DNA of 45,895 bases from Deltaproteobacteria bacterium. GTDB taxonomy: Bacteria; Desulfobacterota; Desulfarculia; Adiutricales; Adiutricaceae. Location: positions 1 through 45,895 of the forward strand of contig JAISEK010000026.1 of assembly GCA_031264145.1 (NCBI GenBank). Reading direction: 5' to 3'. Both the position numbers and the translations under genes were made by a program. Under the pieces are notes generated by a model. That model did not search any database. It had not been told where the DNA came from and saw only the letters and a list, made by a program, of their open reading frames with translations. Positions 1 through 45,895 of this stretch are shown here, one piece after another; within the stretch, counting starts at the first letter, position 1, and every line of letters begins with the position of its first letter.

Positions 1-297
1 ACATGCCGCATCCTTCGAAAAGCCAGGTCGGCAGGCCTGCTGGCCGGCATGTCATACGGAGAACTGATGGATGACCTGTCATCGGCATGGCGGGTGAAAG
101 ACGCCCCAGAGCCTCCTTCAAGCAATGACGCATACTGGGTCCACACCCTGATCTGCGTCTTTGATGAACTCGAGGCATTGGGACTTTCCGTGCCAGCCGC
201 AAAGTCTATCCCCAAGAAAAGGGGGCGGCCCAAGAAAGATTCGGAGGAGCAGAATCCAAAGAGGCCAAGAGGCCGGCCCAAGAAAAATCCTGACTGA
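1..297 (+). CDS. AT-hook protein, C-terminal part (gene probably starts upstream of the window)
   Basis: The frame is open from base 1 to the TGA at 295-297. An internal ATG lies at 49 but has no Shine-Dalgarno sequence, so I read this as the 3' end of a longer gene. The tail carries two copies of RGRPKK with flanking lysines and prolines, the core of the AT-hook that binds the minor groove of AT-rich DNA. The middle (DAYWVHTLICVFDELEALGL) is an amphipathic stretch I do not recognise. The following gap is AT-rich. It could be a nucleoid-associated protein or the basic tail of a transposase; the sequence does not decide between them. DNA binding is inferred from the two hooks. Confidence 0.5.
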   Translation, partial: TCRILRKARSAGLLAGMSYGELMDDLSSAWRVKDAPEPPSSNDAYWVHTLICVFDELEALGLSVPAAKSIPKKRGRPKKDSEEQNPKRPRGRPKKNPD

Positions 298-1464
298 AAA
301 ATTCTATAGTCCGGGAAATTGGGAAATCTTTAATTAAAAAATAATTGTCTTACGCTATAATATTTAAAAAGAGTCTGCCAAGCTAGAGCCATCAAAGTCA
401 TTGGAGAAAAACTATCATGAGGCCAGGCCAATGGTCAGGGTGATTTCGTCGGCAAGTTTCCAGGCAGTCTAACTGACGCGGGGTTTGGCTGTTGTCCTTG
501 TGGATTGGCTGAAAGCAGGTTTTACCGATATGCGTTTAGCTGTAGATGTTTTTTGCTCTGGGTCATTGGCGTACCGCCGGGATCAGTGGTTTCTTCGGAA
601 TGTCCGCAGGGCAATCGGGGAATCCGTCATGAACTCCCCCAAAAAAGGCAAGGGCCGGAATGCCAAATAGAATATGCGTGCTCCAGTTTCCATTTGTCCA
701 TTATCGCACTATTCTTCCATGTTGGCAATTTATCTTCTTGGCAGGATGGCAGGACTGTGGTCGGGATTGGCAATGGCCCTGGAGAATTTTATGTTGGAGG
801 CCAAACCGGATGGCCAATCTCATGCGTCTCCTTGACATGATGATGGCGTCTGCAGGCCATTAGACGTGGAATTGGACGGCAGGTGCCAAAACTGCGACCA
901 GTATTTCTTGCCCAAAAATGGCCGACATAGCATTTGGGTTGACCTCGGCTGTCTGGAATGATACGGCCAGGCTTGGCTATTTGGTATTTGACCTGGCATT
1001 TGAAGTCTTTTGTCCTTTTGGGTCACAGGTTTCTTGCCACGTCCCAAATGGTTTAACTATCAGCGTGTATTTTTAAGGATTTTGAATGTGGAAGTGGAAA
1101 GATACTTTCAGTGCTTATTGGGGGTAAATGGAAAGTGTTTAATGAAATAATTATATGAGTATAAAATTAAATTTTTAAACTTTTGGTTGCGGCAAGTTAA
1201 CTGTTGTTGTCAGGACGAAAATGCCAGCGAAGTCTGATTTATCACCCTGAACATTTAAAGGTGGTCACGTGATAAATAAGCCAAACAAGTTGGAAATTTG
1301 CTGGTAACGTGAGAAACATGCTTTTTTTGAGTCTTTCATCTATAGTTTTGATAACGGGCCTCAAGCCTGATCATTTTGGCCAGCCAGAGGTTTTTGCGGC
1401 ATGAGACAATTTCCTGGCAGGAATCGCAGGCGGCCTTGCCGCCCTGGCCCATGGAAGCCGGAGG
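298..1464. other. Intergenic region, no convincing gene
   Basis: AT-rich at 300-420 and 1075-1330, intermediate composition at 420-1075. Short open frames (485-670 plus, 820-1047 minus) lack ribosome-binding sites and recognisable folds. The minus strand around 880-1020 has a vague zinc-ribbon look (Cys, then basic residues), as in insertion-sequence debris, but with stops nearby. A GC-rich hairpin (GGCGGC AAG GCCGCC, minus strand, about 1425-1440) lies just downstream of the HD-GYP gene, without a T-run. Confidence 0.5.
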
Positions 1465-2937
1465 CTAGATAAGGAAGTCCGAGGGCTGGATGCTGTAGAC
1501 GGCCGGGTTCAGGCAGTCGACGATGCGGCGCCTGAGCTTGCCGCCGCCATCGTCGCTCTCCGTCAGATCGACCAGGGGGCCCTTGGCCAGGGTGCCCTCG
1601 GCGGTCGTCGCGAGTAGGACGGCGGAGGGGAAGAAGTCGGCCTGGTTGTGGGCGGCGGTCACGGCCAGCTCGCCGGTGTCCAGGACCAGCAGGCTGCCGA
1701 CGGGCCAGGGGCCCATCATTTGGGCGAAGATTCGGACGACGATGGGGTCGAGCTGGCCGGAGGAGTTGGCGATCAACTCCCTGAGGGCACTGGAGGGGGA
1801 AAGAGGCTCGGGGCGGTAGGGACGGTGGGAGACCATGGCGTCGTACTGGTCGGCGATGGCCAGGACCCGTCCGCTGAGGGACAGGGGCCTGGTCCTGTTC
1901 GTCAGCGGCCAGCCGGAGAGGTTGACCCCCAGGTGGTGCTCGCCGACCGGCTGGAGCATGGAGAGCTTGAGGCCGTAGCTGGCGTTCAGGCGTATTATGC
2001 GGGCGATGCTGCCCAGGGTGAGGTTCTGGACCATGGCCAGGTCCCGGCCGTCCAGGGCGTCGCTCTTCTCGGCCGTGGTCAGGAAGTCGCCGGCCTTCCC
2101 CAGGTCGTGCAGGAAGGCGATCAGGCCCAGCTGCTCCAGGGATTTCTTGGAGTAGCCCAGCGAGTGCCCCAGGGCCAGGGAGAGGATGGTGACGTTGGCC
2201 GAGTGGGTGTAGATTTGGTCCCCGTGGTCCCTCACGGTGCTCAGGGCCAGAAAGGAGCCCCAGTCCTCCAGCATGAGGTCAATGAGCTCCTGGACCACCC
2301 GCTTGCCCTTCTGGATGCTGGCCTTCTTGCCGGTGGTCAGCCGGGTGACTATGTTGCGGAGAACCGTCAGGGCCTGGGAGTAGACGAGTTTGGCCTGGAG
2401 ATTGGTCTCGCCTTCGCCCCTGGAGGCGCCATGGGGCTCGCCGTCGGCCGCAGGCATACCGTCGGGGTCGGAGCCGAAGCCGTCGTCCGCCCTGGTGGGC
2501 ACGACCGGCCAGCCGTCGGGCTTGGCCAGGTTTTCCTGGAGCCACTTGAAGGGGTCCGGGTGGCGCTTGGCCTGGTGAAGGGTGTTGATCATGTCCACGA
2601 TCTCGTCGCCCGAGAGATTGTCCTTGGGATCGAATCGAAGGCCGGAGAGGCCCCTCTCCTGGAAGAATTCCGACAGCTTGACCGAGGTGGCCCAGACGGT
2701 CGGGGAGTAGGCAATGCGCTCATCGTTCATGAAGAAACGGCCGCGGTAGAGGGTGAACGACACCGGCTTGCCGGTCTCCCAGACCCCGGCCAGGGCCCCG
2801 TTGAAATCGTTGACCATCTCCGAGAACAGGCGGTTGTTGGCCTGGTGGATCTTGACGACCTGGAGGAGCCGGAACATGCTGATGAGCATGATCTCGCCGG
2901 CCGAGGTCTTCCTGACAGCCTTTTCCGTCTCGCCCAT
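1465..2937 (-). CDS. HD-GYP-like phosphohydrolase with N-terminal sensory-type module
   Basis: 490 aa. HD-GYP proteins typically hydrolyse cyclic di-GMP using a two- or three-metal HD site. Visible residues: H245 in THSANV, the HD pair in HDLGK (277-281), EHH at 333-335, GWP at 342-344 in place of the family GYP, and D363 in DQYDA. Residues about 14-125 form a separate module that resembles the N-terminus of the neighbouring HEAT-repeat protein. A charged linker (about 145-180) precedes the catalytic half. The start is supported by GGGAGG seven bases upstream of ATG. The gene follows the HEAT gene by 104 bp in the same direction, so the two are probably cotranscribed. GWP instead of GYP, with no obvious HHExxxGxGYP spacing, makes c-di-GMP hydrolysis likely but unproven; the domain could be a degenerate, signalling-only HD. 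Confidence 0.85.
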   Translation of the reverse strand: MGETEKAVRKTSAGEIMLISMFRLLQVVKIHQANNRLFSEMVNDFNGALAGVWETGKPVSFTLYRGRFFMNDERIAYSPTVWATSVKLSEFFQERGLSGLRFDPKDNLSGDEIVDMINTLHQAKRHPDPFKWLQENLAKPDGWPVVPTRADDGFGSDPDGMPAADGEPHGASRGEGETNLQAKLVYSQALTVLRNIVTRLTTGKKASIQKGKRVVQELIDLMLEDWGSFLALSTVRDHGDQIYTHSANVTILSLALGHSLGYSKKSLEQLGLIAFLHDLGKAGDFLTTAEKSDALDGRDLAMVQNLTLGSIARIIRLNASYGLKLSMLQPVGEHHLGVNLSGWPLTNRTRPLSLSGRVLAIADQYDAMVSHRPYRPEPLSPSSALRELIANSSGQLDPIVVRIFAQMMGPWPVGSLLVLDTGELAVTAAHNQADFFPSAVLLATTAEGTLAKGPLVDLTESDDGGGKLRRRIVDCLNPAVYSIQPSDFLI

Positions 2938-3041
2938 GGCGGGGCCTCCCTGTCTTCTCCCTTTGGCCCACTCTGGGTCACGCGAAAATCGGGATTGATG
3001 TTTTTTCGCGAATTTTCGTCAGACCGTGAAGCCGGCGGACA

Positions 3042-5018
3042 CTATTCCGTCGGTCCCCTCCCCCTGGGCACCCTAGATGCCCTGGCCTTCTCTATTGCCG
3101 CATCGGCCTGGCGGACGGCCTTCCGCAGATCCGTGAAGACGCTGTGGGCCGCCTTGGAGACGGCCTCCGCCTGACCCATGAGGCTAAGGGCCATGGCCGC
3201 CCCGGCCCTGTGGGCCAGCTCGTGGTCCATGCTCAGTCCCAGGAGCGAGCGGACGCTCTTCTTGTTCAGGACGCCGGTCACGAAATCGGCGGCGGCGGCC
3301 GAGGTGGCCGACTGGCCCAGGGCCCGGTAGCAGTTCATGATGGTCTCGGTGTTCTTGACCGAGCTGGTCTCGTAGCTGGAGCGCAAAAAAGAAAGGAGCG
3401 TCTTCTCGACCGCGGCGTCGCGCTTTAGGCCCAGGTAGTGGTAGACGCTTCGGCACAGGGTCGGCTCGGGCTCGTTTAGCATGTGGGACATCGACGAGAT
3501 GTGCCCTGGGTTCCGGGCCAGGAGCACCAGGGCCGAGGCTTCCCTCACCTGTGGATGGGTGTGGTGGCTCAAACCGCACAGGGCGGCCTCGCCTCGGTCG
3601 GATAGCTTGAGGTAACCGGCCAGGGCCAGGATCATGGGGACCGGGAGCGCCGAGTTTATGTAGCTGGTGAGTTCAGGCCCGCATTGGGGCGAAAATATGG
3701 CTATGGTCCTCAGGAGCCTGTCCAGGAGCCATGGCTCCTTGACGTGGTTGCAGAGCCAGGCCATCTCCTTGGCGGCGGATGGCTGGAGGACCGAGAGGAA
3801 GGAGTCCAGGAACTGGCCCAGGGTCTCCAGCCCGTCGGGGCCCTGGCCGGGGGGGATCGCGAACAGCAGGAGGCCTTCCAGTGTCTCCCTCATGCCCAGG
3901 CGCTTGCGGTATTCGTCCAGCACGCCTTCCAGGCGTTGGCCGGCCTGGCCGGTGAGGGAGGCCACCCTCATGTAGAGGTCCAGGACCTGGGGGAAGAAGC
4001 CGGAGGCCAGCCCGAACTTGGTGGCCTCGGCCAGAAAGGTGAGGATGGGTGCGCACTGGGCCAGGCTGCCCAGGCGCCACAGCAGATCCAGGGCCGGCTC
4101 CAGACCGTCTAACAGGGGCATGGGGGCCATTTCCTGGGCAATCAGATCGGCCACGGTGCCCCTCTCGGCGTCAGTCAGCTCCATCTTCCTGAAGGCCGCC
4201 AGGTCGTCTTCCGGCGTGAGGCCAGTGAAGCCGCCTGAGCCAGCGGGCCTGGCGGGGGTGCCGATGCGCTCCAGGGAAACCCGCCCCTGTCCCCCGCCGC
4301 CATTGGGGTCCAGCCCATCGAAGAGGGCCAGAAGGGAGGCTGCCCCCTGGGACCCTTCCCTGGGGCTCATCTCGGCCAGGCTCTGGTCGTGGCCGGCCTT
4401 CTGCCAGGGACCGGCGGAGAGGGCGGCAATCTCGGTCATGGGGTCGATGTCCCAGTACTCGTTGGCCGTTTTGTACCTGATGCCCTCGAACTCAGCCTCC
4501 CACATGGCCGTCACGATGTCGTTCTCGTCGTCCTCCTTGAGAATCCTGAAGCTGTTGATGAGGATGATGAAATTCTCCAGCTCCCGCATGGTCAGCCCGT
4601 CCAGGAACTCAAGCCACTGGAGGCCGTCGCGGAAGAGGGGAAAGAACAGGCCCGTATCGCCCCCCTTGTCCTTGTGGACTATCTGGCCCTGGAAGACTAG
4701 GGTGTCGGGATCGATGAAGAGCCGTACCGACTCGTGCTCGTCGACGAAGGGCCCCAGCCATTTGAAGAGCTTTTCCAGGGACTCCTTCCTGATGTTGGAA
4801 TTGGCGGGGTACAGGCCGATGTTCTTGATGGCCACGGCGAAGATCTGCATGCCGGAGGTGAGCTGTGATACCAGCTCGTCCAGGGACTGGAAATGGTCTG
4901 GATTGTGCTCGGTCTGGAAATCGCTGCCGGCGGGGGCGGTCTGGGCCTGGTCAGTCGGGGCGGTCTGGCTTGGCATGGGTGCTGATTGTCCTGTAGGGAC
5001 CTGGGACGCTTGACTCAT
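3042..5018 (-). CDS. HEAT-repeat protein with N-terminal module shared with the adjacent HD-GYP protein
   Basis: 658 aa from the ATG at 5018, which has GGAGGA six to seven bases upstream; the frame is open further upstream without a better start. Order: Gln/Pro/Ser-rich disordered head (1-45); module at about 55-180 with KNIGLYPANSNIRKES and a following beta-type stretch; helical middle; and a C-terminal alpha-solenoid with HEAT-like units, best seen around TDRGEAAL-type and HPQVREASALVLLARNPG segments (about 490-610). No catalytic motif is visible, so I infer a protein-interaction scaffold in the cytoplasm, possibly partner or regulator of the HD-GYP enzyme encoded downstream. Exact function unknown. 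Confidence 0.75.
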   Translation of the reverse strand: MSQASQVPTGQSAPMPSQTAPTDQAQTAPAGSDFQTEHNPDHFQSLDELVSQLTSGMQIFAVAIKNIGLYPANSNIRKESLEKLFKWLGPFVDEHESVRLFIDPDTLVFQGQIVHKDKGGDTGLFFPLFRDGLQWLEFLDGLTMRELENFIILINSFRILKEDDENDIVTAMWEAEFEGIRYKTANEYWDIDPMTEIAALSAGPWQKAGHDQSLAEMSPREGSQGAASLLALFDGLDPNGGGGQGRVSLERIGTPARPAGSGGFTGLTPEDDLAAFRKMELTDAERGTVADLIAQEMAPMPLLDGLEPALDLLWRLGSLAQCAPILTFLAEATKFGLASGFFPQVLDLYMRVASLTGQAGQRLEGVLDEYRKRLGMRETLEGLLLFAIPPGQGPDGLETLGQFLDSFLSVLQPSAAKEMAWLCNHVKEPWLLDRLLRTIAIFSPQCGPELTSYINSALPVPMILALAGYLKLSDRGEAALCGLSHHTHPQVREASALVLLARNPGHISSMSHMLNEPEPTLCRSVYHYLGLKRDAAVEKTLLSFLRSSYETSSVKNTETIMNCYRALGQSATSAAAADFVTGVLNKKSVRSLLGLSMDHELAHRAGAAMALSLMGQAEAVSKAAHSVFTDLRKAVRQADAAIEKARASRVPRGRGPTE

Positions 5019-5206
5019 GGGCTTCCTCCGAGCTGGTGACCGGATGGGCTGCGCTCTTTGGGATTCTGGGGACCAGACGGTCCGCGCGGCCTCGGGGGCC
5101 TGGCGGAGACCCTGGCCCACAAAAAACATCAACAATCCAGGCTTCTAATTGTCTTTTTTAAACAAGTGGCGCACCTGGAATGACAAGTCTCGCAATGCGC
5201 CATTAC

Positions 5207-5235
5207 ATTCTACGTCCTGGTGCTGACAATTGCAA
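5207..5235 (-). promoter_or_regulatory. Possible sigma-70-type promoter for the HEAT/HD-GYP operon
   Basis: On the minus strand TTGCAA (5235-5230), a 17-base spacer and TAGAAT (5212-5207). The -10 matches 5 of 6 and the -35 matches 4 of 6. The implied leader is about 180 nt, which is long, so confidence is low. Confidence 0.3.
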
Positions 5236-5863
5236 GGAGGCCTTGGGGGCGGAACTGGCCAAGCCAGGAAATTTGCCAAGCGATAATGGGATGTTGGGTA
5301 GATGGAAGCGCATGGTGCCCAGAAAGCCCCTTCACTCGGAAAGACGGCGGCGCTCCTCGTCCCAGGCGGCGGGCAAGGCCAGGGGGACAGATCCCCTTGG
5401 GGCCTGCCGGCCAGACATGCCGCCATTTTGGCTCCTGGTGGATGTTAGCGTTATATTAAAGGTGACAGACCATGTTCCACGCACGTTTCGGCCTGCCAGG
5501 GCAATTGGCCTCCAGGGAAATGCGCCTGCCAATGTCGCAGCCGGCCACGGGATCTCGAAAAGGCCGCCCGGGCGTCTCATTCTAAACCGCATTTAAAAAC
5601 TGACTTATAAAAGCCAAATATCGATGAATACATTTCAGATTTGTCTTACCATAATAGTAAATTTTTGACTGCGACTTAGAATCAGTAATAAAAAATGGCC
5701 AGCGGTAACCGCTAGCCCTAGCCCTGGGTGGGTTATGGAATCCCATGAATTTATTGTTAAATTTTTAATTGAGCATAATTATGTTTATCAGGGTTCCAAA
5801 AAGGATTACGTCGTTTCCTGGCAACGCCATTGAAACCAAGGGAGAAAGCCGGTCGCCATTGAG

Positions 5864-5882
5864 AAAAAGCCCGGCCTTCCGG
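5864..5882 (-). terminator. Possible intrinsic terminator after pilZ
   Basis: Minus strand: CCGG AAGG CCGG followed by GC and TTTTT, about 25 bp past the PilZ stop. The stem is only four base pairs, so it is weak. Confidence 0.35.
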
Positions 5883-5904
5883 TTCAAGTTGGTAGGGGCG
5901 GGAC

Positions 5905-6453
5905 TCAGCCACGTTCCCGGCGGCGGCGGATCTCCTCCCGCTGTTTGGTGAAGATCCACTGGACGATCTCGTTCTGGTCGCTTGAGAGGACGTCTGTGAA
6001 CTCGAAGCCGTAGACGTGGGGGTCGCCGGTCAGGTTTTCCTCCTGGTCCAGGATTCGGACAATCCGGCCCATCATGTCCATAAGGCGGCCGTCGGAGTAG
6101 GGTAGGACCAGGCCTATCTCCAGGTACATGCCGATGGGGAACTCCGAGTTGTGCCCGAAGGATAGGCCAAACTCGGAGATGTCCTGGACCATGGCCTGGT
6201 TGGTGTAGTTCTTGCGCGAGGTCGTCTCGGCCAGGATGCTCAGGATGAGCGAGAGCTTTCTGTCGATGCGGCTCAGGAGGATCTGGGAGGCGCTGGTCAG
6301 CTGGGGCAACGGCTCCGAATCCATGTTCGCCAGGCGTTTGACGGTCGAGTCCTGGCCCCTGATGTACTCGTTGGGCTTGTCGAGGACGTTGAAAAGCATC
6401 TGGGTTGGCAGGTTGGCCCTTAGGCCCTTTCGCCGCTCTTCATTGAAAGACAT
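5905..6453 (-). CDS. PilZ-domain protein (c-di-GMP receptor-like)
   Basis: 182 aa from the ATG at 6453, with AGGA eight bases upstream; an in-frame ATG at 6462 (185 aa) lacks a site. PilZ domains bind c-di-GMP through RxxxR and D/NxSxxG. Numbering from the 6462 start, R11xxxR15 sits in ERRKGLR and D94xS96xxG99 in DISEFG; a later HVYGFEF strand completes the barrel. Between the two motifs lies an unusual helical insert of about 75 residues (LLSRIDRKLSLILSIL) that pushes the arginine motif far from the barrel, as in PilZ proteins carrying an N-terminal helical region. The gene start overlaps the end of the diguanylate cyclase by 14 bp, which implies translational coupling. It is a plausible direct reader of the c-di-GMP made by that enzyme. 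Confidence 0.8.
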   Translation of the reverse strand: MSFNEERRKGLRANLPTQMLFNVLDKPNEYIRGQDSTVKRLANMDSEPLPQLTSASQILLSRIDRKLSLILSILAETTSRKNYTNQAMVQDISEFGLSFGHNSEFPIGMYLEIGLVLPYSDGRLMDMMGRIVRILDQEENLTGDPHVYGFEFTDVLSSDQNEIVQWIFTKQREEIRRRRERG

Positions 6454-7759
6454 ACTGGGCATCCTGAAAAAAATTTTTTCCGGCTAGGTCCGTTGCCAGG
6501 CGAACCGTATCCCGGCCCTCGCGTTTGGCCAGATACATGGCTTGGTCGGAACAGTATATCAAATCCTGGGGGGAATTGACCAGAAAATGCTCAATGCAGG
6601 CCAGACCCTGGCTGACGGTCGGCTTGGCCAGTTCCGGGCACCGGCCAGGGAGGGGGGTGGCGGCCAGGGCATCCTTGAGCCGTTGGGCCAGTATGGCCGC
6701 CTGGTCGAGGCTGGTCCGGGGCAGGATCACGGAGAACTCCTCGCCACCGATCCTGGCCGGCAGATCCCCCTGGCGGACCACTTCCATGATGACGCCGGAG
6801 ACCCACTTGAGTACCTCGTCGCCTGTCTGGTGGCCGAAGGTGTCGTTCACGTTCTTGAAATGATCCAGGTCCAGGGTCAAAAGGCTCAGCGGTGAGGCAT
6901 GGCGCTTGGCCAGGCAGTACTCGCGGTTTATGGCGTCCAGGAATACCCGGCGGTTGGCCAGTCCAGTCAGCGGATCCCTGGAGGCCATCATCAGGGCCTC
7001 CTCGAGTCTGAAGGCCTGGCCCAGGAAAAGGGCGCCGGCGAAGGAGAGCTCGTCCAGGGAGGACTGGCGGAGCCCGTCCGCGGCCACCTTCTGGGCGAAG
7101 ATGAGCCTGACGGAGGCCAGATGGCTGCCCATCCAGCGGAAGTCGATGGTCTTCCCATGGCCCTCTGATGGCCTCAGGTCTCCGCGGGAAACGGACATGT
7201 GGGAGCCCTGGGGTGCCCCAGGGCCAGTGAAGGCCTCGACCCGGTCGGCGCCCGTGAGGCCCATGGCCGTGTCGCAGATGGCCTCCAGAAGGGGACCGAC
7301 GTCGGTGTGACCGGCCAGGCTCTTGTAGATGAGGAGGTCGCCGGGCTCCTGACCCTTGGCCTCGGCCTGGATCATGGTCTCGAAGAGGCCGAGGTTATCC
7401 AGGATCCGGCCTGCCAGGCGCCTCAGGCGCCCGACCTGCACGGGCGAGCGCAAAACCGCGAAGACGCCCTCGGCCACCCAGTCCATGGCCCTGTCGAAAT
7501 CGGGCTCCTGGCCTATGACAACCATTTGGGTGGGGAGCCTTTTGGCCTGGATGACGCCCAGCAGATCCGTTGGGTCGGCTAGCCCTTCCAGGTTCTGGCC
7601 CGCCAGGAGCAGGGCCGGCCTGGCCTGGGCCAGGAGGTCCAGGCCCTCCTTGAGCGACTCGGTCCACATGAGGGCCAGGCCGAAGGGCCGCAGGGCCTTG
7701 GCGATGCGGCCGAAGTCTGGTCCGTACTTGTCCATTATCAAGACTTTTTTCGACGTCAT
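6440..7759 (-). CDS. Pseudo-receiver / GGDEF diguanylate cyclase
   Basis: 439 aa. Order: receiver-like domain (1-125), GAF-like middle (about 140-250), GGDEF domain (about 260-425). Catalytic signatures: RDPLTGLANRR (261-271), metal and substrate residues in DLDHFKNVND (297-306), GGEEF at 338-342, and the inhibitory I-site RQGD at 329-332, so it should be an active, product-inhibited cyclase making c-di-GMP from two GTP. The receiver domain has its early acidic residue (D10), but the usual phospho-acceptor Asp near 53 is Ala (LLLAG) and the Lys-Pro loop is SP, so phosphorylation is unlikely. The start has GAGGATAGCC just upstream. A sigma-54-like promoter lies about 50 bp upstream (7807-7822). 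It is followed by the overlapping pilZ gene. Confidence 0.9.
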   Translation of the reverse strand: MTSKKVLIMDKYGPDFGRIAKALRPFGLALMWTESLKEGLDLLAQARPALLLAGQNLEGLADPTDLLGVIQAKRLPTQMVVIGQEPDFDRAMDWVAEGVFAVLRSPVQVGRLRRLAGRILDNLGLFETMIQAEAKGQEPGDLLIYKSLAGHTDVGPLLEAICDTAMGLTGADRVEAFTGPGAPQGSHMSVSRGDLRPSEGHGKTIDFRWMGSHLASVRLIFAQKVAADGLRQSSLDELSFAGALFLGQAFRLEEALMMASRDPLTGLANRRVFLDAINREYCLAKRHASPLSLLTLDLDHFKNVNDTFGHQTGDEVLKWVSGVIMEVVRQGDLPARIGGEEFSVILPRTSLDQAAILAQRLKDALAATPLPGRCPELAKPTVSQGLACIEHFLVNSPQDLIYCSDQAMYLAKREGRDTVRLATDLAGKNFFQDAQYVFQ

Positions 7760-7806
7760 GGCTATCCTCGCGTGGGGGTCATCAAGTTGACCCTGTTCCT
7801 GAGGTT

Positions 7807-7822
7807 AGCAGAATCCATGCCA
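7807..7822 (-). promoter_or_regulatory. Sigma-54-type (-24/-12) promoter for the diguanylate cyclase-pilZ operon
   Basis: Minus strand TGGCATGGATTCTGCT compared with consensus TGGCACGN4TTGCW: both invariant GG and GC dinucleotides are present ten bases apart, and only two consensus positions differ. Predicted leader of about 37 nt to the ATG at 7759. Confidence 0.5.
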
Positions 7823-7987
7823 GGTTTTCCCGTCACAGGGCAGGGATCGCTTCATTGGTCCTCACCCTGGTATTCCGGGCCTGCCGTGCCCCTTAAGGCG
7901 GTCCGGCTTCCCTTGGGCCAGGGCATTTCTTGCCCAGGATGCCCGCCTGGGCCCGCCTTCCGGTGCCGACGGGCCGCCCGCCGCTCA

Positions 7988-8016
7988 TTGACTTTATGTC
8001 GGGGGATCGATAGAAT
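7988..8016 (+). promoter_or_regulatory. Sigma-70-type promoter for rfbC-dtd
   Basis: TTGACT (7988-7993), a 17-base spacer and TAGAAT (8011-8016): 5 of 6 matches in each hexamer with ideal spacing. Predicted leader of about 75 nt. The rest of the 7760-8098 gap holds only this and the divergent sigma-54-like site. Confidence 0.6.
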
Positions 8017-8098
8017 TTGGGGGCAGTTTGCGCCCTGGCCTGCAGGCCGGGGACGTTTTTCTGGGGGAGTTGGCCTGGGCCTTCCCGGCGGGATACCT

Positions 8099-8722
8099 AT
8101 GAAAATCCTGGAAGTAAGGGATTTGCCCCTGGCTGGGGCCAAATTGGTTGTTTTTGGCCGTTTTCACGATGAGAGGGGCTATTTCGCGGAGACGTACCGG
8201 AAATCGGATTTCGTCTCCCTGGCCGGGGCCCTGGGCCTCGCGTCGCTGGCCATCGAGCAGGCCAACGAGAGCCGCTCCCTGGCCGGCGTGATCCGGGGCC
8301 TCCACTTCCAGTACGATCCCCCAATGGGCAAGCTCATCCGGCTAGTCTATGGACACGGTGTGGACATGGCCCTGGACGTCAGGCCAAAGTCCCCGACCTT
8401 CGGCCGGCTGATAATGGTCGAGATGTCCTTCGAGCCGCTTTCGGGGGCCGCCCAGTGGATTTGGCTGCCACCGGGCCTGGCCCACGGCAACTTCTATCTG
8501 GCCGACTCGGCGATCGAGTATTTCTGCACCGCCCCCTACAACCCGGCCGGGGAGGTGGGCATCAACCCCCTGGACCCTGGCCTGGACCTGGGCCTCTGTC
8601 CCCCGTCCCTGGCCGGCTCCTTCCGGGATCTCCTGGCCAGGGGCCCCATACTCTCCCCGAAGGACACCCAGGGCCTGGACTTTGCCGACTGGCGGGCCGA
8701 CGCCCGGGCCAACCTTCTCTGA
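8099..8722 (+). CDS. rfbC: dTDP-4-dehydrorhamnose 3,5-epimerase (RmlC family)
   Basis: 207 aa; family members are typically 180-200. The enzyme epimerises C3 and C5 of dTDP-4-keto-6-deoxyglucose on the way to dTDP-L-rhamnose, in the cytoplasm. Visible cupin motifs: GYFAETYRKSDF (27-38), the QANESRSLAGVIRGLHFQ segment with catalytic His69, GKLIRLVYG, DVRPKSPTFG (93-102), and YFCTAPY (141-147) with the active-site Tyr region, followed by the INPLDPGLDLG loop. ATG 8099 is chosen because the conserved N-terminus begins there and a GGCGGG lies upstream; the frame is open further 5' but shows no family sequence there. rfbA, rfbB and rfbD are not adjacent, so the rest of the rhamnose pathway must lie elsewhere, or this member may act in another deoxysugar pathway. 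Confidence 0.9.
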   Translation: MKILEVRDLPLAGAKLVVFGRFHDERGYFAETYRKSDFVSLAGALGLASLAIEQANESRSLAGVIRGLHFQYDPPMGKLIRLVYGHGVDMALDVRPKSPTFGRLIMVEMSFEPLSGAAQWIWLPPGLAHGNFYLADSAIEYFCTAPYNPAGEVGINPLDPGLDLGLCPPSLAGSFRDLLARGPILSPKDTQGLDFADWRADARANLL

Positions 8723-8734
8723 GGCGGCCTGACG

Positions 8735-9211
8735 GTGAGGATCCTCATCCAAAGGGTGTCCGAGGCCAGGGTCGTGGTCGGCGGCCAGACGGTGGGCCAA
8801 ATCGGGCTGGGCCTTTTGGCCCTGGTCGGGGCGGCCCGTGGCGACGACGAGGCGGTCGTCGGCTTCCTGGCCGAAAAGATGCTTGGCCTTAGGATCTTCG
8901 GGGACGACCAGGGCAAGATGAACCTCTCGGTCGGGGAGATCGGCGGGGCCATCCTTCTGGTCAGCCAGTTCACCCTCCTAGGCGACTGCCGTCGGGGCCG
9001 TCGGCCCAGCTTCGCCGGGGCCGCCGAGCCGGCCCTGGCCGAGTGCCTCTTCCTCTCCCTGGGCCGGCGGCTCGAGGCATCGGTCCCCGTCTCCTACGGC
9101 CGCTTTGGGGCCCACATGGCCGTGTCGCTGGTGAACGATGGCCCGGTCACCTTCATGCTGGAGAAGGTCACGGCCTCACCTGGCGGTGACGGGCAAAGCC
9201 CCTCCTCCTGA
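8735..9211 (+). CDS. dtd: D-aminoacyl-tRNA deacylase
   Basis: 158 aa, starting at GTG 8735 just 12 bp after the rfbC stop, with GAGGCGG upstream. Dtd removes D-amino acids (and glycine) from mischarged tRNA, a translation proofreading step. The two active-site signatures are intact: SQFTLLGD (77-84), whose Thr lines the pocket, and NDGPVTF (134-140), containing the GPVT cross-subunit element. The N-terminus [17 protein letters not shown] is typical. The last 13 residues (Gly/Ser/Pro rich) extend beyond the fold. Cotranscription with rfbC looks accidental with respect to function. Confidence 0.95.
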
Positions 9212-9252
9212 CAGTTTCCTTTCGGCGGTCAGGCATAAAGCAAGGCATTGGC

Positions 9253-9285
9253 CGGCGGCTGGCCGCCGAAGTTATTCTATTTTTG
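9253..9285 (+). terminator. Intrinsic terminator after rfbC-dtd
   Basis: CGGCGG CTGG CCGCCG stem-loop (9253-9268) followed by a T-rich run (ttattctattttt). It lies about 40 bp past the dtd stop. Confidence 0.6.
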
Positions 9286-9639
9286 TTAGTAATATTTTTG
9301 ATAAAACAAGCCTACGCCTTATGTCCCAGTCAGGTGCCAGTATCCCCCTGGCGGCCGTCCAGGACCTTGCCCCTGGTCCCGTCAGTCAGGCTGGCCGCCA
9401 AGCCCCCCCGCCATGCGGGCTCTGATCAGTCCCGGCCACCTGTGGGCCGGGGAGGCCAGAGCAGGGAATCTGGGTAATTCCCTCCCGTAATCGCTATCCC
9501 CATAACAGTGGTCCTCAACAGATTGTTTTTTGGGGGAGCGAGAAATCCCAAGTCCCGGTGGCTCCGCCGGCATCCTGGCTGGCGTTTCTGGGTGGCGATA
9601 AATATGGATTTGTTAATAACATTTTGCGACAAACAAACC
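9286..9639. other. Gap between convergent dtd and fliE, no gene seen
   Basis: Open frames here are short and lack ribosome-binding sites; nothing recognisable. Confidence 0.5.
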
Positions 9640-9663
9640 AGGCCCGTCTGGCCAGACGGGCCT
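9626..9663 (-). terminator. Intrinsic terminator ending flgB-flgC-fliE
   Basis: A perfect 24-bp palindrome (9640-9663, arms AGGCCCGTCTGG) overlaps the fliE stop codon (9662-9664). On the minus strand it is followed by GGTTTGTTTGT. As RNA it folds into a strong stem with a U-rich tail. Confidence 0.75.
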
Positions 9664-9967
9664 ACATCTGCATCCGCATGACCTCCTGGTAGGCGTTCAG
9701 GACCTTGTTCCGGACCTGCATGACCATCTTGAAGGAGGTCTCGGCCTTGCTCATGGACAGGAGGGTCTCGTGGATGTTGCCGTTGCGGCCGGTGGCCAGT
9801 TCCTCCATGGCCGTCTGGGCCTGGTGCTGCAGGTCGTTGGTGTTGGCCAGCGTGGCCTTGAGGTGGTCGGCGAAGCCGGGCCTCTGATCCTTGGAGTGCT
9901 TGACGGCGGTCAGGCCCACTTCCTGGGTGCCGCCCATGCCAGTCGAGATGGATGCGACGCTCCTCAT
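9662..9967 (-). CDS. fliE: Flagellar hook-basal body protein FliE
   Basis: 101 aa, the usual length. FliE joins the MS ring to the proximal rod. The conserved C-terminus is clear: ETLLSMSKAETSFKMVMQVRNKVLNAYQEVMRMQM-type sequence (about 67-101) with the RNKxxxAYQExMRMQ signature. The N-terminal third is variable, as expected. AAAGGAG lies seven bases before the ATG. It is third in the flgB-flgC-fliE operon, 91 bp after flgC, with a GC-rich inverted repeat in that gap. The transcript ends at a terminator overlapping its stop codon, so fliF and later genes are not joined to it. Confidence 0.95.
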   Translation of the reverse strand: MRSVASISTGMGGTQEVGLTAVKHSKDQRPGFADHLKATLANTNDLQHQAQTAMEELATGRNGNIHETLLSMSKAETSFKMVMQVRNKVLNAYQEVMRMQM

Positions 9968-10058
9968 GGGTGCTCCTTTCTGGTCCCGCCTTATCTTGGG
10001 GGACGGAATCTCGGCCAGGGGTAGCCGGTTTTCCGGCCCCCCGGCCCGGCCGGGGCCG

Positions 10059-10493
10059 TTACCTCAACAGATCGAGCGATTTAAGGGCCATGTTCTGTGC
10101 GGCCGTGGCCGCGGTGATGTTGGCCTCGTAGCTTCGCTTGGCGGAGATCATGTCGACCATTTCCTGGACCACGTTGATGTTCGGCGTCAGGACGTAGCCG
10201 AACTCGTCCGCATCTGGGTGGCTGGGGTCGAAGATGAGCCTAAAATCCCGGCGGTCCTCCATGATCTCCCGGACCTGGCAGTCCTGGAGTTCCCCGTCAA
10301 GCCTTGGCCGGCTGCCCCTGGCCCCGCTGAAGTAGGGGGCCGTCTCGAAGATGGGCACCTTCCGGCGGTAGGGTCCCCCGTCAGGGGTCCTGGTGGTGTT
10401 GACGTGGCTGAGGTTCATGGCCACCATGTTCATGCGCTGGCGCTGGCTGGTCAGGCCCGACTGGCTTATGTCCATCGAGTTCAAGAAGTCCAT
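10059..10493 (-). CDS. flgC: Flagellar basal-body rod protein FlgC
   Basis: 144 aa from ATG 10493; a TTG two codons earlier is too close to the Shine-Dalgarno. The site GGGAGG lies inside the last codons of flgB, so translation is coupled. FlgC is a proximal rod subunit exported through the flagellar type III system. Seen: N-terminal SGLTSQRQRMNMVAMNLSHVNTT-type flagellar rod signature (split here to its core QRQRMNMVAMNLSHVNT), then GGPYRRKVPIFE, and a C-terminal heptad region NVVQEMVDMISAKRSYEAN ending in ALKSLDLLR, all as in FlgC. FlgB precedes and FliE follows. Confidence 0.95.
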   Translation of the reverse strand: MDFLNSMDISQSGLTSQRQRMNMVAMNLSHVNTTRTPDGGPYRRKVPIFETAPYFSGARGSRPRLDGELQDCQVREIMEDRRDFRLIFDPSHPDADEFGYVLTPNINVVQEMVDMISAKRSYEANITAATAAQNMALKSLDLLR

Positions 10494-10499
10494 GGTCAA

Positions 10500-10940
10500 T
10501 TACCTCCCGCCACCCTCGCCGATGGCGTATTTTAGATTGTCGAATTCCTTGGCCAGCATCTGGACGGTGGTGTTGTAGACCAGCTGGTTCTTGGTCAGGA
10601 GGGTCATTTCCTGATCAATGTCAAGGACGTCGTCGTCGTATTCGTTCCAGCCGTAGGGCGAGCGGTTGATGGCCCTGGCCGCCCGGCTGAAGGCGGTGCC
10701 AGCGTCCCGGCTGGGTATGTGCTTGGCGTTGGTCTGGCGGACGTCCAGCTCGTGGAGGCCGCTTCCCAGGTTCTGGGCCAGGACCTTCTCGAAGTCAAGA
10801 TGCTTGGCCCTGAAGCCGGGGGTGTCCATGTTGGCCAGGTTGTTCGAGCTCAGGTCGTGCCGGGACAGCCTTAGGCCCAGGCTGCCGCCCATGACGTTGA
10901 ACTGGCTGCTGAAGAGGTTTTGGTTGAGGTCCTTGATCAT
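10500..10940 (-). CDS. flgB: Flagellar basal-body rod protein FlgB
   Basis: 146 aa from the ATG at 10940, chosen for GGAGGA six bases upstream; the frame opens nine codons earlier without a site. FlgB is a proximal rod subunit. The N-terminus LSSNNLANMDTPGFRAKHLD is the classic rod-protein motif (Flg_bb_rod). The C-terminal LVYNTTVQMLAKEFDNLKYAIGEGG helix is typical. First gene of a three-gene operon with a sigma-54-like promoter at 10994-11010, giving a leader of about 44 nt. Confidence 0.95.
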   Translation of the reverse strand: MIKDLNQNLFSSQFNVMGGSLGLRLSRHDLSSNNLANMDTPGFRAKHLDFEKVLAQNLGSGLHELDVRQTNAKHIPSRDAGTAFSRAARAINRSPYGWNEYDDDVLDIDQEMTLLTKNQLVYNTTVQMLAKEFDNLKYAIGEGGGR

Positions 10941-10993
10941 GCTTTCCTCCGGCCGCCGCCGGGGCAAGTGCCGGTGCGGCTGAGGAGGGGAAG

Positions 10994-11010
10994 AGCAATT
11001 TTTGGGCCAA
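10994..11010 (-). promoter_or_regulatory. Sigma-54-type (-24/-12) promoter for flgB-flgC-fliE
   Basis: Minus strand TTGGCCCAAAAATTGCT against TTGGCACGN4TTGCW: GG and GC ten bases apart, TTGCT exact, two mismatches in the -24 box. Correct orientation and distance from flgB. Sigma-54 control of rod genes is established in several flagellated proteobacteria. Confidence 0.6.
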
Positions 11011-11048
11011 TTTTTAGGATGGCTTGGGCGGGGGACAGGGGTGTGGTC

Positions 11049-11360
11049 TCAGCCCAGGAGGGACGAAACCAGGCCATAGGCCAGAAAGCCGGCCACTATG
11101 GACAAAAAGTCGCGCCTGGAGAAAAACGCCGCCAGGATGGCGGCGACCCCGGCGGCCAGGACGGGCCAGTCGGGGTTGGCCGGCCGCAGGAACTGGGGGA
11201 CGACCAGGGCCGCCAGGACTGCCGGGGGCACGAAGTCCATGGCCCGCCTGAGGAAATCCGGCAGCCTGGGGCTACGCCTGGTGCCAAGGAAGACCAGCCT
11301 GAAGGCCAGGGTACCCAGGGCGACCAGGGCCAGGGCCAGCCAATAGCGGCCCGCGGTCAC
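11049..11360 (-). CDS. azlD: AzlD-type branched-chain amino acid transport subunit
   Basis: 103 aa, the usual size. Three to four hydrophobic segments and the family motif RLxFL near residues 21-26, then a PPAVLAALVVP segment (45-55) typical of AzlD. It partners AzlC in an inner-membrane exporter of branched-chain amino acids. It begins with GTG and overlaps the azlC stop by four bases (GTGA). Last gene of the five-gene run starting at the ABC binding protein. Confidence 0.88.
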   Translation of the reverse strand: MTAGRYWLALALVALGTLAFRLVFLGTRRSPRLPDFLRRAMDFVPPAVLAALVVPQFLRPANPDWPVLAAGVAAILAAFFSRRDFLSIVAGFLAYGLVSSLLG

Positions 11361-12127
11361 GGTTTGGCCCCGTCCTTGGGGGGCCTGGAGCCGGCGGCCA
11401 GGCCGGCGGCCACCCCCACGGCGATCGCCAGGACCAGGCCAAGGTTAAGGGGGAGGCCCTCCAGGGCGAGGGCCGAAAGGCCGGCCACGCCGGCGGACAG
11501 GTATTTTGGCCCGGCCCGGCCCGTGCCGGAGCGCAGGATTGAGATAAGGAGGGCCAGGAAGACGAGGGGGACGGCCAGTCCGATGGGCCAGCCTTCCGGG
11601 ATGACCGAGCCCATCAGGTAGCCCATGAGGCAGGTGCTTTGCCAGCCTATCCAGGTCGGCAGCCCCGAGCCCAGGAAAAAGGGGACCTTGCGGTGCCCGA
11701 AGTTGGGCCTGAGGAAGGCCACCGTGCTCACGGCGTAGCTCTCGTCGGTGAGGATGTAGGAGCGGGCCAGGGCCGAGAAGGGGGACCCTGGCGGACCCAG
11801 CTGGAGGCCGATGGAGGCACCGTATATCAGGAGCCGCAGGTTGAGGGCCAGGCAGGCAAGGACCACGATGGGCACGGCCACGTCCGACGCCCAGAGGTTG
11901 ACGAAGAAGAGCTGGGCCGAGCCGGCGAAGACCGTGAGACTCATGGCGGCGGACTCCAGGAGGCTCAGGTCGGCCGATCTGGCCGAGGCCCCGTAGACGA
12001 CGCCGAACGGGATGATGCCCAAGAGGAGGGGCGAGCCGGCCGCGAAGCCGGCCTTAAGGGAGGACCAGGACGCCCCGGGAGGCGGGGGCGGGACGGGGAG
12101 GGGCCAGGGCATGCCTTGCTCAGCCAA
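11357..12127 (-). CDS. azlC: AzlC-type branched-chain amino acid permease
   Basis: 256 aa if started at TTG 12127, which overlaps the ABC ATPase stop by eight bases; ATG 12112 (251 aa) is equally possible. Family motifs: PFGVVYGASA (40-49), FAGSAQLFF (67-75), NLRLLIYGASI (95-105), and the DESYA motif in TM4 region. About seven membrane segments and a Pro-rich cytosolic head. With AzlD it exports branched-chain amino acids. The overlaps on both sides show tight translational coupling to an ABC importer, an unusual pairing that suggests shared amino-acid homeostasis. Confidence 0.88.
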   Translation of the reverse strand: MAEQGMPWPLPVPPPPPGASWSSLKAGFAAGSPLLLGIIPFGVVYGASARSADLSLLESAAMSLTVFAGSAQLFFVNLWASDVAVPIVVLACLALNLRLLIYGASIGLQLGPPGSPFSALARSYILTDESYAVSTVAFLRPNFGHRKVPFFLGSGLPTWIGWQSTCLMGYLMGSVIPEGWPIGLAVPLVFLALLISILRSGTGRAGPKYLSAGVAGLSALALEGLPLNLGLVLAIAVGVAAGLAAGSRPPKDGAKP

Positions 12128-12998
12128 GCAGCAGCCGATCGGAGATGGAGTTGGAGAGATCCGAGGCCGCGGAGTGGAAGTGCTGGAGAAGGTCCCTGAC
12201 GGTCAGCCGTTTCTTGGCCTCCTGGTCGAAATCAAGGATGATCCTGCCCTGGTGGAGCATTATGAGCCTGTGGCCGTAAGAGATGGCCTGCTGCATGTTG
12301 TGGGTGATCATCAGCGTGGTCAGGCGTTCCTCCTCGACCAGCTCGCAGGTGAGCTTCATGTTGAGCTCGGCAGTCTTTGGATCCAGCGAGGCGGTGTGCT
12401 CGTCCAGGAGAAGGAGCTTGGGCTTTATGAGGGTGGCCATCAGAAGGGTGATGGATTGCCTCTGGCCGCCAGAGAGCAGGCCCACCTGGTCGGGGAGCCT
12501 GTGCTCCAGGCCAAGGTCCAGCTTGGATAGGCTGGTCCTGAATAGCTCCCGCTCGCTGTTGGTCACCCCGCGGCGGAAGCCCCGCTGGCGCCCTCGACGG
12601 AGGGCCAGGGCCATGTTCTCCTCGATGGTCATCGAGGAGCAGGTCCCGGCAAGGGGATCCTGGAAGACCCGCCCGATGAGGCTGGCCCTCCGGTACTCGG
12701 GCCAGAAGGTGATGTCGTGGCCGTCGAGGACGGTGCGGCCATAGTCGGGCGGGGAGCAGCCGGAGATGCAGCCCATCAGGGTCGACTTGCCGGCCCCGTT
12801 GGAGCCGATTATGCAGACGAACTCCCCGGGCTGGACCCTGAGGTCCACCCCGTCCAGGGCCAGGACCTCGTTGACGGTTCCGCGGTCGAAGTATTTTACC
12901 AGCGAGGTGGCTTCAAGCATGTTTACGGTCGGGACCCCGACGGCCGCCATTGGAGGCATGGCCGGCACCGTGGCCTCCAGGTGGGAGGGGTTATACAT
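12120..12998 (-). CDS. ABC transporter ATP-binding protein (TrpXYZ-like importer)
   Basis: 292 aa. Walker A GSNGAGKST (65-73), Q-loop VFQD (111-114), signature LSGGQRQ (175-181), Walker B LLLLDE (195-200) and switch His233 in ITHNM are all intact, so it should be an active ATPase energising the adjacent permease at the inner membrane. The first 26 residues lack similarity, and the family usually starts near MLEATSLVKYF (27), but no ribosome site precedes that Met. The upstream ATG overlaps the permease stop by eight bases and is kept as coupled start. Order binding protein, permease, ATPase is that of the PF04392-type importers; members studied in Gram-positives carry tryptophan or tyrosine. 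Confidence 0.85.
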   Translation of the reverse strand: MYNPSHLEATVPAMPPMAAVGVPTVNMLEATSLVKYFDRGTVNEVLALDGVDLRVQPGEFVCIIGSNGAGKSTLMGCISGCSPPDYGRTVLDGHDITFWPEYRRASLIGRVFQDPLAGTCSSMTIEENMALALRRGRQRGFRRGVTNSERELFRTSLSKLDLGLEHRLPDQVGLLSGGQRQSITLLMATLIKPKLLLLDEHTASLDPKTAELNMKLTCELVEEERLTTLMITHNMQQAISYGHRLIMLHQGRIILDFDQEAKKRLTVRDLLQHFHSAASDLSNSISDRLLLG

Positions 12999-13905
12999 TT
13001 CTTTTTTGCCGGTAGCCCCTGTTGCGGATGAAGGCCTTGAGCCTGGGGAGGCTCAGGGCGGCGACCACTATGGAGGCGGTGACCAGGTTCAGGTTGGAGG
13101 GCTTGAAGACGTTCAGCGACAGGGCGGTGGCGATGGCCAGGCGGTAAAGGATTGAGCCGACGACCACGCTGACTATCCTGGTTACTATCCGGCGGCCACC
13201 GAAGAGGGTCTCGCCGACGACGATGGAGGCCAGTCCGGCCACGATGGTGCCCACGCCCATGGAGACCTCGGCCGTGCCCTGGTTCTGGGCAACCAGGGCC
13301 CCGCACAGGGAGACCAGGGAGTTGGAGAGCCCAACCCCGACCACGATGGTGAAGCCGGTGTTTACCCCCAGGCTGGTTATCATCCTGGGGTTGTCGCCGG
13401 TGGCCAGCAGGGCCTGCCCGAACTCGGTCCGCATGAGCCAGATGAGGGCCGCCACCACCGCCAGGACCAGGAACAGGAACAGGAAGCTGGAAGTCAGCCA
13501 CGGGCTGACGCCCAGGGACGCTACCAGCTTCCTGGCCGGGCCGAAGACCGTGGGGCTGTTTATGAGCGGCACGTTGGGCCGGCCGCCCATGACCATGATG
13601 TTGACGGAGTACAGGGCGGTCATGGTCAATATTGAGGCCAGCAGATGCAGGATTTTCAGCCTGGTGGTCAGTAGCCCAGTGACCATGCCGGCCAGGAAGC
13701 CCGCCACCATGGCTGGCAGAAGCGACAGCCAGGGGTCCAGGCCGTTGGTGATGCAGACGGACGAGACGGCGGCCCCCAAAGGCAGGCTCCCGTCGACGGT
13801 CAAGTCGGGAAAGTCCAGCACCCGAAAGGTTATGAAGACCCCAAGCGTCATGAGGCCATAGACCAGTCCCTGCTCTATGGCCCCGGTTATGGCGAAAAAA
13901 CTCAC
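12991..13905 (-). CDS. ABC transporter permease (branched-chain/TrpY-like family)
   Basis: 304 aa, eight to nine predicted membrane segments. It resembles the LivH/BPD_transp_2 permease family: N-terminal GAIEQGLVYGLMTLGVFITF, FPDLTVDGSLPLGAAV (32-47), and a central TEFGQALLATGDN (about 160-172) coupling-helix region that would contact the ATPase. It starts with GTG overlapping the stop of the binding-protein gene by four bases (GTGA) and overlaps the ATPase gene by eight. Substrate is inferred from the PF04392-type binding protein, not from this sequence. Confidence 0.85.
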   Translation of the reverse strand: MSFFAITGAIEQGLVYGLMTLGVFITFRVLDFPDLTVDGSLPLGAAVSSVCITNGLDPWLSLLPAMVAGFLAGMVTGLLTTRLKILHLLASILTMTALYSVNIMVMGGRPNVPLINSPTVFGPARKLVASLGVSPWLTSSFLFLFLVLAVVAALIWLMRTEFGQALLATGDNPRMITSLGVNTGFTIVVGVGLSNSLVSLCGALVAQNQGTAEVSMGVGTIVAGLASIVVGETLFGGRRIVTRIVSVVVGSILYRLAIATALSLNVFKPSNLNLVTASIVVAALSLPRLKAFIRNRGYRQKRNV

Positions 13906-14849
13906 TTTGAGACTTCTTTGGACCTATCCAGGACAGACTGAGGGAGGGTTTGGCCGATGGCCTCCAGGAACTGGCCGTTGTAGACCAGATTGAAGTCCTT
14001 CTGCAATTCGACGGGGATGTCGGCCGGCTTGGCCCCGTCCCTGAGTATCTTGACGGCCATTTCGCCGGTCTGGCGGCCGAGCCGCTCATAGTCGAGCGAC
14101 AAGGTCGCCGAGCCGCCCTTGGCCAGGGAATCGGCCTCCGCAGGGTAGATGGGGATATTGTGGTCCGCCCCGACCTTCAGGACGGTCTCGTAGGACGAGA
14201 TGACCGTGTTGTCGGTGGGCAGGAAGATGGCGTCGACCTTCCCGACCAGGGACTGGGCAGCCTGGGTCACCCCGGCGTTGTTGGCCGTGGAGGCCTCCAC
14301 GAGGGTGAAGCCGTAGGTCTCGCAGGCCTTCTTGACAATGTCTATCTGGACCACGCTGTTGATCTCGCCGGAATTGTAGATGGTGCCCAGGGTCTTGGCC
14401 TCGGGCTGGATCTCCCTGATGATGCCGATAAGCTCGGCCAGCGGCGACATGTCGCTGGTGCCGGTGACGTTGGCCCCTGGCTGCTCCAGGCTGGCCACCA
14501 GCTGGGCGGCGACCGGGTCGGTCACGGCCGTGAAGAGGATGGGCACGTCCTTGACAGTGTTGACCACGTGCTGGGCGCTGGGGGTGGAGATGGCCAGGAT
14601 CAGATCGGGCTTCTCGTCGATAATCTGGGTCACGATCTGCTGGGAGGTGGTGATGTTGTTCTGGGCGACGTGGATCTTGAACTCGACCTCAAGCCCGGCT
14701 TCCCTTAGGACGTCCTGGAAGCCTTTGGAGGCCGCATCCAGCGAAGGATGCTCGACGATCTGGGTAATCGAGACCGTCAAGGCCATGACCGGCGCAGCGG
14801 CCATGGCCATGGCCGAGCACAGGAGGGCCAGCAATAGTTTTTTCATCAT
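13902..14849 (-). CDS. ABC transporter substrate-binding protein (PF04392/TrpX type)
   Basis: 315 aa. A signal peptide is clear: MKK, a hydrophobic core LLLALLCSAMAMAAAP and probable cleavage after VMA. No lipobox Cys precedes the cleavage site, so it is likely a soluble periplasmic protein. Two alpha/beta lobes follow, with family motifs IVEHPSLDA (32-40), DLILAISTPSAQ and VPILFTAVTDPVAA, and GANVTGTSDM (about 125-134). PF04392 proteins bind aromatic amino acids in the characterised cases; this one is untested. ATG codons at 14849 and 14846 are both possible, and AGGAAG spacing favours the second. First gene of the five-gene operon; its leader carries two inverted repeats. Confidence 0.88.
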   Translation of the reverse strand: MMKKLLLALLCSAMAMAAAPVMALTVSITQIVEHPSLDAASKGFQDVLREAGLEVEFKIHVAQNNITTSQQIVTQIIDEKPDLILAISTPSAQHVVNTVKDVPILFTAVTDPVAAQLVASLEQPGANVTGTSDMSPLAELIGIIREIQPEAKTLGTIYNSGEINSVVQIDIVKKACETYGFTLVEASTANNAGVTQAAQSLVGKVDAIFLPTDNTVISSYETVLKVGADHNIPIYPAEADSLAKGGSATLSLDYERLGRQTGEMAVKILRDGAKPADIPVELQKDFNLVYNGQFLEAIGQTLPQSVLDRSKEVSK

Positions 14850-14884
14850 CTTCCTGCCAGGAAACCCCGGGCTTCGGCCCGGGG
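14850..14884 (-). promoter_or_regulatory. Leader hairpins overlapping the binding-protein ribosome site
   Basis: A perfect 8-bp stem with four-base loop (14865-14884, arms CCCCGGGC/GCCCGGGG) is followed immediately by the short inverted repeat TTCCTGGCAGGAA (14851-14863), which contains part of the Shine-Dalgarno AGGAAG. Such a layout could limit translation. No T-run follows, so it is not an intrinsic terminator. Confidence 0.45.
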
Positions 14885-15980
14885 AGGAATGGCCCCCCTC
14901 CTCTTCTGTCGGAAAAAGGGCCGGGTTGAAAGCAACCTTTACGGTACGATTCTGATTAAAGTTGATGCGGATGTAAAACGCCTGTTTTTTTGAGATCAGT
15001 CACAATAGTGCCTTGACAATCGGCATCAAATCTGGTCATCTTCAGGTTTCCTGGGCTTTACGTGTTCTTCAAAGTCACTCACGGGAATGTCGCCGTGCGG
15101 CGTCAGGCCACGGCCCGTTTCGTGCCCGTCCTGCCGCCTGTCCGAGGATCCAAGGGCAGGATCGAGGAGGCATCCCGTCGTTGGCCTCTATCATGATGGA
15201 AACGTAGCTGATTTTGGTGCCGCTTGCCAGGCCAACCCGATCTTTTCCAAGCTCCCTCCTTACGGCAGGGATGGCCTAGTGTCACCGAAAGGCAGTCCCA
15301 GCGGTTCTAGGGCCATGGACGTTTGACAAGGCATGTCTTGCCGCCAGCAAGGGCGGCAGCCGCCGTGAACAGCTCTGATTATTAAGGATGGACCCGCCCC
15401 TTGGCCTAAAAAAAGCCACCCCGCCAGGGTAGGCTGCTTGGGTGGAAGGGGGAGCCATGAAGAATTGTCCCAAAGGTGACCAGGGGGAATAACGTTGTTT
15501 CTCCAGGAGATAGCCCAGAAATCCCACCTGGCCCTTAACGGCAGCCGGGCCTCTGTAGAGGCTATACGGGAGTCAGACAAATATACAATCAGTTCCCACA
15601 ATAGTCAAGCCGCCGGAACGGGGGGGACGGGGGAGGGGAGGGACGAAAAAAATATGAAACCATCTATTTTTAAAACTAATAATTATTTGTAATATTGGTA
15701 AAAAAGAAACTATTTACTATTATTTTAATATTTTGTCTTTCTAAGCTTTATAATAATTCATATATAAGATATCAATATTATTTTTATGTTTATTTATAAA
15801 AATTAATGTTTATAAATAATACTAGATATATTATATAAATTATTAGTTTATAGATATAAAAATGCGTATTATAATGCAATATATGGTAGTAATTGAGATA
15901 TTGATAATTAAAAAAATAATATATCTAAAATAGGTAAAGAATAAATAGCCTCTTACATTCGACCTCCAGCCCAGACGAGG
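14885..15980. other. Intergenic region, no gene seen
   Basis: Mixed composition to about 15640, then an extreme AT-rich tract to 15950. The longest open frames (15260-15601 minus, 15087-15326 plus) have neither ribosome sites nor family resemblance. A promoter for the ABC operon should lie near 14930-15030, but I see no convincing hexamer pair. Confidence 0.5.
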
Positions 15981-16129
15981 CCATGGGCAATGTCAACAAC
16001 TTAAGGCTATATTGGCCCACAGCACCTAATTCTAATGTCTCGGATTCAAACTTAATATCTTGAATTGACTGATATTTTTAAAATACCCTACGTCGGCGGC
16101 TCTCTTAAGTTGTTGACATTGGGCCATGG
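15981..16129. repeat. 149-bp element bounded by 25/26-bp inverted repeats (MITE-like)
   Basis: Left arm 15981-16005 and right arm 16104-16129 are inverted copies sharing CCATGG at the tip and CAATGTCAACAACTTAAG inside; they differ only in the two or three bases between. The 98-bp interior has no open frame. Terminal-repeat geometry suggests a non-autonomous insertion element or a remnant of one. No target duplication is obvious. Confidence 0.5.
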
Positions 16130-16734
16130 GGGCTGGACTGGTCACAGCGCAGCGTCAGGTTTTGGTCTTGCGGATACTGGGGCACTCTGGAGCTGGTCAG
16201 GGTTCCAGACCTGCGGGCGGTCGTCGTTATTGACAAAGGGGCCAAGAGGTATGGCCAAATAGCAGCGCGATTCCAAAAAATCAGGTTTATCGCCAATTCG
16301 TTTAAGTTTACGGAAGGCTTGTTCAAATCTCTAGTTTCAGGGGATAATAGCTGGATAGGGTTTGTAGAGGGCCAGGCAATGGTGATTATTGGCATCCGCC
16401 CGTGGTGAGGCACTGCGGCCGCTATTAAGAAATAGTTCAAATTATGCTGGTGGTGGAAACTGCCAAGACGATACGCCATTTTGAGAAAGGCTTTGGCCAA
16501 GCAGATCCCTGGACTTGGCATAAAAAGTCAGCGTATGGCTGATCGTAGGGTGATGGTTTCACAAATATCAGGAATATTTCTTTAAATTACTTGAGAACTT
16601 GGATATTTCAGGAAGAGGCCCATTGAGGCAAGTTTTTTAGAGGCTGGCAACCGGGAACCACAGGCCATGAACTCTTGAACCCCGCAATGCCATTTGTCCA
16701 CGGTCGGGTAGCTGGGGCAAGCCCATGAACGAAA
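16130..16734. other. Intergenic region downstream of the AT-rich membrane gene
   Basis: A plus-strand frame without start codon stays open from about 16120 to 16407 and encodes basic, IS-like sequence (for example IDKGAKRYGQIAARFQKIRF), but it has no recognisable domain or ribosome site. Otherwise nothing supported. Confidence 0.4.
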
Positions 16735-18495
16735 TTATAGAAGTGTTTTTTTTATATAAAGTGAAAATTGTCTTTCTTGATAATCGAGAACAAAATATTT
16801 ATTAAGATCATAATAATTTATAGTATTTATAAAATCATTACTTAATACAATATATCCAAAATCTAAAATATTTTCAGTATTACTGCATATTTTATAGTAA
16901 TTATTGGGTATACTGGCTAGTTGAACAAGGCGACCATCACAGGTAAGTATTTTTTGAGGATTACGCTTTTCAAGATAGTCTACTCGTCTTGTTAAACCTA
17001 TCTCGCCTGTTGTTAAAAATTTATTATCAGTGCTTAATTGCAAAAAAGTATTAATTTTATCTGAAAAAATTAATGATACAGATAATATTAGTAATAAAAT
17101 AGATGTTAAAAAAATTAAAAAATTACTTAATCCTATTTTAAAAAAATTAAATATTTTAAAATATATATAAGATATGAAATTTAAAAGTTTTAGATTATTA
17201 AGTAGTTCTTCAATACAATATCCAAGTGGAATACAAGCTAAAGCTACTGGTAATTTTCCGTTTGCTGAATTATAACTTAAGAAAAAAATCCATCCACTCA
17301 TAAAAATTAGTGAAGATATTGAAATTGGAAAGTAACGCTTAATAAATAAACATCTTATTGTTGGTAAAATAAAAACTGAATAATATGAATAATGAAAAAA
17401 GCAATATATAGCACGTTGTAAAAAAGATCTACCTTTATAATATGCTGGATTATCAAATATTGAAACAATTTTAGTCGGCACTAGTCCTATATATATTAAA
17501 TATGTATTAAATATATACCAACTAAGTGAGAAAATAAGAGAAATTATAGCAGGTAGAAATATTGTTTTATATATTTTTTTTCTATTTATTCCTATCTCTG
17601 CTAATTGATAAATTGATACAAAAATAAATAAAAAAACCCAAATAAGTCCAGTTTGTTTAAGTGTACCAGAAATGGCCGCAGCAATAAATGCAGAATATAA
17701 ATATAGTTTATCTTGATTCCCGTTTGAATATTCGATAATGTGTAATTGAAGCATTACATAAGATAATAAACAAAATATAATAACAGTAATATCTGGTGCT
17801 ATTCCTTTGCTGGCGGCAAACAGCCAGACCAGCCCAACGGCGGCAGTCACAGCTGAATACATATATTTAGATTTTCTAAGACAATATAATCCAAAAAGAC
17901 ATGGAATTACGCAAAACTGTGAAGTTAAAATTGAAAAAATTTGTATTTTAGTTGTACCCATATATACATATGGAATACTCATTATCATAGCTGCTAGTTG
18001 AGGGTAGTCACCGTATGTGCTGGGATATGTGTTCGATGCCCATGATACAGCCCACACATCCCATGAATTAATGGCATCTATATGTGTATATACATATTTA
18101 TGGTAAAATAAAATTACAAGAAGCGTTGTTAATGATATTAAAGATATAAAAATATTTTTAATATTTGTTATATGGTAAGTATTTAAATTTATATCATCTT
18201 TAAAAGAGTAATTTATATTAATCTTAATAGTTTTATTTTTATTAAAAAAATAATATACTAATATCGTGATAAAAATTATAAATACAATAATCATACTAAA
18301 TTTTGTATATATATTGAAGTAAAGTAGTATGTATAATATTATATAATTACTTGCTAAGGAATATATAAAAGATAATGTTATAAATCTAGAAAAACCTAAT
18401 CTATATTTAATAAATATGACACAAATTGCAGCACCAGGTAAAAAAATAGTTTGTAAAAAACCTATTAGCCCCCAAAAAAGAAGCATATAAATCAC
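16735..18495 (-). CDS. AT-rich polytopic GT-C-like glycosyltransferase, homologue of the gene at 27922-29685
   Basis: 586 aa, about 11-12 membrane segments. It aligns over its whole length with the GC-rich protein at 27922-29685. Shared blocks include FLPGAAIC near the N-terminus, the large outer loop with an acidic residue, SW and DYPQL (here SWDVWAVSWASNTYPSTYGD followed by YPQL), KQTG in the middle, and a soluble C-terminus with DGRL, DFGYIV and QERxxSxYI. This loop layout is typical of GT-C enzymes that take sugar from a polyprenyl-phosphate donor outside the inner membrane. Base composition is extremely AT-rich, unlike the neighbours, except for a short GC-rich patch at about 17805-17855. 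The frame is intact. No donor-synthesis gene adjoins it. Acquired from a low-GC source, or drifting; function inferred. Confidence 0.75.
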   Translation of the reverse strand: MIYMLLFWGLIGFLQTIFLPGAAICVIFIKYRLGFSRFITLSFIYSLASNYIILYILLYFNIYTKFSMIIVFIIFITILVYYFFNKNKTIKININYSFKDDINLNTYHITNIKNIFISLISLTTLLVILFYHKYVYTHIDAINSWDVWAVSWASNTYPSTYGDYPQLAAMIMSIPYVYMGTTKIQIFSILTSQFCVIPCLFGLYCLRKSKYMYSAVTAAVGLVWLFAASKGIAPDITVIIFCLLSYVMLQLHIIEYSNGNQDKLYLYSAFIAAAISGTLKQTGLIWVFLFIFVSIYQLAEIGINRKKIYKTIFLPAIISLIFSLSWYIFNTYLIYIGLVPTKIVSIFDNPAYYKGRSFLQRAIYCFFHYSYYSVFILPTIRCLFIKRYFPISISSLIFMSGWIFFLSYNSANGKLPVALACIPLGYCIEELLNNLKLLNFISYIYFKIFNFFKIGLSNFLIFLTSILLLILSVSLIFSDKINTFLQLSTDNKFLTTGEIGLTRRVDYLEKRNPQKILTCDGRLVQLASIPNNYYKICSNTENILDFGYIVLSNDFINTINYYDLNKYFVLDYQERQFSLYIKKTLL

Positions 18496-18736
18496 CGTAT
18501 TTAATTTTTTTGTAGATATGAGTTAAGATTAATGACTATATAATTATATTTATTGATATATTAAATTATAATTTTGTTATTATATATAGTATGTAATTAT
18601 TTTAAAATATAAAAATTAATATATTATACTTAATATATTGCATATTTTAATTCATAATATTAAGAATTAAATACATTATTTTGTTTATTATTTATATATT
18701 TCGTATTATTTATGGGTTTAGATAAGATCATGCGGT

Positions 18737-19840
18737 TTATTGCCTGACATAGGAAAAGAGATAGAGGCTCAGGAGGCCAAAAAAACCGTTAGGAAGCCAG
18801 GCCGACATGAACGGTGGTATCAGGCCGGAGTAACCCAAAGAGCGCGAGACCTCCTGGGCCACCATGTAGACGAAGGAAAGCGTCAGGCCCCAGACGAGGC
18901 CCAAGGCCACGCTGCCGCCCTTTTCCCGCCAGAAGCCGATGGGGAGGCCGACCAGAATCATGATCAGCGAGATGAAGGGCGAGGCTAGCTTGAAGTGCAG
19001 ATCGACCACCTGGCGGGTGGGGCTGAAGCCCTCGGACTCAAGGTTATGGATGGTCTCGTCCAGGGCCAGGAAGTTCATCTCGTTGGTGTTCTGGTCGGCC
19101 CGGCGACCCAGGCCGGGGGGCGGGCTGGGGTGCTCTGGCAGGAAGACCTCGTCGGCCTCGCTGAAGGAATAGGTCATCGGCCGGCCGTTCCCGTCATCGC
19201 GGTATGTTTTTTCCCTGACCCCGAAGAGCCTGAGCCCGTTGGGCGAGAAAAAGCCCCTCTCGGCCTCTATCCTGCGGCTTAGATCGAGATTGGGATCCAG
19301 AAGGATTATGGTCAGGCCCTGGGCCAGCCGCCTGGCCTCGTCATAGGAGTCCATGTGCTCGAAGAGCCGGAGATCCTTGAGCCAGACGTTCTCCACCGTC
19401 TTGGCGGTGTCGTCGCTCCTTCTGTTGCGGACCTGGACGTCCCAGACGTGGTTGGTGTAGCGGCTGGTCAGCGGGGTCACGAGGTTCCCGACCAGGAATA
19501 CCAGGAGGCTCAGGAAGAGGCCCGAGGCCACCAGAGGCCTCGATAGCCGGAAAAGGCTGACCCCGCTGCCCTTGAAGGCTATGATCTCCGAGTTCCTGGC
19601 CATCAGGACCAGGCTGATCAGGACCGAGGCCAGGGTGGCCACCGGGGCCAAAAGAACCAGGATTGATGGTATTTGGGCAATAAAAAATAGAATTATCGAT
19701 GATATGGGTATCTTTTGGGTAATAAAATTGGAGATCTTCTCGATGAAGTCCACGACCAGGAAAAGGGTCACGAAGCCGAAGAGGCAAATCCCCAGATGCT
19801 TGAAGAAAAGGCTGGCCAAGTAGCGGGAGATGATGTTCAC
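18737..19840 (-). CDS. lptG: LPS export system permease LptG
   Basis: 367 aa; LptG is usually about 360. LptF and LptG are the inner-membrane permease pair of LptB2FGC, which extracts LPS and sends it across the periplasm. Seen: three N-terminal membrane helices, with FLVVDFIEKISNF (about 26-38) as in YjgQ, a periplasmic beta-jellyroll domain (about 130-270), then three C-terminal helices beginning LHFKLASPFISLIMILVGLP. It starts with GTG, overlapping the lptF stop by four bases (GTGA). An AT-rich tract at 19660-19770 encodes residues about 25-60. Naming as LptG rather than LptF rests on gene order and the N-terminal sequence. Confidence 0.9.
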   Translation of the reverse strand: MNIISRYLASLFFKHLGICLFGFVTLFLVVDFIEKISNFITQKIPISSIILFFIAQIPSILVLLAPVATLASVLISLVLMARNSEIIAFKGSGVSLFRLSRPLVASGLFLSLLVFLVGNLVTPLTSRYTNHVWDVQVRNRRSDDTAKTVENVWLKDLRLFEHMDSYDEARRLAQGLTIILLDPNLDLSRRIEAERGFFSPNGLRLFGVREKTYRDDGNGRPMTYSFSEADEVFLPEHPSPPPGLGRRADQNTNEMNFLALDETIHNLESEGFSPTRQVVDLHFKLASPFISLIMILVGLPIGFWREKGGSVALGLVWGLTLSFVYMVAQEVSRSLGYSGLIPPFMSAWLPNGFFGLLSLYLFSYVRQ

Positions 19841-21051
19841 GGCAATTGTCCCTTGTCGACGCCTGCCTTTGGCCGCCGATGTTGGGCCCCGGCCAGCAGG
19901 AGCCTAAGTCGCCCAAGGGTCTGCTTGGGATCCCAGGCCGCCGTCCTGTTAAGGCCCTTGAGGAGCCAGAAGGCCACCAGGGCCGCGACCAGGGTCGGGC
20001 CCCAGACGGCCAGGGCCGGCGGCAGGGTCCTGGTCTCACCCATGGTCCAGCCCAGGGAAAAGAGGCTGTAGTACACGACGAAGATGAAAAGGCCGATGGC
20101 CAGGCCGAAGTTGCGGCCCTTGGTCCTGAAGCTGGCCCCCAGCGGCATGCCGATCAGGGCCATGAGTAGAGCGGCCACTGGCAGCGAGAAGCGGCGGTGG
20201 AACTCCATGGCCAGGACCTGGTGGAAGGGGAGGCTGACGGCCGCCAGCCGGGCGGCCTCGTCCAGGAGGATGCCGGTCGGCATGTCCTGGCGCCCGGCCG
20301 AGGCCGTGCCCGACTCGGAGCCGAACTCTGGCCCGGGCGAGATCTTTAGCTCGTAGACGTCGAAAAAGATGCTGTCGACGGAGTTCTTTTCAGTGTAGAA
20401 GCGGTCTATTACCCCTGAGTTTAGGCGAAAAAGGAGAAGGTTGTCCCTAGGGTCGATGTCCAGCATCCCGCTTCTGGCCACGATGACCGTGTTCTCGAAG
20501 CTTGAGCGCCGGTCATTGATGACCACGTTGCTCATGGTCCCGGATTTGAGCGGCAGCTGGCCCACGTAGATGGTAAGGCCGGGGAAATCCCGGACGAAGA
20601 CCTGCTCCTTGATGGCCAGGTCGGCCCTGGCCTTGGCCAGGGCCAGGATCTCCATCTTGAAGAGCCTGTTGGCCCTGGGGGTCAGGTAGAGGTTGAAGGC
20701 GCCGGCCAGGAACGTGGCAGCCAGGCCAAAGGCCAGTACAGGGGGCAGGAGCTGGTGGAGCGACAGGCCGGCGCTTTTAAGGACCGTGAGCTCGGAGTCG
20801 GCGCTAAGGCGCAGGAAGGTGGTGAGGCAGGCCAAAAGCGTGGCCATGGGGATGGAGTAGTCCAGCATCTTTGGTAGGATCAGGACAAAGATGCGGAGAA
20901 TGACCGTCGCCCCCACGCCCTTGTTGAGGACCAGATCGGTCAGGCCCATGAGCCTGGCCATCAGCAAGACGAAGGAGAAGACAAGGAGGTTGACCAGAAA
21001 TGAGGGCAGCATTTCGGCCATTACGCTGGAATTGATGATGCTAGGGCGCAT
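19837..21051 (-). CDS. lptF: LPS export system permease LptF
   Basis: 404 aa from ATG 21051, which has GAGG about nine bases upstream; the frame is open further but the extra residues do not fit the family. The N-terminal block LLVFSFVLLMARLMGLTDLV with following LNKGV is the LptF/YjgP hallmark. A periplasmic domain spans about 130-270, then FHRRFSLPVAALLMALIGMP opens the second membrane half. The C-terminal tail of about 40 basic residues is longer than usual. It works with LptG in the LptB2FGC LPS transporter; lptB, lptC and lptA are not in the window. Precedes lptG with a four-base overlap. Confidence 0.9.
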   Translation of the reverse strand: MRPSIINSSVMAEMLPSFLVNLLVFSFVLLMARLMGLTDLVLNKGVGATVILRIFVLILPKMLDYSIPMATLLACLTTFLRLSADSELTVLKSAGLSLHQLLPPVLAFGLAATFLAGAFNLYLTPRANRLFKMEILALAKARADLAIKEQVFVRDFPGLTIYVGQLPLKSGTMSNVVINDRRSSFENTVIVARSGMLDIDPRDNLLLFRLNSGVIDRFYTEKNSVDSIFFDVYELKISPGPEFGSESGTASAGRQDMPTGILLDEAARLAAVSLPFHQVLAMEFHRRFSLPVAALLMALIGMPLGASFRTKGRNFGLAIGLFIFVVYYSLFSLGWTMGETRTLPPALAVWGPTLVAALVAFWLLKGLNRTAAWDPKQTLGRLRLLLAGAQHRRPKAGVDKGQLP

Positions 21052-21191
21052 CCCCCAGACCTCGCTCGCTGTCGGTGGTGGCCAGGATAGGGAGTCCGGC
21101 TGTTGCCAACCCTGGCGGGTAAGAACGGCTTGTTGGAGCCAAGGTCCGGCAAATAAAAGGGCCAAGGGGGGCCGGTTGCCGGACCGTCCCG

Positions 21192-22286
21192 TCAGGTGCC
21201 GGCTCCGCCCCTCTGGTACCTGTTGACCATGCGGTTGTGCTCGGCCAGCGTCTCGGAGAAATGGTGGGTGCCGTCGTTCTTGGAGACGAAGTAGAGGTAG
21301 CGGCCCGGGGCCGGGTTCAGGACCGCCTTGATGGCCTCCTCGCCTGGGTTGGCGATTGGCCCTGGGGGCAGGCCGTCGATGACATAGGTGTTGTAGGCAT
21401 GCCTGGTCTCCAGATCGGCCCTGGTCAGGTTGCCGTTGAAGTCCTGGAGCCCGTATATGACCGTGGGATCGGTCTGCAGCCGCATCTTCTTTTTGAGCCG
21501 GTTGAAGAACACCGAGGCGATCAGGGGCCGCTCGCTGGCCGCCCCGGTCTCCTTCTCCACGATGGAGGCCAGGGTCACGACCTCGTTCAGGGAGAGCCCC
21601 TTGGAGGAGGCCTGGCGGTCATATTTTTCCCAGACCCTCTTGAAGTGGTCGGTCATGGCCTTGGCGATGGACTTAAGCGGGGTTCCCTTGGGGAAGCTGT
21701 AGGTCTCGGGGAAGAGGTAACCCTCGAGGCTGTCGCCCCCGAGGCCCAGTGAGGAGACATAGGCCTTGTCCCGGCACAGGGACAGGAAATCGGAGGCCTT
21801 GCCAAGGCCGGCATTCTCTACGGCCCTGGCGATGTCCCTCATGGTCCACCCCTCGGGGACGGTGAAGGGGTAGAACTTGAAGTTGCCCTTCTCCAAAAGA
21901 GATATGTTCTCCCAGACGCTCAGGGCCGGGTCCAGCACCTGCTCGCCGGCCTTGATGCTGACGGGCTTTCTGAGCCTAGAGCGGATCCTCACCGCCCACA
22001 TGAAGGCCTCGGAGGACTTTATGGCCCCGGCCTTGGCCAGGAGGTCGGCCGTCTGGGCGTTGGAAAAGCCCTGGGGGATAGTGACCACGATTTCCCTGCT
22101 CGTCTCCTCCGGGGCCAGGAAGTTGTCGCTGTAGCGCAGGACGTACAGAAAGGCCATGAGTAGCCCGATGACGATCAAAAGGCCAGCTATCCCAATGGTC
22201 CTGGCGAACTTGCTAGGCCCGGTCCTTATCTTTCCGGCGGGAAGCTTGATCGATTTCAGGGGCATGCCTTTTTGATTGTCGGCCAT
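21192..22286 (-). CDS. mltG: Endolytic murein transglycosylase MltG
   Basis: 364 aa (E. coli 340). MltG is an inner-membrane lytic transglycosylase that cuts nascent glycan strands and sets their length. A short basic cytosolic head and one membrane helix (about 31-50) are followed by a LysM-like subdomain and the YceG catalytic domain. The conserved LEGYLFPETY lies at 187-196 and the catalytic Glu244 in ASIVEKETG. The NRL and LQTDPTVIYGL (271-281 region) and LPPGPIANPG motifs are intact, so activity is expected. Between ruvX (40 bp) and lptF (140 bp) in one envelope-biased operon; ruvX-mltG adjacency is common. Confidence 0.95.
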   Translation of the reverse strand: MADNQKGMPLKSIKLPAGKIRTGPSKFARTIGIAGLLIVIGLLMAFLYVLRYSDNFLAPEETSREIVVTIPQGFSNAQTADLLAKAGAIKSSEAFMWAVRIRSRLRKPVSIKAGEQVLDPALSVWENISLLEKGNFKFYPFTVPEGWTMRDIARAVENAGLGKASDFLSLCRDKAYVSSLGLGGDSLEGYLFPETYSFPKGTPLKSIAKAMTDHFKRVWEKYDRQASSKGLSLNEVVTLASIVEKETGAASERPLIASVFFNRLKKKMRLQTDPTVIYGLQDFNGNLTRADLETRHAYNTYVIDGLPPGPIANPGEEAIKAVLNPAPGRYLYFVSKNDGTHHFSETLAEHNRMVNRYQRGGAGT

Positions 22287-22326
22287 GGGATTCCAGAGTC
22301 GGCTTCAAGAAGCCGTGGGGAGGGGG

Positions 22327-22779
22327 TCAAGGCTTGGGGATGGCATCCAGGTCCGCCGAGTTTTCCCGCTTCGCGAGATAGCCGTCCAGGATGATGGCGG
22401 CGGCGGTCTTGTCGACCACCTCCCGCCGTTCCCTGTGGCCCAGGCCGGCCTGGTCCAGGACACGGTCGGCCATGGCCGTGGTCATCCGCTCGTCGTAGGT
22501 ATCGACTGACAGGCCCAGGCGAGTCCTGAGCTCGTGCGCCAGGGAAAGCACCCTCTGGGCTTCCGGCCCCATGGTGCCGTCGGAGCGTCTGGGGAGACCC
22601 AGGACGATCAGCTCGGCCTTGCGCTCGTCGGCCATCCTTGAGACGGCCTCCAGGAAGAGGCCGTGCGGTTTGCGCTGGATTACCGCCAGGGGCTGGGCCG
22701 TCAGGCCCAGGGGATCGGTCGCGGCCACGCCCACCCGCTTCTCCCCGACGTCCAGGGCGATGATTCGGGTCTTTGGCAA
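22327..22779 (-). CDS. ruvX: Putative pre-16S rRNA nuclease / Holliday junction resolvase-like RuvX (YqgF)
   Basis: 150 aa from TTG 22779. This start is chosen because GGGAGG lies six bases upstream, a promoter sits just ahead of it (22806-22835), and the product then has the family length. ATG 22818 falls inside the promoter. The RNase H-like fold shows ALDVGEKRVGVAATDP with the first catalytic Asp, the ELIVLGLPRRSDGT strand-loop, the DER motif in VDTYDERMTT, and a final Asp in VVDKTAAAIILDGYL. YqgF processes the 5' end of 16S rRNA in E. coli. Confidence 0.93.
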   Translation of the reverse strand: MPKTRIIALDVGEKRVGVAATDPLGLTAQPLAVIQRKPHGLFLEAVSRMADERKAELIVLGLPRRSDGTMGPEAQRVLSLAHELRTRLGLSVDTYDERMTTAMADRVLDQAGLGHRERREVVDKTAAAIILDGYLAKRENSADLDAIPKP

Positions 22780-22805
22780 GTCGAACCTCCCTTTGACGGG
22801 TGTTG

Positions 22806-22835
22806 ATTCTATCACCATAATGGAGCTTAAGACAA
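22806..22835 (-). promoter_or_regulatory. Sigma-70-type promoter for ruvX-mltG-lptF-lptG
   Basis: Minus strand TTGTCT (22835-22830), 18-base spacer, TAGAAT (22811-22806). The predicted leader of about 20 nt fits the TTG start at 22779. Confidence 0.5.
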
Positions 22836-23023
22836 GGGCTTGCCGGTCGGCTTGGCTACGTCTCGCTTTGCGTGGCAAGGTGGGCAGGGGGGACGGTGGC
22901 GGGGGACTTGCGGATGGCCGTGGGCGTGGCCTGTCTCTGGCCCACAGTCGATAGGACCTTTCTGGAAACAGCATCAATGAGGTTTTTTTGGGGCGCTATC
23001 ATGGCTTCGGCCAATAAGACGCC

Positions 23024-23770
23024 TCACCTCCGGCCAAATTTGTGCTTCAGGGCCAGCGCGGCGCATTTCATGCCGTAGCGAAAGGGAGGGGCGGAGGATT
23101 TGGCCAGGTCGTTGTAGAATGGGGGGATCGGGACCTCCCCGATCCTGAATCCGCTGGTGGCAAGGCGCATGTAAAGCTGTCCGTCGTAGTGGTACCAATG
23201 GGGCATGTCCTGGGCCACTATCCATTCCATGGTCCTTTTGCCGGTCAGGCGCATGCCGTCGTGGTAGCAATGGAGGTTGGTGCCGTAGCAGAAATTCTGC
23301 AGGGCCGTCACGGCGAAATGGCCGGCGACCCTTATAAGAGGCATATTGTTTCTTTTTTTATTGCTTAAAAGACTCCAGAAACTTTTTTTATACAGGTCAT
23401 AAAGAAATAATAGCCGTGAACCGACTATCATATCATGGCTTTTTTCTTCATAAGAAGTAATCAATTTGGCAATATTGGCTGGGTCGTGGTTAAAATCACT
23501 ATGCATGTGAATGGCATAATCAGCACCGTTTTCCAAGGCCAATCGGAACAGGCGCTGGCTGGTGTAGCCATAGCCCCTGTTGGTCCCGTTGGAATAGGCC
23601 TTCACCCTGGGCAGTGAATTCGCCACCCCGAAGGTGTCGTCGGAGCTGCCGTCGTCCAGGACGATTATGCCGTCGTCTTCCGACGGCAGGTAGCGGGCGG
23701 CCTGGCCGATCAGGTCAGGCAGGAAGTGGGCGCTGTTGTAGGCCGGAATCAGGACGCATAGCTTGGGCAT
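23024..23770 (-). CDS. Family 2 glycosyltransferase
   Basis: 248 aa, soluble GT-A fold of the dolichol-phosphate-sugar synthase type. Seen: VLIPAYNSA (6-14), LDDGSSDD (38-45) for the nucleotide, NRGYG (64-68), and SDFNHDP (91-97) in the place of the usual metal-binding DADGQH. The first Asp of the DxD is therefore shifted or replaced and catalysis is likely but less certain. No membrane anchor is present. Start supported by GGTGG upstream. Last gene of the surface-sugar run 26903 to 23024. The part encoded by 23330-23530 (about residues 80-147) is AT-rich against a GC-rich remainder. Sugar and acceptor cannot be told. Confidence 0.85.
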   Translation of the reverse strand: MPKLCVLIPAYNSAHFLPDLIGQAARYLPSEDDGIIVLDDGSSDDTFGVANSLPRVKAYSNGTNRGYGYTSQRLFRLALENGADYAIHMHSDFNHDPANIAKLITSYEEKSHDMIVGSRLLFLYDLYKKSFWSLLSNKKRNNMPLIRVAGHFAVTALQNFCYGTNLHCYHDGMRLTGKRTMEWIVAQDMPHWYHYDGQLYMRLATSGFRIGEVPIPPFYNDLAKSSAPPFRYGMKCAALALKHKFGRR

Positions 23771-23813
23771 GTCAAGACCACCTTCTGGGAAAACGACGGA
23801 CTACTGGACGGCC

Positions 23814-24821
23814 TCAAGCGAGCTGTCCGCGCCTCAGCGAACGCCAGCCCAGGCCGGTTTTCCAGGCAAAAAACAGGCCCAGCAGGGAACTGGTCACCAG
23901 ATACGCCGACCACAGGACCATGGAGAAGGCCCCCGCCACGTTCTTGTCGACCCCGAAGCAGCCCAGCGAGAGGATGGCCGCCACCTGGTACGTCCCGATG
24001 AAGGCCGGGGCGGAAGGGACGAGCAGGGCGAAGGTCAGGACGACCGTCATCAGGAACCCGGCCGAGACGGGGATGTCCAGGCCAAAGGCCGGGGCCGGGC
24101 TGTAGGCCCACAGGCATTGGACCAGCCACAGCGCCAATGAAAGGAGGATTGTCATGGCCAGGTCCCTGGCGCCGGCTATCTTGAGCCCGGATGCGAAGTT
24201 GAGGGCCATCTGGACCAGATTAGCGGCAAGTTTGCCAGGAAGCGGCCTGGACAGCCAGCCGAACAGCCTCAGGGCCAGGGCCTGGTGGGAGACCAGAAGC
24301 CTCAGGGCCAAGAGGATGCCCCCGAAAAACGCCAGCCCCATGACGCCGACTCGCCGAAGGGTCTCGGCGGACAAAGAGAGGCCAGCGGCCCCCGGTGTAT
24401 CCGGCAGATCGAGGAACAGGAGCAGAATCGAGAGAAAAAACAGGACCGACAGGCCGTCATAGACCCGCTCCATGACCACGGTGCCCAGCACGGCGGATTT
24501 GCTTATATCGTTCTCGGCCGCCAGAAGATAGGCCCGGACAAGCTCCCCCATGTGCGCCGGCAGGATGTTGTTGGCCAGAAGGCAGATGGACAGGGCCGAC
24601 AGGGGACTCCCAAAGGGGACGCTGGCCAGGGGCCTCAGCATCACCTTCCATCTGATGACCCGCAAGACATGAGCGAGAAGGTATATCCCCACGCAGGGGA
24701 GGAGCATTGGCAGGGATACCCTGCCGAAGGCCTCCATCAGCGGGCCAAGGTCGAGCAGGCGCATCAAGGCCAGGACGGCTATGAGGCTTACCGCGAACCC
24801 GACCGCATAGAATTTTCTCAT
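23814..24821 (-). CDS. Lysylphosphatidylglycerol synthetase-like (LPG flippase domain, AglD-type) membrane protein
   Basis: 335 aa from ATG 24821. About eight hydrophobic segments. It matches the LPG_synthase_TM/UPF0104 family: HVLRVIRWKVMLRPL (about 50-65 of this start), the conserved LLANNILPAHMGELVRAYLL block, ERVYDGLS and a late PSAPAFIGTYQ. The family flips or handles lipid-linked molecules; archaeal and bacterial members often sit in polysaccharide gene clusters, as here. No catalytic MprF synthase domain is attached. Likely helps move a lipid-linked sugar; this is inference from family and context. Confidence 0.82.
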   Translation of the reverse strand: MRKFYAVGFAVSLIAVLALMRLLDLGPLMEAFGRVSLPMLLPCVGIYLLAHVLRVIRWKVMLRPLASVPFGSPLSALSICLLANNILPAHMGELVRAYLLAAENDISKSAVLGTVVMERVYDGLSVLFFLSILLLFLDLPDTPGAAGLSLSAETLRRVGVMGLAFFGGILLALRLLVSHQALALRLFGWLSRPLPGKLAANLVQMALNFASGLKIAGARDLAMTILLSLALWLVQCLWAYSPAPAFGLDIPVSAGFLMTVVLTFALLVPSAPAFIGTYQVAAILSLGCFGVDKNVAGAFSMVLWSAYLVTSSLLGLFFAWKTGLGWRSLRRGQLA

Positions 24822-24936
24822 CGCGGCGCCATCCTTTTCGCCATCCAGTCTCACCTCAACCAGTTGGCACCGGCCGCCCAAGTTATGCCGCTATGGCGGC
24901 TCCCAGCCTCAGCCCTATGGCCCGGTGGCCTTTTTG

Positions 24937-26022
24937 TCAGGCCAGAAGTTCCGAATCCTCGCCTTCGCGGACATCGTCCAGCATGAGCCCGTGCCTGCGG
25001 AGGAGGGCCAGCGTCTCGGCGTAATCCATCACGTGGTCGTGGGAGGAATAGGGGTGGCCAAGCAAAAGCGTCTCGTCCTGGGGAACCCTGAGTTCGGGCA
25101 AAAGCGGGGCGATGGCGTAAAAGTCGCCACGGCCGTAGGCCCTTTGCCCCTCCTCGGGGGAAATCATCATCTCGTGTATTTTCTCGCCCGGGCGGATGCC
25201 GATTGTCGTTATGGGCACGTCGCGGTCGCCGATGAGGGCCTTGGCCACGTCGGTAATCAGGGCCGACGCTATTTTAGGGACATAGGTCTCTCCGGGGTTG
25301 GCCTCGGAAATGGCCGTGGCTATGGTCGTCACCGCCCCGTTCAGCGGCAAGAGGAAGCGAGTCATGTCGGCCGTGGTTATGGTCAACGGGCCGCCGTTCT
25401 TGATCTGCTCCCTGAAGAGCGGAATCACCGAGCCCCTGGAGGCCAGGACGTTGCCGTAGCGAACGCAGACGAATCTGGTACCCGGGCAGTTGATGTTGCC
25501 GGAAATGAACAGCCTCTCCTGGAGGGACTTGGTCATGCCCATGACGTTCACGGGCAGGCAGGCCTTGTCGGTCGAGACGCCGACCACCGTCTCCACCGGG
25601 AACGCATGCTCCTCAATGGCCCTCACGATGTTGCTAGCCCCCATTATGTTGGTGAGGCTGGCCTCATGCGGGAAATACTCGCACGACGGCACCTGTTTCA
25701 GGGCCGCGGCGTTTATGACGATGTCGATGCCCCGCATGACCCCCTGAAGCGAGAGGAAGTCCCTGACGTCGCCCAGGCGGAACTCCAAAAGCTTTTTGAA
25801 GTTGTTGTAGATAATCTCCTCGGAGACCTTGTTGACCCGCCGCTCGTAAAGCATCCGCATGGCGTACTGTTTGGCCTCGTCCCTAGAGAAGATGATTATC
25901 TTGGCCGGACAGCCGTATCTGCCCGAGAGGAGCGTGTTGACCAGCTGCTTGCCCAGCGAGCCGGTGCCGCCGGTAATCAGGACCCGCCTGCCATCGAAGG
26001 TCTTGTTCAAATCCATGGCCAT
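24937..26022 (-). CDS. UDP-GlcNAc 4,6-dehydratase-type SDR (CapE/FlaA1/PseB-like)
   Basis: 361 aa extended SDR. NAD-binding TGGTGSLG (17-24), SRDEAKQYAMR (46-56), NAAALKQVPSCE (104-115), VGVSTDKA (147-154) and the MxxxK form of the active-site motif in NVMGMTK (159-165), which is normal in this subfamily. It should oxidise and dehydrate a UDP-HexNAc to a 4-keto-6-deoxy sugar in the cytoplasm. The upstream RmlD-like gene (5 bp away) could reduce that product, giving UDP-L-FucNAc- or UDP-QuiNAc-type sugars. The 2-epimerase needed for FucNAc is not in the window. GGGCGG, within the end of the upstream gene, acts as the ribosome site. Confidence 0.88.
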   Translation of the reverse strand: MAMDLNKTFDGRRVLITGGTGSLGKQLVNTLLSGRYGCPAKIIIFSRDEAKQYAMRMLYERRVNKVSEEIIYNNFKKLLEFRLGDVRDFLSLQGVMRGIDIVINAAALKQVPSCEYFPHEASLTNIMGASNIVRAIEEHAFPVETVVGVSTDKACLPVNVMGMTKSLQERLFISGNINCPGTRFVCVRYGNVLASRGSVIPLFREQIKNGGPLTITTADMTRFLLPLNGAVTTIATAISEANPGETYVPKIASALITDVAKALIGDRDVPITTIGIRPGEKIHEMMISPEEGQRAYGRGDFYAIAPLLPELRVPQDETLLLGHPYSSHDHVMDYAETLALLRRHGLMLDDVREGEDSELLA

Positions 26023-26027
26023 TTGGT

Positions 26028-26903
26028 CTACCGCCCGTAAGTCAGATGATGCTCGCGCATGTTTTTCAAGAGCCAGGGCCAGCCAGGTGCCACGTAGCCA
26101 GTGGCCCGGAAGAACCTGGCCCCGGACAACCGTTTGTCGTCCACCACCGAATCGTCAGGGACGATGGCGATCCTCTTTCCGTATTCCTCGGCCACCAGCC
26201 CCAAAAGGTCATGCTTGGAAATGGGGGCCGAGGAGACCTGGAAGAGCCCGGACAGATCCTCCCGCGGGAGGACGAGTTGGGCCAGGATCCTCGCCTGCTC
26301 CACGGCCGGCAGCCCGGAATAGATGGCCCGCGTGTAGCCGTTGACCTGGTCCTCACTCGACAGGAACCATTCGACCAGGCTGTTTTTCTGGCCGAACAGC
26401 TCGTGCCCGATTATCGAGGTGCGCAGGGTCAGGGCCCCAGGGCCCGATATCTCGCCAAGATACTTGCTGAGCCCGTAGACGTCCCTGGCGGAGCAAAAAT
26501 CGTCCTCGTCGTAGGGGGTCCCCTTTCGGCCGTCAAACACGCAGTCGGTGCTGTAATGGAGCAGCCGGGCGCCCAATTCCCTGGCCAGACCCAAAAGAAG
26601 GTGGGGGAACCTGGAATTCACCTCCACGCACGGCAGGGCTTCCCGGCCTTCCGGCTTCTGTCGGATCAGCCCGACGCAGTTCACCAATACGTCCGGCCTG
26701 AGACCACGCGCCGCCTTTTCGACCGTCGGGAAATCCAGGGCGTCCACACCCCCTATCAGACGCCCCAGGCTCTCCCGCGGCATCCAGTCCTCAAGCCTCC
26801 GGACATCCCTGGCCGAGCCGTACACGTCCAGCCCGGAACCCCAAAGCCAGGTGAATAGCGCATGGCCAAGCATTCCGGAAACGCCCAGGATCAGAACCTT
26901 CAT
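26028..26903 (-). CDS. RmlD-type NAD(P)-dependent sugar-nucleotide reductase
   Basis: 291 aa from the ATG at 26903, with AGAGGAAG upstream; an adjoining ATG at 26906 is possible. NAD(P)-binding GVSGMLG (7-13), NCVGLIRQ (75-82), STDCVFDG (118-125), and catalytic Y143xxxK147 in YGLSKYLGE. It resembles RmlD-like reductases found beside CapE-type dehydratases, where they reduce a UDP-4-keto-6-deoxy-HexNAc. It is shorter than CapF/WbjC and lacks their C-terminal cupin. First gene of a four-gene operon with an unusual leader: two hairpins and an (AG)12 tract upstream. dTDP-rhamnose synthesis with rfbC is a less likely alternative. Confidence 0.85.
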   Translation of the reverse strand: MKVLILGVSGMLGHALFTWLWGSGLDVYGSARDVRRLEDWMPRESLGRLIGGVDALDFPTVEKAARGLRPDVLVNCVGLIRQKPEGREALPCVEVNSRFPHLLLGLARELGARLLHYSTDCVFDGRKGTPYDEDDFCSARDVYGLSKYLGEISGPGALTLRTSIIGHELFGQKNSLVEWFLSSEDQVNGYTRAIYSGLPAVEQARILAQLVLPREDLSGLFQVSSAPISKHDLLGLVAEEYGKRIAIVPDDSVVDDKRLSGARFFRATGYVAPGWPWLLKNMREHHLTYGR

Positions 26904-27016
26904 CATCTTCCTCTTGCGGCCTCGTGGCCGACCGGCCGACACCCCATGGTCTAACCCCCGCTTGGCGCGGGTTTCTGCAATTCTTGACTTGATTCCATCC
27001 CAATGGCCAATAAAAG

Positions 27017-27054
27017 GGCCCAATATCCAATCGTCCTTGATTGGATATTGGGCC
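27017..27054. repeat. Perfect 16-bp inverted repeat with 6-nt loop (possible attenuator/terminator)
   Basis: Arms 27017-27032 and 27039-27054 (core CCAATATCCAATC). On the minus strand it is followed by CTTTTATTGG, a modest T-run, and lies about 115 bp before the reductase start, so it could attenuate the sugar operon or end an upstream transcript. Confidence 0.5.
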
Positions 27055-27086
27055 TAATGGCTGTCCCATGGGCCTTGCGAGGCTCG

Positions 27087-27105
27087 CGGAAAAAGTGTTT
27101 TTCCG
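27087..27105. repeat. Inverted repeat CGGAAAAA-GTG-TTTTTCCG
   Basis: Perfect 8-bp stem, 3-nt loop, in the leader between the AG tract and the longer hairpin. Confidence 0.4.
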
Positions 27106-27118
27106 GACTTAACCCGCC

Positions 27119-27142
27119 AGAGAGAGAGAGAGAGAGAGAGAG
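27119..27142. repeat. Dinucleotide microsatellite (AG)12
   Basis: 24 bases of pure AG, ending at ACTAGT. It lies about 215 bp upstream of the reductase start on the (CT)12 strand. Long pure dinucleotide tracts are rare in bacterial DNA and slip readily. Confidence 0.9.
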
Positions 27143-27921
27143 ACTAGTGCCATCGGGGTCATCCTTCGGAATAGGCTCTGATTCAGCCGTGGGTTTGGCC
27201 GTCCTTGCCGGAACTCCCGGAAGGGATGGGGGCTGGCTGACGTTGACGACGGATTTTCATGGGGCCAGGATCGTGTCCGTGTTTTTATGGATAATATTTT
27301 AAGTGTTATATATTTATATAACTAAAAAATAAAAAAAGAGATATTTATATCTCGGGTATAAAATTGAGGTGATTTTTACATTGCGATTAATATTTTTAAT
27401 TTAAAAAAAATATAATTATTTACATGAAATTTTTGATAGATAAAAGGCTAAATATATCAAGAATACGTAAAATAATAATAATTTTTTAGCTGATTCTAAA
27501 TGGTTGATGAATCACTTATATGGTGAATGTGAAAATATTTGGAAAGATATAATAATTTTAAAACTAATTCTAGATTATTGCAATCTATTTAAAAAAAGAT
27601 TGTAATCATTAGATATTAGATCAATTATGATAAATATATTTATATAAAAATTCCTGTGATATTCGTTTGGCTCTAAAGAATGGAATTATAGAATGATTTG
27701 AGAATTTCCTTTCAGAGCCAAACCAGGTTAGCAGAAAAAAAACAGAAGTCAACAAAAAATATCCCTCCTCAAATGGGGCCAGCCTTGTCCCGTGGCAAGG
27801 CCCAAGGCGGGCAGGAGCCCCCAGGGGCGAGAAGGCCCCACGGGCTGCGATGGCCAGCGACAGGCGGTTTGGGTCGGCCAGGGGACCTGGTGTCGGCCAA
27901 AGGGCCGGGGCGGCGGCAGTT
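27143..27921. other. Intergenic region with AT-rich island
   Basis: Extremely AT-rich from 27300 to 27660, no gene seen. An imperfect inverted repeat at 27665-27723 is listed separately. A minus-strand open frame at 27621-27932 has no ribosome site and overlaps the end of the membrane-protein gene. Confidence 0.5.
27665..27723. repeat. Imperfect 21-23-bp inverted repeat
   Basis: Arms 27665-27687 and 27703-27723 share GTTTGGCTCT with a few mismatches after it. It stands at the border of the AT-rich island, about 200 bp past the membrane-protein stop. Insertion-element end or terminator; undecided. Confidence 0.35.
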
Positions 27922-29685
27922 TCAGTGGTCAAGACCGTAAATGGTCCCTATCAGGTCGCGCCTGACGTAAATGGATATGTCTCTTTCCTGGAAATCCTTG
28001 GCGAAAAGCTCGTCCAGCCCCAGGTCCTGGAGACTAGGCAGGAAGGCGTCGCTGATGACTATGTAGCCGAAGTCGCCCAGAGCGAAGCCGCCGTGCTCGC
28101 CGTAGGAGACGAAGCCCTCGTCCTGGACGCTCAAGAGCTGCTTGAGCCTCCCGTCGATGGAGAGCATGCTCTGGGGGCTTTGGCTCTGGAGCCAGTCAAT
28201 CCGCTTGGTGACGCCGGAAAGGCCTACCTCCAGGGAGCTGCGGACCCTTTCCCGCAATAACTTCTGATCGATGCTTGTCCCGTTGGCGTAGGAAATGCCC
28301 AGTATCACGGCCAGGACTACCGAGGCGCACAATATGGTCCGCCTCAGGAGTACTTGTCCCGCTTTGGACAGAAATGCGCATAGCCTGGCATATTGCCGCC
28401 CCAAGGAGCCATTTTCGTGCCAGGAGTCAATGAGGCAGCCCAGGGGGAAAAACGAGAGCATGACCGGGAATCTCAGGTTGCGAGACGCATAGCTGAAGAG
28501 AAAGAGAAAGCACAGCACCATGAAAATGGAGGAGGCAGACAAAAACCTGAGGCCCTTGGCCTTTAGGCCCCAGACGGCCGGGACTAGGAACAGGAAGTAT
28601 TGGGGGTAATGGCCCAGGGCGCGACAAATTCTGGCCGCCAGGCCACGGCCCTGGTATATCTCAGGGGAGTTAATGATGAGCAGTATATTTGGCGCAACCT
28701 CCCCGTGGGCAATTAGGTAGCGGTTGTAGAGATACCAGGGGAAGGCGACCAGGGCCGAGGCCAGGACGGGGAGAAAAAGGATCCTGGCCCTCTCCCTGAC
28801 TGGCCTGCCCTCCAGGAGCTCGGCGGCCACCAGGACGAACCAGGGCCACCAAAGCATGCCGGTCTGCTTAATGATGGCGGCGGCCGCGGCTGCCTGGAAG
28901 GCCAGGAAGAGATGGAGCCTCCTTTCCCCGCGGCCCAGGCCGGGTTCCAGGCCCCACTGGAGGATGACGAAGGCCATCAGGGCCAGGAGTCCGACCATGG
29001 CGTCTGCGTAGCCCGCCTGCGTGATGACCCAGAAATAGACCGACAGGAGGGCCACTACCGGGACGGCCGGGCCATACCTGCCGCCCTTGAGGGTCGACAG
29101 GCAAATCAGGAAGAAGACGATGAAAATGTCCAGCGAGACGATGGAAAAGACCAAAATGTCGGTCGTCCCGATGAAGATATAGGGTATGGACTTGATTATG
29201 GGCATCAATTGCGGGTAGTCGCCGCGTATTTGGGGGTAGGAGTTGGCGGCCCAGGATCCGGCCCAATAATTCCAGCTGAGTATCTGGTCTATGCTTTTGA
29301 AGACCGTCTTGTGGAAAAAGAGGGCCACCAGGAGCAGGGCCGCGAAAAATATGAGGTTGAACGAATATGATATGTACTTCGCCTTATCCGGCTTGTAATA
29401 GGGTTTCGTCTGCGGCCGCTCGTCCTCCGAAGGGCCACGGGCCTGACTGGCGGCCAAAAGGATCAGGGCGCTGGCCGTCGCCGCCAGCATGAGGGCTGGG
29501 CGGGTGTAAAGGCTCGCCTGGACCAGGACCATGGCCATGACGTAGTTGACGACCAGGCTGAGGATGAAGGCCAGGCTCGCGAACCTGGCGGGGCCCAGCC
29601 GCCTGGGGGCAATGAGGGCGCAGATGGCCGCCCCTGGCAGGAAAACGGCGTGGAGGATGCCAATTATGCCCCAGAAAAGCGTCAT
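27922..29685 (-). CDS. Polytopic GT-C-like glycosyltransferase (GC-rich homologue of 16735-18495)
   Basis: 587 aa from the ATG at 29685, which overlaps the GT2-GtrA stop by four bases (ATGA). About 11-12 membrane segments. N-terminal FLPGAAIC, first large outer loop with D and SWNYWAGSWAANSYP then GDYPQL, central IIKQTG, and a soluble tail with IDGRL, GDFGYIVIS and FQERDISIYVR. These blocks recur in the AT-rich protein 11 kb away. The layout suits a transferase using polyprenyl-phosphate sugar on the outer face of the inner membrane, and the coupled upstream gene encodes a donor synthase/flippase fusion. Family assignment rests on topology and loop pattern; acceptor unknown (LPS, protein or capsule). 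Confidence 0.78.
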   Translation of the reverse strand: MTLFWGIIGILHAVFLPGAAICALIAPRRLGPARFASLAFILSLVVNYVMAMVLVQASLYTRPALMLAATASALILLAASQARGPSEDERPQTKPYYKPDKAKYISYSFNLIFFAALLLVALFFHKTVFKSIDQILSWNYWAGSWAANSYPQIRGDYPQLMPIIKSIPYIFIGTTDILVFSIVSLDIFIVFFLICLSTLKGGRYGPAVPVVALLSVYFWVITQAGYADAMVGLLALMAFVILQWGLEPGLGRGERRLHLFLAFQAAAAAAIIKQTGMLWWPWFVLVAAELLEGRPVRERARILFLPVLASALVAFPWYLYNRYLIAHGEVAPNILLIINSPEIYQGRGLAARICRALGHYPQYFLFLVPAVWGLKAKGLRFLSASSIFMVLCFLFLFSYASRNLRFPVMLSFFPLGCLIDSWHENGSLGRQYARLCAFLSKAGQVLLRRTILCASVVLAVILGISYANGTSIDQKLLRERVRSSLEVGLSGVTKRIDWLQSQSPQSMLSIDGRLKQLLSVQDEGFVSYGEHGGFALGDFGYIVISDAFLPSLQDLGLDELFAKDFQERDISIYVRRDLIGTIYGLDH

Positions 29686-30752
29686 CGGGCGGCGGTCTTG
29701 TTTCCCTTGGGGATGAAAATGAAGCGTCTCTGGACGAACCAGCTCAGGAGGAAGAGACCGGCCTCGGACAAGAGCTTGCCCAGGACAACGTAGAGCCCGA
29801 AGAGGCGGAAAAACAGTTCCGTCAGTCCCCAGGAGAGGCACATGAAGGCGGCCACCAGGACCACGTACTTGGCCAGCTGTTTGGCCAGATTGGTCTTGAC
29901 TTTGAACACCAGGTACCTGGAAAGGGAGAAATTATACAAGATTGAGGCAACCCTGGCGATGACGAAGGAACAGAGTATTTCCCTCGTATGGTAGTAGACG
30001 AGGGAGAAGACCAGATAGTCAAGGACGGTGGTCGAGATGGAGAGGAAGAAGAACTTGACGAAGATGGCCCCTATTGTCAACGAGTCCCTGATGGAGCGGT
30101 AGTGGGACGAGGCGTTGGCGTCAAGGTAGACCGTCTCGATGGGCACCTGGATGGTCTGTCCGGGGAACTCGTTGGTCATGTTGACCAGGGCGGCGAACTC
30201 GTAGTCGAAGCGGTCGTAGGGCACCCCCAGGAAGAAGCCGGCCTTGTCCCTGGGGATGAAGCGCAGTCCCGTCTGGGTGTCGCCCAGGCGGTAGCCGGTG
30301 AAGAAGCCGAAGACGAGGCTGGTCACGGTGTTGCCCAATTTGCTCCTAAAAGGAGTATTGGGGCCAAAAACCCTCACCCCCAGTGCGAACTTGGCTTCCA
30401 GGGCCCCTTTTTGGGCCACCTTGGCTGCGTCCCCGGCCAGGTGCTGGCCGTCGGCGTCGCAGCAGACTAGGCCCGGGGAACCAGGTGCCGACTCCAGGAG
30501 GAAGTGATTTAGCCCCGTCTTGAGGGCCTGGCCCTTGCCCCTGTTCACGGCCTGCCGCAGCAAGGCGACGTCGCCCCTGTTTTTGAGGGAATCGAAGATC
30601 CAGCCCCTGTCAGGGGAGGAACCGTCATCGACCACGATGATTCGGGCAAAGGCCTTGGTCTCCGCAAGGCCCTCGACCAGATCGGGCAGCCTCTGGTCCG
30701 GCTGAAAGGCCGGGATTAGGGCCCAGGGCAGATTCTCGTCCAGACTGTTCAT
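29682..30752 (-). CDS. Fused GT2 polyprenyl-phosphate sugar synthase and GtrA-type flippase
   Basis: 356 aa. Residues about 8-220 form a GT2 domain: IPAFQP (13-18), VVDDGSS (40-46), NRGKGQALKTG (70-80), CDADGQH (98-104) for the metal, and DTQTGLR, as in DPM1/GtrB enzymes that load a sugar onto polyprenyl phosphate. Residues about 225-350 are a GtrA domain of four membrane helices, with STTVLDYLVFSLVYY and FSLSRYLVFK (here as typical NFxxxRxxVF) visible, which flips the lipid-sugar outward. Fusion of the two functions is the notable feature. The GT-C-like gene follows with a four-base overlap. AGG seven bases before the ATG. Confidence 0.88.
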   Translation of the reverse strand: MNSLDENLPWALIPAFQPDQRLPDLVEGLAETKAFARIIVVDDGSSPDRGWIFDSLKNRGDVALLRQAVNRGKGQALKTGLNHFLLESAPGSPGLVCCDADGQHLAGDAAKVAQKGALEAKFALGVRVFGPNTPFRSKLGNTVTSLVFGFFTGYRLGDTQTGLRFIPRDKAGFFLGVPYDRFDYEFAALVNMTNEFPGQTIQVPIETVYLDANASSHYRSIRDSLTIGAIFVKFFFLSISTTVLDYLVFSLVYYHTREILCSFVIARVASILYNFSLSRYLVFKVKTNLAKQLAKYVVLVAAFMCLSWGLTELFFRLFGLYVVLGKLLSEAGLFLLSWFVQRRFIFIPKGNKTAAR

Positions 30753-30839
30753 GAAAAACCTAATATGGTAATAAAATTAACAAATAATGTTAATGTGTTC
30801 GTTTAATCTGAAAATTAATTTACTATAATTGAACTAACT

Positions 30840-31730
30840 TTAATGAATTGTCTTGTCGCCATTTCGGGGAGAGATGGGAGGTGGAAAAGGGAAAGTGCTT
30901 TGATAGATCTGCAATGTCTCCTCATCCGTGGTCCAAACCAAGGAACCATTGGTAGCCAAATCCTCGACCATGCGAGAGGGCGCGCGGTATTTTCGCACGA
31001 CGGAGCTTTTCATGTCTTTCGAGTGCAAGGCGTTTTGGAGATCGATTTGGTAAATCGTGTCATGGCCAAGGTCCCCGTTAGCCTCGTACAGATATGTGCC
31101 ATCCCACATCAGGCCCTGGCTGAAGAATCTGTTTTTGTATTTGTGGGCGGCCTTGTCCTCCACTGGGGTTGGCGTCAATATCTTGTCAGCCTCCACCAGG
31201 TATGTGTAGCCGCTATTCATGAAATCAGACACGGCCAAATAAGATTTTCCATTTATGCGGCAAAACGTAATTGAGCTGGAACCAGAAAGACCCGTTGCTA
31301 CCCTCCCCGTTACTGCGGCCCGCCCTGTCTCGAATGATTTTTCCAAATCTATCCTGTAAATGGCATCGCTCATGTAATCTATGGCCCACAAGACCTGCCC
31401 ATCCCAAGCCAGACCGCTTGTGTGTACGGCCTCATAAGGCATGACGAACATCGAGTCAATGACATAGGAGTCGTCTGATAAAGACAATCCGTAAATTACG
31501 TTTTCCTTATTATTAACGCTGACGGAAAGAATTAAGTGTCCGTCAATATACTCCAGGCCCTGTGGGGTGACCTTCTGGTCATGCCCCGGAATGTGACCCA
31601 GGCTCTTCCATTCAACTGCCAATTTTGGTGTCAAATCTATAAAATGAAGTGTCAGAAAGATGGCAAAAACCAGTATAAATAATGTAAACCATATAGTTAG
31701 CCACTTTTTAATTCTAAAATGCCTGGACAT
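30840..31730 (-). CDS. Membrane-anchored beta-propeller-like protein of unknown function
   Basis: 296 aa from ATG 31730 (GGTGG just upstream); an ATG at 31778 would add 16 hydrophobic residues without a site. A basic start, then one membrane helix (about 10-32), then an outside domain with repeated four-strand blade-like segments: VTPQGLEYIDGHLILS, HTSGLAWDGQVLWAIDY then YRIDL, and FSQGLMWDGTYLYEANG then YQIDL. The GL-WDG-LW pattern recalls glutamine cyclotransferase or YncE/SMP-30 propellers, but I see no catalytic set. It precedes the GT2-GtrA gene by 87 bp in the same direction and may belong to the same unit. Function not known. Confidence 0.65.
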   Translation of the reverse strand: MSRHFRIKKWLTIWFTLFILVFAIFLTLHFIDLTPKLAVEWKSLGHIPGHDQKVTPQGLEYIDGHLILSVSVNNKENVIYGLSLSDDSYVIDSMFVMPYEAVHTSGLAWDGQVLWAIDYMSDAIYRIDLEKSFETGRAAVTGRVATGLSGSSSITFCRINGKSYLAVSDFMNSGYTYLVEADKILTPTPVEDKAAHKYKNRFFSQGLMWDGTYLYEANGDLGHDTIYQIDLQNALHSKDMKSSVVRKYRAPSRMVEDLATNGSLVWTTDEETLQIYQSTFPFPPPISPRNGDKTIH

Positions 31731-32124
31731 CAACCACCAAAATAAGTCTCTAATATAAAAAATAGTATATATAATCAATATAATTTACTCTAGTTTAAGT
31801 TATATTTAATTATCAAAAAAAATAATGGCATCTTGTATGATTTTAATAAAATTTTAGAGTAGTTGTGCTTATAGCTTGTTATTTAACTTATTAATCAGTT
31901 ATTAGCTTTAAAAATAAACATTGTTTACTACAACTATAAAACTAATAAATATTATTTTATAAATACTATAAAACAGATAATATATATGATCAATTATTGT
32001 CTATTATAAGAATAGATACTATTAAAATCAAATATATAGAAAAATATAAGTATTTATTTAGATAAAAAATACAAAATATTTTCTATATATAGTATATAGT
32101 TATTAAAATAATAATTTACTGTTA
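31731..32124. other. AT-rich intergenic region, no gene seen
   Basis: Almost pure A/T from 31740 to 32120, many stops in all frames, no recognisable signal. Confidence 0.6.
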
Positions 32125-32466
32125 TTATTTTGGGTGGGTACGGCATTCATTTGGGTAATCGTGGTACCTGAAACAGTACACTGAATTTCCTCGAATATCT
32201 AGTTCAACCCAGCCATGTCTTCCGCCATTATATGTGTAGAGAACCTTCATCATGACTTTGAATCCGTCACCCATTTCCTGGACATCCTCAATCCTGGCAC
32301 TTCCTTGGTCATACCTATTCCAAAACCAACTTTTCGCATCATTGGCAATGCTGCTATCCGCTAGATATTGGCAGTTTACACGGTCACAAAAACCTGCATA
32401 CAAGAATGTTTCATTAAAAAAAGAAAATAAAATAAATAAAAACGCAAGACCGACAAATTTTTTCAT
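32125..32466 (-). CDS. Small secreted cysteine-containing protein
   Basis: 113 aa. MKKF and a hydrophobic core FLFILFSFFNETFLYAG give a signal peptide, with cleavage near residue 24. The mature part of about 90 residues has four Cys (in FCDRVNCQ, VYCFR and NECRTH), enough for two disulfides, and a predicted beta-strand pattern (GFKVMMKVLYTYNGGRHGWVELDI). The ribosome site AAGAGG precedes ATG by six bases. Not recognised. It stands alone between AT-rich DNA and an area of decayed genes. Confidence 0.65.
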   Translation of the reverse strand: MKKFVGLAFLFILFSFFNETFLYAGFCDRVNCQYLADSSIANDAKSWFWNRYDQGSARIEDVQEMGDGFKVMMKVLYTYNGGRHGWVELDIRGNSVYCFRYHDYPNECRTHPK

Positions 32467-33142
32467 AACTGACCTCTTAACTACGGCTTGACGACTGAAT
32501 CTTCGGCCAAGCGGTAAAGCCCACGAAACGTTACCGGATACATTTTGCGAATCCGTGTCCGTTTATGAGCCAAAAATAGCCGCACGATTGTCCGCACACT
32601 GTTCAAGTAGCTTTTGGGTTTCATTAATACGAAATACCACAACATAACCATTGGATGGCCCGCAAGGCCAAGTGTTGGTCGCTGCATGTTTCGAGCATCC
32701 AAAGGTTAGTCCATGGCTTAAACTTCAAAGGTCAGTACTAATGGGGTTTTCATTGCGCTAGTCTTGAGCCTATACGCAACCTGGCGGGATGGTTACGTTC
32801 TCCATGCCTCGACCAGGGTTTTTGCTGGCCCGCGCCTTTATTTATGGAGCGGGTAGCGGACTGCCGGGATAAATAATGACCAACTGAGCCGTGTCGGTCA
32901 GCTTTCCGGACATCGTCCAAAAACCACAATCGGCAGGCGTGTCCGACAGAAGCCCACTACAAATCCTAAAAAAGTCCAGGGTTCGCCAGAATCGTTGGAC
33001 ATCGGTATTTTACCTTTCAAGTAACCTGTACGGGGCCTTTTGAGGCAAAACCACTACCATGTTGGCCGGCTACGACAGCGTGTTTTTGGGCGATTTGGGT
33101 TCGAGGGCTGTAATGTCTATAGCTATCTATATATTGCGCCGC
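32467..33142. other. Region of probable gene debris
   Basis: Intermediate composition with short minus-strand frames (for example 32481-32702) broken by stops. No ribosome sites or intact domains. Downstream of an antitoxin remnant, so it may hold the decayed toxin, but I could not recognise RelE-type motifs. Confidence 0.4.
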
Positions 33143-33295
33143 TATCCTGAATGGCGTTTCCTTTCCGAGGATCGATGCCTTTGTGGATAGCGAATATATA
33201 CCGTCTTCACCGTCAATCACGTTTCATCGCTTAAAGGCCGCAAAAACACATTTCAGGGCTTCATCCATGCGTATATCCATGTTTGTCAGAGACAT
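33143..33295 (-). pseudogene. RelB/DinJ-type antitoxin remnant
   Basis: The ATG at 33295 has AGAGGA eight bases upstream. The product MSLTNMDIRMDEALK matches the RelB/DinJ N-terminus (TNxxIRMDExLK), which forms the DNA-binding ribbon. After 23 residues a TGA (33224-33226) stops it. The same frame then continues to an ASILGKETPFRI segment (to 33143) that resembles the usual C-terminal RxxxIPFEI motif. The gene therefore appears truncated or corrupted; no intact toxin is visible. Confidence 0.5.
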
Positions 33296-33789
33296 GGCAA
33301 TTCCTCTTTGTTAACAACATACATAAAAGTATTTACTATGTCAATAGATATCAGGAGTTTCTGGATCCTCGCAAGGCTAAAGCATGATTCTTTTTCGGCC
33401 AGGCTGTCTTTTCTGGACGTTTGGGCATTGAAATTACTTGAGGAAATACGGTTCCATATCCAATGATAACAAGTTTAGTTGGTCACACCTGTTTACGCAC
33501 CTGTTGCATCATTATAATGATATTACTGCATTAAAAAATTATTAAAATTATTATCACTTCATAAATAATATATTATATTAATTTATCTCAATAAAATTAA
33601 GTTAATCTTATTTTCTATTTTAATTGATAAATAACATTAAAAAATATATAATATATTATTTTTATATCTAAAATATAAACTATATTTCATATATAAACTA
33701 TATATATTGCTAAAAGAATATAAATTTTATTGTTGCTATTTATGGCAAATTAAGTATAATGGGGAGCATCAAAATCGAGGGCCTCCCAT
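33296..33789. other. Gap upstream of the transposase gene, AT-rich in its second half
   Basis: 33500-33750 is almost pure A/T. No gene seen; no terminal inverted repeat of an insertion sequence identified. Confidence 0.5.
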
Positions 33790-35034
33790 TTGATTGATAA
33801 GATAATCCAATTTTTGGCGAAAATACCGGATCAAAGTCCCAAAAGAAAATCAAGGCATGGGCAGGAAGAGATCCTGACCATGTTCGTGGTGGCCGTCATT
33901 GCCGGCAAGGCGTCCTTGAGGGAGATACACGATTTCTGCGAAGACAGGCTCTTCCTTTTCAAGGAGTTCTTTCCTGGGATCAAGTCGGTCCCCTCTAAGG
34001 ACGATTTCGACAGGACGATCGAGGGCACGGCCGGCCCGAGCCTCTTTGACGGGATGTTCCAGGAGCTTGGCTTGGACTTCCTCAGGCGCGCCGGGGGGAG
34101 GAATGGACCGGTAAGCACCAAAAAGGGCGATAGGGACACCATTTATGTCGATGGCCGTACATCCTCGGGCACCGAGCTTCGCCCGGACCCGAAATCGCGC
34201 CTCCAGATCCTCAATGCGCAGGCCGGCCCCACAATCATGGCCCACATGGCGGTCTGGGAAAAACCAGGGGATAATACCGCCGTTCCTGGGTTGATCAGGG
34301 AGATACAGGCCCATTGCGGGCTAAAGGGCAAGACCGTCGCCATGGGGGCCTTGGGTTGCCATGGGGAGACCGTCTCCCTGATCCGAGAGTTTGGTGGCGA
34401 TTACGTGATCTGTCCCCAGGACGGCAAGGGGCTGGGGCTGGGGCAGGAGGTCAGGGCCCTCCTACAGGACGGACTGGCCGGGACCGAGACCCTGTCCAGT
34501 GACTGGGACAAGGCACGTGGCCACATCGAGAGGTGGTCGCTCGCCATGATCCCGCTTTCACCCGAAGTCGCCAGGGAGCGGCTCCCCTCGGCCCAGGGCT
34601 GGGAAGGGCTGAGGGTCGCGGCCCTCTTGACTAGGGAGAAGCTTCCCGCCAAGGGGGATGGCGAGCTCAAGGCGGTCAGCCGGCCCTTCGTCTCGAGCCT
34701 TGCCCCGCTGGCTGGGGAAATGCTTGGGGCCGCCAGGGGCCTCAGTCAGGCCGAGCCGGTCCCCAAGGTCCTTTACAGGGTCTACGGCAAGGACCAAGGC
34801 GGCATCGGCCAGGTGAACGGCCACGGCCTGTTCACCCTGGCCAGGATGCTGGGCCTCAATCTGATAAGGCCACTGATTGCACGAAATCCCGGCGATAGCT
34901 TTGACACGCTTCTGAGATTCATGGTGTGGAGACCCGATTACCTCCTCGCCGTACTCAGGGAGAACCCGGAGGATATGCTCCCGGTCCTGGAATGGACTGG
35001 TACGCACAGGTTCGACGGCGAGTTCTATCGTTAG
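33790..35034 (+). CDS. ISAs1-family transposase-like protein with altered catalytic residues
   Basis: 414 aa, TTG start with GAGGG upstream. The N-terminal third matches the DDE_Tnp_1-associated domain: a PD-rich start, EEILTMFVVAVIAGKASLREI (core AVIAGKASLREI), and PSKDDFDR (68-75). Asp121 in YVDGRTSSG corresponds to the first catalytic Asp. The second, normally DAxGCQ, reads GALGCH (186-191), so Asp is Gly. The HWxIExxLHWxLD block carrying the catalytic Glu is not recognisable, while the terminal FTLARMLGLNLIRP and WRPDYLLAVL segments are kept. No flanking inverted repeats seen. Frame is intact and GC-rich. Either an inactive insertion-sequence relic, or a protein kept for another role, as in H-repeat-associated proteins. 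Confidence 0.75.
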   Translation: MIDKIIQFLAKIPDQSPKRKSRHGQEEILTMFVVAVIAGKASLREIHDFCEDRLFLFKEFFPGIKSVPSKDDFDRTIEGTAGPSLFDGMFQELGLDFLRRAGGRNGPVSTKKGDRDTIYVDGRTSSGTELRPDPKSRLQILNAQAGPTIMAHMAVWEKPGDNTAVPGLIREIQAHCGLKGKTVAMGALGCHGETVSLIREFGGDYVICPQDGKGLGLGQEVRALLQDGLAGTETLSSDWDKARGHIERWSLAMIPLSPEVARERLPSAQGWEGLRVAALLTREKLPAKGDGELKAVSRPFVSSLAPLAGEMLGAARGLSQAEPVPKVLYRVYGKDQGGIGQVNGHGLFTLARMLGLNLIRPLIARNPGDSFDTLLRFMVWRPDYLLAVLRENPEDMLPVLEWTGTHRFDGEFYR

Positions 35035-35244
35035 CCCAAAGGCGGCTGGAGGGCGTTTTCCATGAAAACTCGTCTGTCTTTTGGACCCAGGGGAAATGGT
35101 CTTGCGTATTGGCCCGGACGGGCCTAAGATCCAGCGTGGCCGCATTCAGGGTGGCCTCTCGGGCAACCCCCTGGAGATGGCTGGAAAAAGAAGCCAAGAA
35201 CCAGCCAGGTACTTATTGTTTTATTGTAACAAGGCAAGATCGGT

Positions 35245-36078
35245 TTGCCGTGGTGTCTTATTTTGTGCCTATGCGATCTCCATTATCACCTCAATATATA
35301 TAAATGCGCCAAAAACAGACTTAAAAGTCTCTTGGAAGGGCATAGGCGTTCCATCGAGAAATCCAACGTGGGCGTCGTGGCCTCGACCGAGCACGTGTAC
35401 AAGGATCCCCTCGGCGCCTTCCAGCGGTTGCGCGACCTGAGCCAGGGCTTGCCGGTGGCGGTCATCCCGGGCCTGGAGTGGATAGCCAGGGAAGGGGTGG
35501 AGATCATCTTCTGGCTCGACAGCGAGGCCAGCCTGGTCTCGGCCCTGAGGACCCTAGGGCCGTTCAGCCACTCGGTCTGGGACACGGGCCGGCTGAAGGA
35601 CGATTTGGGGGCCATCGCCTGCGTCCCCCACCCCTTCACCCCTGGCCGGACCGGGGCGGCAAACCGCCTGGGCCTCAGGGATTTCGGGCGGCTTTTGGAC
35701 CAGGCCGACTACGTGGAGAAGCACAACGGCATCGCCGGGCAGTTCGGCGATTTGATCCTGTTCGAGCGCCTGCGGCGCCTGTGTCCGGCCCTGTGCGAGA
35801 AGATTAGGCTCACCGGGCACCTGCCGGACGAGTTTTGTCGCCCAGGCCTGGGCTGGTCCGTCGGGAGCGACGCCCATTTCCCGGGCGAGCTCCGCCTGGC
35901 CGGGCGGCACGAGTCCATGGGCGGGCCAGGCTGGTTCGATGCCCTGGCCGGTCGCCTCCATTTCGATCCCGTGGAGCTGGAGCCCCACAGGACCGGCTCC
36001 GGACAGATGCGCCGCAATATGGCCTCCCTTCTGTCGGTCATGGGCGAGGCCCTGATGAAGCGCGCCTTGAGGCGTTGA
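35245..36078 (+). CDS. PHP-domain metal-dependent phosphoesterase
   Basis: 277 aa from TTG 35245 (a second TTG at 35263 is possible; upstream TAA at 35227). The PHP metal-site motifs are present: DLHYH (11-15), TEH (48-50), PGLEW (75-79), VPHPF (127-131), EKHNG (158-162) and GSDAH (207-211). Such enzymes hydrolyse phosphoesters, often of nucleotides or small phosphates, in the cytoplasm. The first 30 codons are AT-rich while the rest is GC-rich. Followed after 60 bp by a CDP-alcohol phosphatidyltransferase, which suggests a lipid headgroup or phosphate link. Substrate unknown. Confidence 0.8.
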   Translation: MPWCLILCLCDLHYHLNIYKCAKNRLKSLLEGHRRSIEKSNVGVVASTEHVYKDPLGAFQRLRDLSQGLPVAVIPGLEWIAREGVEIIFWLDSEASLVSALRTLGPFSHSVWDTGRLKDDLGAIACVPHPFTPGRTGAANRLGLRDFGRLLDQADYVEKHNGIAGQFGDLILFERLRRLCPALCEKIRLTGHLPDEFCRPGLGWSVGSDAHFPGELRLAGRHESMGGPGWFDALAGRLHFDPVELEPHRTGSGQMRRNMASLLSVMGEALMKRALRR

Positions 36079-36138
36079 TTACCAGACATTTGTCCTAGCC
36101 GGCCCAATGGGGGCGGTGAGGGGACAGGGCGTGGTGCC

Positions 36139-36777
36139 ATGGACTACTTCAACGAGACCGAACGGGCCGGCCAGCTCAGGTTTGCCGGCAAAAGGGACAA
36201 GTTCTTCAGGCCCCTGGTCGATCGGGCCATCGGCTGGGGCATGACCCCGAACCAGATGTCGGCCCTGGGCGTCCTCCTCCTCGTGGCCGGGGCCGCCTGC
36301 CCCACCGGCTACTATCCGGCCATGATGCTCCTGGTCAGCCTCTACGTGGTCACCGACGGCCTAGACGGCTGCATGGCCAGGGTCCAGGGCAAGACCAGCG
36401 AGGGCGGTTCCCTGGTCGACATCGTGGTCGACCAGGCCGGGCCAGTGGTCATCTCGGCCGCGGCGGCCTGGCATCTCCACAGCAGCGCCCTCTTGGCCGT
36501 CATCTTCTCCAACAGCTACATTGTCTTTATTGGTCTGTTTTTGTATGCTAATGGTATAAATATTAAATTCAAGAGAAAATTTTTTAGAGTAAAATACTTG
36601 TTGTATATTACATATGCCTTGTCCATAATTATAAAATACGACCTGATGAACTGGTTCATGGGTCTGGGCTCCATATATTATATAGTCTCCCTTTTAGTTG
36701 TCCTGAACAGGATTTACCGATTCTATGAGGAAAAGGACGACAAAATGGGGCCGGGCGGGGACGCCTGCCGATCCTAG
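36139..36777 (+). CDS. CDP-alcohol phosphatidyltransferase family protein
   Basis: 212 aa, about five to six membrane helices. The full catalytic signature is present: D73, D76-G77, A80-R81, G90, D94 and D98 in VTDGLDGCMARV followed by GGSLVDIVVDQ. Such enzymes transfer phosphatidyl groups between CDP-diacylglycerol and an alcohol at the inner membrane. The alcohol cannot be told. The upstream PHP gene ends 60 bp away, and a GGGGCGGTGAGGGG stretch supplies the ribosome site. The second half (36530-36720, residues about 132-190) is strongly AT-rich, a composition break within one reading frame. Confidence 0.85.
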   Translation: MDYFNETERAGQLRFAGKRDKFFRPLVDRAIGWGMTPNQMSALGVLLLVAGAACPTGYYPAMMLLVSLYVVTDGLDGCMARVQGKTSEGGSLVDIVVDQAGPVVISAAAAWHLHSSALLAVIFSNSYIVFIGLFLYANGINIKFKRKFFRVKYLLYITYALSIIIKYDLMNWFMGLGSIYYIVSLLVVLNRIYRFYEEKDDKMGPGGDACRS

Positions 36778-37032
36778 GGGAATGGCTGCAGATGAGAACG
36801 CAAAAACACGTTGTTTTGAAAATATGACCTTTCCCAGGGCATGATATGGCGAGAAGCTTTCGGTTTTGGGCGTAACTCTCTTTTCTGCCCCTGAAATGCC
36901 CTGCACCAGCCTTTCCGCGGAGTGTTCCGGCGTTGCGATGAAATCAGCCGGGACATCATGGCCGCGACTCACTAGCAACACCAAAGGCCGCTGATGGTTC
37001 CGCATCAAGCGCGCAAGGAAGGGGAGGATTAC

Positions 37033-37497
37033 TTGAAATCGGATTTCTGGGCGGGACGGACAGTCAGGCCGAACGACTTCAAGCCGGTAAATTCGGCCGC
37101 GATGTCGTGTCGGCTTCTTTTGTCAGCTTTTCTTCTTGGTCTTTTTTTTGTTCTATTTCCGAATTTGGCTTCAGCGGAGGACACCCTTCCGTTGACTATA
37201 TCATCCAACGGAAAAGACTACACGATCAGTGAATTCATCCTGGGAACTGGCGATGACGGCGGCACGACTATCACCATCAACGGTTCTGGGTTTGAGGGCT
37301 TGCCCTTACGCGACGGGAAGTTGATCGTGCCGGTGTGGTGCGAATATACGTCTGGGGGCGAGAAATACGGCTGGGAAAATGCCTCCGTAGGTAACAATGC
37401 AATAACATTCATGTTTTCATCTTCAAAAAAGCCTGAAGTGGTCAGTTTTTTTGCAGAGGACAACCATGAAAAACAATACGAGTTCAAATGCCCGTGA
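37033..37497 (+). CDS. Small secreted beta-rich protein 1
   Basis: 154 aa from TTG 37033, chosen because GGGGAGG lies five bases upstream; ATG 36994 and ATG 37102 have no site. A polar head is followed by a signal-type core LLLSAFLLGLFFVLF and probable cleavage in LASA-ED. The mature domain (about 105 residues) is rich in beta-type Ser/Thr/Gly and has two Cys. Its last strand region (PEVVSFFAED then YEFKCP) resembles the end of the next protein. Not recognised; probably periplasmic or exported. Confidence 0.6.
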   Translation: MKSDFWAGRTVRPNDFKPVNSAAMSCRLLLSAFLLGLFFVLFPNLASAEDTLPLTISSNGKDYTISEFILGTGDDGGTTITINGSGFEGLPLRDGKLIVPVWCEYTSGGEKYGWENASVGNNAITFMFSSSKKPEVVSFFAEDNHEKQYEFKCP

Positions 37498-37658
37498 GCG
37501 ACACATGAAAACTACCCCAGGCCATCTTGTCTGGGCAGTTTCAGCCTGAGACGACTTTGGCATGATAGTTTGAGGTTGTCGGTCTTGTCCCGGGCGGGTA
37601 GCTGGAGTGCTTTCGCTCGGACCGTGAGCAGAAAATACTCAATAAAGGAGAAATGACC

Positions 37659-38060
37659 ATGAAAGCCTTTATGTTATTGCTCTCTTTGGCACTAATGCTT
37701 ATTTTGTTCGCCAGCCCTGGAGCGGCTGACGATTCGTCGGCTGGAACCGGTGCCTCTCCGGTTTTGACTGATGGGACATTCACAGTTATCGGATTCGATG
37801 ACGGCAGGTTTATCATCAAGCTGGAAAAGGATGCCGTCTTAAGCGAGGTAGAGCTGAGCTCAGGCGGGGAGAGGATTAAAGCGACAAGCTTCTCCAACCT
37901 TGACGCCTCTATGCAGATCACCTCTGAAGGCTATCTTTATGAGTCAGGCCGCGTTGCCTGCACTGTTAATCTTCCGGATGGCTTCAAGCCTGACAAGGTG
38001 TCCATAACAGGCAAGAACGGTAGCGAGCCGATTGAATTTGATATAAGCAGCTTGCAGTGA
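37659..38060 (+). CDS. Small secreted beta-rich protein 2
   Basis: 133 aa from ATG 37659, which is eight bases after AGGAG; ATG 37653 is too close. MKAF, hydrophobic core MLLLSLALMLILFA, then cleavage near PGAA-DD gives a signal peptide. The mature part has about seven predicted strands and ends in PDKVSITGKNGSEPIEFDIS, similar in pattern to the end of the preceding protein. One Cys, no motifs recognised. About 160 bp after the first secreted gene in the same direction; a strong hairpin lies 15 bp past the stop. Confidence 0.7.
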   Translation: MKAFMLLLSLALMLILFASPGAADDSSAGTGASPVLTDGTFTVIGFDDGRFIIKLEKDAVLSEVELSSGGERIKATSFSNLDASMQITSEGYLYESGRVACTVNLPDGFKPDKVSITGKNGSEPIEFDISSLQ

Positions 38061-38074
38061 TGCCGGTATTAAGC

Positions 38075-38117
38075 CAGGCAGACACATGTTGCTATGGGCT
38101 CTGCATGTGTCTGCCTG
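38075..38117 (+). terminator. Strong hairpin after the secreted-protein genes
   Basis: Perfect 14-bp inverted repeat (38075-38088 with 38104-38117, arms CAGGCAGACACATG) and 15-nt loop. No T-run follows, so it may stabilise or stop transcripts rather than be a classic terminator. Confidence 0.5.
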
Positions 38118-38575
38118 ATAGCTGGAATGAGGCGCAGGTGAAGTAATAGGTGATTAAATTTTGGTCTACGCCGCCACTATATCCAGTCGTCTAGCTATCT
38201 TTTTTCTTGCTGCTAAAACCAATTTATACCTAATGCCTAATTATATTTTCCAATCATGCTGTCTTTTTTAAGCCTATCGCTAATAAATTAGGTAAATAAT
38301 TTAGTTTATGGTCATGAAAAACCATATTGATTTAATTCTGCGGACTTAATGCCTCGATAATAGACATCAAAAGAAAGTTATTTTGGTTTTACTGGGTTTT
38401 TTGCGTGGGCATCATTTTTGGCAAGCGGAATTGGCCGCTGATAACCTGACGAGGTTATCGGCCCTGATTTTGAGGCGTCCCTGAACCCCTCGAATCGAGG
38501 GCGGACTTTCCCCGGCTCGGTCACTGTTGGTGGCGCCAGCCTGGCCGGGGCGCCGCTGGAGGGAGCCCTGGCCCC
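38118..38575. other. Gap upstream of the WaaE-like gene
   Basis: No gene. A stem-loop at 38433-38463 (GATAACCT-GACG-AGGTTATC with an outer GGCC/GGCC pair) and a small CCCTCG-AAT-CGAGGG repeat stand in the leader of the next gene. No convincing promoter hexamers. Confidence 0.45.
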
Positions 38576-39322
38576 ATGACCCTGGACATCGTCATCCTGA
38601 CCAAGAACGAGGCCCGCAACATCCTGCCCTGCCTGGCCAGCTTCAGGGGGCTGGGGCAGGCGCTGGTCATCGACGACGGGAGCACGGACGAGACCGTGGC
38701 CCTGGCCCGAGGGGCTGGCGCGGTGGTCCACGGCCGGGCCATGGACGACTTCAGCGGGCAAAGGAACTATGCCCTCGCGGTGTCCACGGCCGACTGGGTC
38801 TTCTTCCTTGACGCCGACGAGAGGTTCACCCCCGGCCTGGCCGAGGCGGTGGCCAGGCACGTCCGGGAGGGGGGCGGGTCAGCCGGCAGGGCCCTGAGGC
38901 GCAACTTCGCCTTCGGCCGCCGGTTCCGCTTCGGGCACCTGGCCCCGGACTGGGTGCCCAGGCTCTTTCCCCGGGGCTCCGTGGCGTGGGCCGGGCGGGT
39001 CCACGAGACGCCGGTCACCGATCTGCCCTTAGCGACCCTTTCCGGGTTCCTGGAGCACCACACCTACCGAAGCTGGGAGCATTTCCTGACGAAGATGGAA
39101 AGGTACGCCCGGATCTGGGCCGCCGAGGCGGCCGGGATGGGCCGGTGCTGCGGTGTGTCCACCGCCCTGGCCAAGGGCCTGGCCAATTTCGCCAAGACGA
39201 CGATCCTGAAGCTGGGCTTCCTGGATGGCCCGGCGGGGGTGGCCGTCTCGGCCGTGAGCGCCTACTACACCCTCTCCAAGTACCTGATCCTGAGCGGCCT
39301 GGGGCGAGGGGACGGGGGCTAG
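38576..39322 (+). CDS. GT2 glycosyltransferase, WaaE/KdtX-like
   Basis: 248 aa. [11 protein letters not shown] (6-16), [10 protein letters not shown] (31-40), [10 protein letters not shown] (58-67) and DADER (79-83) are the WaaE-type pattern seen in enzymes adding a glucose to the LPS inner core. The usual length is about 250. The C-terminal [15 protein letters not shown] region and the late aromatic segment are also typical. It would act in the cytoplasm at the inner membrane on lipid A-core. No other core gene adjoins it, so the exact acceptor is inferred. Its stop overlaps by four bases the stop of the convergent NifA-like gene. Confidence 0.85.
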
Positions 39323-40938
39323 CGCTTGGCCCGGAAGGGCCGGAAGTCGATGCCGTACCTGGCCATCCTGAGGCCCATGCTGCGCTCGGTCAGGCCCAGC
39401 CGCTCGGCGGCCTGGCTGACGTGGCCGCCGGTGGCCGCCAGGGCCTCGTCGATGAGGCGCTTCTCGAGGGCCGCCACGGCCTCGCGCAGGGTCTTGGCCT
39501 CCTTCTCGTCCTCCAGGCCCTGGAGCCAGACCGGCAGGTGCCTGGCCTCGATCAGTCCCTCCGGCCCGCAGAGCACGGCCGCCCGCTCGATGATGTTCTC
39601 CAGTTCCCTGATGTTGCCAGGCCACTCGTAGGCCATGAGGAGCCTGTAGGCCTCGCTGGATATGCGGATGGGCCTCTCCTCGTCGGCCGAGAACTTTTTG
39701 GCGAAGCTCTCGGCCAGATCCATTATGTCCTCGACCCTTTTGCGGAGCGGCGGGAGCGACAGGGGGAAGACGCTGAGGCGGTAATAGAGGTCCATCCTGA
39801 AAAGACCCTCCTCGGCCATCTTCTCCAGATCCCTGTTGGTGGCCGCCACCAGCCTCACGTCGACCTTGAGGGTCTGGCCCCCGCCCAGACGCTCGAACTC
39901 CTTTTCCTGGAGGACCCTGAGGAGCTTGGCCTGTGTGGCCAGGCTCATGTCCCCGACCTCGTCCAGAAAGAGGGTCCCCCCGTGGGCCATCTCGAAGCGG
40001 CCCTTGCGGCCGGTCACGGCCCCGGTGAATGCGCCCCTCTCGTGCCCGAACAGCTCGCTCTCGACCAGGCCCTCCGGGAGGGCGGCGCAGTTGACCTTGA
40101 CGAAGGGCCCGCCGGTCCTGAGGCTGTTGGAGTGGATCAGGGAGGCTATCATCTCCTTGCCCGTGCCGCTCTCGCCCCGGATGAGGACGGTCACGTTGGT
40201 GGCGGCAACCTGGGCCACCTCCTCGAGGATGTTCCGGAGGGCCTTGGACTGCCCGACCATCCGGCCAAGCTTGAAGTTCTGGTTGAGGATGGCCTGGAGG
40301 CGGCGGTTTTCCTCCAGCATGGCCTCGTGGCGGGCCGAGAAGTCGCGCCTCACCCCCACCGCCCTGGCGATCAGGGTGGCCAGGATGGCCAGCAGGCGCA
40401 TGTCCTCCTCCAGGCGCACCGTGTCGGCGAAGAGGCGGTCGGCCGAGATGGCCCCTATGGTCCTGCCGTCCAGGATTATGGGGACGCAGATGAAGGAGAC
40501 GTCCTCCCTCTTGAGATCCCTGGCCTTGGTCCGGTTCAGGAACAGGGGCTCCTGGGAGACGCTGGGCACGGCCATGGCCATCCCGGTGGCCGCCACCCGC
40601 CCGATGACACCCTCCCCAGGCCTGTAGTGGGCCCTCCTGCGCTCGGTCGGGTTCAGGCCGTAGGCAGCCTCCATGACGATGTCCCCGTTGGGGGCGATCA
40701 GGTAGAAGGCCCCCCTCATCATGCCCGTGTACCTGGCCATGAGGGCCAGGGCCTCGTCCAGGTGCCCGGCCAGCTCTGAGGCCGCCCCGTTGAGGGCCTG
40801 GCTGACCTCGAAGAGGAGCCTGAGCTCGCTGGCCTGGTCCTTAATCTGGATGTCGCCGCCTGTCACCTTGCGTCCCGCATCTCCCGCGGCTGGCCGCATG
40901 GCCAATACCGCCCCCTGGGCCATTGCCGGAAGATCCAT
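39319..40938 (-). CDS. Sigma-54-dependent NifA-like transcriptional activator (GAF-AAA+-HTH)
   Basis: 539 aa. A GAF domain (about 55-195) with the NifA-style PLFLNRT (131-137) and SFICVPI (148-154), then a linker. The AAA+ domain has Walker A GESGTGKE (255-262), ELFGHE (295-300), the sigma-54 loop GAFTGA (302-307) and Walker [12 protein letters not shown] (320-330). A Fis-type helix-turn-helix ends it (about 500-535, [11 protein letters not shown]). All elements needed to activate sigma-54 polymerase are present, with no receiver domain, as in NifA. Start at 40938 lacks a good site; ATG 40899 behind GGGGGCGG is an alternative. It follows carB by 98 bp. No nif genes are seen, so the target may be elsewhere or non-nif. 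Confidence 0.88.
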
Positions 40939-41036
40939 GGCCCGGAAATAACCTCATGGGAAAACCAAGCCATCGCCTTGGCTGGAAATCGAATTCCCAT
41001 AGTGGAAAAGTCCATGGCCTGGGCCCTGGGGACCCG

Positions 41037-44337
<3,301 letters not shown>

Positions 44338-44345
<8 letters not shown>

Positions 44346-45465
44346 GGAAATCCTCCAAAAGCTGGCGGAACCTGTGAAAGAGTCCCTGGGCGTCGTGGGG
44401 GCCGGGCGAGGCCTCGGGGTGGAACTGGACCGAGAAGGCCGGGAGGTCGGACCATTCCAGGCCCTCGACGGTATCGTCGTTGATGTTCCAGTGGCTTGGC
44501 CTGACGTTGGGGGGGAGCTTGTCGGGATCCACGCAGAAGCCGTGGTTCTGGGAGGTCAGCCAGATGCGGCCGGTAAGGCTGTCCTGGACCGGGTGGTTGA
44601 GGCCATGGTGGCCGAAGGGGAGCTTGTAGGTCGCCGCCCCGGCGGCCAGGCCCATTATCTGGTGGCCCAGGCAGATGCCGAAGACAGGGAGCCGGCCCAG
44701 GCAGGCCCGCACGGCCTTGACGGCGTAGCCACAGGCGGCCGGGTCCCCCGGGCCGTTGGCCAGGAATAGGCCATGGGGCCTGTCGGCCAGGAACTTATCC
44801 TCGCCAGTGTTGGCCGGCCAGACGGCCAGATCCAGGTTCTGGTCCCTCAGGCCGTCCAAAATCGACCTCTTGACCCCGAAGTCCAGGACGGCCACCGACA
44901 TGGGCGGGCCGGCCACGGCCAGAGAGGGCCTGGCCTTTAGCCTGTAGGGGCTCCGGCAGCTGACCTCCATGGCCAGATCCCGGCCGGCCATGGGCACGAT
45001 GTCCCTGGCCCTGTCCCTGGCCGCCAGGGGGTCCGGGCCAAGGGGCCCGATGAAGCCGTTGCGGGCCCCCCTGTCCCTGAGGTGGAGGGTGAGGGCCCTG
45101 GTGTCGACCCCCGTGAGCCCGGCCACCCCGTGGAGGCCCATGTAGTCCGGGAGCGTCCTCTCCGAGAGCCAGTGGGTGACCGGGGGCAGCCAGAGCTCAT
45201 GGAAGACGGCCCCGGCGGCCTGGGCGGCCTGGGCCTGGTCCACGGCCGCGCGGGTACCGTAGTTGCCGACGTGGGCGGTGGTGAAGACAACTATCTGGCC
45301 GTGGTAGGAGGGATCGGTCAAGACTTCCTGGTAGCCGCTCATGGCCGTTATGAAGATGACCTCGCCCTCGGCCTCGGCCACCTGGCCCACAGACAGGCCC
45401 TCGAATGCGGTGCCGTCGTCCAGGGTCAGGGCGGCCTTGGTCAATTTGGTCGTCAGCGGAGACAT
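44338..45465 (-). CDS. carA: Carbamoyl-phosphate synthase small chain (glutamine amidotransferase)
   Basis: 375 aa from ATG 45465; the frame stays open upstream but family sequence ([13 protein letters not shown]) begins here. It hydrolyses glutamine to supply ammonia to CarB. GATase triad: Cys265 in GICLGHQ (263-269), His349 and Glu351 in [10 protein letters not shown]-terminal half with [19 protein letters not shown] (44-62) and NYGTR is complete. It precedes carB with an eight-base overlap; the ribosome site is weak. Upstream 430 bp hold no other gene. Confidence 0.97.
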
Positions 45466-45895
45466 AGGGACCCATGCGGGGAAGGCCAGCCGGGGCCTTG
45501 CCGCCGGCTGACGAGGGAGCCACTTGGGGCCTCCGTCGTCGCTCGCGGCTCGGGCCGGCTGGACCCCGGAATCCACGGGCGTCCCAGGACGGCCAGGGGG
45601 TGGCCCCGGTCCGATGGCCCGCCATGCATGGAGATTGTTTTGTCGTTGGTGGTCAAGAGAGGGAATTTGGATATACTTGTTTTTGTCAAGGTTTAGACCG
45701 TATCGCGAAAACCCAGGGTAGAGGGCCAAGATATCGGCGAAAAAGCAAGACCCTTGGCTTCTGCCCGCAACCCTGGCCCTGGATTCCTTGGCGCCAAGGA
45801 CCAAGGCCCAAAATACCGGGCAGGCGACTTGACCCCGGCCAAAACTCTCCAGGGCGGGTTTTGCGCTAGGCTACCATAACTGGACCCACAAGGCA
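45466..45895. other. Region upstream of carA
   Basis: No gene seen. A 14-bp perfect palindrome CCTTGGCGCCAAGG lies at 45786-45799, and a minus-strand TTGACA (about 45693-45688) might be a -35 box, but no good -10 is spaced from it. Confidence 0.4.

Follow-up and report, generated by a model that had tools for sequence, protein, structure and literature searches.

Two overlapping genes in a 45,895-nucleotide stretch of deltaproteobacterial DNA (in the following referred to as the window) most probably encode a two-gene module for extracytoplasmic glycosylation, which passes a lipid-carried sugar to a surface acceptor; we assign this reading a probability of roughly 80%. Domain make-up, fold, conserved residues, topology and gene pairing were computed, and from these we infer the reaction, the flipping step, the involvement of a sugar and an acceptor, and a donor common to the partner transferase and a second copy of it. 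The GT2 domain of the first protein would load a sugar from a nucleotide sugar onto undecaprenyl (polyprenyl) phosphate at the cytoplasmic face. The GtrA-type domain of the same chain would anchor this fusion and probably help the lipid-linked sugar to the periplasmic face, where the second protein, a GT-C-type transferase, would use it as donor and pass the sugar on to a surface glycan or to some other acceptor outside the cell. This largely agrees with the original prediction of a fused donor synthase/flippase and a terminal GT-C transferase: the two-gene unit is borne out by domains, fold and recurrent pairing (29 of 66 loci), while the flippase role should still be worded with caution.

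The donor enzyme and its GT-C partner

Both genes are located on the minus strand and together have a GC content of 0.60. Their features are:

29682 to 30752, minus strand: GT2-GtrA fusion of 356 aa, predicted to be a polyprenyl-phosphate sugar synthase carrying a membrane domain of the GtrA/DPMS type (PF00535, PF04138)
30288 to 30719, minus strand: GT2 catalytic domain (PF00535, residues 12-155, E 3.8e-10)
30441 to 30458, minus strand: DxD motif DADGQH within the GT2 domain
29715 to 30056, minus strand: GtrA_DPMS_TM membrane domain (PF04138, residues 233-346, E 1.7e-11; four hydrophobic helices)
27922 to 29685, minus strand: glycosyltransferase of 587 aa with GT-C fold, predicted to perform the terminal sugar transfer (AlphaFold2 model, PDB fold matches)
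29152 to 29319, minus strand: residues 123-178 of the GT-C protein, predicted to form its first large loop outside the cytoplasm (D133, SWNxWA, YPQL)
29682 to 29685, minus strand: ATGA stop/start overlap between fusion and GT-C (read from the sequence)

The predicted ATGA overlap with a polytopic protein is confirmed by the codon positions, as the stop codon TGA of the fusion (29684-29682) and the start codon ATG of the GT-C gene (beginning at 29685) have four bases in common. This ATG was preferred over the GTG of a longer open reading frame because the homologues all begin at the same residue.

The GT2 motifs VVDDGSS and CDADGQH and the GtrA-like helices following them, all noted beforehand, are present in the fusion and in agreement with Pfam, where both domain matches exceed the cut-offs. 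Searching the PDB with a profile of 34 homologues returned the DPMS of Pyrococcus furiosus (PfDPMS, 5MLZ) as top match (E 2.4e-16, spanning the catalytic domain only), with ArnC and then GtrB sll0501 next. DPMS, ArnC and GtrB all put a sugar onto polyprenyl or dolichyl phosphate. D99 and D101 of the fusion are invariant in all 34 homologues, Q103 and H104 are found in 33 and the complete DAD in 31 of them. PfDPMS carries DADLQH, and the DADxQH motif is thus common to both proteins (PMC5526996). These features assign the GT2 part to the polyprenyl-phosphate-sugar synthases. For GtrA proteins, a function as flippase has the status of a proposal in the literature (PMC11127046, PMC8035078); the GtrA domain of the fusion may act likewise, and a role as anchor stands beside this as an alternative. 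The fused design itself is not new, given that NCBI uses a standard name for the same domain fusion ("bifunctional glycosyltransferase family 2/GtrA family protein") and that Pfam joins GtrA and DPMS membrane domains.

The partner protein contains about 11 hydrophobic helices, which lies within the 7-13 membrane helices of the GT-C superfamily. It yielded no Pfam or NCBIfam match above the curated cut-off (PMT, PMT_2, GT87 etc.), and PDB sequence searches with the single sequence and with a profile returned noise only. Among its 48 homologues, single distant members matched the PF02366 PMT and TMEM260-like Pfam models (E ~6e-4). An AlphaFold2 model generated with these 48 homologues reached a pLDDT of 91.7 and a pTM of 0.92, and its top 11 PDB fold matches are all GT-C enzymes (AftA, ArnT, STT3/OST, PglB, AglB and yeast OST; probability 0.94-1.00). 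One of the GT-C matches, 9n9j_I, is a chain of OST size from a secretory translocon, which we take to be STT3. AftB and ALG3 follow after the top 11, with unrelated proteins at negligible probability between them. An independent first model from 12 sequences (pLDDT 79) gave the same answer with weaker scores and the same match list plus Pmt4. Since E-values and TM-scores are modest (best E 9e-4; TM 0.38-0.49), they place the protein in the superfamily alone and in no closer family. According to the model, the polytopic 587-aa protein clearly belongs to the GT-C superfamily; its predicted fold is that of a transferase and supports the GT-C-like topology proposed beforehand.

In the model, three N-terminal helices (residues 2-82) and a helix at 99-122 precede a loop containing D133, YPQL and two short helices (132-146 and 160-172), which resembles the first outer loop of GT-C enzymes; the C-terminus (490-587) folds into a small alpha/beta domain. 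All 48 homologues, the most distant at about 20% identity, share D133, Y157, Q159, K273, G276 and N403. Loops predicted to face the cytoplasm are rich in lysine and arginine, which amount to 0.04 per residue in the D133 loop; because of this scarcity (positive-inside pattern) the D133 loop is most likely extracytoplasmic. A conserved acidic residue in the first large predicted outside loop, present in all 48 sequences, fits what defines the GT-C superfamily, and D133 would be the candidate catalytic base.

It appears unlikely that the enzyme glycosylates proteins in an O-mannosyltransferase-like manner and not a surface polysaccharide. The PMT and TMEM260-like hits of single distant members and the OST and PMT structures among the fold matches would be in line with such an activity, but lipid A and arabinan enzymes occur equally among these matches and the genes neighboring the pair are glycan/LPS genes (PseB-like and RmlD-like sugar-modifying enzymes, GT2, LptF/LptG).

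Distribution of the pair and its link to a methyltransferase

A single-sequence search of genome contigs with the GT-C protein gave no match; the alignment-based search yielded 66 loci from Anaerolineales, Gammaproteobacteria, Phycisphaerales, Bacteroidales, Helicobacteraceae, Verrucomicrobia, Alphaproteobacteria, Acidobacteria, termite-gut Deltaproteobacteria and others. In 29 of these 66 loci, a complete GT2-GtrA fusion is encoded no more than 2.5 kb away from the GT-C gene, 28 times on the same strand and 18 times at a distance of 100 bp or less, and four loci (L096, L098, L101, L125) show the same 4-base overlap. Both gene orders occur, which speaks against one frozen arrangement. In two further loci the GT-C gene shares four bases with a GtrA gene that stands alone, and in others a GT2 gene without GtrA is present. 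No donor gene was found within 2.5 kb in 23 of the 66 loci; in about 10 of these 23 the contig breaks off no more than 1.3 kb from the GT-C gene, and the pairing rate is therefore a lower bound. The expectation that GT-C homologues adjoin such a fusion, and do not regularly stand without a donor beside another partner, is borne out by the 29 loci. Within the window's family, the fusion occurs in 7 of 11 genomes with the GT-C gene versus 5 of 25 without (p 0.02), where chance figures assume independent loci, which is not fully the case (30 clusters at 40% identity among 48 sequences). Chance proximity of a gene with one or few copies per genome cannot explain the pairing. The pair is real, and homologous pairs recur in other phyla.

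How exclusive the partnership is can be judged less firmly. The fusion could be a housekeeping polyprenyl-phosphate-sugar synthase that supplies several transferases, with the adjacent GT-C protein as one user and not a dedicated partner, a possibility to be taken seriously although we consider it the less probable one. It would account for four GT2-GtrA carriers of the same family (same or sister genus) that show no GT-C of this kind, with the same-genus relatives keeping the fusion at 67-70% identity and no such GT-C nearby, for the presence of one fusion alongside two GT-C paralogues in this genome, both of which it would need to supply, and for the fusion adjoining a different 13-helix protein in another family. 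In Lactococcus, several systems draw on a single GtrA-type flippase (PMC8035078). It fits poorly with the fact that 28 of the 29 neighboring pairs share a strand, many with overlapping ends and in both gene orders, and we favor the two-gene module.

The membrane proteins beside GT2-GtrA genes on the D. vulgaris plasmid and in L. brevis had no significant match to the GT-C profile, and a plasmid search with a gammaproteobacterial GT-C yielded no hit either.

A class I methyltransferase of one recognizable type (start TDWxxYY) is located beside the pair in 19 of the 66 loci. In three of the 66 it forms a C-terminal extension of the GT2-GtrA chain, and the same triple fusion is present on a plasmid:

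L095, 3511-5175: GT2-GtrA-methyltransferase triple fusion, Anaerolinea
L122, 284-1987: GT2-GtrA-methyltransferase triple fusion, Helicobacteraceae
L125, 9986-11662: GT2-GtrA-methyltransferase triple fusion, Verrucomicrobia
L146, 6932-8668: GT2-GtrA-methyltransferase triple fusion, Nitratidesulfovibrio vulgaris plasmid

The homologue of the plasmid-borne triple chain in N. vulgaris RCH1 (L147, 4932-6667) is annotated as two overlapping frames, and that of strain DP4 as one. The methyltransferase, which the original prediction did not include, is what in fact recurs as an additional partner in relatives. The methyltransferase query used had no match in the window's genome, and a fusion from a Ca. 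Adiutrix genome (L029) ends in the remnant TDWDS; this suggests that the window contains a pared-down version of a methyltransferase-bearing system. In a termite-gut relative (L031, 7360-8810, minus strand), a GT-C gene with three in-frame stops lies beside intact GT2-GtrA and methyltransferase genes, a decaying module.

GT2-GtrA and the methyltransferase also adjoin a different protein with 13 helices, about 700 aa in length and without Pfam match, in a sister family belonging to the same class as the window:

L070, 3796-5895: 13-helix family protein
L071, 3876-5906: 13-helix family protein
L072, 3880-6150: 13-helix family protein
L073, 3519-5618: 13-helix family protein

This protein was considered as kin of the window's GT-C and rejected, the profile comparison being not significant. 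By eye, its DEFSHW...KDYPP stretch resembles the GT-C outer loop.

As a tentative extension, which we regard as rather doubtful in its entirety, the cross-phylum GT-C family might form a dedicated system with the GT2-GtrA fusion whose fuller form includes the methyltransferase. The sugar might be methylated on its carrier or as a cap, and the termite-gut lineage might possess a reduced form and swap GT-C copies by horizontal transfer to alter its surface. Searches of an open-access library found no description of a GT2-GtrA fusion together with a GT-C protein or a methyltransferase; the GT-C family without curated model, its pairing with the fusion across phyla and the methyltransferase link look undescribed. 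A broadly distributed membrane protein family without Pfam or NCBIfam model thereby receives a likely role, with its donor enzyme named. Two questions, whether a GtrA domain translocates lipid-linked sugars and whether methylation takes place while the sugar is attached to its carrier, could be addressed in a simple way with the pair and the triple fusion.

Surroundings of the pair

Three further features of the window bear on the pair:

30840 to 31778, minus strand: membrane-anchored propeller-like protein adjacent to the fusion (312 aa; partial PF05096 match)
22327 to 27023, minus strand: run of genes separating RuvX from the pair (RmlD-like, PseB/FnlA-like, PF03706 flippase-like, GT2)
16735 to 18486, minus strand: second GT-C paralogue, orphan (583 aa, 33% identical; GC 24%, GC3 14%)

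The propeller-like protein had been suggested as a possible third component, which was not supported. A three-part system in which it binds the acceptor or trims the glycan is very improbable: its gene is on the same strand, 87 bp upstream of the fusion, but 60 relatives, among them those with the pair, contain no homologue of it (unique among 61 genomes), its GC content is 0.46 compared to 0.60 in the pair, and the match to PF05096 (Glu_cyclase_2), weak although above the cut-off, covers residues 210-254 only.

Beyond the run of sugar-related genes follow RuvX, YceG and two LptF/LptG-like genes, and the neighborhood of the pair is, by its predicted gene products, a surface-glycan setting. One relative (L064) has an inverse-autotransporter-like and other genes between RuvX and the fusion, which marks the spot as variable. 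AT-rich stretches extend from 31800 to 33780, beside a DDE_Tnp_1_assoc transposase gene (33790-35034, plus strand), and from 15000 to 18700, around the second GT-C gene.

This second GT-C gene, which the original prediction had not mentioned, is located about 9 kb from the pair and has no donor gene of its own; its relatives in L023, L024 and L025 likewise lack a nearby donor gene. In view of its GC and GC3 values within a window of 58% GC, it was very likely acquired, probably recently. As the genome contains one GT2-GtrA fusion only, versus two GT-C genes, both transferases may share a single donor enzyme.

Comparison with known systems

The pair follows the working principle of three-component glycosylation systems (PMC11127046, PMC8035078). 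Its logic is that of Gtr-mediated O-antigen glucosylation in Shigella and Salmonella (GtrA, GtrB and a serotype-specific Gtr), i.e., synthase, GtrA domain and GT-C protein in a small operon. A GT2 synthase and a GT-C gene linked to donor genes are both present; GtrA is absent as a separate gene, being fused to the GtrB-like part in contrast to Shigella and Salmonella. The GT-C protein also differs in lacking detectable sequence kinship to any known family, and the genes are chromosomal. Of the proposal that the pair is a compact chromosomal version of a phage-derived Gtr system, the compact pair stands, and no phage link was found. The GT-C protein had no match in 50,697 phage records or among the PHROG families, where the GT2 part gave a weak match to a GtrB-like family.

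The same combination of GT-A synthase, GtrA-type protein and GT-C is found in CsbB-GtcA-YfhO and GtlA-GtcA-GtlB (PMC8035078), which are, however, encoded by separate genes, act on Gram-positive teichoic acid acceptors and employ another GT-C sequence family. ArnT (GT83) and AftA, the best fold matches of the GT-C protein, are 12-14% identical to it at low TM-scores, with no kinship at the sequence level. The NCBI name for bifunctional GT2/GtrA proteins denotes an architecture only and implies neither a function nor a GT-C partner. The DPMS of P. furiosus (5MLZ) combines GT2 and membrane domain in one chain with the DADxQH motif, as does the fusion, but is archaeal and uses GDP-mannose as donor. 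The fusion resembles the Pyrococcus DPMS more than a separate GtrA/GtrB pair.
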